64,000 nucleotides of DNA from NCBI RefSeq assembly GCF_018070075.1, contig NZ_JAGPXE010000018.1, positions 1-64,000 on the forward strand, written 5' to 3'. Below the pieces are notes generated by a model. That model was given only the letters and a program-made list of their open reading frames with translations, was not told where the DNA came from and did no database searches. The translations under genes were made by a program, and so were the position numbers. Origin of the DNA: Saccharopolyspora endophytica. GTDB taxonomy: Bacteria > Actinomycetota > Actinomycetes > Mycobacteriales > Pseudonocardiaceae. Numbering within the stretch: position 1 is the stretch's first letter; every line of letters begins with the position of its first letter. Positions 1 to 64,000 of this stretch are shown here, in pieces.

Positions 1-157
1 CCTGGTCCCACTCGGTGTCCCACTGCAACCGCGATGCCTGCTCGGCCCAGAACGCCTCGCGGTCCGCATCGGCCTGGCCGTAGAGCGCCGACGTGGCGTT
101 GGCCTGCGCCGCGAAATCCTCGGACGGTGCGAATCGGTCGTGGGCTTCGTTGCTCAC
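1..157 (-). CDS. acs: Acetyl-CoA synthetase, N-terminal part (cut by window edge)
   Basis: Only the first 52 codons are inside the window. Read leftward from GTG (155-157), the product begins MSNEAHDRFAPSEDF and continues with ALYGQADADREAFWAEQA. This is the usual opening of AMP-forming acetate-CoA ligases, which activate acetate to acetyl-CoA. An AGGGAG ribosome site lies just upstream of the GTG on the minus strand. The gene diverges from a LytS/LytTR pair and lies beside two acetate-type symporters, which supports the call. The catalytic domains lie outside the window, so the identification rests on the N-terminal cap and on context. Confidence 0.8.
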   Translation of the reverse strand, partial: MSNEAHDRFAPSEDFAAQANATSALYGQADADREAFWAEQASRLQWDTEWDQ

Positions 158-362
158 GGACACTCCCTGATGCTCGGTGCGCGGTACTGGGCACGCAACG
201 TAAGCAACTCCCGTGATCTCTGGCACCACCTGCGCGACCGATCGTCGTGCTGACGGGTCCGAACGCCCCTGCACCGCGACGAGCGGCGGATGAGCGGTCT
301 CGCTCACGTCAGCCGAACGGATTAGCATCCCAGCATCCATCAATGGCGATTTGGGGATCTCG

Positions 363-1445
363 ATGCCGGTACCGACCAACCGCACGCCGTCAGGCGCGTG
401 GTCGTTGCGGCGCTCGGACTCCGAATCGGTGCTGCGCACCGCGCGCCGCCTGGCCGTGAACCTCCGCGCCGGTCCCGCCGGACCCGGGGTGCCCAGCGCG
501 CTGCGCGACCTCCGTCGGCTCCTCGACGTGAACGCGGTCGGGATCAGCGACCTGTCCGGGTCGCTGCAGTGGTCCGGCAGGTCCAAGGCCGAGCCGGACG
601 CGGTGACCTCGGTGGCCGACGTGCTGCACACCGAAACCCGCAGCGGCCGCCCACCGCTGGTGGCCATGCCGCTGCTGGTGCAGGAGGAGCTCGTCGGGGT
701 GCTGGTCATCGACGGCGAGGTCCGGATGTCCGCGGTGCGCGAAGCCACCGCCTGGGTCGAGGACGCGCTGGAGCACGGCAGGCTGGAGCACTCCGCGGAG
801 CTGGCCGCGCAGTCCGAGCTGCGCGCGCTGCGGGCCGAGATCTCCCCGCACTTCATGTACAACGCGATGACCGTGATCGGCTCGCTCGTGCGCTCCGACC
901 CCGAGCGCTCCCACGAGCTGATGCTCGACTTCGCCGAGTTCATCCGCTACGGCCTCGCCCGGCACCGCGACTACACCACCGTCTCCGACGAGTTCCACGC
1001 CATCGAGACCTACCTCGCCCTGCAGCGGGCGGTGCTGGGGGAGCGGCTGCGGGTGCAGATCCGCGTCGCGCCCGAGGTGCTGGCCGTGGCGATCCCGTAC
1101 CTGGTGCTGCAGCCGCTGGTCGAGAACGCCGTGCGGCACGGCATGGAACCCCGGTTCACCCCGGGTTCCGAGGGCGTCGGCACCGTGCAGGTGCGCGGCG
1201 AAGCCGAGGGCAACGACCTGGTCATCAGCGTCGAGGACGACGGGGTCGGCATGGACCCCGCGCACGCCGAGGCGATCCTCGCCGGGCACGGACCGGCCGA
1301 CTCGGTCGGGCTGGCCAACGTCGACCGGCGGCTGCGCAGCGTCTACGGGGCCTGGTACGGGCTGGTCGTGGAAACCGCCGAGGGAGCGGGTACCCGAGTG
1401 GTCGTCCGCGTCCCGCGATTCCATCCGGGAGTGGTGCCGAGTTGA
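363..1445 (+). CDS. Soluble LytS-type sensor histidine kinase
   Basis: Predicted two-component kinase of the LytS/YehU class, 360 residues. A GAF-like sensory region occupies roughly residues 15-150. It is followed by the His_kinase box (ISPHFMYNAM, with H163 the likely phosphorylated residue) and then an ATPase domain with N-box (LVENAVRHG) and G-box (VEDDGVGMD) motifs. I see no membrane segment, unlike LytS, BtsS or YpdA, so it probably senses a cytoplasmic signal. ATG 363 was chosen because GGGGA sits 5 bases upstream; a TTG 12 bases earlier is the alternative. It overlaps the response regulator by 4 bases. Symporters downstream and acs upstream suggest control of short-chain acid uptake, as for BtsSR and YpdAB in E. 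coli. Confidence 0.88.
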   Translation: MPVPTNRTPSGAWSLRRSDSESVLRTARRLAVNLRAGPAGPGVPSALRDLRRLLDVNAVGISDLSGSLQWSGRSKAEPDAVTSVADVLHTETRSGRPPLVAMPLLVQEELVGVLVIDGEVRMSAVREATAWVEDALEHGRLEHSAELAAQSELRALRAEISPHFMYNAMTVIGSLVRSDPERSHELMLDFAEFIRYGLARHRDYTTVSDEFHAIETYLALQRAVLGERLRVQIRVAPEVLAVAIPYLVLQPLVENAVRHGMEPRFTPGSEGVGTVQVRGEAEGNDLVISVEDDGVGMDPAHAEAILAGHGPADSVGLANVDRRLRSVYGAWYGLVVETAEGAGTRVVVRVPRFHPGVVPS

Positions 1446-2221
1446 GCGAAGGACTGCGCGCGCTGGCCGTGGACGACCTCCCGCCCGCGCTCGACGAGCT
1501 GTGCAGGCTGCTGCGGGAGGCCCCGGAAGTCGCCGAGGTCGCGGCGGCCTCGGACTCGCTGAGCGCGCTGCGCACCTTGCAGAGCGACCGGTTCGACGTC
1601 GTGTTCCTGGACATCTCCATGCCCGGGCTGGACGGCATGGAGCTGGCTTCGCTGCTGGCGAAGATGAGCGAGCCGCCGGTGATCGTGTTCGTCACCGCCT
1701 ACGAGCAGCACGCCGTGCAGGCCTACGACATCGGCGCCGTTGACTACCTGCTCAAACCCGTTCGCGCGGAACGGCTCTCGGCGGCGCTGGATCGCGTCAC
1801 CCGGCTGCTGGCCACTGAGGACGTGGCCGAACCCGTTCCCTCGCAGCCGGACGCGATGGTCGCGCTCCCGGTCGAGACGGCGGGGCGAACCCGCTACGTG
1901 CGGCGCAGCGAGGTGCTGTTCGTCGAGGCGCACGGCGACTACGTGCGGCTGAACACCCGCAGCGGCGTGCACGTGGTGCGCATGCCGCTCTCCCGGCTCG
2001 AGGAGTACTGGGAGGGAGCCGGTTTCGTGCGGGTGCACCGCAGCTTCCTGCTGTCGCTGGACGCGGTGCGGGAACTGCGCAGCGACTCCGCCGGGGCGCT
2101 CAACGCCCACACCGACGCCGGGGACGTCCCGGTCAGCCGCAGGCACGCCCGGGACCTGCGGGAGCGGTTGCTGGACAACGCCCGTCAGGCCGAGATCACC
2201 CACCCGCGGGGGCGCGGATGA
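1442..2221 (+). CDS. LytTR-family response regulator
   Basis: A 259-residue response regulator. The receiver domain has the acidic pair D11-D12, phospho-acceptor D57 in FLDISMPG, T in VTAYEQH and K in LLKPVRAERL. A C-terminal LytTR DNA-binding domain starts around residue 140 (FVEAHGDYVRLNT, then FVRVHRSFLL). The start is TTG inside the kinase stop (4-base overlap), which implies translational coupling. LytTR proteins usually bind paired short repeats. The likely targets here are the symporter promoters downstream or the divergent acs promoter, but that is inference from position. Confidence 0.92.
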   Translation: MSEGLRALAVDDLPPALDELCRLLREAPEVAEVAAASDSLSALRTLQSDRFDVVFLDISMPGLDGMELASLLAKMSEPPVIVFVTAYEQHAVQAYDIGAVDYLLKPVRAERLSAALDRVTRLLATEDVAEPVPSQPDAMVALPVETAGRTRYVRRSEVLFVEAHGDYVRLNTRSGVHVVRMPLSRLEEYWEGAGFVRVHRSFLLSLDAVRELRSDSAGALNAHTDAGDVPVSRRHARDLRERLLDNARQAEITHPRGRG

Positions 2222-2568
2222 GCGGTGGGCCGAAGCGGGTGGCGGTGACCAGCCCGCAAACCCGGGTGGCGCACGCTCGCCGCATGATGCGGCGGCGTTG
2301 GCGAGCACCGCGCCTCGAACCGGGGGAGGCCCTGCGTGCCAGGTCCCTGCACCGGGCGCAGCGCAGGCTCGGCGCGGTGACGCTGCTCCTGCTGTTCGCG
2401 CTGGTCTTCGGGCTTCCGCTGGTGTTCGCCGCGGCTCCGGCGCTCGACGAGGTGCGGGTCCTGGGCGTCCCGGTCTCCTGGGCGCTGCTGGTGCTGCTGC
2501 CGTTCCCGGCGATGGCCGCGCTGGCGCGGTGGCAGCTGCGCGCGGCCGAGCGCGTCGAGGAGCGCTGA
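2218..2568 (+). CDS. Small membrane protein, probable symporter partner
   Basis: A 116-residue protein with a basic N-terminal third (many Arg, about residues 20-50) followed by two hydrophobic segments (about 52-72 and 82-100). ATG overlaps the response-regulator stop by 4 bases, and the symporter begins 3 bases after its stop. The size, two membrane helices and position match the DUF485 or DUF4212 small proteins that precede acetate-type SSS symporters. The sequence is not clearly DUF485, so the role as an auxiliary subunit is inferred. Compare the true DUF485 protein at 4417-4758. Confidence 0.7.
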   Translation: MSGGPKRVAVTSPQTRVAHARRMMRRRWRAPRLEPGEALRARSLHRAQRRLGAVTLLLLFALVFGLPLVFAAAPALDEVRVLGVPVSWALLVLLPFPAMAALARWQLRAAERVEER

Positions 2569-2571
2569 GCC

Positions 2572-4257
2572 GTGTTCGCGCTGCTGGCCGTCGCGGTCGT
2601 CGTGCTCCTCACGCTGCTGATCGGGCTGCGCGGGGTGGCGGCCATGCGCACCACCTCGGACTTCCTGGTCGCCTCCCGGCAGGTGTCTCCGCTGGTCAAC
2701 GCGGCGGCGGTCTCGGGGGAGTACCTCTCGGCGGCGTCGTTCCTCGGCGTGGCCGGGCTGATGCTGTCCAACGGCGTGGGCGCGCTGTGGTACCCGGTGG
2801 GGTTCACCGCCGGGTACGTGGCGATGCTGGTGCTCGTCGCCGCCCCGATGCGCCGCTCCGGTGCGCTGACGGTGCCCGACTTCGCCGAGGCCCGCTTCGC
2901 CTCGCCCGAGCTGCGGCGGCTGGCCGCGGTGGTGGTGCTCATCATCGGCGGGCTGTACCTGGTCCCGCAGTTCCGGACCGCGGGACTGGTGCTCAGCGTC
3001 GTCAGCGGGACGCCGTACTGGGTGGGCGTGGTCATCGCCGGGACCGCGGTGTCGGTGACGCTCGCGCTGGGCGGCATGCGGGCGGCGACCTACGTGCAGG
3101 CGTTCCAGTTCTGCCTGAAGCTGCTGCTGTTCGTGATCCCGGCGGTGTGGCTGGTGCTGCAGGTGGGCCCGGCGGTGCGGCACGAGGCGCTGCACCCGGT
3201 GCAGTTCACCCACTTCGCCGAGGACACCCCGGTGACGTTCCGCGTCGCGGTCGACCTCGACGTCACCGAGCCGGTGACCGCGCGCGACGCCGAGGGACGG
3301 CCGGTGCCGCTGCCGCCGGGCGCTCACGAGATCGAGGCGGGGCGGACGCTGACGTTCCCCGCCGGTGCGGCGGTCCCCGAGATCGACGGCATGGACGTGC
3401 CGGGCGGGCCGGACTGGCGGCGACCGCTGCTGGACCTGGAGAACGCCGGTCATCCGCTCCTGGGGACCTGGGCGGTGCTGGTGGCCACCATGTTCGGAAC
3501 GATGGGGTTGCCGCACGTCATCGTGCGGTTCCACACCAGTCCCGACGGGCGAGCGGCACGCCGGGCCGCGGCCATCACCGTGCTGCTGCTGGGCAGCTTC
3601 TACCTGTTCCCGGGCATCTACGGCGCGCTCGGCCGGGTGCTCGTGCCGCAGCTGTACCTCTCCGGCGTCACCGACTCGGTCGTGGTCGGGCTGCCCGCGC
3701 AGGTCGACACCGGCTGGGTCGGCACGGTGTTCACCTCGCTGCTCACGGGCGGGGCGTTCGCGGCGTTCCTGGCGACCTCGCTGGGCCTGCTGCTGGTGGT
3801 GTCCGGCGCGATCTCCCACGACCTCACCCCGGGCGGTCTCGGCCAGCTGCGCTGGACCGTGCTGGGTGCGGCGGCCGTGGTCGTCCTGCTCGCGCTGCAA
3901 GCGGCCCACCTGTCCGCCGGCGTGCTCGTGACCTGGGGGTTCACCGTCGCGGCCGCCACGTTCTGCCCGCTGCTGGTGCTGGGCATCTGGTGGCCGCGGC
4001 TGACCCGGACCGGAGCGCTGTGGGGCGTGCTCGTCGGGCTGACCGCCACGTCGGGAGCCATCGGCGCGACCCTGTTCGGCCCGCAGCTCGACGGCGTACC
4101 CGCGATCCTGCTCGCCCAGCCCGCTCCGTGGGCGGTCCCGCTGTCCTTCGCCACCATGATCGCGGTCTCGCTGCGCGGGAAGACCCCGACGTGGGCGGAG
4201 ACCGCCGTGCTGCGCCTGCACCTGGACGAACCGTCGCGCTCCCGAACGCGATGTTGA
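2572..4257 (+). CDS. Sodium:solute symporter (acetate/pyruvate type)
   Basis: A 561-residue member of the solute:sodium symporter family, related to ActP and MctC. It opens with a membrane helix, then SDFLVASRQVSPLVNAAAVSG and SGEYLSAASFLG, the substrate/sodium signature of acetate permeases. MGLPHVIVRF near residue 310 is the second family hallmark. About 80 hydrophilic residues (roughly 205-290) are inserted before that motif and are absent from ActP of enteric bacteria and from the second copy downstream. GTG 2572 follows GAGGAG at 9 bases. It is the last gene of the kinase operon. Acetate, propionate or pyruvate are plausible substrates. Confidence 0.88.
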   Translation: MFALLAVAVVVLLTLLIGLRGVAAMRTTSDFLVASRQVSPLVNAAAVSGEYLSAASFLGVAGLMLSNGVGALWYPVGFTAGYVAMLVLVAAPMRRSGALTVPDFAEARFASPELRRLAAVVVLIIGGLYLVPQFRTAGLVLSVVSGTPYWVGVVIAGTAVSVTLALGGMRAATYVQAFQFCLKLLLFVIPAVWLVLQVGPAVRHEALHPVQFTHFAEDTPVTFRVAVDLDVTEPVTARDAEGRPVPLPPGAHEIEAGRTLTFPAGAAVPEIDGMDVPGGPDWRRPLLDLENAGHPLLGTWAVLVATMFGTMGLPHVIVRFHTSPDGRAARRAAAITVLLLGSFYLFPGIYGALGRVLVPQLYLSGVTDSVVVGLPAQVDTGWVGTVFTSLLTGGAFAAFLATSLGLLLVVSGAISHDLTPGGLGQLRWTVLGAAAVVVLLALQAAHLSAGVLVTWGFTVAAATFCPLLVLGIWWPRLTRTGALWGVLVGLTATSGAIGATLFGPQLDGVPAILLAQPAPWAVPLSFATMIAVSLRGKTPTWAETAVLRLHLDEPSRSRTRC

Positions 4258-4382
4258 ACCGCAGGTAACGGGCCGGAGACGGGCGCGACCGCTCGTCCCG
4301 GTCGGCGCGCCGTTCGTCGACCGTTCGTCTCGTGCGGCGGTCATCGGTCCCGGACGGCTCCCGCTGCTGCTCGCGGCTTCCT

Positions 4383-4406
4383 TAACGTGGCGCTCCTCAC
4401 ACGTTA
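4383..4406. promoter_or_regulatory. Inverted repeat TAACGT-N12-ACGTTA upstream of DUF485-actP
   Basis: Perfect 6-base arms at 4383-4388 and 4401-4406 with a 12-base spacer, ending 10 bases before the GTG of the DUF485 gene. The inner bases extend the match to TAACGTG/CACGTTA. The same arms with the same 12-base spacing recur at 45229-45252. The site overlaps the region where the transcript start or ribosome site should lie, so repression is the simplest reading. The bound protein is unknown. Confidence 0.55.
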
Positions 4407-4416
4407 GGGAGGATCC

Positions 4417-4758
4417 GTGAGCACCACCGACTCGGCCAATCCGCCGCCCACCGAAGATGTGTGGCACGAGGCCCACGCCAGCGAGGACTTCGCCTTGCTG
4501 CGCCGGCGGCTGCGGGCGTTCGTCTTCCCGGTCTCCGCGCTGTTCCTCGTCTGGTACCTGGTCTACGTGCTGCTGGCCGACTACGCGCACGGCTTCATGT
4601 CGATCAAGCTCGTCGGCAACATCAACATCGGGCTGGTGCTGGGCCTGCTGCAGTTCGTGTCCACCTTCGTCATCACCACGATCTACGTGCGCTACGCCAA
4701 CCGGAACCTGGACCCGGTGGCCGAACGCATCCGCGCCAAGGTCGAAGACGCCTCCTGA
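4417..4758 (+). CDS. DUF485 family membrane protein
   Basis: A 113-residue protein with two membrane helices and the DUF485 pattern: FALLRRRLRAFVFPVSALFL, then VGNINIGLVLGLLQF and TTIYVRYANRNLDP. This family (YjcH in E. coli) is encoded directly upstream of the acetate symporter ActP and is thought to be an accessory subunit. GTG 4417 follows GGGAGGAT. The symporter begins 21 bases after the stop, so the two form an operon. The 159 bases before the gene hold the inverted repeat listed separately. Confidence 0.92.
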   Translation: MSTTDSANPPPTEDVWHEAHASEDFALLRRRLRAFVFPVSALFLVWYLVYVLLADYAHGFMSIKLVGNINIGLVLGLLQFVSTFVITTIYVRYANRNLDPVAERIRAKVEDAS

Positions 4759-4779
4759 AAACCCTGAGGAGTAGCTGGG

Positions 4780-6387
4780 ATGTACCACCTCGCGCAGGGG
4801 TTGCAAGGAAGCAACCCGCTGCTCAACATCGGAATCTTCGCGGCCTTCGTCGTGGTGACGCTGGTCGTCGTGCTGCGCGCCAGCCGCAACACCCGCAGCG
4901 CGGCCGACTACTACGCGGGCGGCCGCGCGTTCTCCGGGCCGCAGAACGGGATCGCGATCGCCGGTGACTACCTGTCGGCGGCGTCGTTCCTCGGCATCGT
5001 CGGCGCCATCGCGCTCTACGGCTACGACGGGTTCCTGTACTCCATCGGCTTCCTGGTCGCCTGGCTGGTGGCGCTGCTGCTGGTCGCCGAACTGCTGCGC
5101 AACACCGGCAAGTACACGATGGGCGACGTGCTGGCCTTCCGGATGCGCCAGCGCCCGGTGCGCGCCGCGGCGGCGACCTCGACGCTGATGGTCAGCTTCT
5201 TCTACCTGCTGGCGCAGATGGCCGGTGCGGGCGTGCTCGTCTCGCTGCTGCTGGGCGTGTCCAGCGGGAGCGGGCAGGCGCTGGTGATCGCGATCGTCGG
5301 CGTCATCATGATCGTCTACGTGCTGGTCGGCGGCATGAAGGGCACCACCTGGGTGCAGATCATCAAGGCGGTGCTGCTCATCAGCGGCGCGGCCGTGATG
5401 ACGGTGTGGACGCTGGGGCTCTACGGCTTCGACTTCTCCGGCCTGCTGCAGGCGGCGGTCGATCGGGCGTCCTCCGGTGAGAAGCTGCTCAACCCCGGTG
5501 CCAAGTACGGCAAGTCCGAGACAAGCAAGCTGGACTTCCTGTCCCTGGGTATCGCCCTGGTGCTGGGCACAGCGGGTCTGCCCCACGTGCTGATGCGCTT
5601 CTACACGGTGCCGACCGCCAAGGAGGCGCGGCGCTCGGTGGTGTGGGCGATCTGGCTGATCGGCCTGTTCTACCTGTTCTCGCTGGTGCTGGGCTACGGC
5701 GCGGCGGCCATCGTGGGACCGGAGACGATCAAGAACGCGCCGGGTTCGTCGAACTCCGCGGCACCGCTGCTCGCCCAGGCGCTGGGCGGACCGCTGCTGC
5801 TCGGGTTCATCGCCGCGGTCGCCTTCGCCACGATCCTGGCCGTGGTGGCGGGGTTGACCATCACCGCGTCGGCGTCGTTCGCCCACGACATCTACGCCAA
5901 CGTGATCAAGCGCGGGAAGGTCGAGGACAAGGACGCGGAGGTCCGCGTCGCGCGGATCACCGCTGTGGTCATCGGCGCGGTCGCCATCGTCGGCGGCATC
6001 CTGGCCCGCAACCAGAACGTCGCGTTCCTGGTGGCGCTGGCCTTCGCCGTGGCGGCTTCGGCGAACCTGCCGACGATCCTGTACTCGCTGTTCTGGAAGC
6101 GGTTCAACACCTCCGGTGCGCTGTGGAGCATCTACGGCGGTCTGGTCACCACCGTGGTGCTGATCGTGTTCTCCCCGGCGGTGTCCGGGACCGAGGACTC
6201 GATGCTGCCGAACGTGGACTTCCACTGGTTCCCGCTGCAGAACCCGGGTCTGGTCTCGATCCCGGCGGCGTTCTTCTTCGGGTGGTTGGGCACGGTCCTG
6301 TCCAAGGAGCACCTGGAGGACAAGTACGCCGAGATGGAGGTTCGCTCGCTGACCGGCGCGGGCGCTGAGAAGGCGTCCGCACACTGA
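4780..6387 (+). CDS. actP: Cation/acetate symporter ActP
   Basis: A 535-residue SSS-family symporter with about 13 membrane segments. Diagnostic stretches are ADYYAGGRAFSGPQNG, AGDYLSAASFLGIVG, LGTAGLPHVLMRFYTVP and SASFAHDIYANVIK, all typical of actinobacterial ActP-type acetate permeases. It takes up acetate or similar short monocarboxylates with sodium. It follows the DUF485 gene with AGGAG in the gap. It differs from the neighbouring symporter at 2572 by lacking the large hydrophilic insert, so the two probably have different substrates or affinities. A strong hairpin follows the stop. Confidence 0.93.
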   Translation: MYHLAQGLQGSNPLLNIGIFAAFVVVTLVVVLRASRNTRSAADYYAGGRAFSGPQNGIAIAGDYLSAASFLGIVGAIALYGYDGFLYSIGFLVAWLVALLLVAELLRNTGKYTMGDVLAFRMRQRPVRAAAATSTLMVSFFYLLAQMAGAGVLVSLLLGVSSGSGQALVIAIVGVIMIVYVLVGGMKGTTWVQIIKAVLLISGAAVMTVWTLGLYGFDFSGLLQAAVDRASSGEKLLNPGAKYGKSETSKLDFLSLGIALVLGTAGLPHVLMRFYTVPTAKEARRSVVWAIWLIGLFYLFSLVLGYGAAAIVGPETIKNAPGSSNSAAPLLAQALGGPLLLGFIAAVAFATILAVVAGLTITASASFAHDIYANVIKRGKVEDKDAEVRVARITAVVIGAVAIVGGILARNQNVAFLVALAFAVAASANLPTILYSLFWKRFNTSGALWSIYGGLVTTVVLIVFSPAVSGTEDSMLPNVDFHWFPLQNPGLVSIPAAFFFGWLGTVLSKEHLEDKYAEMEVRSLTGAGAEKASAH

Positions 6388-6411
6388 CCGTCGTCCTGCA
6401 CGGCGGTCCCC

Positions 6412-6452
6412 GGTGGGCCGGGGCGCGATCCCCTCTCGCGCCCCGGCCCACC
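6412..6452. terminator. Hairpin terminator after actP
   Basis: A perfect 17-bp stem (6412-6428 with 6436-6452) and a 7-base loop, beginning 25 bases after the actP stop. It has no T-run, as is common for actinomycete terminators. Confidence 0.8.
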
Positions 6453-6737
6453 GCGCGTTCCAGGCGCTCGCAGAATTGAGTCCGGTCGCGGAATGCGGTT
6501 CGGCCGCAGAATGACGAAGAGGAATCAAAGACTCCGTTTCGGGTGGGCAGGTTCACCCCTTTCCCGTCAGGGCCGAAGGCGCGCAGGCGAGGATCCGGCA
6601 TCGGCCGTTCGCCTCCGTCGCACGGGCGCTGTTCGCGGCTCGTGGTTGGTGCGAACGGGTTCACCGCGCCTGCTTTGGGCGAATTCCGGTGAGGTCCGCA
6701 AGGCTTTGGCGAAAAATGCTCGTTCCCGCGACGAATA

Positions 6738-6766
6738 GTTGATTGCGGGTGAAACCAGGCTAATCT
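6738..6766 (+). promoter_or_regulatory. Candidate promoter for the secreted protease
   Basis: GTTGAT (6738-6743) and TAATCT (6761-6766) are separated by 17 bases in an unusually T/A-rich stretch, about 150 bases before the protease start. The 460 bases between the actP terminator and the protease show no coding pattern. They hold this promoter and an inverted repeat, GATCGGT-N6-ACCGATC (6822-6841), which would lie in the 5' untranslated region. Confidence 0.45.
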
Positions 6767-6915
6767 TCTTCTCGTCCGATGATTTCTCTGGCCCCACTGG
6801 CACTTTATCGGCTCACTCATTGATCGGTGGTCTGACCGATCGCCTTGATCGACTCCCTTGCAGCGGATCCCGCGCGCCCGGATCGGGCCGCTGATCCCTG
6901 AGCGAAAGGCGTCCG

Positions 6916-8040
6916 ATGAAACCCAGAACCGCAGCACGAATCACCGGAGCGGCGCTGGTCGCCGCTGGAACGGTCGCAGCGCTGACCGCACCCGCGACCA
7001 TCGCCGAACCCGCCGGTCCACCGGTGTCGCCGGAGCTGGTCGCGGCCATGCAGCGCGACCTCGGCCTCACCGCTGACCAGGCCGTGGCGCGGCTCGGCCA
7101 GGAGGCCGTCGCCGCACGAGCGGACAGCGCGCTGCGCGAGGCGCTCGCGGGCAGCTACGGCGGCTCCTACTTCGACGCGAACCTGGGCAAGCTCGTCGTC
7201 GGGACCACCGACGCGGCGAAGTCCGACGAGGTGCGCGCGGCCGGTGCCGAACCCCGGCAGGTCGCCGCGAGCGAGCAGCAGCTCGACGGGATCGTCGAAG
7301 CCCTCAACGGCCGCGGCGCGCAGGCCCCCGCGGCGGTGACCGGCTGGTACGCCGACGTGCGGGAGAACGCCGTGGTGGTGACCACCCGGCCCGGAACCGC
7401 CGAGCAGGCAACCGGTTTCGTGCGCGACGCGCAGGTCCCGCAGGAATCGGTGCGGGTGGTGGAGTCCCCCGCGCAGCCGGAGACCTACGCCGACGTCGTC
7501 GGCGGCTACGCCTACTACACCGCCTCCGGCGCGCGGTGCTCGATGGGCTTCGCGGTCCAAGGTGGATTCGTCACCGCGGGCCACTGCGGTGCGCCGGGTG
7601 GTGCTCTCACCCGGCCGACCGGATACTTCGCCGGATCGTCCTTCCCCGGCAACGACTACGCCTTCGTCAACACCGGCAGCGACGACACCGGATACCCCCT
7701 CGTCTACAACTACAACAACGGGTACGTCCGGGTGTCCGGGTCCGCGGAAGCCCCGCTGGGTTCGTCGATCTGCCGCTCCGGCTCCACCACGGGCTGGCAC
7801 TGCGGCACCGTGCTGGCCAAGAACCAGTCGGTGCGCTACCAGGAGGGCACGGTCAGCGGGCTCACCCGGACCAACGTCTGCGCCGAACCCGGAGACTCCG
7901 GCGGTTCGTTCATCTCGGGCAACCAGGCCCAGGGGATGACCTCCGGCGGCTGGGGTGACTGCCGCACGGGCGGCGAGACCTACTACCAGCCGGTCCGAGA
8001 AGCCCTCTCCGCCTACGGGTTGACCCTCCTGACCCAGTAG
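6916..8040 (+). CDS. Secreted S1 serine protease precursor (streptogrisin/alpha-lytic type)
   Basis: A 374-residue pre-pro-protease. The signal peptide covers about residues 1-30 (KPRTAARI, then a hydrophobic stretch and Ala-rich cleavage region). A pro-region of about 150 residues resembles the alpha-lytic protease chaperone domain. The mature chymotrypsin-fold domain starts near YADVVGGYAYYT. The catalytic triad is H223 (VTAGHCG), D247 (GNDYAF) and S328 (EPGDSGGSF). Six cysteines in the mature part suggest three disulfides. The gene stands alone between a promoter-like region and a strong terminator. Its role is extracellular protein degradation. Confidence 0.93.
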   Translation: MKPRTAARITGAALVAAGTVAALTAPATIAEPAGPPVSPELVAAMQRDLGLTADQAVARLGQEAVAARADSALREALAGSYGGSYFDANLGKLVVGTTDAAKSDEVRAAGAEPRQVAASEQQLDGIVEALNGRGAQAPAAVTGWYADVRENAVVVTTRPGTAEQATGFVRDAQVPQESVRVVESPAQPETYADVVGGYAYYTASGARCSMGFAVQGGFVTAGHCGAPGGALTRPTGYFAGSSFPGNDYAFVNTGSDDTGYPLVYNYNNGYVRVSGSAEAPLGSSICRSGSTTGWHCGTVLAKNQSVRYQEGTVSGLTRTNVCAEPGDSGGSFISGNQAQGMTSGGWGDCRTGGETYYQPVREALSAYGLTLLTQ

Positions 8041-8051
8041 GTGGTGACGCT

Positions 8052-8088
8052 GTTGCTGCGACCCGGCCGACCACCGGGTCGCAGCAAC
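8052..8088. terminator. Bidirectional hairpin terminator
   Basis: A perfect 15-bp stem (8052-8066 with 8074-8088) and a 7-base loop. It sits between the convergent protease gene and the lipid-kinase-like gene and could serve both. Confidence 0.8.
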
Positions 8089-8115
8089 GCGTTCCCCCCG
8101 AGGGATTCCGCTCGC

Positions 8116-8994
8116 TCAGGAAGGCACCAGGGCCTTGGCAGCGAGCGGGACGCATTCGCAGGTCACCGGCAACTCCGCGAACCGCTCGCCGTCGGCGTAA
8201 CCCGTGACTCCCGGGGTCGACAGGTGGACCCGGCCGGCGCGGTAGGTCGTCACCTGCGGGTGCTGGACGTGCGTTCCGGGGTAGATCGTGGGCAGCAGCC
8301 GCACGATCTGGTCGCGCCGGGCCGGTCCGATGACGGTGACGTCGAACAGGCCGTCGTCGGGCACCGCGTCCGGGCAGATCCGCATGCCGCCGCCGTAGGT
8401 CTGGCCGTTGCCGACCGCGACCAGGATCGCCTGCGTCGACACCTCCTGGCCGTCGAGCTCCAGGACGTAGTCCAGCGGACGCAGTCGGGCCAGCTCCACG
8501 AGCATCGCGAGGTTGTAGCGAAGCTTGCCGCGCGGCCACTTCAGCCGGTTGGTGCGCTCGGTGACCAGGGCGTCGAAGCCGCCGGCGAACGCCGTGCCGA
8601 ACCAGCGGTCGCCGACGCGTCCCAGGTCGATCGGGCGCACGGCGCCGTCGAGCACCACCTGCGCGGCGGACACCGGGTCGTGGCGCGGGACGCCGAGCAT
8701 CCGGGCGTGGTCGTTGCCCGTTCCGGCGGGGATGACGCCGAAGGGCGTGTCCGTCCCGGCGACCGCTTGCAGCGCGGTGTTGACGACTCCGTCGCCGCCG
8801 CAGGCGACCAGCGCCCCGGTCCCCGCCGCGACGGCTCGGCGTGCGAGCGCCAGCGAATCCGCCTCGTCCCGGCCCACCAACACCGTCGCCGACGCGCCGG
8901 ACGCCCGCAGGTGTCGCAGCGCGCGCAGCGCGACGGCGGCGGTCCGGCCCTGGCCGGAGCGCGGGTTGACCAGCAGGGCGATGTCGGTGATCAC
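8116..8994 (-). CDS. Diacylglycerol/sphingosine kinase-like lipid kinase
   Basis: A 292-residue protein of the DAGK catalytic-domain family (DgkB/YegS type), which phosphorylates diacylglycerol or related lipids with ATP. Visible motifs are ALLVNPRSGQGR near the N-terminus, the nucleotide-binding ACGGDGVVNTALQ, IPAGTGNDHARMLG, and the C-terminal substrate-side YADGERFAELPV. GTG 8992-8994 overlaps the stop of the preceding flavoenzyme gene by 4 bases, so the two are co-transcribed and coupled. The pairing suggests both act on glycerolipids. Confidence 0.87.
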   Translation of the reverse strand: MITDIALLVNPRSGQGRTAAVALRALRHLRASGASATVLVGRDEADSLALARRAVAAGTGALVACGGDGVVNTALQAVAGTDTPFGVIPAGTGNDHARMLGVPRHDPVSAAQVVLDGAVRPIDLGRVGDRWFGTAFAGGFDALVTERTNRLKWPRGKLRYNLAMLVELARLRPLDYVLELDGQEVSTQAILVAVGNGQTYGGGMRICPDAVPDDGLFDVTVIGPARRDQIVRLLPTIYPGTHVQHPQVTTYRAGRVHLSTPGVTGYADGERFAELPVTCECVPLAAKALVPS

Positions 8995-10592
8995 GGGATC
9001 AGCTTGCCGGGGTTGAGCACGCCGGAGGGGTCCACAGTGGACTTGACCGCCCGCAGCACCTGGACGCCGAGCTCGCCGATCTCGTCGGTCAGCCACGCGC
9101 GGTGGTCCACGCCCACGGCGTGGTGGTGGGTGATGGTGGCTCCGGATCGGCTGATGGCGTCGCCCGCCGCGCGCTTGGCCCGCATCCACTGCGCCACCGG
9201 GTCCTCGCCGCGCCCGCAGGCCACCGTGAAGTACAGCGACGCACCCGTCGGGTACACGTGCGAGATGTGGCACATGACCAGCGGAGGGGTGCCCTGCGCC
9301 TGCAGCGACTCGGTGAGCGCCGCGCGCACGGCGTCGCAGGTCTCCGCCAGCCGCGACCAGGTGCACGCGGTTTCCAGCGTCTCCACCACGGCGTTGACGT
9401 CGAGCAGCGCATCGCGCAGGTACGGGCCGTGGTAGCGGCCGTGGTCCCACTTCTCGGCCGGTCCGGCGCCCAGCGAGGAACCGCCGGCTTCGGCGAGCAG
9501 TTCCGCCACCCGCGGGCGGGCGGCGATGCGGGGCCCTTCGTAGCGCGTGATCATCAGACATCCGCCGGTCTGCTCGCCGCTGCCGACGTCGTGCGCCGTG
9601 GCGAGGTTGATCATCGTCTCGGCCTCGTCGGAGAGCCGGGCGACGGTGGGCAGCGCGCCTTCCTGGGCGAGCAGCCGCAGCGCCTTCGCGCCGGTGGCGA
9701 AGTCCGGGAACGACCAGGCCTCGGATTCCACCTCCTGCGGCGTCGGGTGCACTCGGACGGTCACCTCGGTGATGATCCCCAGCGCGCCCTCCGAGCCGAG
9801 GAAGAGCTGCCGCAGGTCCGGCCCCGCCGCGGACGCGGGAGCCCGGCCGAGGTCGAGCTCGCCGTTCGGGGTCGCGACGCGCAGCCGCACCACCTTGCCG
9901 TCGAACCGGCCGTACCCGGCCGACGCCTGGCCGGAGGAGCGCGTCGCCGCGAACCCGCCGATGCTGGCGTGCTCGAAGCTCTGCGGGAAGTGGCCCAGGG
10001 TGAAGCCGTGCTCGGACAGCAGGGCCTCGGCCTCCGGGCCGCGCAGCCCCGCCTGCAAGGTCGCGGTCTGCGACTCGGCGTCGACCTCCAGCAGGCCGTC
10101 CAGCAGCCGCAGGTCCAGGGCGATGACCGAGCTGAAGCCACCGCGCTCCGGCTCCACGCCACCGACGACGCTGGTCCCGCCCCCGAACGGGACCACCGCC
10201 ACCCGGTGCTCGGCGCACTGCGCCAGCACCGCGCACACCTGCTCGTGGGAGCCGGGCAGCACCACGGCGTCGGGCGCGGACTCCGCCTCGCCGGCGCGGC
10301 GGCGCAGCAGGTCCGGGGTGCTCTTGCCGCCCGAGTGCAGCAGCCGGGTGTCGTCGTCGGTGCGCACGCCGTCGTCACCGACGATCGCGGCCACCGCCGA
10401 GCGGACCTCGGCGGTCAGTCGCGATTCCCCGACGCGCACCTGGGAGCGGCTCACCGATGGGGTGTCCCGGCGTTCCACGCCGAGCCCCTGCTCGATGAGG
10501 GTGCGCACCTCCTCGGAAACGGGGCTCGCCCCCTCGGCGGTGCCCCAGGCGTTCCACTCCTGCTCCGGGGTGCGGTGCTCAAGTTCAGTCAT
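8991..10592 (-). CDS. FAD-binding oxidase, alkyl-DHAP synthase family
   Basis: A 533-residue VAO-type flavoenzyme. The FAD-binding part (about 100-290) has VVPFGGGTSVVGGVEP, and ASIGGFAATRSSGQASAGYG as in alkyldihydroxyacetonephosphate synthases. The C-terminal catalytic part ends with ATITHHHAVGVDHRAWL, the His-rich AGPS signature, and VLNPGKLIP. True AGPS exchanges the acyl group of acyl-DHAP for an alkyl group in ether lipid synthesis; mycobacterial homologues are annotated the same way without proof. It is coupled to a lipid-kinase-like gene and diverges from a TetR gene and glpD, which fits glycerophosphate-derived lipid metabolism. The start codon is 17 bases from the divergent start, so the transcript is probably leaderless. 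Confidence 0.83.
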   Translation of the reverse strand: MTELEHRTPEQEWNAWGTAEGASPVSEEVRTLIEQGLGVERRDTPSVSRSQVRVGESRLTAEVRSAVAAIVGDDGVRTDDDTRLLHSGGKSTPDLLRRRAGEAESAPDAVVLPGSHEQVCAVLAQCAEHRVAVVPFGGGTSVVGGVEPERGGFSSVIALDLRLLDGLLEVDAESQTATLQAGLRGPEAEALLSEHGFTLGHFPQSFEHASIGGFAATRSSGQASAGYGRFDGKVVRLRVATPNGELDLGRAPASAAGPDLRQLFLGSEGALGIITEVTVRVHPTPQEVESEAWSFPDFATGAKALRLLAQEGALPTVARLSDEAETMINLATAHDVGSGEQTGGCLMITRYEGPRIAARPRVAELLAEAGGSSLGAGPAEKWDHGRYHGPYLRDALLDVNAVVETLETACTWSRLAETCDAVRAALTESLQAQGTPPLVMCHISHVYPTGASLYFTVACGRGEDPVAQWMRAKRAAGDAISRSGATITHHHAVGVDHRAWLTDEIGELGVQVLRAVKSTVDPSGVLNPGKLIP

Positions 10593-10593
10593 G

Positions 10594-10628
10594 CGTTACA
10601 GTTTTACATATGACGTCAAGCCGTAACG
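10594..10628. promoter_or_regulatory. Inverted repeat spanning the TetR/AGPS divergent start sites
   Basis: CGTTAC (10594-10599) and GTAACG (10623-10628) flank the 17-base gap between two divergent start codons. A TGACGTCA palindrome lies at 10611-10618 inside the interval. The TetR protein encoded here is the obvious candidate to bind. Arms this short and far apart are only suggestive. Confidence 0.4.
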
Positions 10629-11176
10629 AAGATGCCATCCTCGACGCCGCGAAGCAGTGCGTGCTCGCGGTCGGCATGCGGCGCACCACCCTGGCGGAGA
10701 TCGCCCGCCGCGCAGGGGTGAGTCGCCCGACGGTCTACCGGCGCTGGCCCGACGTGCGAACGCTGTCCGCGGACCTGCTCACCCGCGAGCTCGTCGCCCT
10801 GATCCCCGCCGACACCGGGGAAGGGACGCGCGAGCACGGGATCGACGGGATCGTGCGCACCGTGTCGGCCGTCCGGCAGCACCCGCTGTTCGTCAAGATC
10901 CTCGAAACCGACCCGGAGCTGCTGACCACCTACGTGTTCGACCGGCTCGGGGCCAGCCAGCAGCGCATCCTCGACGTCCTCACCGCCGCCATCCGCAGCG
11001 GGCAGGACAGCGGCACGATCCGCCGAGGAGACCCGGACGAGCTCGCCGCGATGGTCCTGCTGCTGGCGCAGTCCGCGGTCCTGTCCGCCCGCATCGTCTC
11101 CGACGCGCTCCCCCCGGAACGCCTCGACGCGCAGCTGCGCGTCGTGCTCGACGCCTACCTCAGCCCCCAGGAGTGA
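10610..11176 (+). CDS. TetR-family regulator
   Basis: A 188-residue TetR regulator. The N-terminal helix-turn-helix covers about residues 8-55 (RTTLAEIARRAGVSRPTVYRRW). The C-terminal ligand domain is helical and not assignable to a subgroup. No ribosome site precedes ATG 10610, and only 17 bases separate it from the divergent oxidase start, which suggests a leaderless message. glpD starts 4 bases after its stop. It probably controls glpD and the divergent lipid genes. Confidence 0.88.
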   Translation: MTSSRNEDAILDAAKQCVLAVGMRRTTLAEIARRAGVSRPTVYRRWPDVRTLSADLLTRELVALIPADTGEGTREHGIDGIVRTVSAVRQHPLFVKILETDPELLTTYVFDRLGASQQRILDVLTAAIRSGQDSGTIRRGDPDELAAMVLLLAQSAVLSARIVSDALPPERLDAQLRVVLDAYLSPQE

Positions 11177-11180
11177 TCTG

Positions 11181-12686
11181 ATGATCTCGCTGAACGCCGC
11201 CCGGCGCACCAGGGACCTGACCGAGCTCGCCGACGGGGACGAGGTCGACCTGCTCGTCGTCGGCGGTGGTGTGACCGGCGCGGGCGTCGCGCTGGACGCC
11301 GCCTCGCGCGGCCTGAGCGTGGTGCTGGCCGAGAAGCACGACCTGGCCTTCGGCACCAGCCGGTGGAGCTCGAAGCTGGTGCACGGCGGACTGCGCTACC
11401 TGGCCTCCGGCAACGTCGGGATCGCCTACGAGAGCGCCGTGGAACGCCGCATCCTCATGGAGCGCACCGCGCCGCACCTGATCCGCCCGCTCCCGCAGCT
11501 GGTGCCGCTGCTCTCGGGCGTCGGCGCGAAGCAGGTAGCGCTGGTGGCCGCCGGGTTCGTCGCGGGCGACCTGCTGCGCCGCGGCTCCGGGACCTCCGGA
11601 TCGGTGCTGGCCCCGCCGCGGCGGGTCTCCCGCGTGGAGACGCGGCGGATGGTGCCGACCGTCCGGCAGGAAGGGCTGCGCGGCGGCCTGCTGTCGTGGG
11701 ACGGTCAGCTCGTCGACGACGCGCGGCTGGTGGTCGGCCTCGCGCGGACCGCGGCGTCGCACGGGGCTCGCGTGCTGACGCGCTGCGCGGCGGAGGAGGT
11801 GACCGGTGACGGTGCCGTGCTGCGGGACCGGCTCACCGGCGAGACCGTCGACGTCCGAGCCCGGAAGGTGATCAACGCGGCCGGGGTGTGGGCCGGCGAG
11901 GTGGCGCCGGGACTGCGCCTGCGCCCGAGCCGCGGAACGCACCTGGTCGTCTCCGACGCGGTGTTCGGCGGGCTGGACGCGGGGCTGACGGTGCCGATCC
12001 CCGGCACCACCAACCGATTCGTGTTCGCGCTTCCCGCCGGCCACGGCAGGGTCTACATCGGACTCACCGACGAGGAGCAGGACGGCCCGATTCCCGACGT
12101 GCCGACCGCCTCGGCCGAGGAGATCTCCTTCCTGCTGAAGACGGTCAACTCCGTGCTGGCGCGACCGATCCGCGAGCAGGACGTGCTCGGCACGTACTCC
12201 GGCCTGCGGCCCCTGCTGGACGCCGGTGGCGGTCAGAGCTCGGACCTCTCCCGCGAGCACGCGGTGATCACCGGCGACAACGGCGTGATCAGCGTCGTGG
12301 GCGGGAAGCTGACGACCTACCGCAAGATGGCGCAGGACGCCGTGGACGCCACCGCGCTGACCACCCGGCCGTGCCGCACGCGGGAGCTCCCCCTCGTCGG
12401 CGCGGCGAGCTCCGCACGACTGTCCACCGTGGACGCTCCGCAGCGGTTGATCTCCCGCTACGGAACGGAGGCGACGGCCGTGATCGCCGAGGCCGGCGGT
12501 GACCGGCGACTCCTGCAACCCATCGACGGGGTGGACATCACCCCGGCCGAACTGCGCTTCGCGGTTCGGCACGAGGGCGCTCTCGACGTCTCCGACCTGC
12601 TCGACCGGCGCACCCGGCTCGGCCTGGTCGCGGCCGACCGCGAGCTCGCGACCAACGCCGCCGAGGAAGCGCTGAGCCTGGGCTGA
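11181..12686 (+). CDS. glpD: Aerobic glycerol-3-phosphate dehydrogenase
   Basis: A 501-residue FAD enzyme that oxidises glycerol-3-phosphate to dihydroxyacetone phosphate and feeds electrons to quinone. The dinucleotide motif is DLLVVGGGVTGAGVALDAAS. Family stretches FGTSRWSSKLVHGGLRYL, LPRPSRGTHL-like RLRPSRGTHLVVSD and TYSGLRPLLD are all present. The C-terminal GlpD domain follows from about residue 400. AGGAG inside the end of the TetR gene serves as ribosome site. It forms an operon with that regulator and supplies DHAP, the backbone used by AGPS-type enzymes encoded divergently. Confidence 0.93.
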   Translation: MISLNAARRTRDLTELADGDEVDLLVVGGGVTGAGVALDAASRGLSVVLAEKHDLAFGTSRWSSKLVHGGLRYLASGNVGIAYESAVERRILMERTAPHLIRPLPQLVPLLSGVGAKQVALVAAGFVAGDLLRRGSGTSGSVLAPPRRVSRVETRRMVPTVRQEGLRGGLLSWDGQLVDDARLVVGLARTAASHGARVLTRCAAEEVTGDGAVLRDRLTGETVDVRARKVINAAGVWAGEVAPGLRLRPSRGTHLVVSDAVFGGLDAGLTVPIPGTTNRFVFALPAGHGRVYIGLTDEEQDGPIPDVPTASAEEISFLLKTVNSVLARPIREQDVLGTYSGLRPLLDAGGGQSSDLSREHAVITGDNGVISVVGGKLTTYRKMAQDAVDATALTTRPCRTRELPLVGAASSARLSTVDAPQRLISRYGTEATAVIAEAGGDRRLLQPIDGVDITPAELRFAVRHEGALDVSDLLDRRTRLGLVAADRELATNAAEEALSLG

Positions 12687-12709
12687 CGGCACCTGGCGTG
12701 GCCGCCGGA

Positions 12710-13729
12710 CTAACGCGCGTGGCTGGGGGAGGCCGTGCGTGGTGGTCCGGCGAGGTCGCTCTGGGCGTAGACCTCGGTGAGCACGCGCAGTGCTTTCGTG
12801 GCTTCGCGGGGGCTGATCCAGAACGGTTCGTCCTCGTCGAGCCGGGCGTAGAAGTCGCGGATGAGCGCTTCGTGGGACGCGCCCCAGTAGGAGCGACCGT
12901 TCGAGCCCGACCGGCGTTCGGCCACCGTGCGGACCCGCCCGTCGGCGTGGGTGATGGTGAGGTCACCGCGGATCGAGAGGGTGCCGCGCTCGGCGGTGAT
13001 GTCGAGGGTGACAGGTGCGTGGACCACGTTGGCCAGCGAGCCGAACACCAGGCTGCGCGCTCCGCCGTCGTGGGTCAGCAGCATCTCGGCGGTGTCCTCG
13101 ACCTCGATGAGGTGCCGGCGGGTGGAGGCGCGGCCCTGGACGTCGACGACGTCGCCGACGAGCCACTGCACCAGATCGAGGGTGTGGATGGCCTGGTTGA
13201 TGAGCAGCCCACCACCGGCGGTGGCCCACCTGCCGCGCCACGGTTTCGCGCGGTAGTAGTCCGGGGTGCGGGTCCACATCACGGTCGCGGTCGCGCCGAG
13301 CACCGGGCCCAGCTCGCCGGAACCGAGCACCTCGCGCGCGGCCTGCGCGGTGGCGTTGTACCGGTTCTGGAAGCACACGCCGACCCGGCTGCGGCCGCGC
13401 TCGGCGGCCTCGACCAGGCGCTCGGCTTCGTCGAGGGTGTGGGCGAGCGGTTTCTCGACGAGCACGTGCACGCCGGCGTCGAGCAGGTCCAGGGCCACGG
13501 GCGCGTGCTGGTGGTGCGGAGTGCAGACGTGGGCGACGTCGGGGCGCACCGCGTCCAGGAGAGCGCGGTGGTCGGCGAACCCGGCGACGCCGCAGCGCTC
13601 GGCCGTCGAGGTCAGTGCCGCGGGGTCGGTGTCGCACACGGCGACGAGCTCGACGTCGTCCAACGCCTCGATCGCCTCCAGGTGCACGGTCGAGACGTCG
13701 CCGCACCCGATGACGGCCGCTGTGATCAT
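12710..13729 (-). CDS. Gfo/Idh/MocA-family oxidoreductase
   Basis: A 339-residue NAD(P)-dependent dehydrogenase of the glucose-fructose oxidoreductase/inositol dehydrogenase family. The Rossmann motif is AAVIGCGDVSTVHLEA. VEKPLAHTLDEAERL carries the conserved EKP catalytic lysine, and AGGGLLINQAIHTLDL is the substrate-side hallmark. ATG 13729 overlaps the stop of the isomerase gene upstream by 4 bases. With that gene it forms a minus-strand pair diverging from a second dehydrogenase. The substrate cannot be read from the sequence; inositols, 3-keto-sugars and similar polyols are typical. Confidence 0.88.
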   Translation of the reverse strand: MITAAVIGCGDVSTVHLEAIEALDDVELVAVCDTDPAALTSTAERCGVAGFADHRALLDAVRPDVAHVCTPHHQHAPVALDLLDAGVHVLVEKPLAHTLDEAERLVEAAERGRSRVGVCFQNRYNATAQAAREVLGSGELGPVLGATATVMWTRTPDYYRAKPWRGRWATAGGGLLINQAIHTLDLVQWLVGDVVDVQGRASTRRHLIEVEDTAEMLLTHDGGARSLVFGSLANVVHAPVTLDITAERGTLSIRGDLTITHADGRVRTVAERRSGSNGRSYWGASHEALIRDFYARLDEDEPFWISPREATKALRVLTEVYAQSDLAGPPRTASPSHAR

Positions 13730-14553
13730 CGGTGCTCGATCCCTTCCTCCTTCAGCAGGGCCGTGAACGCCTGCCACGCCTCGGTGAACAGCTCGGGACC
13801 GGAGAACCCGCCGAGGCTGTGCGCCTGCGACAGGTGCGGTTCGAGGGAGAAGAACCCGTCGAAGCCGTCCTCGCGCAGCGCCCGGACGGTCTCGGCGACC
13901 TCGCCGTCGCCGCGTCCTGCCGCGCACACCTCACCGTCGGCGAGGTGCGCGTCCTTGATCTGGACGTACTCCAGGTGCGGGCGCAGCGCTGCGTAGCCCT
14001 CGGTGAAGGGCCGCACGCCCACCTGGACGAAGTTGGCGGCGTCCCACGCCGCGCGGAGGTTCGGCGACCCCACCGATTCGAGCAGGTCTACGCAGCGGCG
14101 GGGGATGTCGCCGTAGATCTCCTTCTCGTTCTCGTGCAGCAGGACGACGCCGCCCCGCTCCGCCACCTCGGCGAGGGCGCGCATGCGGCGCAGCACCTCG
14201 TCGCGGGCGTGGTCGGGGTCGCTGCCGGGGCGCATGAAGAACGAGAAGACCCGGATGTAGGGGGCGTCGAAGCGGTGCGCGACGTCCACGGCGTGACGGG
14301 CGCGGTCGAGGTGGGCCTCGAAGTCCTCGTCGAGGAAGATCTTGCCGATCGGCGATCCGATGCTCGACACCCGCAGGCCGCGGGTGTCGAGCAGGTCCTT
14401 CGCCCGGGTGAGCTGCTCGTCGTCGAGGTCGAGAACGTTGGTGCCCCACGCGCTGCGGAACTCCAGGTACGACAGTCCGAGCTCGCCGAGCAGCGAGGCC
14501 TGCTCGGTGAGCTCGGGCGAGATCTCGTCGGAGAATCCCGAGAGCGTCCACAT
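13726..14553 (-). CDS. Sugar phosphate isomerase/epimerase (xylose-isomerase-like TIM barrel)
   Basis: A 275-residue AP-endonuclease-2/xylose-isomerase-like barrel. Metal-binding acids and histidines appear in VVLLHENEKEIYGD, LRAAWDAANFVQVG, YVQIKDAHL and GFFSLEPHL. Such enzymes handle inosose or keto-sugar intermediates (for example IolE, IolI, DTE). ATG 14553 has GAGGAG 8 bases upstream. It is translationally coupled to the Gfo/Idh gene that follows. The actual reaction is unknown. Confidence 0.85.
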   Translation of the reverse strand: MWTLSGFSDEISPELTEQASLLGELGLSYLEFRSAWGTNVLDLDDEQLTRAKDLLDTRGLRVSSIGSPIGKIFLDEDFEAHLDRARHAVDVAHRFDAPYIRVFSFFMRPGSDPDHARDEVLRRMRALAEVAERGGVVLLHENEKEIYGDIPRRCVDLLESVGSPNLRAAWDAANFVQVGVRPFTEGYAALRPHLEYVQIKDAHLADGEVCAAGRGDGEVAETVRALREDGFDGFFSLEPHLSQAHSLGGFSGPELFTEAWQAFTALLKEEGIEHR

Positions 14554-14622
14554 GCGGGGTGCTCCTCACTGAGCCGGGTCGAGAGGTCTTCCCCACCATG
14601 ATGGGTGATCCACGGCACTCCT

Positions 14623-14684
14623 ACGGGTTGCCGCTTGTTGCCACGCCCGACCGGAGCAACGGCCGGAAACAGCTGGCAACCCGT
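14623..14684. promoter_or_regulatory. Paired operator-like 17-mers in the divergent promoter
   Basis: ACGGGTTGCC (14623-14632) and GGCAACCCGT (14675-14684) form a perfect 10-bp inverted repeat with a 42-base interval. Read outward from the interval, each belongs to a 17-mer of the form AACANNNGGCAACCCGT (minus strand 14639-14623; plus strand 14668-14684). A third copy lies at 16041-16057. The placement between two divergent sugar genes fits a dimeric repressor or looping pair. No regulator gene is present in this module. Confidence 0.55.
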
Positions 14685-14775
14685 GGCCGTCCCGGGGACG
14701 AGCGCGCAGAGTCACCAGTGCACCTCTTCGGCAGGAGGCGCGGCCACTCGCTCGCGAGACGAAGGAGAAACGCCC

Positions 14776-15945
14776 ATGTCCAGGAAGGTCCGGCTCGGGA
14801 TCATCGGTTTCGGGGCCCAGGGCTCGGCGTACGCGAAGTTCATCGAGGACGGCCTGGTCCCCAACGTCGAGATCGGCGCCATCGCCGACGTCCAGGCCGC
14901 CAGGCGGGAGGCCGCTGCCGAGCACGGCGTCCCGGTGCACGAGGACCACGAGTCGCTGCTGGCCGGGGGAGAGGTGGACGCCGTCGTGACGACGGTGCCG
15001 CACTACCTGCACCCGCAGATCGGCATCGACGCGCTGCGGGCCGGTGTCCACGCGCTGGTCGAGAAACCGGCCGGGGTCTACACCAAGCAGGTCGAGGAGC
15101 TCAACGAGTGCGCCGCCCGGCACCCCGAGCTGACGTTCGCGATCATGTTCAACCAGCGCAACAACCCGCTGTACCAGCGCATCAAGCAGATCGTGGACGA
15201 CGGCGAGATCGGCGCGATCCGGCGGACGAACTGGATCATCACCACCTGGTGGCGCCCGCAGGGCTACTACGAGCAGTCGGCGTGGCGCGCCACCTGGGGC
15301 GGTGAGGGCGGCGGCGTCCTGGTCAACCAGGCGCCGCACCAGCTCGATCTGTGGCAGTGGATCTGCGGCGTCCCGAAGTCGGTGTACGCCAAGGTCGCCT
15401 ACGGCTTCCGCCGAGACATCGCCGTGGAGGACGAGGTCACGGCCGTGGTCGACTACGGAGGTGGGGCCACCGGCACCTTCGTCACCGCCGTCCACGACCT
15501 CGCCGGGACCGACCGGCTGGAGATCCTCGGCGACCGCGGCAAGATCGTCGTCGACGGTTCGAAGACCGCCACCGTCACCCGCCTGGTCGACGACGAGCGC
15601 GCGCTCTCGGACCGCATGGGCATGGACGACGTGCGCAAGCTCTTCAAGGGCGAGGTGGACCCGACGACCTACTACTCCCAGGAGGTCATCGAGTTCGAAT
15701 CCGCCTGGGGCGCCCAGCATTCGGGCGTTCTGGAGAACTTCGCGGCGAACGTCCTCGACGGCACGCCGCTGCTCGCGCCGGGCAGCGAGGGCGTCAACGG
15801 GGTGCGGCTGGCCAACGCGATCCACCTGTCGAGCTGGCTCGGCCACGAGGTCCCGCTCGACTTCGACGAGGGCCTCTACCTGGCCGAGCTCAACAAGCGC
15901 ATCCGCGCGGAGGGCGAGTTCCCCGAACGCCCGGCAGGCGCCTGA
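14776..15945 (+). CDS. Gfo/Idh/MocA-family oxidoreductase (second copy)
   Basis: A 389-residue dehydrogenase. The Rossmann motif is LGIIGFGAQGSAYAKF; the catalytic lysine region is ALVEKPAGVYTKQVEE. GGGVLVNQAPHQLDLWQW is the conserved substrate-binding block of this subgroup. ATG 14776 is preceded by AAGGAG at 8 bases. It diverges from the isomerase/dehydrogenase pair across the paired operator sites and ends in a very strong terminator, so it is a single-gene transcript. Together with the MFS gene and the second isomerase it suggests a two-dehydrogenase route for one polyol or sugar. Confidence 0.88.
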   Translation: MSRKVRLGIIGFGAQGSAYAKFIEDGLVPNVEIGAIADVQAARREAAAEHGVPVHEDHESLLAGGEVDAVVTTVPHYLHPQIGIDALRAGVHALVEKPAGVYTKQVEELNECAARHPELTFAIMFNQRNNPLYQRIKQIVDDGEIGAIRRTNWIITTWWRPQGYYEQSAWRATWGGEGGGVLVNQAPHQLDLWQWICGVPKSVYAKVAYGFRRDIAVEDEVTAVVDYGGGATGTFVTAVHDLAGTDRLEILGDRGKIVVDGSKTATVTRLVDDERALSDRMGMDDVRKLFKGEVDPTTYYSQEVIEFESAWGAQHSGVLENFAANVLDGTPLLAPGSEGVNGVRLANAIHLSSWLGHEVPLDFDEGLYLAELNKRIRAEGEFPERPAGA

Positions 15946-15953
15946 CCCCGCAG

Positions 15954-16000
15954 CAGGACGCCCTGGCTCCGCCTCCCGCAGGCGGAGCCAGGGCGTCCTG
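15954..16000. terminator. Very long hairpin terminator
   Basis: A perfect 21-bp stem (15954-15974 with 15980-16000) and a 5-base loop, starting 8 bases after the stop of the Gfo/Idh gene. It has no T-run. Confidence 0.85.
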
Positions 16001-16040
16001 TTGTCGGCCGGGAGAGCAGGTCAGGAGGGGGTTCGGCTGC

Positions 16041-16057
16041 AACTACTGGCAACCGCT
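16041..16057 (+). promoter_or_regulatory. Third copy of the GGCAACC 17-mer
   Basis: AACTACTGGCAACCGCT matches the two 17-mers at 14623-14639 and 14668-14684 at 11 or more positions, including the GGCAACC core. It lies about 140 bases before the MFS start, in the 248-base gap that otherwise holds only the terminator of the preceding gene. Confidence 0.45.
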
Positions 16058-16193
16058 TCTGTCCCGCTGTGACGTCTGTCGCAATGGTGTGCACCTCGGG
16101 CTGGACGACGGGTGAGCACCGATCGTCACCGCCGCCCAGCCTCTCGCACCCGCGGTCGCCCAACGACGAGCGCCCGGCGAAAGGACGTACCCG

Positions 16194-17549
16194 ATGAGCG
16201 TGAACCACGCGGACGGTTCCGACTCCTCCGGCAGAGCGAACACCGGCAACCTCACCGCGGCCCCGGAGGAACCCGGTGCGGCACCCGTGAAGGGCCGTGG
16301 CAAGGCGATCGGCTCCCTCGCGGCGGCCAGCGCGGTCGACAACTCCGAGAACAGCCTGATCAACACGTTCTTCCCGCTGATCCGCGACGCCTTCGGGCTC
16401 AGCCTCGGCGCCCTGGGCATCATGGCGAGCCTGTCGCGGTTCGCCCGCATGATCGCCGGACCGCTGTGGGCCATGGCCGCCGACCGGTTCGGCCGCAAGA
16501 AGGTGCTGTTCATCGTCACCGGTCTCTGGGGCGCGTGGACCGCGGCGGCCGGCCTCGCGCCGAACTTCACGACGCTGCTGATCCTCTACAGCATCGGCGT
16601 CCTCGGCACCGTCGCCTCCGAACCGATCACCAACGGCCTGCTCAGCGACCTCTTCGACGACGAGCAGCGAGGGCGCGCCTTCGGCACGGTCCGCTCCCTC
16701 GGATCGCTGATCGGCATGGGGCTCGGGCCGGCCATCGCCCTGTTCGCCAACGATCCCAACGGGTGGCGCTACGGCATGTTCGCCATGGGCGGGCTGAGCG
16801 TGCTGTCCGGCTTCGCCATCCTGGTCTTCGTCCGGGAACCGCAGCGGCGCAGCGCCGTGTCCGACGATCCCGACGTGGGTCGGTTCCGCCTCGCCGACGC
16901 CGTGAAGCTGTTCAAGATCCCCACGATCGCGCTGCTCGGCGGGATGCTGCCGCTGGTGACCAGCCTCGTGCTGTTCACCTACTTCGTGACGTTCATGGTC
17001 GACGCCCGCGGTTGGGGCGTGCCCTCGGCCGCGCTGCTGTACTCGGTGTTCTCCGGTGGCATGGCGCTGTCGTCCTTCTTCGGCGGGTTCCTCGGGGACT
17101 GGTTCGTCCGGCGCTTCGGCCACAGGGGACGGATCATGCTGATGCAGCTCTACCTGGTCGCCGTGGCCGGGATGTCGGTGGTGGCGCTGCAGATCGACTG
17201 GGGCAAGGGCATCGTCGCCTACGTCGTGATGTTCCTGTTCGGCCTGATCATGCTGATCGGCTTCTCCGCCTGCGTGCTGCCGATGGTCTCGGCGGTCGCC
17301 CCCAAGCAGCTGTCCGCGACGGCCTTCGCCGTGCTGTTCTCCCTGATCCAGGGCGGACTTTCGGCGCTGCTGACGCTGGCCATGGGATTCCTCGGCGAAA
17401 CGCTGGGCCTGACCCAGGTCATGCTCTACCTCGTGACCGTTCCGTACCTGCTCAACGCGGTGTACTGGTTCGCCTTCTACAAGACCTACCCGAAGGACGT
17501 CGCCAGGCAGGACGAGCGCACGGCCGCCGTCGAAGCAGGGACCTTCTGA
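16194..17549 (+). CDS. MFS transporter, sugar/polyol module
   Basis: A 451-residue 12-helix major facilitator protein with a 40-residue hydrophilic N-terminal tail. The loop 2-3 motif is MAADRFGRKKVLF, repeated in weaker form between helices 8 and 9 (FLGDWFVRRFGHRG). It probably imports the substrate of the surrounding dehydrogenases. The isomerase gene follows after 37 bases, so the two form an operon. The upstream 17-mer shared with the divergent promoter suggests common regulation. Confidence 0.87.
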   Translation: MSVNHADGSDSSGRANTGNLTAAPEEPGAAPVKGRGKAIGSLAAASAVDNSENSLINTFFPLIRDAFGLSLGALGIMASLSRFARMIAGPLWAMAADRFGRKKVLFIVTGLWGAWTAAAGLAPNFTTLLILYSIGVLGTVASEPITNGLLSDLFDDEQRGRAFGTVRSLGSLIGMGLGPAIALFANDPNGWRYGMFAMGGLSVLSGFAILVFVREPQRRSAVSDDPDVGRFRLADAVKLFKIPTIALLGGMLPLVTSLVLFTYFVTFMVDARGWGVPSAALLYSVFSGGMALSSFFGGFLGDWFVRRFGHRGRIMLMQLYLVAVAGMSVVALQIDWGKGIVAYVVMFLFGLIMLIGFSACVLPMVSAVAPKQLSATAFAVLFSLIQGGLSALLTLAMGFLGETLGLTQVMLYLVTVPYLLNAVYWFAFYKTYPKDVARQDERTAAVEAGTF

Positions 17550-17586
17550 TCCGATCTCGCACACCCCGACGACGATGGGAGAACGC

Positions 17587-18444
17587 ATGCCAGTCCTCGG
17601 CGTTCAGATGATGATGGTCAAGCAGCAGGTCGCGGAGCAGGGCATGTTCCCGGTCCTGCGCCAGCTGCGCGACCTCGGCTACGACGCGGTCGAGGTCTCG
17701 CAGATCCCGATGGACGAGGCCAACACCGCCGATCTCGAAAAGGGCCTCACCGAGCTGGGTCTCGACGTCGGAGCGCTGTCCGTCGCGCTCAAGCGCAACG
17801 CGTTCGCCACCGGCGACAGCCTCGACACCGACTTCGACAAGATCGTCGCCGACTGCGGGCGCCTGGGCACCCGCTACGTGCGGATCGGGATGATGCCCTA
17901 CGAGGCGATGGCGTCCAAGGACGCCTGCGAGGCGTGGGCGGCCGAGTGCGAGCAGCAGGCTCGGCGACTGGCCGGCGAGGGCATCACCCTGCTCTACCAC
18001 AACCACCACGTCGACCTCGCCCAGTTCGACGGTGAGCGGATCTTCGACCTCGTGCGCAGAGTCGCGTCCACGGTGGCCTTCGAGGTCGACCTGTACTGGG
18101 TGCAGCGCGGCGGCATGGCCCCCCGGGACATGCTCCGGCAGTACTCCGGCGTGTGCAAGACGATTCACGTCAAGGACTTCCGGGTGCTGCCGCTGCCGCC
18201 GGAGGCGGTGGACCTCATCGCCTCGGGAGACCCCGAGGACCGGGCGAAGTTCATGACCCTGTTCAACACCAACGTGCAGTTCGCGGAGGTCGGCCAGGGG
18301 AACATGAACTGGCCGGACCTGCTGCCCGCGGCCGAGCTGGCGGGGGCCGAGTACTTCTTCGTCGAGCAGGACGACCAGTACGGCCGCGACCCGATGGACT
18401 GCCTGCGCGACTCCCGCGAGTACCTCCGCAGCATCGGCTACTGA
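17587..18444 (+). CDS. Sugar phosphate isomerase/epimerase (second copy)
   Basis: A 285-residue TIM-barrel protein of the xylose-isomerase-like family. Candidate metal ligands are in LLYHNHHVDLAQFD, VAFEVDLYWVQRGG, KTIHVKDFRVLP and EYFFVEQDDQYG. The LYHNHHxEF-like segment and terminal EQD are typical of the IolE/IolI-like and 3-keto-sugar branches. ATG 17587 follows GGGAGA; an ATG 12 bases earlier lacks a site. It is co-transcribed with the MFS gene and followed by a terminator. Confidence 0.85.
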   Translation: MPVLGVQMMMVKQQVAEQGMFPVLRQLRDLGYDAVEVSQIPMDEANTADLEKGLTELGLDVGALSVALKRNAFATGDSLDTDFDKIVADCGRLGTRYVRIGMMPYEAMASKDACEAWAAECEQQARRLAGEGITLLYHNHHVDLAQFDGERIFDLVRRVASTVAFEVDLYWVQRGGMAPRDMLRQYSGVCKTIHVKDFRVLPLPPEAVDLIASGDPEDRAKFMTLFNTNVQFAEVGQGNMNWPDLLPAAELAGAEYFFVEQDDQYGRDPMDCLRDSREYLRSIGY

Positions 18445-18459
18445 CCGCACTCGATCGTC

Positions 18460-18497
18460 TCCCCGCGTGAGGGCTCGTGCTCCGCCTCACGCGGGGA
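18460..18497. terminator. Hairpin terminator ahead of the ygc-like operon
   Basis: A 13-bp stem (18460-18472 with 18485-18497) and a 12-base loop. It ends 1 base before a TTGACA promoter box, so it isolates the next operon from read-through. Confidence 0.75.
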
Positions 18498-18498
18498 C

Positions 18499-18528
18499 TT
18501 GACACGCTGGAAGCGGTCTGGCTAACGT
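18499..18528 (+). promoter_or_regulatory. Promoter of the ygc-like operon
   Basis: A consensus -35 TTGACA (18499-18504) and a TAACGT -10 (18523-18528) with an 18-base spacer. The predicted start near 18535 coincides with the first base pair of a leader hairpin (18536-18554). That leaves a leader of about 180 bases before the first gene. Confidence 0.65.
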
Positions 18529-18535
18529 TCCGGCC

Positions 18536-18650
18536 CGACGGGCAGGACCCGTCGCACAACAGAACATTCGCTCGCGGCTCGCCGCGAGTGGTTACTAGAG
18601 ACGCAGAGAACAGTAACCCGTGCACGCACCGGGGGACTGTTCTCTTTTTT
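18536..18650 (+). promoter_or_regulatory. Structured leader RNA with antiterminator/terminator switch (putative GlpP-type target)
   Basis: Four stems can be drawn. P1 pairs CGACGGG with CCCGTCG (18536-18542, 18548-18554) at the predicted 5' end. P2 pairs CTCGCGG with CCGCGAG (18571-18577, 18582-18588). The antiterminator pairs GGTTACT (18590-18596) with AGTAACC (18612-18618). The terminator pairs AGAGAACAGT (18605-18614) with ACTGTTCTCT (18636-18645) and runs into six T (18645-18650). The last two share bases 18612-18614 and cannot coexist. A genuine T-run terminator is rare in such GC-rich genomes. It sits inside a leader whose operon ends beside a GlpP-family antiterminator gene. Binding by that protein is inferred. 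Confidence 0.68.
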
Positions 18651-18715
18651 CATGCCCGGAATCGGTTCTCCCGCCGATCCCGAGCACCCGCACTCACCAC
18701 AACGAGGTGGCCACG

Positions 18716-19992
18716 ATGAGAACTGCCCGGGACTGGGCGAGCTACCTGATCCTGTCGATGACGGCGGGGATCATCTTCCAGGTCGCCTACATCCGGTTCG
18801 TGTTCCTCGAACCGACCTACACCGCGCTCGGGCTCACCGGCCAGGAGTACGGCACCGTGATGGCCGTCTTCGGCGCCGTCGCGGCGGTGATGTACTTCTT
18901 CGGCGGCTGGTTCGCCGACCGCTTCTCGCCCCGCTCGCTGATCGTGGCCGCGCTCGCCGGAACCGGTGTCGCCGACCTCTACCTCACGACCACCCCGGGC
19001 TTCACCGGTGTGCTCGTGGCGCACGTGGTGATGGCCGTGACCGGCATGGCGCTGTACTGGTCGGCGCTGGTCAAAGCCATCGGCATGCTCGGGGACACCT
19101 CGCAGCAGGGCAGGCTGTTCGGCTTCCTGGAGGCGGTGCGCGGCGTGACCTCGACGCTGATCGGCGGGTTCGGGGCGGTGCTGGTCGCCCGGGCGGTCGT
19201 GCCCTCGGACGGGTGCTGGCGCTGATCCGGATCTACGGCGTGCTGGCCTTCGTCTTCGCCGGGCTGGTCTGGTGGGTCGTGCGGGTCGACCGCGAACGGC
19301 TCGCCGCGCTCGGGAGCAGCGCGCTCACCCTGCGGCAGCTGCTGGACGCGGCCCGCAACCGCTACACCTGGCTGCTCGGCGGCTCGATCATGCTGATGTA
19401 CTGCTTCTACACCACGCTCGGCTACTTCTCGCCGCTGCTGGAGAACGAGTTCGGCATGGCCGCCGGGCTCATCGGCGCCATCGGGGTGGCCCGCACCTAC
19501 GTGTTCCAGTTCATCGGGGGTCCGCTCGGCGGGGTGTGCGTGGACAAGATCACCCGGTCCACGGCGGGATTCCTGCGCTGGATGTTCGTGGGCGCGGCGG
19601 TCATCTCGGCGGCGTTCCTGCTGCTGCCCAGGCAATCCGGGCTGAAGTGGGTGGCGCTGGTGCTGATGTTCGCGCTGTGCCTGATGGTCTTCTGCAGCCG
19701 CGGGGTCTACTGGGCGGGTGTCGCCGAGGTCGGCATCCCCGAGCGGCAGCGCGGCGGTGTCATCGGCCTGGCCTCCGGCCTGGCCTACCTCCCGGACGCG
19801 TTCCTGCCGCCGCTGGCCGCCTGGTGGACCGGAGACCCGGCCGCCGGTGTGCCCCAGCGCGGCGGCGGGTACGACTCGATGTTCCTGTTCCTGGTGGCCG
19901 CCGGGGTGCTCGGCGCGGTGCTCACCACGATCATCCTGCGGTCGCGACGGGCGCGCGAGGCCACCGGCCCCGAGTTCGCGCCGGCCGCGTGA
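18716..19992 (+). pseudogene. MFS transporter (YqcE-like), interrupted by a frameshift
   Basis: Two adjoining frames encode one 12-helix transporter. From ATG 18716 the first half reads MRTARDWASYLILSMTAG and has the motif GGWFADRFSPRS, but hits TGA at 19223. The second half (ALIRIYGVLAFVFAGLVWW to 19992) is one frame off. Restoring a single base at the GGG run 19211-19213 gives a continuous protein of about 425 residues reading DGVLALIRIY across the join. It is therefore either a recent 1-base deletion or a sequence error in a G run. GAGGTGG lies 5 bases before the ATG. It is the first gene of the ygc-like operon and presumably imported its substrate. Confidence 0.8.
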
Positions 19993-20021
19993 CCACTTCC
20001 CACACTCAAGAAGGGCGATTC

Positions 20022-20798
20022 ATGGACATCCGCGACTTCTCGCTCGACGCGTTCTCCCTCGCGGGCAAGAACGCCGTCATCACGGGCGGCAACACCGGCC
20101 TGGGTCAGGCGTTCACGCTGGCCCTGGCCAAGGCGGGCGCCGACGTGTTCGTCCCCAGCGTGCTCGACGACGACGGCACCACCCGCGAGCTCGTCGAGGC
20201 CGAGGGCCGGCGGATGGAGTTCCTGGACGTCGACATCACCGAGGCCGGGGCGCCTCGCCGGGTGATCGAGGACTGCGTCTCCCGGCTCGGCTCGGTGGAC
20301 GTGCTGGTCAACTCCGCCGGGATCTGCCGGATGGCGCCGGTGGAGGACTTCGGCCGCGAGCAGTGGGACCCGATGCTCGACGTCAACCTCACCGCGCCGT
20401 TCGAGCTGGGCCGCGAGGCGGCCCGGTTCATGACCGAGCAGCGCTCCGGCAAGATCATCAACATCGCGTCGCTGTTCTCGTTCCTCGGCGGCCAGTGGTC
20501 CCCGGCCTACGCCGCGACCAAGCACGGCATCGTCGGGTTCACCAAGGCCTACTGCGATGAGCTCGCGCAGCACAACATCCAGGTCAACGCCCTCGCCCCC
20601 GGCTACTTCGCCACCGCGATCACCGAGCGCACCCGGGCGGACGCCCAGGCCAACCAGCGGGTCCTGGACCACATCCCGGCCGGGCGCTGGGGCGAGGTCG
20701 CAGACCTGATGGGCGCCACCGTCTTCCTGGCCTCCCGCGCTTCCGACTACGTCAACGGGCACGTGCTCACCGTCGACGGCGGCTACCTCACCCGCTGA
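20022..20798 (+). CDS. Short-chain dehydrogenase (KduD/YgcW-like)
   Basis: A 258-residue classical SDR. The cofactor motif is AVITGGNTGLGQAF; the structural motif is VLVNSAGI. The catalytic residues are N in LDVNLTAPF, S in IASLFSFLGG and YAATK for Tyr-Lys. The C-terminal HVLTVDGGYLTR is typical. Its nearest relatives by eye are 2-deoxy-D-gluconate 3-dehydrogenase (KduD) and gluconate 5-dehydrogenase types, so it likely oxidises or reduces a sugar acid or polyol at C3 or C5. ATG 20022 is preceded by AGAAGGG. It matches the YgcW position in the E. coli ygc gene set. Confidence 0.88.
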   Translation: MDIRDFSLDAFSLAGKNAVITGGNTGLGQAFTLALAKAGADVFVPSVLDDDGTTRELVEAEGRRMEFLDVDITEAGAPRRVIEDCVSRLGSVDVLVNSAGICRMAPVEDFGREQWDPMLDVNLTAPFELGREAARFMTEQRSGKIINIASLFSFLGGQWSPAYAATKHGIVGFTKAYCDELAQHNIQVNALAPGYFATAITERTRADAQANQRVLDHIPAGRWGEVADLMGATVFLASRASDYVNGHVLTVDGGYLTR

Positions 20799-20827
20799 CG
20801 CATCCCGCAACCCACACGGAGGAAACC

Positions 20828-22285
20828 TTGACCGCACCAACGGCATTCGACAACGACGAGATCGTCGCGCGGCTGCGCGAGATCGTGGGCGACGAACGGG
20901 TGGTGACCGACGAGCAGGTGCTGCGCGAGGCCAGCGTGGACCGGTTCAAGAAGTACACCGCGGTCCACGGCATCTTCGACGGCCCGCTGCCCAGCGCGGT
21001 CGTGCGCGCCGCCGACACCCGGCAGGTCGCCGAAGTGCTGGCCTTCGCCGACGAGCACCGGATCAACGTGGTGCCGCGAACCGGACGCACCGGCACCGAG
21101 GGCGGGCTGGAGACCAGCGTCGAGGGCACCATCGTGCTCGACGGCTCCGAGATGGCCTCCATCGTGCGCATCGACGAGGAGAACATGCAGGCCACCGCCC
21201 AGTGCGGGGTCCCGCTGCAGGTGCTGGAGGACGCGCTGCGCGAGCAGGGCCTGACCACCGGGCACTCGCCGCAGTCCAAGCCGCTGGCGCAGATGGGCGG
21301 ACTGGTGGCGACCCGCTCGATCGGCCAGTTCTCGACCCTCTACGGCGGCATCGAGGACATGGTGGTCGGGCTGGAGGCGGTGTTCCCGGACGGCACCATC
21401 AGCCGGATCAAGAACGTCCCGCGCCGCGCGGCCGGGCCGGACATCCGGCACGTCGTGATCGGCAACGAGGGCGCGCTGTGCTTCGTCACCGAGGTCACCG
21501 TCAAGGTGTTCAAGCACCAGCCGGAGAACAACCGCTTCCACGGCTACCTGATCGACGACGTGCGCACCGGTGTGTCGATCCTGCGCGAGGTGATCACCGA
21601 GGGGTTCCGGCCGTCGGTGGCGCGGGTGTACTCCGAAGAGGACGCCGCGCAGCACTTCTCGCACTTCGCCGACGGCAAGTGCGTGCTCGTGTTCGTCTCC
21701 GAGGGTCCGAAGGGGATCGTGGAGGCGACCAGCGCCGAGATCGAGCGCGTCGTCTCCCAGCACCCGCACACCGCCGTCGACCCGGCGCTCGTCCAGGCCT
21801 GGTTCGACAACCTCAACTGGGGACCCGACAAGATCAAGGCCGAGCAGGACACCATGCTCGCCGAGCAGCGCCTGGGCTACACCACCGAGGTCTCGGCGGA
21901 CTGGTCCAGCGTGGGCGCGATCTACGACGCGGTGATGCACCGCATCCGCACCGAGTACCCGCACGCCGCGGACCTGACGATGCTGGGCGGGCACTCCTCG
22001 CACAGCTACCAGACCGGCACGAACATGTACTTCGTCTACGACTACGCGATCAACTGCGAACCCCGCGAGGAGATCGAGAAGTACCACAAGCCGCTCAACG
22101 CCATCATCGTCGAGGAGGCCCTGCGGCACGGTGGTTCGATGGTGCACCACCACGGCATCGGCAAGTACCGCGCGCAGTGGACCGAGCAGGAGCACGGCAG
22201 CGCGTACCAGATGCTCGTCCGGCTCAAGGAAGCCTTCGATCCGCGCGGGATCATGAACCGCGGGACGATCTTCCCCGCGGACTGA
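20828..22285 (+). CDS. FAD-linked oxidase (YgcU-like, AGPS/GlcD superfamily)
   Basis: A 485-residue VAO-fold flavoenzyme. The FAD region includes VVPRTGRTGTEGGLE, and AQMGGLVATRSIGQFSTLYGG in place of the common GG(N) block. The C-terminal half carries GGSMVHHHGIGKYRAQW, the His motif of the alkyl-DHAP synthase branch, and ends RGIMNRGTIFP. In this setting it more likely oxidises a 2-hydroxyacid or polyol than makes ether lipids. TTG 20828 is chosen because GGAGGAAA sits just before it. It corresponds to YgcU of E. coli, whose substrate is unknown to me. It differs from the oxidase at 8991 in the His motif and charge pattern. Confidence 0.85.
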   Translation: MTAPTAFDNDEIVARLREIVGDERVVTDEQVLREASVDRFKKYTAVHGIFDGPLPSAVVRAADTRQVAEVLAFADEHRINVVPRTGRTGTEGGLETSVEGTIVLDGSEMASIVRIDEENMQATAQCGVPLQVLEDALREQGLTTGHSPQSKPLAQMGGLVATRSIGQFSTLYGGIEDMVVGLEAVFPDGTISRIKNVPRRAAGPDIRHVVIGNEGALCFVTEVTVKVFKHQPENNRFHGYLIDDVRTGVSILREVITEGFRPSVARVYSEEDAAQHFSHFADGKCVLVFVSEGPKGIVEATSAEIERVVSQHPHTAVDPALVQAWFDNLNWGPDKIKAEQDTMLAEQRLGYTTEVSADWSSVGAIYDAVMHRIRTEYPHAADLTMLGGHSSHSYQTGTNMYFVYDYAINCEPREEIEKYHKPLNAIIVEEALRHGGSMVHHHGIGKYRAQWTEQEHGSAYQMLVRLKEAFDPRGIMNRGTIFPAD

Positions 22286-22413
22286 GCAGGCAGGGCGGCC
22301 GCAACGGCGCGGCCGGCCCTTCCCGCCCAGGAGATGGTTGTGATTGCGACGGAGCCGCTCAGGTTCCGCCACCGAGCGAAGCAACCGATGAAGAGATCTT
22401 GCTTGGAGAGGCG

Positions 22414-23841
22414 ATGACGGGTTACCTGATCGGCATCGACAACGGGTCGCAGAGCACGAAGGTGACGATCTTCGACGAGCGCGGCAACCCCGTCAGCCGG
22501 GGGCGGCAGGCCTTGCGCCCCAACCACACCCCGAGTCCCGGGGTGGTCGAGCACCCCGACGACGACCTGTGGTCGTCGGTGGGTGCCGCGTGCCGCGAGG
22601 CGATGGCCGGTTTCCCGGGTGACCCGGCCGAGATCGCCGGTGTCGGGCTGTGCACCATCCGCTTCTGCCGCGCGCTGCTGCGCGCCGACGGAACCCTCGC
22701 CCAGCCGGTGCTGAGCTGGATGGACGAGCGGGTCTCCCGGCCCTACGCCCACACCGACGAGTCGGTCGCCCGCGTCACGACCTCCTCGGGCTACATCACC
22801 CACCGGCTGACCGGGGAGTTCCGGGACACCGCGGCGAACTACCAGGGCATGTGGCCGATCGACACCGACACCTGGCAGTGGTCGAAGGACCCGGAGGTGC
22901 GGGAACCGGTGGGCATCCCGCAGGAGATGCTCTTCGAGCTGGTCATGCCGGGGGAGACCCTGGGCGGGGTCACCGCGGCCGCCGCCGAGCACACCGGTCT
23001 GCCGGTCGGCCTACCGGTCGTGGCCACCGCCAACGACAAGGCCGTCGAGGCGCTGGGGTGCGGGCTGCGCGGATCGGGGGACCTGCTGATCTCGCTGGGC
23101 ACCTACATCGCGAGCATGACCGTCGGCGAGCGGAACGTCCGCGGCGCCACGGGGTTCTGGACCAACTTCGGCAGCGTCCCGCACGAGTACCTCTACGAGA
23201 GCGACGGCATCCGGCGCGGCATGTGGACCGTGAGCTGGCTGCGGGACCTGCTCGGCGAGGAGGTCGTCGAGGGCGGGCGGCGAGCCGGCCTGAGCCCCGA
23301 GGAGTACCTCAACGCGGGTGCCGCGCAGGTGCCCGCGGGCTGCGACGGCCTGATGGCGGTGCTGGACTGGCTGGCACCGACCGACGCGCCGCACCGCAAG
23401 GGCGCGTTCCTCGGCTTCGACGGGCGGCAGGGGAGGTTCCACCTCTACCGCTCGGTGCTGGAGGCGATCGCGCTGACGATGTACGACCGGGCGGGCGCGA
23501 TGGCCGACGAGCTGGGCACCGGCTTCGAGCGGGTGATCGTCTCCGGCGGCGGAGCGGGTGCCGACGTGATGATGGGCATCATCGCCGACGTCTTCGGCGT
23601 TCCCGCGGTCCGCACGGCGGTCAACGACGGCGCCGGGCTGGGTGCCGCGATCTGCGCGGGAGTCGGTCTCGGGCGGTTCGCCGGTGTGGACGAGGCGGTG
23701 GCCGCGATGGTCTCGGTCGGCGAGGAGTTCCGGCCCGACGAGGCGAACCACGAGCTCTACGCGCGACAGCACGAGGTCTACCGGGACATCACCCGGCACA
23801 CCGACGAGGTGTTCCGCCGCTCCGCCCGGATCTTCGGCTGA
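22414..23841 (+). CDS. FGGY-family carbohydrate kinase (YgcE-like)
   Basis: A 475-residue sugar kinase. The N-terminal phosphate motif is LIGIDNGSQSTKVTIFD. The FGGY-like ATP-domain stretch is RVIVSGGGAGADVMMGIIADVF, followed by VNDGAGLGAAICAG. The catalytic aspartate is probably in VLSWMDERVSRPY. It phosphorylates a polyol or sugar made or imported by the operon; the resemblance is to glycerol, xylulose and YgcE kinases. ATG 22414 is preceded by TTGGAGAGG. The 128-base gap after the oxidase holds no terminator, so it should belong to the same transcript. Confidence 0.88.
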   Translation: MTGYLIGIDNGSQSTKVTIFDERGNPVSRGRQALRPNHTPSPGVVEHPDDDLWSSVGAACREAMAGFPGDPAEIAGVGLCTIRFCRALLRADGTLAQPVLSWMDERVSRPYAHTDESVARVTTSSGYITHRLTGEFRDTAANYQGMWPIDTDTWQWSKDPEVREPVGIPQEMLFELVMPGETLGGVTAAAAEHTGLPVGLPVVATANDKAVEALGCGLRGSGDLLISLGTYIASMTVGERNVRGATGFWTNFGSVPHEYLYESDGIRRGMWTVSWLRDLLGEEVVEGGRRAGLSPEEYLNAGAAQVPAGCDGLMAVLDWLAPTDAPHRKGAFLGFDGRQGRFHLYRSVLEAIALTMYDRAGAMADELGTGFERVIVSGGGAGADVMMGIIADVFGVPAVRTAVNDGAGLGAAICAGVGLGRFAGVDEAVAAMVSVGEEFRPDEANHELYARQHEVYRDITRHTDEVFRRSARIFG

Positions 23842-23842
23842 C

Positions 23843-24397
23843 TCACATCGCCCAGACGTCGGTGTTCGAGGAGGCGATGGCCGCCGCGCCGGCTCCGAGG
23901 GCGGCGACCACGTCGTCCTTGTCGCACACCAGGCCGCCGGCGATGATCGGCACGTCGATGTCCGCGCGCAGCCAGGTGATCACCCGGGGCACGCAGCCGG
24001 GCAGGATCTCGACGTAGTCGGGCTTGGAGATCGCGATCTGCCTGCCGAGGTTGTGGTAGGAGAACGAGTCGACCAGGAAGAACCGGTGCACGCCCAGAAG
24101 TCCGTGCGCGCGAGCGGCTTTCACCAGAGCGGCCTTGGAGCTGAGGATCCCGTCGGCGCCGGTGGTCTCCCGCACGAACTGGACGACGATCTCCTTGGCG
24201 ACGAAGCCCTCGACGAGGTCGACGTTGACCAGGACGGTCTTCCCCGCGTCCTTGAGCCGTTGCACCAGCGACGGCACGGTGAGCACCGAGCCGTAGAGCA
24301 GGAACACGACCGGGCACTCCGACCGGAGCGCGGCATCCAGCCCGGCATCGTCCTTGACGCTGGCGATGACCGGGTTGTCGAGCAGCAGATCCTCCAT
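23843..24397 (-). CDS. GlpP-family mRNA antiterminator (YgcP-like)
   Basis: A 184-residue protein of the glycerol-3-phosphate-responsive antiterminator family. Family stretches are PVVFLLYGSVLTV, VLVNVDLVEGF, DGILSSKAALVKAA, KPDYVEILPGCVPRVI, VPIIAGGLVCDKDDV and the terminal AAAIASSNTDVW, which form a TIM-barrel phosphate site. In Bacillus, GlpP with glycerol-3-phosphate binds glp leader RNA and prevents termination. The gene is convergent with the kinase (stops 1 base apart, no terminator between them). The leader 5 kb upstream has the expected switch. Such proteins are uncommon in actinomycetes. The ligand may be the kinase product rather than glycerol-3-phosphate. Confidence 0.88.
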   Translation of the reverse strand: MEDLLLDNPVIASVKDDAGLDAALRSECPVVFLLYGSVLTVPSLVQRLKDAGKTVLVNVDLVEGFVAKEIVVQFVRETTGADGILSSKAALVKAARAHGLLGVHRFFLVDSFSYHNLGRQIAISKPDYVEILPGCVPRVITWLRADIDVPIIAGGLVCDKDDVVAALGAGAAAIASSNTDVWAM

Positions 24398-24471
24398 GAT
24401 GACGCCATGCTCTCACATGACGCACCGCGCATGACCTGCGGCGTTGCGGAGTTCCGGGGCGCGAGCCGGCG

Positions 24472-25116
24472 TCAGGACTCGAGCTGTTTGCGAGCGCCTT
24501 CGAAGAGGGTGGAGCAGGTCTCGACCAGGACGGTCGGCTGTTCCTGCCGCCCCCGGTGGAGCCAGTCGACGAGCAGGTGGTTCACCGCGCCGACGAGGCC
24601 GAGGGCGGCCAGCCGCTGCCGGTCGCTCGGGGCGGACTGGTCGTCGAAGCGCAGCCACACGGCGGTGGTGATCTCGGCGAAGTCCCGCAGGACCGCGTGC
24701 CTGCGGTCCTCCAGCTCCGCGGAGATCCCCACGACCTCCAGCAGGATCACGCGGGCGCGGCGGGTGTCGGCGGTGAGGTGCTCCACGAACGCCGAGAGGC
24801 CGCGCCAGGTCACCGCGTCGGCTTCGATCTCGTCGTCGAGCGCGGCGACGGTGGCGGCGCGGAGCCGGTCGATCAGCTCGTCGTAGAGCGCCATCAGGCA
24901 GGCGTGCCGGTCGCGGAAGGACTCGTAGAAGTAGCGCTCGGTGAGCCCGGCCTGCCGGCAGAGCTGCTTGACCGACGTCGCCGGGTAGCCCTGGGAGGCG
25001 AACAGCTCCAGCGCCGCCTCCAGCAGCGCCTCGCGGCGTTGCCGGGTGCGCTCGGAGGCGTCGAGCCCGGAGTAGCGGCGACCCTGTCGCTGCTCGTGCG
25101 CGGCGTTCTGCGTCAT
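24472..25116 (-). CDS. TetR-family regulator
   Basis: A 214-residue TetR regulator. The DNA-binding domain lies at about residues 25-70 (REALLEAALELFASQG, then TSVKQLCRQAGLTERYFYESF). The C-terminal domain is helical. It diverges from an SDR gene, and the 88-base gap contains a 22-base palindrome of the TetR-operator type. It therefore probably represses the SDR/MBL-like pair and itself in response to a lipophilic or steroid-like compound; the ligand class is a guess. Confidence 0.88.
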   Translation of the reverse strand: MTQNAAHEQRQGRRYSGLDASERTRQRREALLEAALELFASQGYPATSVKQLCRQAGLTERYFYESFRDRHACLMALYDELIDRLRAATVAALDDEIEADAVTWRGLSAFVEHLTADTRRARVILLEVVGISAELEDRRHAVLRDFAEITTAVWLRFDDQSAPSDRQRLAALGLVGAVNHLLVDWLHRGRQEQPTVLVETCSTLFEGARKQLES

Positions 25117-25162
25117 CGCTCTTTCCTCCGGTCGGCTTCTGTGGCATCCTACCCATCACATT

Positions 25163-25184
25163 TCTGACACACTGCCGTGTCAGA
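25163..25184. promoter_or_regulatory. TetR-type operator palindrome
   Basis: TCTGACAC (25163-25170) and GTGTCAGA (25177-25184) are perfect 8-base arms with a 6-base centre, midway between the divergent TetR and SDR starts. The site should cover the SDR promoter, because the SDR start is 20 bases downstream. Confidence 0.7.
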
Positions 25185-25204
25185 TCGGGGAACGGAGGAC
25201 GGGG

Positions 25205-26053
25205 ATGGCGCACTCACTGCAGGGCCGGGTCGTCGCGGTGACCGGAGGGGCGCGGGGGATCGGGCGCGCGATCGTCGAACGGCTCGCCGCGAGCGGAGCG
25301 CGCGTGGCCATCGGCGATCGCGACCTCGAGGCCGCGCTCGCCACTGCGCGGGAAATCCCGCGCACCGTCGAGGCCTTCGACTGCGACGTGGCCGATTCGT
25401 CCTCGTTCGGCGGGTTCCTGGGCGCGGTCGAGGGCCGGTGGGGGCCGATCGACGTGCTGGTCAACAACGCCGGCGTGCTGTGGGTCGGCCGCTTCGACGA
25501 GGAACCGGAGGCGGCCACCGAGCGGCAGCTCGCGGTCAACCTGCACGGGGTGATCCGGGGCGTGAAGCTGGCCGCGCCGGCGATGCGCGCCCGCGGGCGC
25601 GGCCAGATCGTCACGGTCGCCTCGGCGGCGGCCAAGCTGTCCCCGCCCGGGGAGTCGACGTACGCGGCCACCAAGCACGGCGTGTTCGGCTACCTGACGG
25701 GCGTGCGCGCTGAACTGCGCGGCAGCGGCGTCGCGCTGTCGGTGGTCATGCCGGCGGTGGTCGACACCGAGCTCGCCGCGGGTACCGCCCCCGGTGCGGC
25801 GCGGCTGCTCAGCCCTGGTGAGGTCGCCGACGCCGTCGTGGCGGTCATCCGCCGTCCGCGCTTCGAGGTGACCGTGCCCGGCTACGTGGGTCCGCTGACG
25901 CGGTGGGTCAACCTCCTGCCCCAGCGCGCTCGCGACCTCGTGCTCCGGCGCTTGGTGCCCGATCAGGTCGCCGCCAAGCCGGACGAGGAGCTCCGCGCCC
26001 GCTACGAATCCCGATACGTGACCGCCACCGACGGCGAGGAGACGACGGGATGA
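25205..26053 (+). CDS. Short-chain dehydrogenase/reductase
   Basis: A 282-residue SDR. Motifs are VVAVTGGARGIGRAI, DVLVNNAGV, catalytic S in VASAAAKLSPPG and YAATK. The C-terminal extension (RWVNLLPQRARDLVLRRL, then a charged tail) is typical of the SDR subgroup near mycolate or lipid-type reductases. ATG 25205 has a GGACGGGG-type site. Its stop overlaps the next gene by 4 bases. The divergent TetR gene and palindrome indicate ligand-induced expression; the substrate is unknown. Confidence 0.85.
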   Translation: MAHSLQGRVVAVTGGARGIGRAIVERLAASGARVAIGDRDLEAALATAREIPRTVEAFDCDVADSSSFGGFLGAVEGRWGPIDVLVNNAGVLWVGRFDEEPEAATERQLAVNLHGVIRGVKLAAPAMRARGRGQIVTVASAAAKLSPPGESTYAATKHGVFGYLTGVRAELRGSGVALSVVMPAVVDTELAAGTAPGAARLLSPGEVADAVVAVIRRPRFEVTVPGYVGPLTRWVNLLPQRARDLVLRRLVPDQVAAKPDEELRARYESRYVTATDGEETTG

Positions 26054-27159
26054 CGACCTCACCACCGGCCCAGATCACCCGCCCGATCCCCGAGTTCGAG
26101 GGCGTCCACGGCATCTGGCCGCGCGGCGAGCGGCTGCGGGCGGTGCGCGCCGCCGCGGAGAGCTACCGGGAGCGCTTCCTCGCCCAGGGGCACGTTTCCG
26201 CGATCAAGAGCATCGACATCGCCGCGGCGCCCTACCCGACGCGGTTCGCCTTCCAGGGCTACTCGGTGCACGTCAACCCGATGATCTCCATCATCAACCG
26301 GATGTTCGTCATCCAGTTCGAGGGGTTCGACGGCCGGCTCAAGACCCTGGTGTGGGAGCCGACCGTGGCCGCCGGTTCCGCCGAGGCGCCGTTCTACAAC
26401 AAGCTGCAGGCGCTGAGCCAGAAGCTGGGGGCCGAGAAGCTCTTCGTCAAGTACTACAACGACCCGGATGCGGTGCTGCCCGGTCTGGGGTTGAGCAACT
26501 CCGACGTCGACTACCTCAGCTTCGACCACCTGCACGTGCAGGACGTGCGCATGATCCTCGGCAGCAGCACGCCGATCCCCGGCGAGCCGGCACCGCGCGA
26601 GCCCCTGTTCCCGCACGCGAAGCTGCTGGTGCACCGCAAGGAGCTGGGCACCTTCGAGTCGATGCACCCCATGCAGTGGGCCTGGTACGTCGAGCGCGGC
26701 ATGGAAGGCGTCTCCACCGACCAGCTCGAGATCATCGACGGCGACGTCGAACTCGGTGTCGGCGTCAGCCTCCTGTGGACCCCTGGGCACACCGACGGCA
26801 ACCACTCGCTGGTCGTCAACACGCCCGACGGCGTCTGGGTCTCGTCGGAGAACGGCATGGCCGCCGACAGCTGGCAGCCGGAGCTGTCGAAGATCCCCGG
26901 TGTGAAGCAGCAGGCGCGCTTCTACGGCCGCGAGGTGGTGCTCAACGCCAACACGCTGGAAGACTCCCTGGACCAGTACGACTCGATGGTCAAGGAGAAG
27001 ACGCTGGCGTCCTACTCGCCGAAGGCGCCGCAGTGGCTACAGATCATCCCGTCCTCGGAGTGCGCTCCGTGGAAGCGGCAGTGGCCCGTCGTCCCGACGC
27101 ACACCCACGGCGGGCTCGACTACGGCACCATCACCAAGCCCGGAGGGGCGGGCGTCTGA
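26050..27159 (+). CDS. Metallo-beta-lactamase-fold protein with degenerate metal site
   Basis: A 369-residue protein. The central part resembles the metallo-beta-lactamase fold: YLSFDHLHVQDVRM stands where HxHxDH is expected, and LLWTPGHTDGNHSLVV matches the downstream His block. VWVSSENGMAAD replaces the usual GD aspartate, and THTHGG near the C-terminus may supply a final His. The changed residues imply an altered or reduced metal site. It is coupled by a 4-base overlap to the SDR, so the two likely act on the same compound. I do not recognise a characterised homologue. Confidence 0.6.
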   Translation: MTTSPPAQITRPIPEFEGVHGIWPRGERLRAVRAAAESYRERFLAQGHVSAIKSIDIAAAPYPTRFAFQGYSVHVNPMISIINRMFVIQFEGFDGRLKTLVWEPTVAAGSAEAPFYNKLQALSQKLGAEKLFVKYYNDPDAVLPGLGLSNSDVDYLSFDHLHVQDVRMILGSSTPIPGEPAPREPLFPHAKLLVHRKELGTFESMHPMQWAWYVERGMEGVSTDQLEIIDGDVELGVGVSLLWTPGHTDGNHSLVVNTPDGVWVSSENGMAADSWQPELSKIPGVKQQARFYGREVVLNANTLEDSLDQYDSMVKEKTLASYSPKAPQWLQIIPSSECAPWKRQWPVVPTHTHGGLDYGTITKPGGAGV

Positions 27160-27215
27160 ACCGGACGCGACGCGGCCGGTGTTCAGGGGGGAAGGGGGAC
27201 GGGTAGTCCTCGCGC

Positions 27216-27497
27216 GTGGAGCGAAAATGGGAGCGGCGCGACTACGAGCGGGGACTACCCGGCTACCACGATCCCGGGGTGCGCTACCTGGGAGCGCCCG
27301 CGGCGCGGAGCGCCTTGACGCTGCGGCTGTGGTTGGCCGGGTTCGGACTCGTCTTCTGCACCGCGGCGGCGGTCGGGCTCTTCGTGCTCGTCCCGCCGTT
27401 GGCGTGGTTCGCCTGGGTCCTGGTCGTGCTCGCGGTCGCCGCGCTGGCCGACTTCATCTGGGTGCTGCACAGGAAGCGCCGCGGCGAACCCGGCTAG
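27216..27497 (+). CDS. Small two-helix membrane protein (DUF6343-like)
   Basis: A 93-residue protein with a charged N-terminus (many Arg/Glu over residues 2-20), the segment AARSALTLRLWLAGFGLVF and two hydrophobic helices (about 35-58 and 60-82), ending in KRRGEPG. The ARSALxLRL start of the first helix recalls the actinobacterial DUF6343 group, but I am not certain. GTG 27216 follows a GGGGGA-rich stretch. It is convergent with a 64-residue protein. No function is known. Confidence 0.6.
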   Translation: MERKWERRDYERGLPGYHDPGVRYLGAPAARSALTLRLWLAGFGLVFCTAAAVGLFVLVPPLAWFAWVLVVLAVAALADFIWVLHRKRRGEPG

Positions 27498-27506
27498 GAG
27501 CCGCCG

Positions 27507-27701
27507 TCAGGAGCGGGAGGAGTCCAGGTGGTGGTCGGCGGTGTCGGCGAACTCCCACCACGCGAGCGGGAGCCAGTCGCCGCTCACGAAGGCGTCGACG
27601 GCGGAACCGCGGCCGTGGGTGACCACGGTGGTGCCCACGGGATAGGTGACGCCGGACATGCCGGTGACGGGAACGAGCAGCTTTCCAACGCGCCTTGCCA
27701 C
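27507..27701 (-). CDS. Small conserved-looking hypothetical protein
   Basis: A 64-residue protein beginning MARRVGKLLVPVTGMSG, with VVTHGRGSAVDAFVSG and LPLAWWEFADTADHH. It is soluble and mildly acidic at the C-terminus. The start GTG 27699-27701 is fixed by an ideal GGAGGAGAC site. The long A/T-richer upstream region (27702-27880) contains a TTGACA (27789-27794, minus strand) and a 14-base palindrome, so the gene seems to have its own regulated promoter. I do not recognise the family. Confidence 0.6.
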   Translation of the reverse strand: MARRVGKLLVPVTGMSGVTYPVGTTVVTHGRGSAVDAFVSGDWLPLAWWEFADTADHHLDSSRS

Positions 27702-27738
27702 GTCTCCTCCGGTTGATTCGGGTGAGGTGAATCGCAAC

Positions 27739-27752
27739 GCCCTGATCAGGGC
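27739..27752. promoter_or_regulatory. Perfect 14-base palindrome upstream of the 64-residue gene
   Basis: GCCCTGATCAGGGC is fully symmetric. It lies 38 bases before the GTG start at 27701, downstream of a candidate TTGACA box. It could be an operator or a short 5' hairpin. The surrounding 180 bases are markedly A/T-richer than the genome average and show no coding pattern. Confidence 0.4.
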
Positions 27753-27880
27753 AAAGCGTTCTCATTGATTGCGAAATTCTAGCCACCGTGTCAAGTGCCC
27801 AGAATTCATCTGAGACGACCAACTCATTTTTCGGTCGTTTGTTGGTGCGCGTCCATTTCTGATCATTCATGCGCGCCGGG

Positions 27881-28690
27881 TCAGGTGTCGATCTTTTCCA
27901 GGAATTGAATGCGGACGGTCTCGCCGCCGGGCACGTCGAGGCCTCGGAGTCGCAGGGGAGCGGCATCGGTTCCGGGCGAGCCGGTGACCACGAGTTCGAC
28001 GGTGCGTCCGGCGGCCAGTCCCGCGTAGCGCCCCGGGCGCGGGAGCGCGGTGCCCTCCGGGAGAACCACCTCGTGGCCGCTGGTGAGCGCGCCCTCCACC
28101 TCGTGCGGACGGCCGAGCGCGCGAGCGGCGGCGAGGAGGTCGCCGCGCTGCAGGCAGCCGCGGATGTGGGTCGACGAGCAGTCCGCCCCGTCGGCGGGCA
28201 TCAGGTGCACCCCGCGGGTGGTGAAGCCGTGGCGGGTGCCGAGGCGCCGCAGGGTGTCGACGTCACCGGCGCCGCGATGCCCGAAGGTGAAGTTGGCGCC
28301 GACCACCACGCTGCTGGCGTGCAGCGCGTTGACCAGCACGTTCTCGACGAACTCCGCGGGGCTCATCCGGGCCAGCTCGGGGGTGAACGGCAGGACGCAC
28401 ACGCGGTCGACGCCGAGCTCGCGGGCGAGGCCGGCCCTGCGTTCGACGCTGCTCAGCGCCGAGGTGTCGCGCGGCAGCCCGAGCACGCGCGCCGGATGCG
28501 GGTCGAAGGTGACCAGAACGGTGGGCAGACCGGACTCGGCCGCGGCGCGCAGTGTGTTCTCGATCAGCCAGGCGTGCCCGCGGTGCACGCCGTCGAACAC
28601 GCCGATGGTGACCGCGCAGGACGGCCAGTCGGCGGGAACGTCGCTGAGCCCGCGCCACACGGTGCGCTGCCGGAGAGCTTCGCGGACCAC
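27881..28690 (-). CDS. RibF-like FAD synthetase (FMN adenylyltransferase domain, kinase part degenerate)
   Basis: A 269-residue protein. The N-terminal adenylyltransferase domain is clear: VTIGVFDGVHRGHAWLI carries the HxGH-type nucleotide site, then VTFDPHPARVLG, VVGANFTFGHRGAGD and STHIRGCLQRGDLLAAA. The C-terminal 80 residues should be the riboflavin kinase. They lack the GxTLGFPTAN block and are short, so this is probably a single-function FMN adenylyltransferase or a paralogue using another substrate. GTG 28690 was chosen for its GGGGG site; longer N-terminal extensions lack one. No riboflavin genes are adjacent. Confidence 0.78.
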   Translation of the reverse strand: MVREALRQRTVWRGLSDVPADWPSCAVTIGVFDGVHRGHAWLIENTLRAAAESGLPTVLVTFDPHPARVLGLPRDTSALSSVERRAGLARELGVDRVCVLPFTPELARMSPAEFVENVLVNALHASSVVVGANFTFGHRGAGDVDTLRRLGTRHGFTTRGVHLMPADGADCSSTHIRGCLQRGDLLAAARALGRPHEVEGALTSGHEVVLPEGTALPRPGRYAGLAAGRTVELVVTGSPGTDAAPLRLRGLDVPGGETVRIQFLEKIDT

Positions 28691-28858
28691 GGCTACCCCC
28701 AACGGATTTCGGGATGTGCGCTGGTGGAACCGCAGTCGACGCGGAAGCACCGGACCTGCGCCGGCTGCGGTTCTTCGAGCACGCTAAGCAGCCGCCGAAC
28801 ACCCCGCGATCCGCCAGGCGCACTCGCTGTCCGGAAACCGCAACCGCCGTCGACTTCG

Positions 28859-29581
28859 TCAGCCCGGAGTCGTCGCGGGGAAGTGGTGGATGAGCTCGCG
28901 GGTGTGGATGCGGACGCCGTCGCGCGGGCGTCCGCCGGCCATCTTGGCGACCTGGAGGCAGAAGCGCACCCACATGTTCAGCTGGATCTCCTTGGCCAGC
29001 CGCAGGCGGGTGTACAGCAGGTGGACGAGCCGGCTGCCGGGCCGCGCCCAGGTCTCGATCTCGAAGACGATCGCGCTTTCCTCCGGCGCGGCGCTGAACT
29101 CGATCTGGCCCGCTTCGAGGTGCCCGCGCAAGGTGGCGAAGCGGAACGAGGTGTCCGCGCGGCCGATGACGCGCACCGGACCGTTCCACGGCCCCGGCAT
29201 GCGCACGACGCAGTCCTCCCCGAGCTGCAGCGGACTCCGCTGGGTGTGCGATCGGTCGAACGTCGCGACTTCGTTGGGCAGAGCGCGGTTGAAATCGGCC
29301 ATCACCATCTCCATCAGCTCCGGCGCGCCGAGGTCGGGTTCGTCGATGACGACGCTGAAGTGCCGGTGGAACAGGGGTCCCGCTCCATCGCAGAGCTGCT
29401 GGCAGCGCTCGTCGAGGTGATCTCCGGGGACGTCGGCGGGCAGGTCCGACTCGTCGCCGGGTTCCTCGCGGCGGTGCAGGGGAGTGGTCAGCCAGAGGTA
29501 GCGCCAGGAGACCAGCGCCATTCCGAGCGCCGAGCGGATCACGATCGGCACGATGCGCGCGGGCGAGACGTCGGCTGTCAC
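28859..29581 (-). CDS. DUF1990-like protein
   Basis: A 240-residue protein. The N-terminal 30 residues contain one hydrophobic segment (PIVIRSALGMALVSWRYLWL). The rest resembles the DUF1990 fold, notably SFRFATLRGHLEAGQIEF and IVFEIETWARPGSRLVHLL. These match the GYGTLxGHxExGE and late-helix blocks seen also in the protein at 29882. The two lie back to back around a small membrane-protein gene. Function is unknown. DUF1990 proteins are common in actinomycetes and plants. Confidence 0.65.
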   Translation of the reverse strand: MTADVSPARIVPIVIRSALGMALVSWRYLWLTTPLHRREEPGDESDLPADVPGDHLDERCQQLCDGAGPLFHRHFSVVIDEPDLGAPELMEMVMADFNRALPNEVATFDRSHTQRSPLQLGEDCVVRMPGPWNGPVRVIGRADTSFRFATLRGHLEAGQIEFSAAPEESAIVFEIETWARPGSRLVHLLYTRLRLAKEIQLNMWVRFCLQVAKMAGGRPRDGVRIHTRELIHHFPATTPG

Positions 29582-29672
29582 CTCGTTCCTTTCGCGTGGA
29601 CGCTCTCAGACGGGCATGGTGAAGGTGTGCCCCTCCGGGCGGCAGGCGAAACCCAGGCTTTCGGGAGGACCG

Positions 29673-29885
29673 ATGTTCGTGCTGTTGCTACACCGGATCG
29701 GACTGCGCAGCACGCAGCTGCACCTGGCGTCGATGGCCGGGGTCGCGCTGTGCCTCGGCTTGTGGGTCCGCGCCAAGACCGTTGATCAGCAGGAGCGCGG
29801 CAATGCCGAACGCCGCGCCCTGTTCACCGGGTTGTGGCCGCCGACGTTGTGGTTGATCGGTGACTCGTTGCGCGAGTTCGAGTGA
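29673..29885 (+). CDS. Small hydrophobic protein
   Basis: A 70-residue protein: FVLLLHRIGLRSTQLHL, a hydrophobic helix (ASMAGVALCLGLWV), a charged loop (KTVDQQERGNAERR) and a second amphipathic stretch (FTGLWPPTLWLIGDSL). The start ATG 29673 is set by GGGAGGA immediately upstream. Its stop overlaps the GTG of the DUF1990 gene by 4 bases, so it is coupled to it and perhaps partners it at the membrane. It is not a family I can name. Confidence 0.6.
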   Translation: MFVLLLHRIGLRSTQLHLASMAGVALCLGLWVRAKTVDQQERGNAERRALFTGLWPPTLWLIGDSLREFE

Positions 29886-30631
29886 CGGTGCGCCTCCCTC
29901 GTCCCACGGGCGCCACGCAGCGCGCTCGCGCGCTGGCGGGTTTGCGGAGCAGGGCCGTGAACTTCACCGAGGACGAGCCGCATTCGCCCGGAGGTGAGTG
30001 GAACTTCGACACCCACCGTCGTTTCCTCGCCCGCGAAGCGCCGGGGCCTCCGGAACCCGGTGGCGCGTGGGACATCGCCCGCGCGTTCGTGCGCGACTAC
30101 GAGTTCTCCGATCCCGACCGCGTCCGCGCCGTCTACGACGGCCGCGAGGAGTTGCTGGGCCGGAACATGCTGCTGGAGGGGCGGTTCTACGGCTTGCGGT
30201 TCGACATGGGCGTTCGGGTCACGGTGGTGATCGACGAGACGCGCGAGGGCGACCGCAGGGTGTGGGGCTGGGGTTACGAGACGCTCGAAGGGCACCTCGA
30301 ACGCGGTCGCATGACCTACGAGGTCGTCAAGGACATGGGCTCGGGGGCGGTCGAGTTCGTGATCACCGGGTTCTCCCAGGACGACCCGGCGCTCGATCCG
30401 GTGCTCCGGCTGGGCTGGCGCCTGTTCGGCAGGCCCACTCAGCTCGGGTTCTACCGGCGGTGCGGGGCTCGGATGTACGAGCTCGTCCGGGCCCGCCTCG
30501 CCGACGGGTGCGGCGCCACCGGCGAGCGACGTCACGACGGGCTGCTGCTCGCGCCCTCGGACGCGCGGCCGGGGCCGTTCGAGCGCTTCGCGCTGCGCAT
30601 CGACCACCCCAGCTCCGGGCACGAGCGATGA
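29882..30631 (+). CDS. DUF1990 family protein
   Basis: A 249-residue protein. The DUF1990 core is visible as LEGRFYGLRFDMGVRVTVVID, GWGYETLEGHLERGRMTYEVVKD and EFVITGFSQDDPALDPVLRLGW (quoted in parts). The N-terminal 60 residues are Arg/Pro-rich. GTG 29882 overlaps the stop of the small membrane protein. With the gene at 28859 this locus carries two DUF1990-type proteins in opposite orientation. There is no established biochemical role. Confidence 0.75.
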   Translation: MTVRLPRPTGATQRARALAGLRSRAVNFTEDEPHSPGGEWNFDTHRRFLAREAPGPPEPGGAWDIARAFVRDYEFSDPDRVRAVYDGREELLGRNMLLEGRFYGLRFDMGVRVTVVIDETREGDRRVWGWGYETLEGHLERGRMTYEVVKDMGSGAVEFVITGFSQDDPALDPVLRLGWRLFGRPTQLGFYRRCGARMYELVRARLADGCGATGERRHDGLLLAPSDARPGPFERFALRIDHPSSGHER

Positions 30632-30747
30632 CACCCGTGCACGAGGAGGCGACGTTCACCTCGTGGTGGCTCCGCCCGGTTGGCCGCGGGGTCCAGCGGG
30701 TATTCGGGGCCCGCAGTCCCGCTGCGGTTCGATCGGAGGAGATTCGC

Positions 30748-31635
30748 ATGGCCGAGGAAGCTCGCTCAGCGGTGCTCGCAGGTTTCGACGGCACGGAAGC
30801 GTCCCGCGAAGCGGTCCGCTGGGCCGCGCAGGAGGCCTCCAGCAGGCGTTCGCCGCTGCTGCTGGTGCACGTCCTGGCACGGCCCTTCCAGCACTCCATC
30901 CCGATGCGCATCCCCGACGAGGACGAGGTCATGGGGAAGCTGGCGGACGCGGTTCGCCGTGAGCTGGAATCTCTGGAGGATTCCTGCAGGGCGATGGATC
31001 CCGACCTCGACGTGCGCAAGAGCATCCCGATCGGGGACGCGGCGGAACTCCTGATCGAGCTCGCCGGTGAAGCGGAGCTGGTCGTGCTGGGCGGCCCGCT
31101 GGTCGGTGCCCGCACGGATCGCCTGGGGGTGACCGCGGCGGAGGTGATCGCTCGCCGTGCCGCTGCCCCGATCGTCGTGGTCCGCGGCGAGACCACCTCG
31201 GCGGAGGACGCCCCGGTGGTCGTCGGGGTCGACGGGTCCGCCGTGAGCACCCGGGCGATCGGCTTCGCCTACGAGTCCGCCGCCCGGCGCAACCGCCCGC
31301 TGGTGGCCGTGCACTCCTGGGGCGAATCGGCGTTCAACCCGTTCGACATCGTCGACGAGTGGGACACCGACCGGAGCGAGTTCCGGGACAGGGCCGACGA
31401 GGTGCTCGCCGAGTCGACGGCCGGGTGGGGTGAGCGGTACCCCGACGTGCGGGTCCGCCACGTGGTCGGCGCGGACCAGCCCGCGCACCTCCTCCTCGGC
31501 GAGGCCGACGGAGCGAACCTGCTGGTGGTGGGCAGCCACGGGAGGGGGCCGGTGCGCCGCGCCTTCCTCGGGTCGGTCAGTCACGCGGTGCTCAACCAGG
31601 CGAACTGCCCGGTGGCGGTGCTGCCCGCGGAGTGA
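30748..31635 (+). CDS. Universal stress protein, tandem UspA domains
   Basis: A 295-residue protein with two UspA domains. Domain 1 (about 5-140) has VLAGFDGTEASREAVRWA and ELVVLGGPLVG. Domain 2 (about 150-293) has VVVGVDGSAVSTRAIGFA and the ATP-binding LLVVGSHGRGPVRRAFLGSVS. Such double Usp proteins in mycobacteria and streptomycetes are induced by hypoxia or stationary phase. ATG 30748 is supported by GGAGGAG; an ATG at 30628 would add 40 residues with no ribosome site. Confidence 0.9.
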   Translation: MAEEARSAVLAGFDGTEASREAVRWAAQEASSRRSPLLLVHVLARPFQHSIPMRIPDEDEVMGKLADAVRRELESLEDSCRAMDPDLDVRKSIPIGDAAELLIELAGEAELVVLGGPLVGARTDRLGVTAAEVIARRAAAPIVVVRGETTSAEDAPVVVGVDGSAVSTRAIGFAYESAARRNRPLVAVHSWGESAFNPFDIVDEWDTDRSEFRDRADEVLAESTAGWGERYPDVRVRHVVGADQPAHLLLGEADGANLLVVGSHGRGPVRRAFLGSVSHAVLNQANCPVAVLPAE

Positions 31636-31708
31636 CGGCGGTTTTCCCGCGCGGCCGACCGGGTAGGGCGTGGTGGCCTGCGGGTTTCGACGGTGAGGAG
31701 TGGGCACC

Positions 31709-31885
31709 ATGCAGCGAGGCTCGGACAAGCACGGACCGATGAAGGACGACGAGCTGGAGAAGGAGATGGAGGGGCACCTCCGCGGCGGCGGCAGTCAGCG
31801 AGCCGACGAGGCGCTCGAAGCCGAACCGCCCGCGGACGACGACCCGAAGACCGACATCCGCCCCGACCCTCCCGCGGGGAGCTGA
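31709..31885 (+). CDS. Small acidic disordered protein
   Basis: A 58-residue protein rich in Glu, Asp and Pro: KDDELEKEMEGHLRGGGS, then RADEALEAEPPADDDP. The pattern ELxxxLRGGxxxRADE...EPPADDDP is one I associate with a small conserved actinobacterial family of unknown role. GAGGAG lies 8 bases before ATG 31709. It is convergent with the CcdA-type gene, 6 bases away. No membrane segment is seen. Confidence 0.6.
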   Translation: MQRGSDKHGPMKDDELEKEMEGHLRGGGSQRADEALEAEPPADDDPKTDIRPDPPAGS

Positions 31886-31891
31886 GCTCGG

Positions 31892-32743
31892 TCAGCGCTC
31901 CTGCTCGCCGCGGGCGGCGGTGGGCTCCGCCCGCGTGCGGGCGATCTTCCACAGCACCACGGCGAGGGCCGCCAAGGTGGGCGCCAGGAGCACGGCGGAG
32001 TTCGAGACGCCCGCGACGGTCTGCTGGAGCCACGCCTGCACGGCGAACTGGGTGTCCACATCGGTCAAGCCGCCGAGGTTCGCGGTGCCCTCGGTGAGGA
32101 CGAACATCAAGCCGATGGCCACGAACACCAGCCCGGAGACGATGTTGGTGGTGTGCAGGCGAAGTGGACCGATCGCGACCTCGCGCCCGCGCAACCACGC
32201 CCGCCGTCCGAGCTGGAACCGCTCCCAGAGCAGCGCGAGCAGGAACAGCGGGAAGGCCATGCCGAGGGCGAACACGGCGAGCAGCACCGCACCGTAGAGC
32301 GGCTCGCCCCCGGCGGCCGAAACGGTGAGCACGCTGCCGAGCAGCGGCCCCGCGCAGAACCCGGCCAGCCCGTAGACGGCGCCCAGCGCGTACACCGACA
32401 GCCCGGAGGAGATGTGGATGCGCCCGGTCAGCTGCTGCGCCGCGGTGAACCCGAAGCCCTTGCCGGAGATCTGCAGCACGCCGAGCCCGATCAGCACCAC
32501 ACCGCTGAGCAGGGTCAGCGTCGTGCGGTGCTGGGTCAGCAGCGCGCCGAAGAACCCCGCGGCGGCCCCGAGCGGGACCAGCGTGGTCGCCAGACCCAGG
32601 TAGAAGACCCCTGACCTGGCGACCAGCTTGCCGAACCCGTCGAAGGCGTAGGCGAAGAAGGACGGGAGCAGCATCGCCGAGCACGGGCTGATCAGGGTGA
32701 GCAGCCCGCCGAGGAACGCGCCGAGCAGTCCGATCTGGCTCAT
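31892..32743 (-). CDS. CcdA/DsbD-like thiol-disulfide transmembrane protein
   Basis: A 283-residue integral membrane protein with about 7 helices. It has the CcdA signature cysteines: LISPCSAMLLPSFFAY in the first helix and GLAGFCAGPLLGSVLT in the fourth. These move reducing equivalents from cytoplasmic thioredoxin across the membrane. ATG overlaps the stop of the DsbA-like gene by 4 bases, so the two work as a pair. The partner's CPFC site is the likely electron acceptor. No cytochrome c maturation genes are adjacent. Confidence 0.88.
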   Translation of the reverse strand: MSQIGLLGAFLGGLLTLISPCSAMLLPSFFAYAFDGFGKLVARSGVFYLGLATTLVPLGAAAGFFGALLTQHRTTLTLLSGVVLIGLGVLQISGKGFGFTAAQQLTGRIHISSGLSVYALGAVYGLAGFCAGPLLGSVLTVSAAGGEPLYGAVLLAVFALGMAFPLFLLALLWERFQLGRRAWLRGREVAIGPLRLHTTNIVSGLVFVAIGLMFVLTEGTANLGGLTDVDTQFAVQAWLQQTVAGVSNSAVLLAPTLAALAVVLWKIARTRAEPTAARGEQER

Positions 32744-33444
32744 CGCGCGGCCGCTTCCACCCGCTCGATGGTCTGCACGAACTGGTCGAGCGGCTGAGCA
32801 CCGAGGATGGGCTCATCGTTGACCAGGAACGTCGGCGTGCTCGACACGCCGATCTGCGAACCCTCGATCGCGTCGGCCCGGATGGCCTCCAGCACGGCCG
32901 GGTCGTTCATGTCCGCCTCGAACTTCGCGATGTCGGTGATCCCGACCTGCTGCGCGTAGCCGACGAGCTTGTCGTGCGGCAGCGACGGGTGGCCCTTCTC
33001 CGGCGCGTCCTGGTAGATCGCGCCCACGTACTCCCAGAACTTGCCCTGGGCCGCAGCCGCCCGGCCGGCCTTGGCCGCTGCGAGCGATTCCTCGCCGAAG
33101 ATGGGGAAGTCGCGCCATTCGATGCGCAGGACGCCGGAGTCGACGTAGCGCTTGATCAGTTCGGGCTCGATGTCCCGGGTGAACTTGGCGCAGAACGGAC
33201 AGCGGTAGTCGGAGTAGTTGAGCATGACGACCGGAGCGTCGGGCTTGCCGAGGGCCAGCGGGTCGCCGGGGGCGCGGCGCGCCAGCTTCACCAGCGGGCT
33301 CTCCTGCTGCTTCTCGGCCTGCTGCGGCGCGGCCTGATCCGAACCGCCTGGGGAGGTCAGCATGTTCCCCAGCAGGAACGCGGCCACGACGGCGAGCACC
33401 ACCGCGGTCACGTTCAGCCACTTCTTCTTTCCTGCGCCGCTCAT
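32740..33444 (-). CDS. Membrane-anchored DsbA-family thiol oxidoreductase
   Basis: A 234-residue protein. The N-terminal signal-anchor is at about residues 10-30 (WLNVTAVVLAVVAAFLLG). The DsbA/thioredoxin_4 domain follows, with active-site C82-P-F-C85 in YRCPFCAKF and cis-proline loop SSTPTFLVND. It acts outside the membrane on disulfides of secreted proteins. It overlaps the CcdA-type gene that probably keeps it reduced. CTAC-N8-GTAG (33486-33501) lies about 40 bases upstream of the ATG and could be a regulator site. Confidence 0.9.
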   Translation of the reverse strand: MSGAGKKKWLNVTAVVLAVVAAFLLGNMLTSPGGSDQAAPQQAEKQQESPLVKLARRAPGDPLALGKPDAPVVMLNYSDYRCPFCAKFTRDIEPELIKRYVDSGVLRIEWRDFPIFGEESLAAAKAGRAAAAQGKFWEYVGAIYQDAPEKGHPSLPHDKLVGYAQQVGITDIAKFEADMNDPAVLEAIRADAIEGSQIGVSSTPTFLVNDEPILGAQPLDQFVQTIERVEAAAR

Positions 33445-33622
33445 CGGTCACCACTCTCCTTCAGCTCGGGCAGCCGCGAGCCTACCTACGACGAGCTGTA
33501 GTAGTTGAGCCGGGACAGGGCTCCAGAGGGTGATGTCCGCCATTCGGCGCCTGGGGGTGCGGTGAAACCGCTTCGGGCAGCCGCGTTTCAGCGGTTGCCG
33601 GGAAGCTCGGCGGAGGACGTCG

Positions 33623-34561
33623 TCAGAGGAGCGAGATGCCGAAGCAGTACAGCAGGACCAGGCAGGCCACGACGCCCACCGCGACGACGGCCGGGGACGC
33701 GGAGACGACCGCGGTCGCCACGTAGCTCGTCCGGTGCAGGCTCCCCGGAGCCGAGTTGTTCAGCCAGTGCAGCCGCAGCTGCAGGGATTCCCGCGACATC
33801 GCCAGCGAGGCCGCGGGCGCCGCGTCACCGGTCACCGCGCGCAGCGCGGCGCGCACCGACCCCGCGCCGCAGTGCCGTGCGGCCGCGGCATCGGCGGCGA
33901 GCTCCACCAGCACGCGGACCGTCGACGGTGCGATCCGGAACAGCGGCACGAACGGCAGCGCCTGGGCGAGCGCGGTCATGAGCAGCACCAGGGCGTGATG
34001 TCGCCCGGACAGGTGTGCGCGCTCGTGCGCGAGGACGGCTTCCCGGGTCTCGGCGTCGAGCCGCCGCACCCCGGTGGTCGCCACGATCGCCCCGCGCCGG
34101 CCGCCGATGCTGTAGGCCACGGGCGTGGCCTGCTCCAGCCACAGCACGCGGGATTCCGGGTCCTCGCGGGAGAGCAGCCGCACGGCCGTCATGTGGCGAT
34201 GCCGCTGGGCGGCTTCCCTGCGGACGAGCCCGGCGGCCGTGACCAGCACGTGCAGCACCGCGCCGGCCACCAGCGCCGCTCCGCCGAGCCGGAGCAGATG
34301 CTCCCAGGCGCTCGCGTGTCCGTGCACGACGTTGACGCAGCTCTGCGCCATGCCGATGACGCCGTCGACGCTCCCGTTGTTCGGCACAAGCAACAGCGTC
34401 GCGCCGGCGATGGCGGCACCGATCGCCGCCAGCGGGGAGGCGACCCACCCGGCCAGCGCGATACCGGGACGCACCCGGGGGTGGAGCAGCGGCCGCAGGT
34501 ACAGCGGCCCGAAGACCGCGATCACGACCGCGCCCGCGAGCAACCCGATGGCGATCGTCAT
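33623..34561 (-). CDS. M56-family (BlaR1-like) membrane zinc metallopeptidase
   Basis: A 312-residue protein with three to four N-terminal helices. The cytoplasmic zinc protease motif is HERAH in LAHERAHLSGRHH, followed by ELAADAAAARHCG, which supplies the third ligand. A C-terminal helix ends the protein. It lacks the penicillin-binding sensor domain of BlaR1, as is usual in actinomycete M56 proteins. ATG overlaps the stop of the BlaI-type repressor gene by 4 bases. Such pairs cleave or inactivate the repressor after an envelope or redox signal. Confidence 0.88.
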   Translation of the reverse strand: MTIAIGLLAGAVVIAVFGPLYLRPLLHPRVRPGIALAGWVASPLAAIGAAIAGATLLLVPNNGSVDGVIGMAQSCVNVVHGHASAWEHLLRLGGAALVAGAVLHVLVTAAGLVRREAAQRHRHMTAVRLLSREDPESRVLWLEQATPVAYSIGGRRGAIVATTGVRRLDAETREAVLAHERAHLSGRHHALVLLMTALAQALPFVPLFRIAPSTVRVLVELAADAAAARHCGAGSVRAALRAVTGDAAPAASLAMSRESLQLRLHWLNNSAPGSLHRTSYVATAVVSASPAVVAVGVVACLVLLYCFGISLL

Positions 34562-34920
34562 GCCCGTCCGCGCCCCTTCTCCAGGGCTCGGCGCAGCAGC
34601 TCCGACTCGCGCTCGGAGACCGAGGCGGCGAAGTGCAGCAGCACCGACTCCGCGTCGCCGGAGGAGTCGAGGACCTCGCGCAGCACGTGCGCACCCGCTT
34701 CTTCCCGCGAGCGCGCGGGCCAGTAGCCGTAGGCGCGGCCGGTGCGGGCGCGGTCCACCCAGCCCTTGTCGTGCAGGCGGTCGAGGACCGTCATGATCGT
34801 GGTGTAGGCGAACTCGCGCTCAGCCGGTAGCTGTTCGAGCACGTCGCGCACGCGAAGCCGCTCGTCGGCCGCCCACAGGACGTCCATGACCTTCAGCTCC
34901 AACTCACCCAGCCCGAGCAT
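34558..34920 (-). CDS. BlaI/MecI/CopY-family repressor
   Basis: A 120-residue winged-helix repressor: LGELELKVMDVLWAADERL, RVRDVLEQL and FAYTTIMTVLDRLHDKGW are the family blocks. The C-terminal dimer part contains the region that M56 partners cleave. It is the first gene of the repressor/protease pair. A 21-base inverted repeat directly upstream (34933-34953) is a good auto-operator candidate. Confidence 0.9.
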   Translation of the reverse strand: MLGLGELELKVMDVLWAADERLRVRDVLEQLPAEREFAYTTIMTVLDRLHDKGWVDRARTGRAYGYWPARSREEAGAHVLREVLDSSGDAESVLLHFAASVSERESELLRRALEKGRGRA

Positions 34921-34932
34921 CGCACCTCCAAC

Positions 34933-34953
34933 GCCGTCAGTTTAGGTGACGGC
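34933..34953. promoter_or_regulatory. Candidate BlaI-type operator
   Basis: GCCGTCA (34933-34939) and TGACGGC (34947-34953) are perfect 7-base arms around GTTTAGG, 12 bases upstream of the repressor ATG. The position overlaps the expected promoter and the arm geometry fits a small winged-helix dimer. Confidence 0.5.
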
Positions 34954-35078
34954 CGGGACCGCCTCGGGGGAGCGGATCCGGCGAGCGCGTGATGTCGTCC
35001 ACGCCTCGCCCTCGTGCTCCGTTCGGCCTGTTCTGCTGGAGGGCAGGTACCGGCGCCGGACGAGAGGGAGAGATCCTG

Positions 35079-35137
35079 TGCTCACGCTGAGCGAAGTCGC
35101 TCACCAGACCCTCGCGGTTCGGGCTGGTCGCGGGTGA
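35079..35137 (+). CDS. Possible 19-residue leader peptide before TauE/SafE
   Basis: GTG 35079 has a GGGAGAGA site and encodes MLTLSEVAHQTLAVRAGRG. Its stop overlaps the GTG of the transporter by 4 bases. That arrangement would couple translation of the transporter to the short peptide. It may equally be chance, since the peptide resembles nothing I know. Confidence 0.35.
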
Positions 35138-35856
35138 GCGCGCTCCTGCTCGGGGCGGTCGCGATCGGCATCGCGGCGGTCGTCGGCGGGATGTCCGGCT
35201 TCGCCGCATCGCTGCTGGCCACGCCTGCGCTCCTGCTGATCGGCTACGAGGTCCCCGCGGTCGTCGTGGTCAACCTGACCGTGACGGTGGTGACCCGTCT
35301 CGTCGTCGCGATCCGGAGCCGCGCGGAGATCCGCGGCAGGCAGGTCTGGCTGCTGATGTGCGGCAGCGCGCCCGGAGCGGTGCTGGGGGCACTCACCGTC
35401 GGGCTCCTTCCGCCCGAGGTCCTGCGGGTCACGGCCGGTGTCGTGGTCGTCCTGCTCGGGATCCAGCTGCTGCTGCCGGTGCGCGGGGTCAGGCCGATCG
35501 GCCGGACCGAGCACGTCGCCACCGGGGCTCTGAGCGGCTACCTGTCCACCACGACCTCGCTCAACGGGGCACCGGTCGCGGCGCTGCTGGGCCGGTGCCG
35601 GTTGCCGGTCTCCGCCTTCCTCGCGACGCTCGCCTGCTACTTCGTGATCACCAACCTGCTCTCGCTGGGGATCTTGGCGGTGGTCCGGTTCTCGGACCTG
35701 CCGCACCTGTGGCCGGCCCTGCCGGTCCTGGTGGTGGCCGGTCTCGTGGGCAACGCGGTGGGCACGAGGATCTCGACCAAGCTGTCCGCGCACGCGTTCG
35801 CGCGGATCGTCGCGGCGCTGGTGATCGCCTCCGGCCTGGCCACGGTGTTCACCTGA
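35134..35856 (+). CDS. TauE/SafE-family anion permease
   Basis: A 240-residue membrane protein with about 8 helices and the two internal repeats of the TauE/SafE family. Typical stretches are GGMSGFAASLLATPALLL and TGALSGYLSTTTSLNGAPVA, the second-repeat glycine/asparagine motif. Members export sulfite, sulfoacetate or related organic anions. GTG 35134 was chosen because it begins just before the first helix and overlaps a short coding frame; earlier starts give a non-hydrophobic Arg-rich extension. The substrate is unknown. Confidence 0.82.
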   Translation: MSALLLGAVAIGIAAVVGGMSGFAASLLATPALLLIGYEVPAVVVVNLTVTVVTRLVVAIRSRAEIRGRQVWLLMCGSAPGAVLGALTVGLLPPEVLRVTAGVVVVLLGIQLLLPVRGVRPIGRTEHVATGALSGYLSTTTSLNGAPVAALLGRCRLPVSAFLATLACYFVITNLLSLGILAVVRFSDLPHLWPALPVLVVAGLVGNAVGTRISTKLSAHAFARIVAALVIASGLATVFT

Positions 35857-35865
35857 TCCGCCAGG

Positions 35866-36318
35866 TCAGTCGTCCCGCTGCGCGCGGTCGCGGAGTCGGT
35901 CGAGGAGGCCGTCCAGCGCGGTCAGGTCGTCGTTGCTGAAGTCGGCGAAGAGCTCCCGCAGGTTGCGCGCGTGCCCGACCGCCGCGCGGTCGAGGATCTC
36001 CCGGCCGCTGCCGGTGATGGCGGCGAAGGAGATGCGCCGGTCGGTGGTGCAGGGGCGGCGCTCGACGTAGCCGGCCTTGTGCATCCGGTCGATCAGGCGC
36101 GTGACGCCGCCGGTGGTGAGAGCGATCTCGTCGGCCAGCGCTCCCATGGTCAGCTGCCCGTTCTCCGAGCGGGCCAGGCGGATGAGGACCTCGAACCAGG
36201 CGTGGGGCAGCCCGACTTCGGTCTCCATGGCGGGGCCGAGGCGCTGTTCGAGCCGACTGTAGGACTCCACCAGGCGCCCGAACGTGGTGATGAGGCGGTC
36301 GTCGATCGGGGAGGGCAC
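35866..36318 (-). CDS. MarR-family regulator
   Basis: A 150-residue winged-helix protein. Helices and wing are visible in GQLTMGALADEIALTTGGVTRLIDRMHKAGYV and ERRPCTTDRRISFAAIT (quoted in parts). It has one cysteine in the wing. It diverges from a hydrolase-DoxX operon, the arrangement of MhqR/YodB-type regulators that respond to quinones or electrophiles. The sensing chemistry is inferred from neighbours only. Confidence 0.87.
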   Translation of the reverse strand: MPSPIDDRLITTFGRLVESYSRLEQRLGPAMETEVGLPHAWFEVLIRLARSENGQLTMGALADEIALTTGGVTRLIDRMHKAGYVERRPCTTDRRISFAAITGSGREILDRAAVGHARNLRELFADFSNDDLTALDGLLDRLRDRAQRDD

Positions 36319-36340
36319 CGACCGAGCGTACCGCGTCGGT

Positions 36341-36363
36341 CGTTGACTCGTCAGACGTTGACT
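36341..36363. promoter_or_regulatory. Direct repeats in the MarR/hydrolase intergenic region
   Basis: CGTTGACT occurs at 36341-36348 and again at 36356-36363, 15 bases apart, in the 108-base divergent gap. The spacing puts both on nearly the same helix face if bent, and they may be MarR contacts or a -35 region for the hydrolase promoter. Confidence 0.4.
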
Positions 36364-36426
36364 TCGTGAACTATCGATGATTACCGTGGCAACATCTGAC
36401 CAGTCAGGGAATGAGGAGGTGGGGAC

Positions 36427-37632
36427 GTGAGCGGCTTCCCGGAGCCGGTGGTGCTGGAACGCGGGGACGGTGCCGGTCCGCTCGTCGTGCTGCTGCACGG
36501 GCGTGGCTCGCGCGAGAGCGAGATCATCGCCCTCGCCGACTCGCTGCCCACCGGCCTGTCGTACGCGGCGGTGCGCGCACCGATCGCGGAGGGCGACGGA
36601 TTCGCCTGGTTCGCCAACCGCGGCATCGGTCGGCCGGTCGCGGAATCCCTGCGGGCCACCGTGGACTGGTTCCGCGCGTGGCTCGACGACGTCGCGCCCG
36701 AGCGGCCGGTGCTGCTGGCCGGGTTCAGCGGCGGTGCCGCGTTCGCCGGTGGCCTCCTGCTCGACGACCCGCGGCGCTTCGCGGGCGCGGCGATCCTCTG
36801 CGGCACGCTGCCCTTCGACGCCGGGGTGCCGACGACTCCGGCGAGGCTGGCAGGGGTCCCGGTGTTCCTCGCCCACGGCGAGCAGGACCGCGTGATCCCG
36901 CGTGAACTGCTCGACCGCACGTGGGACTACCTGACCGGTGCCTCCGGTGCACCGACCTTCGCCCTGCGCTCCTCCGGCGGTCACGGCGTGACGCCCGAGG
37001 TTCTGGCGAACCTGGGGGCCTGGCTGGACGAGCGCGCCGGGTTCCTGCAACGGTACGGCTCCGGCCCGCGAGTTCTCCAGCGGTGGGCGGATTTCCCCGA
37101 CGGCCTGCCCGAACGTCGCGGACCACGTCCCGAGGTCAGCGACACCATCCCGCAGCAGCAGCTGTCCGACAACGCGCCGCCGGAGCTGCAGGAGGAGCTG
37201 TTCCGCCGGATCGCCGCGCTGCCCGGGGTCAACAGCGCGCAGTCGGCCATCTCCGTCCCGGGTGCCCGCGGGTTCATGCTGACGCCGCCGCACGCGGGCC
37301 CGCCCGAGGCGTTCCTGGTGCCCAGCGCCGGCGAGTTCGCCCACCTGCACCCCGGTTTCGACGGGTCGCTGCACGTCGCGCTGCCGGTGGGGTTGGCGGC
37401 CGAGGCGATCGCGCGCGGCTGGGCGGTCGCCCACCCGCTGGCCGGAATTCGGCTGACCCCCGGAATGGTGCTGGTCCACGGCCCGCGCGACGAGTCCGAA
37501 CTGGACACCGTCGCGGCCGTCGTCGCGACCGCCCGGGCGTGGGCGGCCGGTGAGGCGTTGAGCCCCGCACATGCGTCCCGGACTTCTCCGGGCAAGCGAG
37601 AACTCGCACCAGTAGAAGGAGAGATCAAGTGA
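36427..37632 (+). CDS. Alpha/beta hydrolase fused to a luciferase-like (DUF5519) domain
   Basis: A 401-residue two-domain protein. Residues 1-205 are a phospholipase/carboxylesterase-type hydrolase (MhqD-like). It has oxyanion loop VVLLHGRGSRESE, nucleophile LLAGFSGGAAFAGG, Asp in HGEQDRVIP and His in SSGGHGVTPE. Residues about 235-385 match the luciferase-family DUF5519 domain: QQQLSDNAPPELQEELF, GARGFMLTP, FAHLHPGFDGSLHVALP and GWAVAHPLAG. The fusion is uncommon in my experience. GTG 36427 follows GAGGAGGT. The DoxX gene overlaps by 4 bases. Confidence 0.8.
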   Translation: MSGFPEPVVLERGDGAGPLVVLLHGRGSRESEIIALADSLPTGLSYAAVRAPIAEGDGFAWFANRGIGRPVAESLRATVDWFRAWLDDVAPERPVLLAGFSGGAAFAGGLLLDDPRRFAGAAILCGTLPFDAGVPTTPARLAGVPVFLAHGEQDRVIPRELLDRTWDYLTGASGAPTFALRSSGGHGVTPEVLANLGAWLDERAGFLQRYGSGPRVLQRWADFPDGLPERRGPRPEVSDTIPQQQLSDNAPPELQEELFRRIAALPGVNSAQSAISVPGARGFMLTPPHAGPPEAFLVPSAGEFAHLHPGFDGSLHVALPVGLAAEAIARGWAVAHPLAGIRLTPGMVLVHGPRDESELDTVAAVVATARAWAAGEALSPAHASRTSPGKRELAPVEGEIK

Positions 37633-38060
37633 ACAAGCCCTCGACCGCCGGTGACCTGCTGCTGCTCGTCGGCCGCGTGGTCATCGGAGCCGTGTTCATC
37701 GCCCACGGTCTGCAGAAGTTCCTCGAGTGGGGCATCGCAGGAACCGCCCAGTCGTTCGGCCAGATGGGGATTCCGCTGCCCGGCGTCTCCGCGTGGGTCG
37801 CGGCCCTGGTGGAGACCGTCGGCGGCGCGGCCCTGGTGCTGGGCGCCGGGCTGCCGGTGGCCGGAGTGCTGCTGGCGCTGAACATGCTGGGCGCGCTGGT
37901 GTTCTACCACCTGCCGACCGGTTTCTTCGTCTCCGACGACGACGGCGGCATCGAGTACGTGCTGGTGCTCGCGGCGGCCTCCCTGGCACTGGCCTTCCGC
38001 GGCGGCGCCTACACGCTGGACAACGCCCTCAACCGCAACAAGGACGCAGCGGCGGCCTGA
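37629..38060 (+). CDS. DoxX-family membrane protein
   Basis: A 143-residue protein with four helices and the DoxX pattern: LLVGRVVIGAVFIAHGLQKF, then WVAALVETVGGAALVLG. Members (MhqP, CatD, YodD-like) sit with thiol-stress or quinone-detoxification enzymes. It is coupled to the hydrolase by overlap and closes the operon at a strong terminator. With the MarR gene it gives an MhqR-MhqD-MhqP-like set, suggesting defence against quinones. Confidence 0.87.
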   Translation: MNKPSTAGDLLLLVGRVVIGAVFIAHGLQKFLEWGIAGTAQSFGQMGIPLPGVSAWVAALVETVGGAALVLGAGLPVAGVLLALNMLGALVFYHLPTGFFVSDDDGGIEYVLVLAAASLALAFRGGAYTLDNALNRNKDAAAA

Positions 38061-38065
38061 CCTCC

Positions 38066-38100
38066 CCGTCTCGGTCGAGGCAACCCCTCGACCGAGACGG
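38066..38100. terminator. Hairpin terminator
   Basis: A perfect 15-bp stem (38066-38080 with 38086-38100) and a 5-base loop, 5 bases after the DoxX stop. It faces the convergent DUF2804 gene. Confidence 0.85.
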
Positions 38101-38138
38101 CCAGGCCCGAGCAGGGCGACCAGTGCCGGAGCACTCGG

Positions 38139-39125
38139 CTACCACCGCCGATGCACCTCTTCGGCCCAACCGAAGTGGTCCGCGACCCGGTAGGTCCGCC
38201 CGGACCGCGAGGTGACCGTCCCGGAGAACCGGCCGAACACCTGATCCTCCCTGCTGAGGACGATCTTCTTGTCGAACTTCGAGGCGCGGTGGAACACCGG
38301 GCGGAACTCCACCTCGACGCCGCTGCCGCGAATCTGCCACGGCGCCATCCAGTCGCCCGGGTCGTAGACCCAGTCGAGCTCGTCGCTGATCTTCTCGATG
38401 CGACCGTCGATGCGCAGCGAGTTCTCCGTGGACGGGGTGCCGTCCGTCCACTTCGCACCGAACTGGAGACCGATCTCGTGGCCGTCGGTGACCCCGCTCG
38501 CCGACGCCCAGTTCCACACGATCGAATACGGCCAGCGTCCCCGCCCGTGGTCCATCGTCGCGTAGGCGCCGGCACCACCGACGGCGTGCTCGCGGCGGTC
38601 GAACGAGATCCGGCCGGTGACGGCCAGACAGTTGTCCTTCCGCGTGTACTGGAAGACCCGGTCACTCCACGGGACCAGGACGCCCATCGACTCGTGATCC
38701 TCACCGATCTCCACGAACAGCTCCGCCGTCACGCGCTCGGAGTTCGCCGACAACCGGACGCCGCCGTCGCACGGGTGGATCCCGACGTCGACGCGCTTTC
38801 CGCTGCCCACGATCGGCCGGCTTCCCCACGGGGCGGACATGGCGTGGTTGCGCTGCAACCACTTCACCTCGGCGTCGGACACCGACTTCGAGGTCGCCAG
38901 GTCCAGGCAGAACAGGGAGAACCCCGACTTGTAGTCGGTGTCGGAGATCGAGAACGCCAGCACCACCTCGGGCGTGAAGACGCACCAGTAGTCGAAGCGC
39001 TTGTTGCGGCCCCAACCCGTGAGGTTATCGCGGTGCCGCGGGAATCGGCTCCAGCCGACCGCACGGGGGTTCAGCCGGCCGTTGGGCAGGCACAGGTCGA
39101 CGGTCTGATCGATTTCTCGTTCCAC
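38139..39125 (-). CDS. DUF2804 domain protein
   Basis: A 328-residue protein of the DUF2804 family: DLCLPNGRLNPRAVGWSR, FDYWCVFTPEVVLAFSISD, ATMDHGRGRWPYSIVWNW and VFGRFSGTV are characteristic. Function is unproven, but members often accompany sugar transporters or glycosidases. GTG 39125 has GGAG at 8 bases; a GTG at 39176 lacks a site. It follows the GPH symporter gene by about 70 bases on the same strand, so the two are probably co-transcribed. Confidence 0.82.
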   Translation of the reverse strand: MEREIDQTVDLCLPNGRLNPRAVGWSRFPRHRDNLTGWGRNKRFDYWCVFTPEVVLAFSISDTDYKSGFSLFCLDLATSKSVSDAEVKWLQRNHAMSAPWGSRPIVGSGKRVDVGIHPCDGGVRLSANSERVTAELFVEIGEDHESMGVLVPWSDRVFQYTRKDNCLAVTGRISFDRREHAVGGAGAYATMDHGRGRWPYSIVWNWASASGVTDGHEIGLQFGAKWTDGTPSTENSLRIDGRIEKISDELDWVYDPGDWMAPWQIRGSGVEVEFRPVFHRASKFDKKIVLSREDQVFGRFSGTVTSRSGRTYRVADHFGWAEEVHRRW

Positions 39126-39195
39126 TTCGCGAACTCCAGACGAAACGGGGAGCGCTGTCCCGGCGGGCTCCCGCACGGCAGCGCGGTTGACCGGA

Positions 39196-40584
39196 TCAGG
39201 CAGGGCTCTTGCCCAGTTCCTTGAGAATCCTCGGGTACTCCGCGTCCAGCTTGTAGAACAGCAGCAGCACGATCATGAGCAGGCTGACGATCACGGGAAC
39301 CCAGATGAACAGGGCCGAGATCATCGAGATCGCCTCGGGCGACTGGGACGCCTGGGCGCCGACGTAGCCGCTGAGAGCGAGGCTCCAACCGATCAGTGCG
39401 CTGCCGAGGCCGGTTCCGATCTTGATCCCCATGCTGGCGCCGCTGTAGATCAGGCCTTCGATGCGAGTTCCGGTTCGCCACTCGCCGTACTCCATCGTGT
39501 CGGCCAGCATCGCGAAGATGATGCCCATGACGGCGGCCTTGCCGAACCCGCGCACCACCTGTCCGACGGTGGCGAGCGCGACGTTGTCCGGGTCGATGAG
39601 GATGATCAGCGATCCGATGACCGCGACGGCGCAACCGGTGATCGCGGTGTTGCGCTTGCCGAAGCGCTTCGCGACCGGGACCACGAACAGGATGCCGATC
39701 AGCGTCGCGAGGGTCAGCGCGGTCGCCAGCGCACCGACCATCGCCGGGTCACCGACGACGTACTTCGCGAAGTACACGGCCATGCCCGCGGTGATGCCGT
39801 TGAACACGTACATCAGCATCAGCACGACGGTGATGATCGCCCAGTACTTGTTGCGCAGCAGGGAGGTGAGCCCGTCCCTGACCGAGGGGCGGGCGTCGTC
39901 GGCCTGCACGCGCGACGTCGGGTCGGTGCGTTCCACAGTGGATCGGAACGTGATGAAGTAGATCGCGGCGGCGGCGATTCCGTACACCACGAACACCGAG
40001 ACCCAGCCCGACTGGCCGCCCCCGAGCGCCTCGACGAACGGGATGGTGACGTTGCTGATCGCGATGATCGCCACGTAGGCGCCGATCATCTTCGCCACGT
40101 TCAGGACCGAGCGCTGGTGCTGGTCGTAGGTCATCAAGGCGCCGAGCGTCCCGTGCGGGATCTCCACCGCCGTGTAGATCAGCAGGGCGACGTTGTAGGT
40201 GACGATGACGTAGATGATCGTCGTGACCTCGCCGCTGCCGCCGGGGATGGTGAACAGCAGGACCGCGGCGATGGCGAAGGGAACCGCGAGCCACAGCAAC
40301 CACGGTCGCGCCTTGCCGTGCTTGGAGCGGGTCTTGTCGAGGACGACGCCCATCACCACGTCGCTGACACCGTCGAGGATCCGCGAGAAGAACATGACGG
40401 TGCCGATGACACCGGCGGCGATCCCGGCGACGTCGGTGTAGAAGAAGACCAGGAAGGTCGAGATGCCGGTCCAGATCACGTTGTTGGCGGCACCGCCCAT
40501 CCCGTAGCCGATCTTCTCCCAGCGGCCGGGCTGCGCGGAGACCGCGCTCCTGGATGCGTCAAGACTTCCTGATTGCGTCGACAT
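39196..40584 (-). CDS. Glycoside-pentoside-hexuronide (GPH) family cation symporter
   Basis: A 462-residue 12-helix transporter. GPH features include KIGYGMGGAANNVIW at the start, FFSRILDGVSDVVMGVVLDKTRSK (quoted in part) with the conserved Asp, GKARPWLLW, and later MLADTMEYGEWRTGTRIEGL before the last helices. The family imports glycosides such as melibiose, xylosides or glucuronides with sodium or protons. It heads a minus-strand unit with the DUF2804 gene. The 400-base region upstream has no intact gene. Confidence 0.9.
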   Translation of the reverse strand: MSTQSGSLDASRSAVSAQPGRWEKIGYGMGGAANNVIWTGISTFLVFFYTDVAGIAAGVIGTVMFFSRILDGVSDVVMGVVLDKTRSKHGKARPWLLWLAVPFAIAAVLLFTIPGGSGEVTTIIYVIVTYNVALLIYTAVEIPHGTLGALMTYDQHQRSVLNVAKMIGAYVAIIAISNVTIPFVEALGGGQSGWVSVFVVYGIAAAAIYFITFRSTVERTDPTSRVQADDARPSVRDGLTSLLRNKYWAIITVVLMLMYVFNGITAGMAVYFAKYVVGDPAMVGALATALTLATLIGILFVVPVAKRFGKRNTAITGCAVAVIGSLIILIDPDNVALATVGQVVRGFGKAAVMGIIFAMLADTMEYGEWRTGTRIEGLIYSGASMGIKIGTGLGSALIGWSLALSGYVGAQASQSPEAISMISALFIWVPVIVSLLMIVLLLFYKLDAEYPRILKELGKSPA

Positions 40585-40605
40585 CGGCGTCCTTGCCTCA
40601 GATCT

Positions 40606-40713
40606 TCAGTTCGAAGTGCGGTGGGCCTGCGCGGTGCGGGGGTCGGCCGAGCAGAACGGCCGGAAGACCGCGCCATCGCTGATGAGCCGGCAGGCCAGGG
40701 CGCGGGTGCGCAC
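40606..40713 (-). pseudogene. Possible gene remnant in the GPH/LysR gap
   Basis: In the gap 40585-40985 one minus-strand frame ending in TGA at 40606-40608 has the high third-position G/C typical of genes here. It reads AVRTRALACRLISDGAV then FRPFCSADPR. It has no ribosome site and no plausible start; the codons upstream of about 40770 lose the bias. It may be the 3' remnant of a glycosidase or regulator once linked to the symporter. The rest of the gap should hold promoters for the two divergent genes; I saw no further structure. Confidence 0.25.
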
Positions 40714-40985
40714 GGCGATGACCTCGTCGGGGCCTGCGCTCGCGGTACGCGAAGGATCTTCACTGATGGATCGAGGTCCGGTCCAATACCGAATCAGTCC
40801 TGCAGTGAGACTCCACGCAGAACAAACGAGGTCGGGGCAGGACGTGCGCCGTCAGCGCGCCGATGTCCGGGGTGGGGCGGCCGGTTGTTCACCACGGGAG
40901 CCACATCGGACTGAGCGGCGGACGTTGGGGCCCGCCCGTGCGTCACGCGCGCGTGGGTGCGTCGCGGGGCGCTTACCGTAGGCGC

Positions 40986-41864
40986 GTGGAACGTCGTCAG
41001 CTTGAGTACTTCCTCGCCGTGGTGGACCACGGCGGGTTCACCGCGGCCGCCGCTGCGCTGCACGTGGCGCAGCCGTCGCTGTCGCACTCGATCAAGGTGC
41101 TCGAACGGGAGTTGGGCGCGGAGCTCTTCCACAGGTTGCCCCGCAGCGTGCAGCTCACCTCGGCGGGTGCCGCGCTGATCGACTCCGCGCGCCGGGCGTT
41201 GCGCGAGCTGGAGATCGGCCGGGCGGCGGTGCGGGACGTGACCGGGTTGATGGCCGGCCGGTTGGACCTGGTCACGTTGCCCACGCTCGCGCTCGACCCG
41301 CTCGCGGAGGTGATCGGGCGGTTCCGCGCTCGTCATCCGCAGGTTCGGGTGCGGTTGAAGCAGCTGGAGTTCGGCGAGGGCGTGCAGGCGGCGGTGCGCA
41401 GCGGTGAGGCGGAGCTGGGCCTCGCCGACGCGATGCCGCACCCGGCCGATGACCTGGAGAGCGCGCCGGTCGGTGAGCAGGAGCTCGTCGTCGCGCTGCC
41501 GCCGGGCAGCGCCCTGCCGCCGGAGGGGCGGATGACCGTCGAGGACCTGCTGACCCGGGACGTGGTGACCGGGTTCGAGGGCACGCTGGTGCGCGATCTC
41601 CTGCGCGCCGAGGCCGAACGGCGCGGTGTCGAGCTCAACGTCGTGGTGGAGGTCGGGCACCGCGAATCAGCGCTGCACCTCGTCGTCGCCGGTGCCGGGT
41701 GCGCGGTCCTCCCGCACCCGCTGGCGAGTCTGGCCGAGCTCAAGGGCGCGGTGCTCTGCTCGATGGAGCCGCCGCTGAACCGTCGGATCAACGTCTTCCA
41801 GCGGCCGGGACGGCTCTCTCCCGCCGCGCAGGAGTTCCTGCGGATGCTGCTTCACCAGGACTGA
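40986..41864 (+). CDS. LysR-family regulator (CatR/BenM-like)
   Basis: A 292-residue LysR regulator. The winged HTH is ERRQLEYFLAVVDHGGFTAAA then LHVAQPSLSHSIKVLEREL. The effector domain from about residue 90 includes DLVTLPTLALDPLAEVI. GTG 40986 is chosen for the standard MExRQLxYF start. A T-N11-A box lies at its 3' end, directly upstream of the MBL hydrolase gene, so it most likely activates the hydrolase-transporter operon that follows in the same direction. Confidence 0.88.
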   Translation: MERRQLEYFLAVVDHGGFTAAAAALHVAQPSLSHSIKVLERELGAELFHRLPRSVQLTSAGAALIDSARRALRELEIGRAAVRDVTGLMAGRLDLVTLPTLALDPLAEVIGRFRARHPQVRVRLKQLEFGEGVQAAVRSGEAELGLADAMPHPADDLESAPVGEQELVVALPPGSALPPEGRMTVEDLLTRDVVTGFEGTLVRDLLRAEAERRGVELNVVVEVGHRESALHLVVAGAGCAVLPHPLASLAELKGAVLCSMEPPLNRRINVFQRPGRLSPAAQEFLRMLLHQD

Positions 41865-41878
41865 TAGAAGGCCACTAT
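41864..41878. promoter_or_regulatory. LysR-type box ATAG-N7-CTAT
   Basis: ATAGAAGGCCACTAT has the T-N11-A geometry of LysR sites and begins at the last base of the LysR gene, about 60 bases before the MBL hydrolase start. It extends by one base pair each side (GATAG/CTATC). The same ATAG-N7-CTAT form occurs at 50656-50670 by the second LysR gene. Confidence 0.6.
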
Positions 41879-41936
41879 CGGATGCCCTGAAAATTCGTCT
41901 TTGTGCCGTTCGGTCGGGCGCGGTCCAATCGCCGTT

Positions 41937-43022
41937 GTGACTGACACCACTAGACTCCTCTGCGGCAGCGTCGCCGATCTCCGGCCCAGGGTGGTCACCC
42001 TCGGCACGGCAGGAGGGCCCCGTTGGTGGCCCGGTGCGGATGCCGGCGAGCGCTCCGGCATCGCCACCGCCGTCATCGTCGGCGACCGCGCCTACCTCGT
42101 CGACGCCGGTCACGGCGTCGGGCGGCAGCTGAACCTGGCGGGCATCCAGGTCAGCTCCTTGCGCGCCGTGTTCCTCACGCACCTGCACTCCGATCACACC
42201 GTCGACCTGGCGAGCCTGGCGCTGTTCGGCATGTTCACCTTCGGCGCGGACCAGCACCCGATCCGGATCATCGGGCCCGGCGACCGCGGCGCGCTGCCGC
42301 CCGTCGCCGCCCACGCGGTGGTGCCGCCGACGCCGGTGTTCGCCGAGCAGCCCACGCCCGGCACCGCGGCGATGTTCCACCACCTGATGGCCGCCCACGC
42401 CACCGATCTCAACGACCGCGTGCTCGACGCCCTGCGCCCCAGCCCGCTCGACCACTTCCTGCCCGAGGACATCCGCATCCCGGAGGACTCCGGGTACCAC
42501 CCGAACGACAACGCGACACCGGACGACGTGCGGCCCTTCGAGGTCTACGCCGACGAGCTGGTCACCGTCACCGCCACCCTCGTGCGCCACCCGCCGATCG
42601 CACCGGCGTTCGCGTTCCGCTTCGACACCGCCGCGGGGTCGGTCACCATCTCCGGTGACACGGCGCCCTGCGACAACCTGATCCACCTCGCCCGCGACAC
42701 CGATCTGCTGCTGCACGAGGCGATCGACTTCGACTGGGTGCACCGCAGCTACTCGGGTGGAGGCCCGACCGCGCAGGCCTCGATCGAGCACCACACCAAG
42801 TCGCACACGAGTCCGCAGCAGGCGGTCGACATCGCCAACGCGGCGGGCGCCAAGGCGCTGGCCCTGCACCACCTGGTGCCCGGCACCGCGCCGCGATCGG
42901 TCTGGGAGAGCGCGGCGCAGCGGTGTCACGGCGACTTCTTCGTCCCCGACGACCTCGACGTGCTGCCCTTCGGGACGTCGCTCGGAGCTCATCTCGCGCG
43001 CGAAGGGGTGGTCGCACCATGA
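41937..43022 (+). CDS. MBL-fold metallohydrolase (RNase Z/arylsulfatase-like branch)
   Basis: A 361-residue metallo-beta-lactamase-fold enzyme with an intact metal site: FLTHLHSDHTVDL (HxHxDH), SVTISGDTAP (GD) and LALHHLVPG (final His). The segment VVTLGTAGGPRWWPG near the N-terminus is typical of the RNase Z-like hydrolases, some of which open lactones or cleave phosphodiesters. GTG 41937 gives this start; no clear ribosome site is visible, so the message may be leaderless. The transporter gene overlaps by 4 bases. A small organic acid or lactone substrate is inferred. Confidence 0.85.
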   Translation: MTDTTRLLCGSVADLRPRVVTLGTAGGPRWWPGADAGERSGIATAVIVGDRAYLVDAGHGVGRQLNLAGIQVSSLRAVFLTHLHSDHTVDLASLALFGMFTFGADQHPIRIIGPGDRGALPPVAAHAVVPPTPVFAEQPTPGTAAMFHHLMAAHATDLNDRVLDALRPSPLDHFLPEDIRIPEDSGYHPNDNATPDDVRPFEVYADELVTVTATLVRHPPIAPAFAFRFDTAAGSVTISGDTAPCDNLIHLARDTDLLLHEAIDFDWVHRSYSGGGPTAQASIEHHTKSHTSPQQAVDIANAAGAKALALHHLVPGTAPRSVWESAAQRCHGDFFVPDDLDVLPFGTSLGAHLAREGVVAP

Positions 43023-44350
43023 GCCAGACCACCGGAGCCGCGCAGCGGGAATCCACTTCGGACACCCTCAACACCCGGGAGATGCGGCGCATCCTGGCGT
43101 CGAGCTTCATCGGCAGCGCCATCGAGTTCTACGACTTCATCCTGTACGCGACCGCCGCCAGTCTCGTGTTCGGCAAGTTGTTCTTCGCCGGGATGCCGCC
43201 CGCCGTGGGGCTTTTCGCCTCGTTCAGCACGCTGGCCGTCGGGTACGTCGCCCGTCCGCTCGGTGGGGCGATCTTCGGTCACTTCGGCGACCGGCTCGGG
43301 CGCAAGGGCGTGCTGATCGTGTCCATGGTGCTGATGGGCGTTGCCACCAGCGCGATCGGCATGCTGCCGACGAGCACGCAGATCGGGGTCGCGGCACCGA
43401 CCCTGCTGGTCGTGCTGCGGCTGGTGCAGGGCCTGGCCGTCGGTGGTGAGTGGGGCGGCGCGATGCTCGTCGCGCTCGAGCACGCTCCGTCGACGCGCCG
43501 CGGCTTCGCGGCCAGCTTCGCCAACATGGGTGGCCCGGCCGGTGCCGTGCTCGCGACGCTGGTCATGTCCGCGGTGTCGACGTTGCCGGACGCGCAGTTC
43601 CTCAGCTGGGGCTGGCGGGTGCCCTTCCTGCTCAGCATCGTGCTGATCGCCATCGGACTGGTGATCCGGTTGAAGGTGGCCGAGACGCCGCTGTTCCTGG
43701 AACTGGGGGAGAAGGCCGAACGGCGCAAGATCCCGCTGATGGAGGTGATCACGCAGTACCCGCGGAACCTCGTGCTCGGCATCATCGCCGGGATGAGCTC
43801 CTACACCGTGCAGGGCCTGATGACCGTGTGGGCGGTGGCCTACGTCATCGAGCTGGGCGTGGGCCGGACCGGCGTGCTCAACGTCAAGGCGGTCGGGGCG
43901 ACGCTGACGATCGTGGCGATCTGGTTCGCCGCACGCCTGTCCGACCGGTTCGGCCGCAAGCCGGTGATGTTCGCCGGCATGCTCGCCGGTGCGGTGCTGG
44001 CGTACCCGATCATCTGGCTGCTGCAGACGGGCACGCTGTGGGGCTTCGCGATCGGGCTCTTCCTGGCCAACGGCATCGTTCAGGGCGTGATCTTCGGGCC
44101 GTTCGGCGCGTTCGTCGCCGAGCTCTTCCCGACCCGGATGCGCTACACCGGCGCGTCGCTGGCCTACCAGACCGCCTCGACCCTCGGCGCCGGGTTCACC
44201 CCGGCGATCGCCTCCGGGCTGGTGCTCGCGGCAGGGGGCCACTTGTGGCTGGTGGCGTTGGTGTGGGCCCTGTCGTTCCTGGTCTCCACCGGCTGCGTGC
44301 TGATGACCCGCGAGGGGCGCGCGGTCGACCTCGCCGGGGAGACCAAGTAG
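43019..44350 (+). CDS. MHS-family MFS transporter
   Basis: A 443-residue metabolite:H+ symporter (shikimate/KgtP/ProP type). Typical segments are SSFIGSAIEFYDFILYATAA, GGAIFGHFGDRLGRKG, RLVQGLAVGGEWGGAML and WGWRVPFLLSIVL. Members carry dicarboxylates, shikimate, proline-betaine or aromatic acids. Coupled by overlap to the MBL hydrolase, it probably imports that enzyme's substrate. It is followed by a strong terminator. Confidence 0.9.
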   Translation: MSQTTGAAQRESTSDTLNTREMRRILASSFIGSAIEFYDFILYATAASLVFGKLFFAGMPPAVGLFASFSTLAVGYVARPLGGAIFGHFGDRLGRKGVLIVSMVLMGVATSAIGMLPTSTQIGVAAPTLLVVLRLVQGLAVGGEWGGAMLVALEHAPSTRRGFAASFANMGGPAGAVLATLVMSAVSTLPDAQFLSWGWRVPFLLSIVLIAIGLVIRLKVAETPLFLELGEKAERRKIPLMEVITQYPRNLVLGIIAGMSSYTVQGLMTVWAVAYVIELGVGRTGVLNVKAVGATLTIVAIWFAARLSDRFGRKPVMFAGMLAGAVLAYPIIWLLQTGTLWGFAIGLFLANGIVQGVIFGPFGAFVAELFPTRMRYTGASLAYQTASTLGAGFTPAIASGLVLAAGGHLWLVALVWALSFLVSTGCVLMTREGRAVDLAGETK

Positions 44351-44361
44351 TGGTCGACCTC

Positions 44362-44400
44362 GCCGGTGCCGGACGGATCTCGAGTCCGTCCGGCACCGGC
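44362..44400. terminator. Bidirectional hairpin terminator
   Basis: A perfect 16-bp stem (44362-44377 with 44385-44400) and a 7-base loop, between the convergent MHS transporter and folE genes. Confidence 0.85.
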
Positions 44401-44405
44401 GGGCT

Positions 44406-45056
44406 TCAGCGGCCGGTGTTGGTGAGCGCGAAGAACTCCTGCCTGGTCTGGGGGTCGTCGCGCAACGACCCCTGCAGCGCGGAGGTCACCGTGCGGGAAC
44501 CGCCCGCCTGCACGCCGCGCAGCGACATGCACAGGTGCTCGGCCTCGATGACGACGCCGACGCCCTGGGGCGCCAGCTTGTCCTGCAGCCAGTCGGCGAC
44601 CTGCTTGGTGAGCCGTTCCTGCACCTGCAGGTCGCGGGCGAACAGCTCCACGACCCGCGCGAGCTTCGACAGTCCGAGGATGCGCTGGTCGGGCAGGTAG
44701 CCGACGTGCGCGATCCCGTGGAAGGGCAGCATGTGGTGCTCGCACAGCGACTGCACCGGAATGCTCTTGGCGAGCACCAGCTCGTCGTAGCCCTCGTCGT
44801 TGGGGAACGTCGTCAGGTTGAACTCGCGCGGCGTCAGCAGTTCCGCGTAGCTGGCCGCCACCCGGCGCGGGGTGTCGGCCAGGTGCGGGTCGGAGGGGTT
44901 CTTGCCCATGGCGATGAGCAGGTCGGTGACCGCCCGCTCGGCCGCGTCCAGGTCGTAGCCCTGGCGTCCGTGCACCACGTGCAACGCCCTGACCCCGCCG
45001 CGCTCGGGCAGCACGTCGTCGGTCAGGTCGACCGCGCCTCCGGCCGGCGGCCTCAT
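44406..45056 (-). CDS. folE: GTP cyclohydrolase I
   Basis: A 216-residue type IA GTP cyclohydrolase, converting GTP to dihydroneopterin triphosphate for folate or pterin synthesis. The zinc and active-site blocks are VQSLCEHHMLPFHGIAH and IEAEHLCMSLRGVQ; the GTP-binding part is GLSKLARVVELFARDLQVQE (quoted as 20 residues). ATG overlaps the stop of a 53-residue membrane peptide by 4 bases. No other folate genes are adjacent, so this may be a second, specially regulated copy facing an Fe-S-type regulator. Confidence 0.93.
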   Translation of the reverse strand: MRPPAGGAVDLTDDVLPERGGVRALHVVHGRQGYDLDAAERAVTDLLIAMGKNPSDPHLADTPRRVAASYAELLTPREFNLTTFPNDEGYDELVLAKSIPVQSLCEHHMLPFHGIAHVGYLPDQRILGLSKLARVVELFARDLQVQERLTKQVADWLQDKLAPQGVGVVIEAEHLCMSLRGVQAGGSRTVTSALQGSLRDDPQTRQEFFALTNTGR

Positions 45057-45214
45057 CGCGCACCGCGCCGGGACGAGTGCGCGACGGCGAGCCTGGCCAG
45101 CGCGACCGCCGCCACCAGCAGACCGACGTCGCGCAACAGCAGGGACGCCTGGTAGCTCGGGCCGGACGAGGCTCCGGTGCGGGACCGGGTGGGTGCCGGA
45201 ACGTCGGATCTCAT
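45053..45214 (-). CDS. 53-residue single-helix membrane peptide upstream of folE
   Basis: A 53-residue product: MRSDVPAPTRSRTGA, one hydrophobic helix around LLLRDVGLLVAAVALARLAV, and a basic tail SSRRGAR. ATG 45214 has a strong GAAGGAGG site. Its stop overlaps the folE start by 4 bases, so translation is coupled. The first base of the message lies close to the TTCTAACGT operator arm. Its role is unknown; a membrane tether or regulatory microprotein is possible. Confidence 0.6.
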   Translation of the reverse strand: MRSDVPAPTRSRTGASSGPSYQASLLLRDVGLLVAAVALARLAVAHSSRRGAR

Positions 45215-45225
45215 GGCACGCCTCC

Positions 45226-45294
45226 TTCTAACGTAAGTAAATATTGACGTTAGAACCGGCGGATGTCTTTCGTCAATCCTCGCTGGCGTTAGAA
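45226..45294. promoter_or_regulatory. Operator cluster with three CGTTAGAA half-sites
   Basis: TTCTAACGT (45226-45234) and ACGTTAGAA (45247-45255) form a perfect 9-base inverted repeat with a 12-base centre. A third half-site, CGTTAGAA (45287-45294), overlaps a TAGAAT -10 box 7 bases before the regulator GTG. The core TAACGT-N12-ACGTTA is identical in arms and spacing to the site before DUF485-actP (4383-4406). Confidence 0.65.
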
Positions 45295-45301
45295 TGCGGA
45301 G

Positions 45302-46018
45302 GTGGACGAACCTGCTGTGAGCGAGGACCTGGCCGCTCGGGTCGCGGCGGTCGCCGCGCTGGACGAGCCCAGCCGACGGCGGCTGTACGACCACGTCGTG
45401 CGGCAGTCGGAGCCGGTCAGCCGCGACGAGGCGGCGGCCGCGGTCGACCTCGCGCGCACGACCGCCGCGTTCCACCTCGACCGGTTGGTGGCGGAGGGGC
45501 TGCTCGAGGTCAGCTACGAACGCCGCACCGGCCGCACCGGTCCGGGCGCGGGCAGGACGGCGAAGCTGTACCGGCGTTCGCAGCACCAGGTCGGGGTGTC
45601 CCTGCCCGAGCGTCGCTACGACCTCGCGGGCCGGTTGCTCGCCGCCGCGGTCGCCGAGGCGGAGGAGACGGGGGAGCGGCCTCGCGACATCGCCGACCGG
45701 AAAGCCCGCGAACTGGGCCGCGAACTGGCGCGCGACGCGGCGGCTGACGGTGCCGCGGCCGATCCGGCGCTGACGGCTCTGCAGGTCCTCGAGGCCCACG
45801 GTTTCGAACCGCGGGAGGAGGGCGCCGAAGTCGCGCTGGTCAACTGCCCGTTCCACGCCCTGGCCCAGGAGCACACCGCGCTCGTGTGCGGGATGAACCT
45901 GCAGCTGTGCAGCGGGCTTCTCGCCGAAGCCGGCGTCACCGCACTGGCCGCCCGCCTGGACCCGCGACCCGGCCACTGCTGCGTCCGCCTCACCCCGAAA
46001 ACCGACCCCCAACCCTGA
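45302..46018 (+). CDS. ArsR/SufR-like regulator with cysteine-rich C-terminus
   Basis: A 238-residue protein. The N-terminal winged HTH is ALDEPSRRRLYDHVV, then SRDEAAAAVDLARTTAAFHL. The C-terminal third has clustered Cys/His: LVNCPFHALAQEHTALVC, MNLQLCSGLL and PGHCCVRL. This matches in layout the [4Fe-4S]-binding region of SufR-type repressors. It is therefore a likely Fe-S or redox sensor. GTG 45302 lies 7 bases after a TAGAAT box, so the message is probably leaderless; GTG 45317 is the alternative. It diverges from the peptide-folE operon across the operator cluster. Confidence 0.78.
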   Translation: MDEPAVSEDLAARVAAVAALDEPSRRRLYDHVVRQSEPVSRDEAAAAVDLARTTAAFHLDRLVAEGLLEVSYERRTGRTGPGAGRTAKLYRRSQHQVGVSLPERRYDLAGRLLAAAVAEAEETGERPRDIADRKARELGRELARDAAADGAAADPALTALQVLEAHGFEPREEGAEVALVNCPFHALAQEHTALVCGMNLQLCSGLLAEAGVTALAARLDPRPGHCCVRLTPKTDPQP

Positions 46019-46160
46019 CCGGCCCGAGCAGCAGTCGCCCTCGCAGCGCTGGAAGGTGTCGAGTCCTGGTCTGAGGTGCAAAGCTGCGGACTGTTGCCGT
46101 CACGGCGGCGGAAGGCAGCCGCTCGACGCGCATCCCGTCCCGGATCCGGAAAGGCATGTC

Positions 46161-47405
46161 GTGTCGAACGCCGCTGCTCACCCCGCTCACCGCCGCGTCG
46201 TGGGTGTGCTCGTCGCTGCACAGGTCCTCAGCGGAGCCGGGCTCGCCGCCGGCATCACCGTCGGTGCCCTGCTGGCCCAGGACCTGCTCGGCAGCACCGG
46301 CCTGTCGGGTCTTCCCAGCGCCCTGTTCACCATCGGTTCCGCCGCCGCGGCAGTGCTCGTCGGGCGCCTCTCGCAGCGGTGGGGGCGGCGCGCGGGGTTA
46401 TCGCTGGGCTACGGGGCCGGGGCCCTCGGCAGCCTCGGCGTCGTCGTGGCAGCCGCACTCGGCAGCGTCGCCCTGCTGTTCTCCGCGCTGTTCGTCTACG
46501 GCGCCGGCACCGCTGCCAACCTCCAAGCCCGCTACGCCGGAGCCGATCTCGCACCCGAGCAGCACCGGGGCCGGGCCGTGAGCACCGTGCTGATGGCCAC
46601 CACGCTCGGCGCCGTCGCCGGACCGAACCTGGCCACGATCACCGGTGATCTGGCCGACGCGCTCGACATCCCGCGGTTGGCAGGGCCGTTCCTGCTCGCC
46701 GCGGCCGCCTACGCCGCTGCGGCGCTCGTGCTCTGGGTGATGTTGCGGCCGGACCCGCTGCTGACCGCGCGCGAACTCGCCGCGAGCGCTCCGCAGGAAA
46801 CCGGTGCGCGGCAGCGCGTCACCGGCGTGTCCGGAGGTGGCGGTCGACTCGTGCTGGGTGCGTCGGTCATGGTCCTCACGCAGCTCGTGATGGTCGGCAT
46901 CATGACGATGACCCCCATCCACATGCAGCACCACGGCCATGACGTGGGTGCCGCCGGTCTGGTCATCGCCGTGCACGTGGCCGGCATGTACCTGCCCTCG
47001 CCGATCAGCGGCCTGCTCGCCGACCGGTTCGGCCGCCTGCCCGTGGCGACCGCCGCGGCCATCACCCTGCTAGCGGCCGGTCTGCTCGCCGCTTTCGCCC
47101 CGCCCCACTCGGTTCTGCTCCTGGCGCTCGCCCTCGGACTGCTCGGTCTCGGCTGGAACTTCGGCCTCGTCAGCGGCACGGCGATCATCACCGACACCGT
47201 TCCGCTCGCGACCCGCGCCAAGACCCAGGGAACGGTGGACGTCGCCATCGCCATCTCCGGCGCGGGCGGCGGCATGGCCTCCGGCCTCGTCGTCGCCGGC
47301 AGCGACTACGCCACCCTCACGATCCTGGGCGGAGTCCTCGCACTCGCGATCATCCCGGCCGTGGCCTGGACCGCCCGAACCCGCTCGCCCGAGTCCCTGG
47401 CGTGA
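46161..47405 (+). CDS. MFS transporter
   Basis: A 414-residue 12-helix major facilitator. Loop motifs are LVGRLSQRWGRRAGL and LLADRFGRLPVAT; the fifth-helix region GTAANLQARYAGADLAPEQHRG (quoted in part) resembles drug or metal-chelate exporters. GTG 46161 is supported by GGAAAGG. It follows the SufR-like gene by 142 bases with no terminator, so the two may be co-transcribed. It is convergent with another MFS gene at a shared hairpin. The substrate is unknown. Confidence 0.85.
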   Translation: MSNAAAHPAHRRVVGVLVAAQVLSGAGLAAGITVGALLAQDLLGSTGLSGLPSALFTIGSAAAAVLVGRLSQRWGRRAGLSLGYGAGALGSLGVVVAAALGSVALLFSALFVYGAGTAANLQARYAGADLAPEQHRGRAVSTVLMATTLGAVAGPNLATITGDLADALDIPRLAGPFLLAAAAYAAAALVLWVMLRPDPLLTARELAASAPQETGARQRVTGVSGGGGRLVLGASVMVLTQLVMVGIMTMTPIHMQHHGHDVGAAGLVIAVHVAGMYLPSPISGLLADRFGRLPVATAAAITLLAAGLLAAFAPPHSVLLLALALGLLGLGWNFGLVSGTAIITDTVPLATRAKTQGTVDVAIAISGAGGGMASGLVVAGSDYATLTILGGVLALAIIPAVAWTARTRSPESLA

Positions 47406-47406
47406 A

Positions 47407-47436
47407 GCGCGGTCTCCCGCTCGCGGGAGACCGCGC
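47407..47436. terminator. Bidirectional hairpin terminator
   Basis: A perfect 13-bp stem (47407-47419 with 47424-47436) and a CTCG tetraloop, between two convergent MFS genes. Confidence 0.85.
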
Positions 47437-47443
47437 GGACCGG

Positions 47444-48784
47444 CTACTGCCGCTGCCCCGCCGGCAGGACGAAGGACACCGCGAGCGCGAGCAGCGAGAT
47501 CATCACCGCGACGCCCAACGCCCACTGGTACCCGCCGGGCTGGCCCACCAGCGAGGAGAGCACCGCGGTCCCCAGCGACGCGCCCACGTTGAACGCGGCG
47601 GAGTTCAGCCCGGGCAGCAATCCCTGGTTGTCGGCGGGGGAGTACACCACACCCATGGCGTTGAGCATGATGTTGGCCATCCCGGCCGCCGTCACGCCCA
47701 GCAGCACCGCGCAGCCGACGAGCACCGCAGGGGAGGAGAGCCCGAACACCATGACCACCAGCGCCACCACGCTGCCGAGGACCCCGATGCGGAACACCTT
47801 GCGATACCCGATGTTCTGCGCGAGCCGACCGGCGAACGGCGCGACCAGCCAACCGACCAGGGCGTACGGCGTGAGGTAGAGCAGCGACGCGGCGCTCGCG
47901 CTCATCCCGAAGCCGTCCTGGGCCAGCAGCGGCAGGACGAAGTTGATCGCCGCGAAGACCCCGGCGAGCGTCAGCGTCGTGGTGAGCAGCAAACCCCACG
48001 TACCGCGGTCGCGCATCTGCCGCACCGGCACCAGGCTGTCCGGGCGGCGTCGCTCGACCAGGACGAACACCGCGAACAGCGCCACAGCCGCACCGATCAG
48101 GAGAGCGCTGCCACCGGAGATCCCGACGGTGAGCAGGCCGATCGTCGTGCACAGCAGGGCGACACCCCGCCAGTCCATCCGCGCACCCGCTGAAGGCCGG
48201 CTGTCGGGTAGCCACCGCCACACCAGTCCAGCCGCGATGAGCCCGACGACGAGGATCGACGCGAAAACACCGCGGAAACCGACGGTGTCCACGATGGCGC
48301 CGCCGAGGAGGGCGTCGACTCCGGCGACTCCGCCGTTGACGCCCGTGATGATCCCGACGTGGACGCCGAACCGCTCGGGCGGCACGGCGTCCCGCAGCAC
48401 CATCAGCGACATCGGCACCAGCACGCCGCACACGCCTTGCACGCCGCGCGCGGCGTAGAGGACTTCGATGTTCGGCGCGAGGAGGCCGATGACGGTGCCC
48501 GCGTTGGTCACCGCCACGACGGCGAGGATCACCGGCCGGCGACCGACGATGTCGGACAGCCGGGGCAGGAACACCCCGAACAGCGCGGCCGACAGGAAGA
48601 AGACGGTCGCTTGGAGGCCGACCTGCTCGGCGCTGGCGTCCAAGCGCTCACCGAGGTCGGTGACGGCCGGGCTGAGCATGGTCGCGTTGAGCTGGAAGAG
48701 GACCACCGCGCTGATCAGCGCGGCCATGAGACGGCCGACCGGGGCCTGCTGCCCGCGGTGGTCGGCCAAGCGCACGTGCTCCAT
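47444..48784 (-). CDS. MFS transporter of the pseudouridine operon
   Basis: A 446-residue major facilitator of the DHA1/DHA2-like type: LISAVVLFQLNATMLSPAV in helix 1, FLPRLSDIVGRRPVIL in loop 2-3, GVQGVCGVLVPMSLMVLRDA around helix 4-5. ATG 48784 lies 21 bases after the PsuK-type kinase gene, in the same operon. The position suggests it imports pseudouridine, or exports a product such as ribose or uracil derivatives. Other organisms use Nup-type or ABC carriers, so this would be a new assignment. Confidence 0.85.
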   Translation of the reverse strand: MEHVRLADHRGQQAPVGRLMAALISAVVLFQLNATMLSPAVTDLGERLDASAEQVGLQATVFFLSAALFGVFLPRLSDIVGRRPVILAVVAVTNAGTVIGLLAPNIEVLYAARGVQGVCGVLVPMSLMVLRDAVPPERFGVHVGIITGVNGGVAGVDALLGGAIVDTVGFRGVFASILVVGLIAAGLVWRWLPDSRPSAGARMDWRGVALLCTTIGLLTVGISGGSALLIGAAVALFAVFVLVERRRPDSLVPVRQMRDRGTWGLLLTTTLTLAGVFAAINFVLPLLAQDGFGMSASAASLLYLTPYALVGWLVAPFAGRLAQNIGYRKVFRIGVLGSVVALVVMVFGLSSPAVLVGCAVLLGVTAAGMANIMLNAMGVVYSPADNQGLLPGLNSAAFNVGASLGTAVLSSLVGQPGGYQWALGVAVMISLLALAVSFVLPAGQRQ

Positions 48785-48805
48785 TGAACGCACCACTTTC
48801 CGGAA

Positions 48806-49666
48806 TCAGGCCGGGCGCATCGTGGCGCCCGGGGCGTTGAGCACGCGCGCGGCGAAGGCGTGCCCGTTCGTGCAACAGGTTTCGACGGCAGCGCCCTCCA
48901 GGAGCGCGGTGAGGAAGCCCGCGGCGAACGCGTCCCCGGCGCCGGTGAGATCGCGGACCTCCTCGACCGGGGCCACAGGAACGTGGTGGGGCGCGGCACC
49001 GGGAGCGAGCACCGCGGTCGGGTCGGGGCCGTTCTTGACCACCACGGTGGTCTTCGCCAGCACGACGTCGTGCAGTCCGAGCAGCTCGGCTTCGGCCGCG
49101 TTGGCCAGCAGGAGGTCCGGTTCGAGCTCGGCGACGAGGTCGAGGAACCGATCCACGCCGTGATGGCGGAGCATTCCGGTCGACGAGGCGTCCAGCGACA
49201 CCGAGCCGCCCTCCGCCTGAACACTGCCGACCGCGGCGATCGCGGCTTCGCGGACGGCGCCGCCCGCGAAGGAGTACGCGGGCACGTGCAGATGCGCGAG
49301 CCCGGCGGTCCAGGACGGCTCCACGTCGTCGAGCAGCACCGAGGCGCCCCGGTCCGGCAGCATGGCCCGCTCGCCGCGCTCGTCGATGAGCACCACGATC
49401 GTGCCGGTGCGGCCGTGGCGCTGGACCCGGACGTCCACGCCGTGCGAGGAGAGCTCGGCCACCAGCGCGTCGCCGGCGAAGTCGGCGCCCACCGAGCCGA
49501 GGAAGCGCGTCGGGCAGCCCGCGAAGGCGGCGACGTTGGCCGCGCTCCCGCCGCGCACCCGGTGGACCTCCACCTCGGTGTCGGTGGCCTGTTGCAGAGG
49601 TTCGCGCAGCCAGACGACGACGTCCTCGACGAGGTCGCCCAGCACGCCGAGCACTTTGCTCCCCAT
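48806..49666 (-). CDS. psuK: PfkB-family kinase, probable pseudouridine kinase
   Basis: A 286-residue ribokinase-fold enzyme. It has VLGDLVEDVVVWL at the start, VRGGSAANVAAFAG (substrate GG motif) and the C-terminal anion hole DLTGAGDAFAAGFLTAL with the catalytic Asp. Its ATG overlaps the psuG stop by one base. PsuK phosphorylates pseudouridine to the 5'-phosphate, which PsuG then cleaves. The adjacency to a clear PsuG supports this function over other PfkB substrates. Confidence 0.85.
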   Translation of the reverse strand: MGSKVLGVLGDLVEDVVVWLREPLQQATDTEVEVHRVRGGSAANVAAFAGCPTRFLGSVGADFAGDALVAELSSHGVDVRVQRHGRTGTIVVLIDERGERAMLPDRGASVLLDDVEPSWTAGLAHLHVPAYSFAGGAVREAAIAAVGSVQAEGGSVSLDASSTGMLRHHGVDRFLDLVAELEPDLLLANAAEAELLGLHDVVLAKTTVVVKNGPDPTAVLAPGAAPHHVPVAPVEEVRDLTGAGDAFAAGFLTALLEGAAVETCCTNGHAFAARVLNAPGATMRPA

Positions 49667-50565
49667 CACGCCCCCATCGCCTTGGCGATCTCGGCGCCGA
49701 GCGAGACGTTGTTGCGGTACACGGCGATGTTGACGTCCAGGCTGCGGCCGCCGGTCGCCCTGACGATGTGGTCCAGCAGGAACGGGGTGGTGTCCTGGCC
49801 GACGATGTTCTGCTCGCGGGCCGCCTGCCACGCCTCGGCGACCACGCGATCGTGCAACTCGGGCGGGAGCTGCTCGTCCGCGGGAACGGGGTTGGCGATC
49901 AGCAGCGCTGCCCGCAGGTCCAGTTCCCGACGGGCGCGGGCCATCGCAGCCGCTTCCCGGGGGTCGGACACGGAGAAGTCGATCTCGTGCCCGGAATCCG
50001 CGACGTAGAAGCCGGGGTACCGGTTCGTCCGGTAGCCCACGACCGGAATGCTGAGGGACTCCAGGCGTTCCAACGTGGCGGAGATGTCCAAGATGGACTT
50101 CGCGCCCGCGCTGACCACGAGGATCGGCACGTCGGCGAGCGTGAAGAGGTCGGCCGACTCGTCGAAGCTGGTACCGGCGCCTTCGTGGACACCGCCGAGA
50201 CCACCGGTGGAGAACACCTCGATGCCGGCCTTGTGCGCGAGCAGCGCCGTGGCCGCGACGGTGGTGCCGCCGGAGAGCTCCTTGACCGCGGCGATCGGGA
50301 GGTCTCGCACGCTGACCTTGACCGCGTCGTCCTCGTTGGACAGCCGCTCGATCTGGTCGTCGGTGAGCCCGATCGTCGGCACGCCGTCGACGACGCCGAT
50401 CGTGGCCGGGACCACTCCGGCGTCGCGGAGCCGGGTCTCGGCTTCCCTGGCGACCTCCAGGTTGCGCGGGCGCGGCAGCCCGTGCGTGAAGATCGTCGAC
50501 TCGAGCGCGACCACCGGGCGACCGGCGGCGACCGCGTCACGAACTTCCGTTGACACCACGAACAT
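49666..50565 (-). CDS. psuG: Pseudouridine-5'-phosphate glycosidase
   Basis: A 299-residue enzyme that splits pseudouridine-5'-phosphate into uracil and ribose-5-phosphate, breaking a C-C glycosidic bond. Family blocks are VVALESTIFTHGLPRPRN, TIGVVDGVPTIGL, ELSGGTTVAATALLAHKAGI (20 residues), VFSTGGLGGVHEGA and VVGYRTNRYPGFY. ATG 50565 is fixed by GGAGG. It heads the psuG-psuK-MFS operon and diverges from a LysR gene. Confidence 0.94.
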   Translation of the reverse strand: MFVVSTEVRDAVAAGRPVVALESTIFTHGLPRPRNLEVAREAETRLRDAGVVPATIGVVDGVPTIGLTDDQIERLSNEDDAVKVSVRDLPIAAVKELSGGTTVAATALLAHKAGIEVFSTGGLGGVHEGAGTSFDESADLFTLADVPILVVSAGAKSILDISATLERLESLSIPVVGYRTNRYPGFYVADSGHEIDFSVSDPREAAAMARARRELDLRAALLIANPVPADEQLPPELHDRVVAEAWQAAREQNIVGQDTTPFLLDHIVRATGGRSLDVNIAVYRNNVSLGAEIAKAMGA

Positions 50566-50655
50566 CTGCGCGAACCTCCGACTGGATCTCTGGCTGGTGG
50601 CGAGAAATCTAGAGCCGTCAGTGCGTGGGAACAACGAACAATTCGGACGTGACTG

Positions 50656-50670
50656 ATAGCGTCACGCTAT
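50656..50670. promoter_or_regulatory. LysR-type box ATAG-N7-CTAT at the psuG/LysR divergent promoter
   Basis: ATAGCGTCACGCTAT is a near-perfect palindrome with T-N11-A geometry. Its last two bases are the first two of the LysR start codon. An overlapping CGTGAC-N7-GTCACG repeat (50648-50666) adds symmetry. Binding here would block the LysR gene and could activate psuG about 90 bases away. Confidence 0.6.
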
Positions 50671-51589
50671 GGGTGTGACGTTGCGGCAGCTCGAGGTCTT
50701 CGTCGCGGTCGCCGACGAGTCGCACTTCGGCCGCGCGGCGCAGCGCCTGCACTGCTCGCAGCCGGTGGTGAGCCAGGAGATCCGGCGCCTGGAAGGTGCT
50801 GTCGGCACGACGTTGTTCGACCGCTCGACCCGGACCGTGGCGCTGACCGAGGCAGGCGCGGCGCTGCTCGACGACGCCCGCGCGCTCTGCGACGCAGCGG
50901 GCGCTTTCGTCGCCCGCGCGCGCCGGCTCACCGACGTGCGGTCGCGTCGGCTGCGCATCGCGGTCACGCCGAGCGTGATGGACGAGATCCTGCCGGTGGT
51001 CCTGCGTCGCGCGGAGTCGGCGATGCCGAACGCGGAGCTGCTGGAGGTCCCGGTGGAGACCGGGGAAGTTGCGGATGCCCTGGTGAACCGCGACTGCGAT
51101 GTCGGGCTCGGGCGGTTCGTGACCCCGCCACCGCACCACCGGTCCGACCTGGTGCGCACCGAACCGGTTCTGGTGGCGCTGAGCGAGCACCACCCGCTGG
51201 CCGGGGAAGGGGCGATCGACCTGGCCGAGATGGGTGATCTGCCGCTGCTGCTCTGGCCACGCGAGCAGAACCCCGGCTACTACGACGAGCTGATGCGCAT
51301 CTGCGCCGACCGCGGTTTGGACCCGCTGGTGCTGGTCAGCCCACCCCGCATCGTCGGCGGGCGGTCGTACCTGATCGCCGACGCGCGCGCGTTCTCGCTG
51401 ATCCCGGCCTCCACCGCCGGTCGGGTCACCGACGGCGTGCGAGTCGTGCCGCTGCGCCGACCCGCGACCCTGCCGCTGTCGGTGATCTGGCTCGAGCGGG
51501 ATCACCGGCCGGTGGTGGCGGAGTTCCTCGACCTGGTCCGTCAGGTCGGGGCCGAGCTGGCGGGTGAGCAGCGGCCTCCGCGCAGGTGA
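50669..51589 (+). CDS. LysR-family regulator, probable control of pseudouridine genes
   Basis: A 306-residue LysR regulator: VTLRQLEVFVAVADESHFGRA, then LHCSQPVVSQEIRRLEGAVG for the HTH, and RRLRIAVTPSVMDEILPVVL opening the effector domain. It diverges from psuG and has its own LysR box across its start codon. Sensing of pseudouridine or its phosphate is inferred. It lacks an obvious ribosome site, consistent with a short or absent leader. Confidence 0.87.
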   Translation: MGVTLRQLEVFVAVADESHFGRAAQRLHCSQPVVSQEIRRLEGAVGTTLFDRSTRTVALTEAGAALLDDARALCDAAGAFVARARRLTDVRSRRLRIAVTPSVMDEILPVVLRRAESAMPNAELLEVPVETGEVADALVNRDCDVGLGRFVTPPPHHRSDLVRTEPVLVALSEHHPLAGEGAIDLAEMGDLPLLLWPREQNPGYYDELMRICADRGLDPLVLVSPPRIVGGRSYLIADARAFSLIPASTAGRVTDGVRVVPLRRPATLPLSVIWLERDHRPVVAEFLDLVRQVGAELAGEQRPPRR

Positions 51590-51619
51590 GCCGGGCGGTG
51601 CCCGCGACTTCGATTCAGG

Positions 51620-51636
51620 GTTGCACTGAACGCAAT
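51620..51636. promoter_or_regulatory. Repeat GTTGC-N7-GCAAT, distal copy
   Basis: GTTGC-ACTGAAC-GCAAT matches in arms and spacing the copy at 51782-51798, 162 bases downstream. Both lie in the 300-base gap before the creatinase operon. The gap has no coding pattern and otherwise shows one promoter. Confidence 0.4.
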
Positions 51637-51755
51637 TAGGTTGCGTAACGAGTCTCTTTGGGGGCATCTGCAGTAATGCGTCTAGTCGACGCGAGAACGT
51701 GCACTCCACCTGCGAATACGTGACATTCGAGCGGCCCTGTGGGCCCAGGTGGGCG

Positions 51756-51798
51756 TTGACAGTCTGGCGGTCGGTCCCTACGTTGCAGAAATCGCAAC
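51756..51798 (+). promoter_or_regulatory. Promoter with proximal GTTGC-N7-GCAAC operator, creatinase operon
   Basis: TTGACA (51756-51761) and TACGTT (51779-51784) are 17 bases apart. GTTGC-AGAAATC-GCAAC (51782-51798) begins at the -10 box and covers the expected start site. That is a repressor position. The IclR protein encoded at the end of the operon is the likely ligand-responsive factor. Confidence 0.58.
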
Positions 51799-51890
51799 TG
51801 TGTTGTTTCTAGTGAGTCAGGCTAGGTGAAAGGGGACGGTGCGGGTTCGCGCCTGCATCGCCGACTCGACCCATCGGGGAGTGGGCAAGC

Positions 51891-53255
51891 ATGCCTTCCA
51901 GCACGTCCGATCCCGGGCGGAGAACGCCTGCGCCGTCGACGATGCGCCGCGTCGTCAGCGCCAGCTTCATCGGCAACCTCGTCGAGTGGTTCGACTACGC
52001 CGTGTACGGCTACCTCGCCACCACGATCGCGAGCGTGTTCTTCCCGGGCACCTCGCCGACCGCCGGGCTGCTGGCGACGTTCAGCGTGTTCGCGCTGTCG
52101 TTCGTCATCCGGCCGGTGGGCGGCCTCTTCTGGGGGCACTTCGGCGACCGGTTCGGCAGGCGCAACGCGCTGTCGCTGTCGATCCTGATCATGTCCGCCG
52201 CCACCTGCGTGATCGCCCTGCTGCCCGATTACGCCGCCGTGGGCATCGCCGCACCCATGCTGCTGCTGGCCACCAGGCTGGTGCAGGGCTTCTCGGCGGC
52301 AGGCGAGTACGCGGGAGCCTCGGCGTTCCTGTTCGAGTACGCGCCCGAGGGCCGGAAGGGCGCCTACACCAGCGTCGTTCCCGCCAGCACCGCCTGCGGG
52401 CTCCTGCTCGGTTCGGTCGTGGTCACCGCGCTGACCTCGGTCCTCTCGGACGAGGCCATGGCGTCCTGGGGGTGGCGGGTTCCGTTCCTGCTGGCCGCGC
52501 CGCTGGGGCTCATCGGTCGCTACATCCGGCTCAAGCTCGAGGACACCCCCGAGTACCGCGAGCTGGAAGGCCGGCAGTCCGCCGCGCAGGCGCCGCTGCG
52601 GGACGCCTTCGCGCACAACAAGGGCCGGCTCCTCGTCGCGTTCGGGGTGACCAGCCTCAACGCCGTCGGGTTCTACATGCTGCTGAGCTACATGCCGACC
52701 TACCTGTCGACCGAGCTCGGGCTGGGGGAGACGAGCTCGTTCGTGTCCACCGGCGTGACGCTCGTGGTCTACATCGGGGCCGTGCTGCTCATGGGCCGCC
52801 TCTCCGACCGGGTCGGTCGCGCGAGGATGCTGACGCTGGCCGGAGCGCTGTTCGCCGTGCTGGCGGTCCCGGTCTTCCTGCTCCTCGGAACGGCCGGAGT
52901 GGTCGGTGTCGTGCTGATCCACACGGCGCTGGGCATCGTGCTCAGCACCAACGACGGCACGCTACCGGCCTTCTTGTCGGAGCTGTTCCCGACGCACGTG
53001 CGCTACAGCGGTTTCGCGCTCAGCTTCAACACCGCCAACGCCCTGTTCGGCGGGACGGCTCCGTTCGTGGCCACCTCCCTGATCCACGCGAGTTCCGACC
53101 CGGTCGCCCCGGCCTGGTACCTCGCCGCCGCAGGGGTCGCCGCGGTGCTGGTCATGCGCGCCGCGCGTCACGTTCCACCCGGTGCCGACGCCGACGGGCC
53201 GGCACCGGGGTCCGCACAGTGCAGCACCGATCACGAGAAGGGATCTGCTCGATGA
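51891..53255 (+). CDS. MHS-family MFS transporter, candidate creatine importer
   Basis: A 454-residue MHS symporter (ProP-like): SASFIGNLVEWFDYAVYGYL, GGLFWGHFGDRFGRRNAL, RLVQGFSAAGEYAGASAFLFE (quoted in part) and SWGWRVPFLLAAPLGL. The C-terminal 30 residues are hydrophilic. ProP relatives carry betaines and amino-acid-like zwitterions, which suits creatine or sarcosine. ATG 51891 follows GGGGAGTGGG. The creatinase gene overlaps its stop by 4 bases. Confidence 0.87.
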   Translation: MPSSTSDPGRRTPAPSTMRRVVSASFIGNLVEWFDYAVYGYLATTIASVFFPGTSPTAGLLATFSVFALSFVIRPVGGLFWGHFGDRFGRRNALSLSILIMSAATCVIALLPDYAAVGIAAPMLLLATRLVQGFSAAGEYAGASAFLFEYAPEGRKGAYTSVVPASTACGLLLGSVVVTALTSVLSDEAMASWGWRVPFLLAAPLGLIGRYIRLKLEDTPEYRELEGRQSAAQAPLRDAFAHNKGRLLVAFGVTSLNAVGFYMLLSYMPTYLSTELGLGETSSFVSTGVTLVVYIGAVLLMGRLSDRVGRARMLTLAGALFAVLAVPVFLLLGTAGVVGVVLIHTALGIVLSTNDGTLPAFLSELFPTHVRYSGFALSFNTANALFGGTAPFVATSLIHASSDPVAPAWYLAAAGVAAVLVMRAARHVPPGADADGPAPGSAQCSTDHEKGSAR

Positions 53256-54472
53256 GCATGGAACGCCTCAAGACCATCCACAACGGACAACGCGTCGCAC
53301 CGACGTTCTCCGAGGCGGAGATGCGGCGGCGAGTGGACGTGCTGCGCCGGCGCATGACCGAAACGGGCGTGGACGCGGTCGTCTTCACCAGCTACCACAA
53401 CATCAACTACTACAGCGACTTCCTCTACACGGCGTTCGGGCGCAACTACGCGCTCGTGGTCACGCAGGGCAGCCACGTCACCGTGTCGGCCAACATCGAC
53501 GCCGGGCAGCCGTGGCGGCGGAGCTTCGGCGACAACGTCGTCTACACGGACTGGCAGCGCGACAACTTCGAGCACGCCATCGCCACGGTGCTCTCCGACG
53601 CCGGAGTCACCAAGGGGCGGCTCGGCGTCGAGGGCGACGAGCTGGCGCCGGCGCTGCGCGCGCGGATCGCCCGGGTCCTGCCCGGGTTCGAGTTCACCGA
53701 CGTCTCCGCGACCGCTATGGCCCAGCGGATGGTGAAGTCGCCCGAGGAGATCGCGCTGATCAAGGAGGGCGCGCGCATCGCGGACCTCGGTGGGGCCGCC
53801 GTGACCGCAGCGGTCGCCGAAGGCGTGCCCGAGTACGAGGTGGCGCTGGCGGGCACCCAGGCGATGGTCCGCGAGATTGCCCGGTCCTTCCCCGACGCCG
53901 AGCTGCGGGACACCTGGGTGTGGTTCCAGTCCGGGGTCAACACCGACGGCGCCCACAACTGGCCGACCTCCCGGAAGGTCCAGCGCGGCGACCTGCTGAG
54001 CCTCAACTGCTTCCCGATGATCGCCGGGTACTACACGGCCCTGGAGCGCACCCTGGTCTACGGCGAGGCCAGCGCGGCCCAGCTGCGGTACTGGGAGGTC
54101 AACACCGCGGTGCACGAGCGCGGCCTGGAGCTCATCCGCCCCGGAGCGGTCTGCGGGGACATCGCCGCGGAGCTGAACAAGGTCTACGACGAGCAGGAGC
54201 TGTTGCAGCACCGCACCTTCGGGTACGGCCACTCCTTCGGCGTGCTGTCGCACTACTACGGCCGGGAAGCGGGCCTGGAGCTGCGCGAGGACATCGAGAC
54301 CGTCCTCGAACCCGGGATGGTCGTGTCCATGGAACCGATGATCACCATCCCGGAGGGGCAGGAAGGAGCGGGCGGGTACCGCGAGCATGACATCCTCGTG
54401 GTGACCGAGAACGGCGCCGAGAACATCACGCGCTTCCCCTACGGACCCGAGCACAACGTCCTCCCCGCCTGA
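53252..54472 (+). CDS. Creatinase (creatine amidinohydrolase)
   Basis: A 406-residue M24-fold enzyme that hydrolyses creatine to sarcosine and urea. It matches Pseudomonas creatinase closely through the whole length: FTSYHNINYYSDFLYTAFGR, SANIDAGQPWRRSFGDN, VYTDWQRDNFEHA, the catalytic-His region QSGVNTDGAHN, LSLNCFPMIAGYYTALERTL (20 residues), YGHSFGVLSHYYGREAGLEL (20) and SMEPMITIPEG. General M24 metal ligands are replaced, as in true creatinase. ATG 53252 overlaps the transporter stop; ATG 53258 is possible. Its urea product links it to the urease genes 5 kb away. Confidence 0.93.
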   Translation: MSMERLKTIHNGQRVAPTFSEAEMRRRVDVLRRRMTETGVDAVVFTSYHNINYYSDFLYTAFGRNYALVVTQGSHVTVSANIDAGQPWRRSFGDNVVYTDWQRDNFEHAIATVLSDAGVTKGRLGVEGDELAPALRARIARVLPGFEFTDVSATAMAQRMVKSPEEIALIKEGARIADLGGAAVTAAVAEGVPEYEVALAGTQAMVREIARSFPDAELRDTWVWFQSGVNTDGAHNWPTSRKVQRGDLLSLNCFPMIAGYYTALERTLVYGEASAAQLRYWEVNTAVHERGLELIRPGAVCGDIAAELNKVYDEQELLQHRTFGYGHSFGVLSHYYGREAGLELREDIETVLEPGMVVSMEPMITIPEGQEGAGGYREHDILVVTENGAENITRFPYGPEHNVLPA

Positions 54473-54563
54473 CGGCGGATCGCAGGCCACGCCGGTCTCC
54501 GGGTTCGGAGGCCGGCGTCGTCGCGGTCCCGAGCGGTGTGCGGCGGTGCGGGAGGGCACGACG

Positions 54564-55382
54564 ATGAGCGACAACGACGAACTCGACCGGCAGGAGGCCA
54601 GGAGCGCCAACTCGGTGCTGCACAACGGCATCCGCGTCCTGCGCTCGTTCTCGGTGGACGAACCCGCGCTCGGCGTCACCGAGATCGCCCGCAGGGTGGA
54701 CCTGCACAAGAGCACCGTGTCCCGGTTGCTCAACCAGCTCGAACAGCTGGACCTCGTCCTGCGCGACCCGGAGAGCGGGCGCTTCCGGCTCGGTCTCGGT
54801 CTGATCGGCATCGCCGGTCCGCTGCTGGCCAACCTCGACGTCCGCCGCGTGGCCTACCCGTCGCTGGAGCGGCTCACCGAGCGCACCGGCGAGACCAGCG
54901 CTCTCGTCGTGTGGAGCGGCCACGAGTCCGTCTCCGTCGAGCAGGTCCCGAGCCCGAAGCTGGTCAAGCACACCACCCCGATCGGGACGCGCTACACCAC
55001 CGCGGCGAGCTCGTCGGTGCAGGTGTTCCTGGCCGAGCTGCCGGAAGGGCGCGCCCGAGAACTGCTGGAACGGGGGCTGGTGCGCTCGGAGCGCCGGGAC
55101 GACGCCGAGGTGAGCGGTTACCTCGAACGACTCGCCGCGGTGCGGAGCTCGGGCGTGGCGATCAACGCCGGTGAAACCCACGTCGAGGAGGTCGGCATCA
55201 GCGCGCCGGTGCGCGACCACCGCGGACACCTCGTCGCCGCCCTGCTGCTGTCGGCGCCCAGCTTCCGCGTGTCGGAGCAGCTGCGCGACCAGCTCGCGGG
55301 AGTGGTCCGCGAGACGGCCGCGGAGATCTCCACCCGCTTGGGCGCACCGGGGTGCGACGGCGACGGGCCGCCGCACCCCTGA
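54564..55382 (+). CDS. IclR-family regulator
   Basis: A 272-residue IclR regulator. The HTH is LGVTEIARRVDLHKSTVSRLL; the effector (GAF-like) domain from about residue 95 includes LTERTGETSALVVWSG and GVAINAGETHVEEVGISAPV (20 residues). ATG 54564 is set by GGGAGGG. It follows creatinase by 91 bases and precedes a convergent hydrolase by 4 bases. It probably senses creatine, sarcosine or a related compound and acts at the GTTGC repeats. Confidence 0.88.
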   Translation: MSDNDELDRQEARSANSVLHNGIRVLRSFSVDEPALGVTEIARRVDLHKSTVSRLLNQLEQLDLVLRDPESGRFRLGLGLIGIAGPLLANLDVRRVAYPSLERLTERTGETSALVVWSGHESVSVEQVPSPKLVKHTTPIGTRYTTAASSSVQVFLAELPEGRARELLERGLVRSERRDDAEVSGYLERLAAVRSSGVAINAGETHVEEVGISAPVRDHRGHLVAALLLSAPSFRVSEQLRDQLAGVVRETAAEISTRLGAPGCDGDGPPHP

Positions 55383-55386
55383 GCGG

Positions 55387-56265
55387 TCACACCGGCACGT
55401 CGGTCAACCGCTCGTGGGTCCGGGCGGGACCGCACAGCGGCCGGGCGTGCGCTGCGATCTCGGCCAGCGAGGTCACCCACATGCCGTCGAGCGATCGCAG
55501 CAGCTCCAGCAGCCGGTCGAGGGCGTGGGCCTTGGCCGGGCGCCCGGACAGGAACGGGTGGGCGGTCAGGACGAAGCAGCCGCCCTCGGCGTGGCGCGTC
55601 GTGGCCTCCAGCGACCACATCTCCAGCGCCTTCAGCGGGCTCTCGATGACGCCGCTGCCCGTCCAGCCGGGGTAGAACGCGAACTGCTCCCAGTCGTCCA
55701 GCGACCAGTCCACCGGGATCTCGACCAGCTCGGTCGAACCCGGCCCGGAGCTGGTCATCAGGTACGGGACGTCGTCGTCGAGCAGGCTGGAGTCGTAGCT
55801 GAAACCGCGTTCGGCCAGCAGTTTCGGGGTGTGCCAGTTCATCTCCCACCACGGCGCGCGGTAGCCGGTCGGCCGGACACCGGCGACGCGTTCGAGCGCC
55901 TCGAGCCCCCGGTCCAGGTACTCGGCCTCCTTGCCCTCGTCGAGCCCGCGCATCGACTCGTGCACGTACCCGTGGTGGGCCACCTCGTGACCGTCGTCGA
56001 CGATCGCCCGCACCGTGTCGGGGTAGCACTCGGCGGTGTAGCCGGGGACGAAGAAGGTCGCCCGCACGTCGTGGCGCCGCAGCACGTTCAGCAGCCGCGG
56101 CACGCCCACCCGGGGGCCGTAGGACTGGTGCCCCATCAGGGACATGCGCTCCACCGAGCCGGGATCCTGGACCAGGGCGCAGGATTCGGCATCGACGTCG
56201 AAGGTCAGCGCGGCCGCGGCGCGAACACCGCGCTGCCACGGGAAGGATCCGGGAGTTCCGGACAT
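55387..56265 (-). CDS. Polysaccharide-deacetylase-fold amidohydrolase (PuuE/HP0310/imidase branch)
   Basis: A 292-residue NodB-fold protein. The metal residues are in ALTFDVDAE and EVAHHGYVHESM; other blocks are TFFVPGYTAECYPDTVRAIV (20 residues), RPTGYRAPWWEMNWHTP, IPVDWSLDDWEQF and CFVLTAHPFLSGR. It has no signal peptide. This cytosolic branch contains allantoinase PuuE, HP0310 and bacterial cyclic imidases rather than chitin deacetylases. With an NCS1 permease, PucR and urease nearby, hydrolysis of a cyclic ureide, hydantoin or imide is most likely. GAGGTGA precedes ATG 56265. Confidence 0.8.
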   Translation of the reverse strand: MSGTPGSFPWQRGVRAAAALTFDVDAESCALVQDPGSVERMSLMGHQSYGPRVGVPRLLNVLRRHDVRATFFVPGYTAECYPDTVRAIVDDGHEVAHHGYVHESMRGLDEGKEAEYLDRGLEALERVAGVRPTGYRAPWWEMNWHTPKLLAERGFSYDSSLLDDDVPYLMTSSGPGSTELVEIPVDWSLDDWEQFAFYPGWTGSGVIESPLKALEMWSLEATTRHAEGGCFVLTAHPFLSGRPAKAHALDRLLELLRSLDGMWVTSLAEIAAHARPLCGPARTHERLTDVPV

Positions 56266-56297
56266 GTTCACCTCGTTCCACATCGGAATGGCACTGC

Positions 56298-57767
56298 TCA
56301 GGAGGGGGCGTGATCGGGCAGGTCGCGCTTCGGCAGCTGCTCGGGCAGGTGACGGCGGTGCACGCGCGGTCCCAGCACGGCGTAGAGGGCCGCCGAGACC
56401 AGGCCACCGGCCAGCCAGGAGAGGTCGATGCCTCCCATCGCGCCGGCGATCGGTCCCTGGAAGACCTCCAGGACGCCGTGCATGAACAGCCAGGTGGAGA
56501 CCACGCCCGCGCCGAAGGAGACCACCGCCGCCCAGTTGACGTCCGGCAGGAGGGGGCTGCCGACCGGCGCGAACAGCCGGTCCGTGCGGCTGTTGTCGCG
56601 TTCGAGCGCGAAGAAGTGGACGAGCATGATCCCGGCCCAGGAGGCCACCCAGGCGACGAGCGAGACGAGCCAGGAGTCCAGCACGGACGCGAGGTCGCCG
56701 TGGAAGACGAACAGCGCCACGCACAGCATCGAGAACACGCCCACCAGGACGCTCAGCGTGCGGCGCGAGGCCTTGACGTCCAAGGCCTGCGCGGCGACGC
56801 CGAAGGTGTAGATGTTGAGGATGTTCGTGGCGATCGGCCCGTGCACCACCAGGAAGAGCACGGGCACGGCGAGCGAGCCGTAGTTGTCGACGATCAGGCG
56901 TCCGGGATCGGCCTCGCCGTTCTTGGTGGCCAGCGAGGCGCCGAGGACGCCGAGCCAGACGACCGGGAGGAACTGCCCCAGCGTGCTGGCGAGGTAGAGC
57001 CTGCGTCGCGGCACGGTGGTGCTGACGAACCGCGAGTAGTCGGCCGCGTAGGTGAACCAGGTGATGCCCCAGCCGATGCCGATGGCGGTCATGACGGCGG
57101 TCATCGCGCTGAGGCGCTCGATGCCGGTCAGCACCTGCCCCGGCGGGCCCGCGTAGCTCCAGTCGATCTCCAGCCCGGTCCAGGCGACCAGCGACATGAG
57201 GACCAGCACGGCGATCGTCGGTGGGACGGTCCAGCGCTCGAAGCTGGAGATCGCGCGGTACCCGAACCAGGAGATGAGCACCTGGGCGCCCATGATCAGC
57301 GCGGCCACGCCGAGCTTCGCGCCGTGGTTCTCGGCGGCCGGGTCCACCACGCCGAGCTCGCTGAGCAGCGCCATGACCAGGTCCAAGATGATCCAGGTGT
57401 TGACCGCGCACCACCCGACGGCGAGCAGCGCCTGGATCGCCGCGGGCAGGTACGCCCCGCGTCGGCCGAACGCGGCCCGGGACAGCACCATCCCGGTCGC
57501 GCCGGTGCGCTGGCCGAGCAGCACGAACAGTCCGAACAGGGCCATCCCGACGAAGTTGCCCGCGATGAGCACGATCAACGTGTCGGACAGCCCGAGGCCG
57601 AGCTCGATGCCCAGCGCCCCCAGCACCCAGTTGATCGGTGCGATGTTCGCGCCCGCCCAGATCCAGAACTGCCCCGAGACCCGGCGGGTTCGGGACTCGT
57701 CGGGGATCGGTTGGAGGCATTCCTCCAGGTCGCCTCTTGCGGGGTCGTCACCTGCCGGACTCGTCAT
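56298..57767 (-). CDS. NCS1-family purine/cytosine/hydantoin permease
   Basis: A 489-residue 12-helix permease: FWIWAGANIAPINWVLGALG (20 residues) in helix 1, GMVLSRAAFGRRGAYLPA, AVGWCAVNTWIILDLVMALL (20) in helix 3, GWGITWFTYAADYSRFV in helix 6. Family substrates are cytosine, purines, allantoin and hydantoins. The amidohydrolase gene follows after 32 bases, so the pair imports and opens one ring compound. It diverges from PucR. ATG 57767 has GGGGAGA. Confidence 0.88.
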   Translation of the reverse strand: MTSPAGDDPARGDLEECLQPIPDESRTRRVSGQFWIWAGANIAPINWVLGALGIELGLGLSDTLIVLIAGNFVGMALFGLFVLLGQRTGATGMVLSRAAFGRRGAYLPAAIQALLAVGWCAVNTWIILDLVMALLSELGVVDPAAENHGAKLGVAALIMGAQVLISWFGYRAISSFERWTVPPTIAVLVLMSLVAWTGLEIDWSYAGPPGQVLTGIERLSAMTAVMTAIGIGWGITWFTYAADYSRFVSTTVPRRRLYLASTLGQFLPVVWLGVLGASLATKNGEADPGRLIVDNYGSLAVPVLFLVVHGPIATNILNIYTFGVAAQALDVKASRRTLSVLVGVFSMLCVALFVFHGDLASVLDSWLVSLVAWVASWAGIMLVHFFALERDNSRTDRLFAPVGSPLLPDVNWAAVVSFGAGVVSTWLFMHGVLEVFQGPIAGAMGGIDLSWLAGGLVSAALYAVLGPRVHRRHLPEQLPKRDLPDHAPS

Positions 57768-57878
57768 CGGGTCTCCCCTCCACGCTGGCCTTGGCGAGAT
57801 CTCATGCTTCTGGCCGGGGAGGGAGGAAACAAGGTACATTCCGTCAACCAAATGTCGATCGCAGTTGGACGATCTGTC

Positions 57879-59387
57879 ATGAAGATGTCGCTCGACGAGG
57901 TGCTGCGCCACCGCAGCGTGCAACGCGGGGAGCCGGTGCTCCTGGTCGGTGCCGAGGCGGGTGCGCGCAGCGTGCGGTGGGTGCACTCCAGCGAAGTCAT
58001 CGACATCGCCCCGCTGCTCCGGGGCGGGGAGCTGCTGCTCACCGGGGGAGTGGTGCTCTCGGAGGTCTCGCCGTCGCGCCAGCGCTCCTACGTCCGCGAA
58101 CTGGCCGCTCGCGGTGTCACCGCGCTGGCCGTGGAGACCGCCAGCACCGGCCTCGGGATGCCGGACGCGCTGATCGACGAGTGCGCCAAGCAGGGGTTCC
58201 CGCTGATCCGGTTCGACCGCCCCGTCCCCTTCGTGGAGATCACCGAGGGCATCAACGGCCTGATCATCAACGATTCGGTGCAGCGGCTGCGCCTGGCCGA
58301 CTCGATCTCCGACGCGCTGTCGGCGGAGCTCACCTCCGGCGCCGGTCTGCCCGAGCTCACCGCCGCGCTCGCGGAGCTCACCGGCGCCGCTGTCGTCGTG
58401 CGGGATCGCTCGGGTGCCGTGCTCTCCCGAGCACCGGAGCGGGGAGCGGGTGACCTGGGCGAGGTCGTCACCTGGCGCGCCACGGTCGCCGTGCACGGCA
58501 TCAGCACGGCGAACCTGGAGGTGCTGGCCGCGCCCGGTGCCGACCCGCTGGTGCTGGAAGCCGCGCTCGGCCGCGCGCCGCAGTCGTTCGCCCTGGCGCT
58601 GCTGCGCGCGCAACCGCCCACTCCGCGGATGCGCGCCACCCGCGCCCTCTTCCAGCACCTCCGCGATCCCTCCGCCGCGCACGACGACCTCGACGTCCTG
58701 CTCGCCAACTCCGGCCTGGCGGGCACGGACGCCTTCGTCGCGGTCGTCACCGGTGGCGACGACCCGGGGGTGCGCGAGGCGCTGGAGCAGCAGTTGCAGC
58801 GGAACGGCCGGATGGCGGTCGGTCACGCCGATGAGCAGGAGTACCTCGCCCTCGTCGCGCTGGACGCGCGGCGGCCCGAACGCTCCCGGCGGGACCTGAT
58901 CGACGACGTGCGCCAGCTCGGCGTGCTCGGGCCGGAGCACCCGGCCGTCGGGATCGGGCCGCTGGTCAGCGGGAGCGGCGGCATCCCGCACGCGGTGGCC
59001 GAAGCGCGTCGCTGCCTGCAGCTGGACCTCGCCGACGGCGAGACGACGCGGGTCGTCGACGCCGCCGACTGGTCGCTGCACCGGCTCGTGCACCAGCTCG
59101 ACGCCGACGAAGTCCTGCAGCGGTTCATCCGCGAGCAGCTCGGGGCGTTGCTCGACGAGCCGCGCGAGACCAGGGAGCGCCTGCTGCGGACCCTGGAGGT
59201 CTTCTTCGACTGCGGGGCCAACAAGACCCGGGCCGCCGAACGCCTGCACGTGCGCAGGCAGACCCTCTACCAGCGGCTGGACAAGCTGTCGGCGTCGCTG
59301 GGGATCGACGTGACCGATCCCGAGAAGCTCGGGGACCTGCACGTCGCGGTCCGGCTCCGCAACGTCCTCACCGGCCGCGGCCGGTGA
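57879..59387 (+). CDS. PucR-family transcriptional regulator
   Basis: A 502-residue PucR-type activator. The N-terminal PucR domain is at about 1-125 (DEVLRHRSVQRGEPVLLVGA, GGELLLTGGVVL); a GGDEF-like middle follows, and the C-terminal HTH is LEVFFDCGANKTRAAERL then HVRRQTLYQRLDKL. PucR proteins control purine and allantoin use. ATG 57879 gives MKMSLDEVL; an upstream ATG 57852 follows a TACATT box and could be a leaderless start. It diverges from the NCS1-hydrolase operon and may also act on the urease genes downstream. Confidence 0.88.
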   Translation: MKMSLDEVLRHRSVQRGEPVLLVGAEAGARSVRWVHSSEVIDIAPLLRGGELLLTGGVVLSEVSPSRQRSYVRELAARGVTALAVETASTGLGMPDALIDECAKQGFPLIRFDRPVPFVEITEGINGLIINDSVQRLRLADSISDALSAELTSGAGLPELTAALAELTGAAVVVRDRSGAVLSRAPERGAGDLGEVVTWRATVAVHGISTANLEVLAAPGADPLVLEAALGRAPQSFALALLRAQPPTPRMRATRALFQHLRDPSAAHDDLDVLLANSGLAGTDAFVAVVTGGDDPGVREALEQQLQRNGRMAVGHADEQEYLALVALDARRPERSRRDLIDDVRQLGVLGPEHPAVGIGPLVSGSGGIPHAVAEARRCLQLDLADGETTRVVDAADWSLHRLVHQLDADEVLQRFIREQLGALLDEPRETRERLLRTLEVFFDCGANKTRAAERLHVRRQTLYQRLDKLSASLGIDVTDPEKLGDLHVAVRLRNVLTGRGR

Positions 59388-59767
59388 GGACCCGCGCGGG
59401 TTCCGAGGAGGAGTTGTTCCCCGCCGAGTCGAGGTGCGCATTTTTTCAACCCGGCGAGGCCGAATGTGAAAGTTTGTTCGGTGCTTTGTATTGCGCGGAT
59501 GTGTCGTGCGGGTTGCGGGTTTCGGCGCCCGATGACGTTTTCGAAACCGCGTTGTGTGGCGAGAGTCGCCAAAATATCCTAAGCGGACGAAAACCTTCGC
59601 GGACCGGTTTTGCTGCGTGAAAGTTGTTCGGGCCCAGCGGTACTGGTGTCATGAACAGCAGGTTCGCCGTTTTTGAAGCGCGATTTCGCGATTATCATGC
59701 GCGTTGTGCGAGTGATCCGCACGTGCCTTACAGTCGATCGCGAACTGCAGTGATGCGAGGTGATTTC
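59388..59767 (+). promoter_or_regulatory. Urease upstream region with a GlnR-like box
   Basis: These 380 bases are clearly A/T-richer than the flanks and show no coding pattern. At 59532-59547 the sequence ATGAC-GTTTTC-GAAAC fits the actinomycete GlnR half-pair GTNAC-N6-GAAAC at all but one position. A second half-pair is not evident. T-runs near 59440 and 59670 and several short inverted repeats suggest promoter or leader structure, but I cannot place a promoter with confidence. Confidence 0.4.
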
Positions 59768-60070
59768 ATGAATCTCACTCCGTCTGACACGGAGAAGTTG
59801 CTCTTGAGCGTCGCCGGAATGATCGCCCGCGATCGACGGGAACGCGGCGTCCTGCTCAACCACCCGGAAGCGGTCGCCCTGCTGTCCTGCTGGGCGATCG
59901 AGCGCGCTCGGGAGGGCTTCACCGTCGACGCGCTCATGAACGAGGGGAGGCGCGTGCTCACGCGAGAGGAAGTCATGGAGGGCGTGCCCGAGATGCTCTC
60001 CGACGTGCAGGTGGAAGCGACCTTCCCCGACGGGCGCAAGCTCGTCACGATCACGGAGCCGATCTCGTGA
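59768..60070 (+). CDS. ureA: Urease subunit gamma
   Basis: A 100-residue gamma subunit: [37 protein letters not shown], and the near-invariant [19 protein letters not shown] (19 residues) near the C-terminus. It is part of the (ureABC)3 nickel enzyme that hydrolyses urea to ammonia and CO2. ATG 59768 is preceded by GAGGTGA. ureB overlaps by 4 bases. Confidence 0.96.
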
Positions 60071-60546
60071 TCCCCGGCGAGGTCCGCGTCCGCGAGACGC
60101 CCATCGAGCTCAACGCCGGCCGCGAGCGGCAAACGCTGCTGGTGGTCAACGACGGCGACCGTCCCATCCAGATCGGTGCGCACCTGCACTTCCCGGACGC
60201 CAACCCGGCGCTCACCTTCGACCGCGACGCCGCCCAGGGCTACCGCCTGGATTCGCCCGCGGGCACGTCGGTGCGCTTCGAGCCCGGCGTGAGCAAGCTC
60301 GTGGAGCTGGTGGCGCTGGGCGGCACCGGGCACGTGCCCGGCCTGCAGATCCGCGATCGGGAACTGCCGACCTACACGCGCGAACCCAGGAAGGTCGTCC
60401 CGTACGGAACCCCGGGGTCCGAACCCGAGATGCCCGGCACGGCCTCGCCTCCGGCGCGGGCGCGGGTCACCGACGAACCAGTCAACGACGAATCGACCAC
60501 CGGCGAGCGCGGTGGCGATCAGCAGCACTCCGAGGAGGGGCAGTGA
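60067..60546 (+). CDS. ureB: Urease subunit beta with C-terminal extension
   Basis: A 159-residue beta subunit. Core blocks are [20 protein letters not shown] (20), [20 protein letters not shown] (20) and [20 protein letters not shown] (20). Usual length is about 100-110. From about residue 112 this protein adds some 45 Pro/Glu/Asp-rich residues ([19 protein letters not shown] and on) that look disordered. The GG-turn block before the extension is also altered ([10 protein letters not shown]). GTG 60067 and the 4-base overlap with ureC keep it in the coupled operon. Confidence 0.93.
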
Positions 60547-62252
60547 GCCAGATCGGTCGTCGCGAGTACGCGAAGCTGTACGGGCCGACCACCGGCGATC
60601 AGGTCCGGCTCGGCGACACCGACCTGTGGATCGAGATCGAGCAGGACTTCTGCGTCGGCGGCGACGAGGCGGTGTTCGGCGGCGGGAAGAGCATCCGCGA
60701 GTCCGGTGCGCAGGGCATGACCACGCGCGCGGAGGGTGCTCTCGACCTGGTCATCACCAACGTGATCGTGCTCGATCACTGGGGCGTCGTCCGCGGTGAC
60801 GTCGGCATCCGCGACGGACGCATCGTCGCGGTGGGCAAGTCCGGCAACCCGGACGTGATGGACGGCGTGCACCCGGACCTGAAGATCGGTCCGACCACCG
60901 ACGTCATCGCGGGGGACCGCAAGATCCTGACCGCGGGCGCGATCGACACCCACGTGCACTTCCTCACCGAGATCGAGATGGCCGAAGCACTGGCCACCGG
61001 CACCACGACCGTGGTGGGCGGCGGCACCGGGCCGACCGAGGGGTCGAAGGCCACGACCGTCACCCCTGGATCCTGGTCGCTGGCCATGATGCACCGGGCC
61101 CTCGACCACCTGCCGCTCAACGTCATCCTCTTCGGCAAGGGCAGCACGGTCAGCGCCGAGGGGCTCGCCGAGCAGGCCCTGGCCGGTGCGGGCGGGTACA
61201 AGGTCCACGAGGACTGGGGCGCCACCCCGGCGGCCATCGACGCGGCGCTGCGCGCGGCCGACGAGTACGGCCTGCAGGTCGCCCTGCACGCGGACAGCCT
61301 CAACGAGACCGGCTACGTCCAGCACACCCTCGACGCGATCGGCGGTCGCGGCATCCACGCGTTCCACTCCGAAGGCGCCGGTGGCGGGCACGCCCCCGAC
61401 ATCATCGTCGTCGCGGGTGAGCCCAACGTGCTGCCGGCCTCGACGAACCCGACCCTGCCGCACACGGTCAACACCGCCACCGAGCACCTGGACATGCTCC
61501 TGGTGTGCCACCACCTCAACCCGCAGGTGCCCGAGGACCTCGCGTTCGCCGAGTCGCGCATCCGCCCGACGACGATGGCGGCCGAGGACATCCTGCAGGA
61601 CATCGGCGCGATGTCGATCACCTCGTCCGACGCGCAGGCGATGGGGCGCATCGGCGAGCTGGTGTGCCGCACGTGGCAGGTCGCGCACGTGATGAAGAAC
61701 CAGCGCGGACCGCTGGGCTCGTCGCTGCCCGCCGACAACGAACGCGCCCGCCGCTACGTCGCCAAGTACACGATCTGCCCCGCCGTCGCGCACGGCATCG
61801 ACCACGAGGTCGGTTCGGTCGAACCGGGCAAGCTGGCCGACCTCGTGCTGTGGGATCCGGCCTTCTTCGGCATCCGCCCCTTCACCGTGGTCAAGGGCGG
61901 TGCCGCCGTGTGGGGTGCGCTCGGAGATCCCAACGCCACGATCCCGACACCGCAGCCGGTCATGATGCGCCCGGCTCTGCCCCACGGACCGGGTTCCGCG
62001 CCGCACCTGTCGGTGAGCTTCGTGGCGCAGGCCGCGCTCGACGACGGCCTGGCCGACAAGCTCGGCCTGCGGCGCAGGCTCGCCGCGGTGCGCGAGACCC
62101 GCAGCGTCACCAAGCACGACCTGCCGAACAACACGGCGCTGCCGCGGATCGAGGTCGACCCGGAGACCTTCAACATCAAGATCGACGGCGAGCGGGTCCG
62201 CCCGAACCCCGTCGACACGGTCCCGCTCGCCCAGCGCTACTCGTTGTTCTGA
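60543..62252 (+). CDS. ureC: Urease subunit alpha (catalytic)
   Basis: A 569-residue catalytic subunit with the nickel centre intact. H137 and H139 are in [12 protein letters not shown]220 is the carbamylated lysine in [12 protein letters not shown], and H222 follows it. C322-H323 sit in the active-site flap ([17 protein letters not shown]). [12 protein letters not shown] carries the aspartate ligand. Residue numbers run three ahead of the Klebsiella enzyme throughout. GTG 60543 overlaps ureB by 4 bases. UreF, UreG and UreD assemble the nickel site. Confidence 0.97.
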
Positions 62253-62262
62253 GGAGTGGGTG

Positions 62263-62931
62263 ATGGACCCGGACCTGGGAGCGATGCTCCTGGCAGATGC
62301 CCGTCTCCCCACCGGCGGGCACGCGCACTCCGCCGGTCTGGAACCGGCGCTGGCGGCCGGTCTCGGCCGCGCGGAGGTCGCCGAGTACCTCCGCGCTCGA
62401 CTGCGCTCGGTGGCACTGGTCGACGCCTCGGCCGCCGTGCTGACCCTGCGGGCGGCCGGGGAGCAGCACGTCCGGCTCGACGAGATCCACGACGCGCTGC
62501 TGGCGCGCACGCCGACCGAGCCGGTGCGCGCGGCTTCCGCCCTGCTCGGGCGGGGGCTGGTCCGGCTCGCCGAGCGGTTGTGGCCGGACCACCCGGCCGT
62601 GGCCGCGCTCGACGCGCTCGGTCCGGGGCCGCAGCGCCCCGTGGCCCTCGGCGTCGTCGCGGCCGTCATGGGGCTCGACGAGTCGCGCGTCGCGCGGGCG
62701 TGCCTGTACGAGGACGCCCAGACCGTCGCGGCGGCGGCGCTGAAGCTGCTGCCCGTCGATCCCGTCGACACCGCGCGTTGGATCTGGGAATCGGCGGCGG
62801 TCGTCCGCGAATCCGCGGAGATCGCCGTCGCGGTCACCTGCCCGGCCGAGATGCCCGCCGTGACCGCACCGCTGGCGGAGCACTGGGCTCTGCAGCACGA
62901 GAACAGCACGAGGAGGATTTTCGTTGCCTGA
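62263..62931 (+). CDS. ureF: Urease accessory protein UreF
   Basis: A 222-residue helical accessory protein: [20 protein letters not shown] near the start is the UreF signature (Q/D-x-RLPxGxxxHSxGLE), and the C-terminal half is Ala-rich helices. It gates GTP hydrolysis by UreG during nickel insertion. GAGGAG overlapping the ureC stop gives ATG 62263; GTG 62260 is an alternative. The C-terminus overlaps ureG by 8 bases. Confidence 0.9.
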
Positions 62932-63622
62932 ACACGAACACCGCGACAGCAGCGCTGCGTCCCGGCCGCTGCGGCTGGGGATCGCCGGGCCGGTCGGCAC
63001 CGGCAAGAGCACCCTGATCGCCACGCTGTGCCGGCAGCTCGCCGACGAGCTGGAGCTCGCGGTGGTCACCAACGACATCTACACCGACGAGGACGCCCGG
63101 ATGCTGCGCGCCGCAGGCGTTCTCCCCGTCGAGCGGATTCGCGCCGTGGAGACCGGCGCCTGCCCGCACACGGCGATCCGCGACGACGTCACCGCCAACC
63201 TCATCGCCGTGGAAGACCTGGAGCGCGCGTTCAGGCCGCTGGACGTCGTCCTCGTCGAGAGCGGTGGCGACAACCTCACGGCGACCTTCAGCCCCGCGCT
63301 GGTCGACGCCCAGATCTTCTGCATCGACGTGGCCGGTGGCGGTGACGTCGCGCGCAAGGGAGGTCCGGGCATCGAACGAGCCGACCTGCTGGTGATCAAC
63401 AAAACCGACCTCGCCGAGCACGTGGACGTGGACGTCGCCCAGATGATCACCGACGCCGAATCGGTGCGCTCGGGACTGCCCACGCTCGCGCTGTCCCGCA
63501 CGGATCCGACGGCCGTCGGTGACCTGTGCAAGTGGGTGCACCACCTCGTGGCCGAGCACCGCCGGGGCGAGCACACCGCCGTGGACCCGGGTCCGATGGC
63601 CCCGCACGTCCACCACGGGTGA
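62924..63622 (+). CDS. ureG: Urease accessory GTPase UreG
   Basis: A 232-residue SIMIBI GTPase that powers nickel delivery. The P-loop is [19 protein letters not shown]; the metal-binding CPH motif is in [29 protein letters not shown] and [10 protein letters not shown] complete the nucleotide site. The last 25 residues are His-rich ([19 protein letters not shown]), suited to nickel storage or transfer. TTG 62924 is chosen for the AGGAGGATT site. Confidence 0.95.
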
Positions 63623-63629
63623 TCGCGCG

Positions 63630-64000
63630 ATGGCAACGGTGTCGATCGAACTCGTCGACGGCGTCGCGCGGGCCACGGTCCTGCAGGCGGGGGATCACCT
63701 GCGCCCCCGCCTGCTCGGGATCGACGGACCGCGCGTGCGCATCGCGCTCGTCGGCGTGTGCGCCACCCTGCTCGCCGGAGACGACCTCCGACTGGAGATC
63801 TCGGTCGGCAGCGGCGTGCACCTCGAACTCGTCGAGCCCTCGGGCGTGGTCGCCTACGACGCGCGGGGCGGTCACCAGAGCTGGGCCGCCGACGTGCACG
63901 TCGCAACCGCAGGCTCGCTCGTCTGGGACGCGGCTCCGTTCGTGGTCGCGGGCGGTGCCGACGTGGACCGGCGCACCGGCATCGTCCTGGACGACGGCGC
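63630..64000 (+). CDS. ureD: Urease accessory protein UreD (cut by window edge)
   Basis: The first 123 codons of UreD/UreH, the scaffold that docks UreF-UreG on apo-urease. Recognisable parts are QAGDHLRPRLLGIDGPRV, LLAGDDLRLEISVGSGVHLE (20) and the SLVWDAAPFVVAGGAD block typical of UreD (xxWxPxPxIxxxG). ATG 63630 lies 7 bases after the ureG stop. The order ureABCFGD is common in actinomycetes. Confidence 0.9.
   Translation, partial: MATVSIELVDGVARATVLQAGDHLRPRLLGIDGPRVRIALVGVCATLLAGDDLRLEISVGSGVHLELVEPSGVVAYDARGGHQSWAADVHVATAGSLVWDAAPFVVAGGADVDRRTGIVLDDG

Follow-up and report, generated by a model that had tools for sequence, protein, structure and literature searches.

Antiterminator proteins of the LicT/SacY (BglG-type) and ANTAR systems stabilise a small RNA stem-loop that overlaps a terminator. 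To our knowledge, protein-dependent antitermination at the RNA level is sparsely documented in GC-rich actinomycetes. B. subtilis GlpP is an antiterminator, and control by the protein is established for the family (PMC9604022); PMC9604022, PMC6225680, and PMC7430163 describe glycerol-3-phosphate antitermination by Bacillus GlpP with the glpD and glpFK leaders. E. coli K-12 YgcP is annotated just as a putative anti-terminator, and no report on a leader of ygcP, yqcE, or ygcW was found in the literature searched.

In the Bacillales GlpP leaders sampled here (B. subtilis is not in the sample), the loop of the antiterminator contains two RGAGA repeats. Only 14 of 30 Bacillales GlpP loci have a GTGACGGAGA..GGAGATCCAC-like leader, built on the same plan as the one described here, and the reversed control gave none; under other scan settings, GlpP-type leaders were detected in 11 of 30 loci and in 3 of 20 additional Bacillales loci. 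No GlpP-type leaders were found in 23 actinobacterial PF04309 loci (the reversed control gave two). A search for leader-like RGAGA pairs around the distant PF04309 genes of actinobacteria gave 0 of 23 and 0 of 5.

The operon and the regulator gene

The window, that is, the whole analysed stretch of 64,000 nt from a Saccharopolyspora-like genome, contains an MFS–SDR–FAD–FGGY operon and a convergent PF04309 gene. Domain matches agree with the gene calls made in the initial annotation, with one correction: the YqcE-like MFS transporter gene (18716..19992, plus strand), assigned by MFS_1 matches, carries a single-base frameshift near 19213. Both of its overlapping frames match MFS_1 at E <1e-3, the second one under the curated cut-off, and in a close relative the gene is unbroken, in one frame. 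This frameshift in the window's first gene behind the leader was counted against the mechanism proposed below.

The other plus-strand genes encode an SDR dehydrogenase, the YgcW homologue (20052..20798; adh_short), a FAD-linked oxidase/dehydrogenase, the YgcU homologue (20828..22285; FAD_binding_4 with FAD-oxidase_C), and an FGGY-family kinase, the YgcE homologue (22414..23841; FGGY; the start codon is the likely one). Among NCBIfam models, XylB and AI-2 kinase are the best for the kinase and glycerol kinase is lower, all of them under the cut-off. The YgcP-type G3P_antiterm regulator (PF04309; 23843..24397, minus strand) is convergent with the kinase gene and matches G3P_antiterm at positions 1–173 of 173 (E 3.2e-58, 196.4 bits, cut-off 27); an alignment-profile search identified the solved homologues 3kts (E 4.2e-42) and 1vkf (E 1.8e-25). 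The suggested homology to the E. coli yqcE, ygcW, ygcU, ygcE, and ygcP products is supported, with identities of 26–66% (YgcP 50%, YgcU 65%, YgcW 66%, YgcE 49%, YqcE 34/26%) and the same RNA in E. coli. The upstream GFO/IDH, MFS, and TIM-barrel genes (14.8–18.4 kb) were considered as members of the conserved unit and rejected, as none of the 20 family loci yielded a hit to them at E 1e-10 over 80 aa or more.

Two exclusive folds of the leader

A 66-nt two-state leader is located 5' of the first operon gene. Its antiterminator (18590..18618, plus strand), identified by the fold, covariation, and comparison with relatives and E. coli, is a stem-loop where GGTTACT (18590–18596) pairs with AGTAACC (18612–18618) around the loop AGAGACGCAGAGAAC, the proposed YgcP binding site; the energy of –5.4 kcal/mol is equalled in 2 of 200 shuffles. 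The overlapping intrinsic terminator (18605..18650, plus strand), identified by the fold and covariation, is formed by AGAGAACAGT (18605–18614) and ACTGTTCTCT (18636–18645), followed by a T-run up to 18650 with a six-T end; its energy of –23.9 kcal/mol is equalled in none of 200 shuffles. The strands of the two computed folds overlap, so that the folds are mutually exclusive, as initially proposed. The terminator is absent from the output of the terminator scan, because the latter permits only loops of 3–8 nt.

The terminator fold is stabler than the antiterminator in all 111 elements, and therefore termination should be the default. This argues against YgcP as a promoter of termination, whose bound form would halt the operon while the free antiterminator would be the default. 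Although the direction of the effect is itself inferred, the B. subtilis GlpP is an antiterminator (PMC9604022), and we consider such a reversed role improbable.

The promoter-like site (18499..18528, plus strand), recognised from the sequence, comprises the TTGACA hexamer reported earlier (18499–18504), an 18-nt spacer, and TAACGT (18523–18528). It is absent from the output of the formal promoter scan, because at least four matches of six were demanded per hexamer and the –10 hexamer TAACGT scores three. Upstream of the element, TTGACA is present in 12, TTGACG in three, and TTGATT in one of 16 family leaders. A sigma-70-like promoter (at least 9/12) is found upstream of 44 of 111 elements, compared to 21 expected from shuffles, and 12 of the 111 have no sigma-70-like promoter upstream at all.

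Two further hairpins upstream of the switch (18536..18591, plus strand; 18536–18554 and 18568–18591), predicted by folding, are lineage-specific. Both do fold in the window, as the initial annotation had it, but the second one is missing, as gap columns, in six of 16 aligned family leaders, and on this ground the pair was ruled out as a component of the switch. The T-run terminator had also been called unusual for GC-rich DNA. Six-T runs are indeed rare, with two in the window; however, at least two are reached in 13 of 100 shuffles, which rules out significance of the T-run by itself. As the T-run alone is weak evidence, the case for the leader rests on conservation.

Rfam yielded one match in the region 18300–18800 of the window (17.9 bits vs. 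the gathering score of 60); for the E. coli leaders the top model is RF02377 (25.9 bits vs. 100), and nothing reaches the gathering score in three Bacillales GlpP loci. Little was gained from comparison with PHROGs.

Conservation, covariation, and co-occurrence with YgcP-type genes

The element is present 5' of the homologous operon in all 15 other family loci with a YgcP-type gene. The initial annotation had looked to conservation of the stems in related genomes and to their covariation ahead of homologous operons with a GlpP-family gene; both stems are kept in all 15 family relatives, and both covary. With a covariance model, 71 of the 80 named ygcP loci, which come from three phyla, gave a total of 110 elements, not counting two antisense echoes and the window's own element. 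One hundred and five of the 110 are situated at most 400 nt from the matched part of MFS (50), SDR (41), or FAD oxidase (14), and the position of the element ahead of the operon is constant, whichever of these genes leads. In E. coli K-12 the element occurs twice, divergently, between ygcW and yqcE, and in two other E. coli strains it scores 72–79 bits. Nine of the 80 ygcP loci have no element at the threshold: a short contig without the operon (L095), a locus where the contig ends ahead of ygcU and ygcW (L105), two loci with weak matches elsewhere in their genomes (L072 and L073; E 0.0135 and 0.0036), and five Curtobacterium-like loci with 12–22 bits.

To assess covariation, 43 of the 65 elements found by regex were aligned without use of structure and compared with shuffles and slid controls. 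The antiterminator is 93.0% paired, with 38 double-changed cells vs. 12.6 in shuffles, and the terminator is 94.6% paired, with 40 such cells vs. 14.7; the slid controls are far below the true stems. The counts of further pair types are not above shuffles (9 vs. 9.8 for the antiterminator, 11 vs. 11.2 for the terminator). The middle strand covaries with both partner strands, the three-strand triples (n = 111) being A-U-A (52), A-U-G (35), and G-C-G (21) in one case, and U-A-U (83) and C-G-C (24) in another. On the YgcP tree, one antiterminator pair switches between A-U and G-C at least 5–6 times, and its terminator counterpart 4–5 times; compensatory changes mostly amount to one or two independent events per pair.

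The three-strand covariation, as well as the strand specificity of the T-run and the loop, is hard to reconcile with the conserved stretch being a DNA operator of a repressor rather than an RNA element. Inverted repeats are typical of operators, and a TetR gene (24472–25116) lies in the neighbourhood, but a search of 20 family loci (E 1e-10, 80 aa or more) found no counterpart of it, and we regard an operator as highly implausible.

Across three genome samples, the RNA is found where YgcP-type genes are found. Among 200 family genomes, the RNA is found in 16, exactly those having YgcP-type genes, and is absent in five genomes with only the distant PF04309 clade; as 14 of the 16 RNA-positive genomes supplied training sequences, the co-occurrence information sits in the 184 RNA-negative ones. 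In 148 genomes of one gammaproteobacterial order, both the RNA and the gene are present in the same two. The phylum sample (296 genomes) yielded three weak matches (E 0.003–0.01), which is about the chance level. In the window's own genome, the only model match among 150 scored of 421 candidates is the 18590–18650 leader. In 50 out-of-sample Bacillales PF04309 loci, the sole strong match (56.9 bits) lies beside the sole clear YgcP, the next one having 22.8 bits. Co-inheritance alone accounts for much of the co-occurrence, as the RNA and the gene are linked in one locus.

The fact that in the samples searched the motif is seen only alongside YgcP-type genes also speaks against a riboswitch or plain attenuator, where the RNA itself would sense a metabolite or the terminator would be unregulated, with YgcP acting elsewhere. 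The strongly conserved loop and the additional hairpins of the window leader could fit such a device, and binding of the protein to the leader is a prediction. Still, a length of no more than some 60 nt and a single short antiterminator stem make for a small motif, and an analogous leader is present in GlpP-type relatives, from a family with established protein control (PMC9604022); hence we deem RNA-only control unlikely.

The RNA type also agrees with protein phylogeny. In a FastTree tree of 126 proteins (the extraction pattern missed 13 loci, L162 included), one branch (support 99) parts all 72 proteins with the Ygc-type RNA from all 14 with the glp-type RNA. The window regulator belongs to the YgcP clade and is thereby separated from the GlpP proteins whose leaders are of the glp type.

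Proposed mechanism and comparison with known systems

Judging from the sequence, the 18590–18650 leader is very likely a YgcP-dependent transcription attenuator operating by antitermination, with control of the GlpP type. The interpretation given in the initial annotation is supported by the covariation of both stems, the homology to the E. coli proteins, and the matching presence of the RNA and YgcP-type genes. Transcription would start downstream of 18528, and the nascent RNA would first fold the weak antiterminator GGUUACU/AGUAACC, with two AGAGA repeats shown in the loop. Unaided, the next 30 nt would pull the middle strand into the far stronger terminator, causing a stop at about 18650. 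The ligand-bound product of the convergent YgcP-type gene may bind the antiterminator and block the terminator, and RNA polymerase would then read through into the MFS–SDR–FAD–FGGY genes. As the ligand, a phosphorylated pathway intermediate, perhaps the kinase product, is the likeliest candidate. If binding switches the operon on, the "feedback" suggested initially would be induction by a pathway intermediate.

More generally, we find it probable that this is an undescribed protein-dependent RNA antitermination element common to Actinomycetota, Bacillota, and Enterobacterales, including E. coli K-12, and that it serves YgcP as a cis-acting target. YgcP would be a paralogue of GlpP that recognises a distinct RNA and responds to another phospho-metabolite, and PF04309 would then comprise several RNA-sensor specificities on one leader plan. 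This provides a concrete candidate RNA target for E. coli K-12 YgcP and a testable mode of control for ygcW/ygcU and yqcE/ygcE, where a leader reporter could reveal the inducer. In annotation, the leader may also help to tell apart PF04309 proteins of different specificity.

Among the known antitermination systems, the LicT/SacY and ANTAR protein families are unrelated to the window regulator, and G3P_antiterm is the sole one matching. The E. coli K-12 ygcP, ygcW-ygcU, and yqcE-ygcE genes encode homologous proteins and have the same leader in two copies; the E. coli operons are divergent, with one leader each, and the E. coli locus additionally contains flavoprotein genes ygcN, O, Q, and R and the transporter gene ygcS. 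The Bacillus GlpP system shares with the window a PF04309 regulator and the 5' UTR order of promoter, antiterminator stem-loop, and overlapping terminator; as in GlpP-type systems, the window leader with its antiterminator and overlapping terminator precedes the regulated genes. However, the GlpP system regulates glpF, glpK, and glpD, while the window operon, encoding MFS, SDR, FAD oxidase, and FGGY kinase, has neither glpF nor glpD. The stems differ as well, being GGTTACT/AGTAACC in the window and of the GTGAC/TCCAC type in the Bacillales GlpP leaders, and the regulators belong to separate protein clades. The effector of Bacillus GlpP is glycerol-3-phosphate; the candidate in the window would be a phosphorylated pathway intermediate.

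The operon and its two-state leader

The 7.17 Mb genome carries, on the plus strand, a promoter-like TTGACA–18–TAACGT sequence (18499–18528), a two-state RNA element assigned from its predicted fold (18590–18650), and genes for an MFS transporter (18716–19992, frameshifted, first in the operon), an SDR (20052–20798), an FAD-linked oxidase (20828–22285) and an FGGY kinase (22414–23841). The G3P_antiterm (PF04309) regulator gene (23843–24397, minus strand) is convergent with the kinase gene, their stop codons being one base apart. BLASTP comparison with E. coli K-12, made in one direction only, yielded homologues gene by gene (identity to YqcE 34/26%, YgcW 66%, YgcU 65%, YgcE 49%, YgcP 50%), and the initial annotation of these genes as MFS, SDR, FAD oxidase, FGGY kinase and a convergent GlpP/YgcP-type gene is correct. 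The closest regulators among named records, 71–95% identical, come from Saccharopolyspora, Prauserella, Sciscionella, Amycolatopsis and two Streptomyces.

A TetR-type gene (24472–25116) adjoins the ygcP-like gene directly upstream on the same strand, so that co-transcription is possible; no match to it was found in 20 family (Pseudonocardiaceae) loci. Directly upstream of the operon, the region 14764–18444 encodes a GFO/IDH oxidoreductase, an MFS transporter and a xylose-isomerase-like TIM-barrel protein, followed by a strong hairpin (18460–18497); these genes have no match beside the operon in 20 family loci.

In the early fold of the leader, GGUUACU pairs with AGUAACC, enclosing the loop AGAGACGCAGAGAAC (–5.4 kcal/mol); in the late fold, AGAGAACAGU pairs with ACUGUUCUCU as a terminator followed by a U-run (–23.9 kcal/mol). 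In each of the 111 aligned elements, the terminator fold exceeds the early fold in stability, hence read-through would need something holding the early fold. Sigma-70-like sites scoring at least 9/12 precede 44 of the 111 elements, with 21 expected from shuffles, and for 12 no site was found. The only other six-T run in the window is at 59441–59446.

Distribution of the leader

PF04309 matches 25 of the 200 sampled family genomes at E 1e-3, 21 of them over the cut-off: 16 reach E 1.1e-55 or better, and the remaining five, whose E values are 1e-40 to 1e-41, form a second clade. In 20-kb regions fetched around each of the 20 other family genes over the cut-off, all 15 YgcP-type loci (regulators resembling E. 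coli YgcP) have the three enzyme genes (SDR, FAD and FGGY), and their first gene is immediately preceded by a sequence matching the window leader. The second-clade regulators (L041–L045, about 30% identical) have an FAD oxidase gene beside them in five of five loci, and a GlpD-like dehydrogenase gene and an FGGY kinase gene were also assigned by eye among the ORFs of L041; leaders of neither Ygc nor glp type were found in these five.

The MFS gene decays while the leader persists. In the window, it has a single-base frameshift near 19213, judged against a close relative, which could be an assembly error. In S. aridisoli (L033, whose genome is also that of L047) the YqcE-like MFS gene is reduced to fragments with the leader still present. 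L026, L028, L029, L030 and L040 yielded no MFS match, and the leader stands immediately before the SDR gene there; intact copies are present in other relatives.

In E. coli K-12, the ygcW–yqcE intergenic region contains two elements, one per direction; at least 80% of the length of this 318-bp region is present in 4998 of 5426 complete E. coli genomes.

For a wider survey, 80 named loci were taken as the best 80 of 143 from a protein-profile scan, at least 11 of them being genomes already in the family set. A first regular expression matched 48 of the 80, though in L126 it hit something other than the true element. The covariance model R1 was built on a structure-blind alignment of 43 elements, picked from 65 by dropping near-duplicates. 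At E 0.01 it yielded 113 matches in the named loci and the window: 110 elements in 71 loci, two antisense echoes and the window itself. No element was found at this threshold in nine loci (L072, L073, L074, L087, L095, L104, L105, L108, L125). The next classified gene encodes an MFS transporter (50), SDR (41) or FAD oxidase (14) for 105 elements, with the BLAST match starting at most 400 nt away; of the other five, two are separated from a downstream SDR gene by about 2 kb and three are followed by no classified gene. The RNA stays at the operon head despite changing gene order, as expected for the target of a common regulator.

Several loci stand apart. In L070 and L071, both Bacillota MAG loci, a divergent pair is joined by one more element within the gene cluster, ahead of the FAD oxidase gene, making three per locus; the element begins only 2–7 nt past a –10-like box. 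In the clostridial L142 (genome of L073) and L143 (genome of L072), a divergent form of the element, GTTACC..AGAGAGTAAGAGAAA..GTAAC, lies beyond the region retrieved with ygcP and may be a case of control in trans. L124, recorded as Chryseobacterium, is enterobacterial in content (93% identity to E. coli YgcW, 88% to YgcU) and probably mislabelled or mixed.

R1 matches 16 of the 200 family genomes, exactly those with YgcP-type genes; as 14 of these fed the model, the weight rests on the 184 without. Among 296 genomes of a phylum sample, R1 matched the window's own genome and gave three hits at E 0.003–0.01, the chance level, and none of the 23 other genomes with PF04309 over the cut-off had a match at E 0.01. 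Among 148 genomes from the order to which a Hafnia genome belongs, the two genomes with R1 matches at E 0.001 are the same two with PF04309 over the cut-off. In 16 genomes reached via named loci (K-12 not among them), all matches at E < 1e-3 sit at the ygcP locus by coordinates; the filters of searches over 40 genomes were stricter and lose weak matches. As RNA and gene adjoin, the co-occurrence shows tight linkage rather than independence.

Covariation of the two stems

In the structure-blind alignment, six of seven antiterminator pairs changed on both sides (shuffled mean 3.7), with 93.0% of cells paired and a score of 0.404 versus 0.237 shuffled and at most 0.172 slid. Six of 12 terminator pairs show double changes (4.2 shuffled), with 94.6% paired and a score of 0.292 versus 0.169 and at most 0.092, respectively. 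Neither stem exceeds its shuffles in the number of further pair types. Mapped onto the YgcP tree, one antiterminator pair must have switched between A-U and G-C at least five or six times and its terminator counterpart four or five times, other pairs showing one or two events each. The middle strand covaries with both partners (A-U-A, G-C-G; U-A-U, C-G-C); the alignment behind the tree events and triples was fitted to the antiterminator and so leans towards it.

The regulator, its probable ligand and GlpP leaders

YgcP, carrying its ligand, would most likely bind the antiterminator, by homology to GlpP and given the GAGA-repeat stem-loops common to both. The ligand is probably phosphorylated, as the operon kinase would make it and the A-(G/A)-G-(L/F/M) motif is kept (71 of 72 YgcP-type proteins; also in the solved GlpP, 3kts). 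The second pattern, (S/T)-S-(N/D), occurs in only 33 of 72, making the motif support partial; in TIM-barrel proteins such motifs serve as a phosphate site. The factor of the PhyloScan sites predicted at E. coli ygcW/yqcE is presumably CRP. No published account of the leader was found in the literature searched, which mostly excludes subscription journals. Two papers list ygcW/yqcE, one in the PhyloScan table of predicted binding sites (PMC1794230), the other in tabulated RpoD promoters (PMC3946193).

According to PMC9604022, B. subtilis GlpP is a G3P-binding protein that relieves termination in a leader, its promoters being PglpD, PglpT and PglpFK. We considered 50 Bacillales PF04309 loci, 30 plus 20 further hand-picked places, mostly second copies. 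A simple scan found GTGACGGAGAnnnGGAGATCCAC-type leaders followed by a matching terminator in 14 of the 30, a few being doubtful (L158, L182), and none in reversed sequences; other settings gave 11 of 30 (one doubtful) and three of the further 20. No clear leader of either type was seen by these scans in L221, L222, L225, L227–L229 and L233–L235, whose proteins score alike to YgcP and GlpP and possibly represent a third specificity.

R1 has one strong match in the 50 loci, in L162 (56.9 bits, the next being 22.8), preceding SDR and FGGY genes. With 58% identity to E. coli YgcP, the L162 regulator is the one clear YgcP among the 50; two others are marginal and have no strong R1 match. In the FastTree protein tree, which leaves out 13 loci, L162 included, owing to the extraction pattern, the 72 proteins accompanied by Ygc-type RNA and the 14 accompanied by glp-type RNA fall on opposite sides of one branch; thus, RNA type follows protein clade. 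Bacillales GlpP leaders share the plan of the Ygc-type elements, with two RGAGA repeats in the loop and an overlap with the terminator, but differ from them in the stem sequences.
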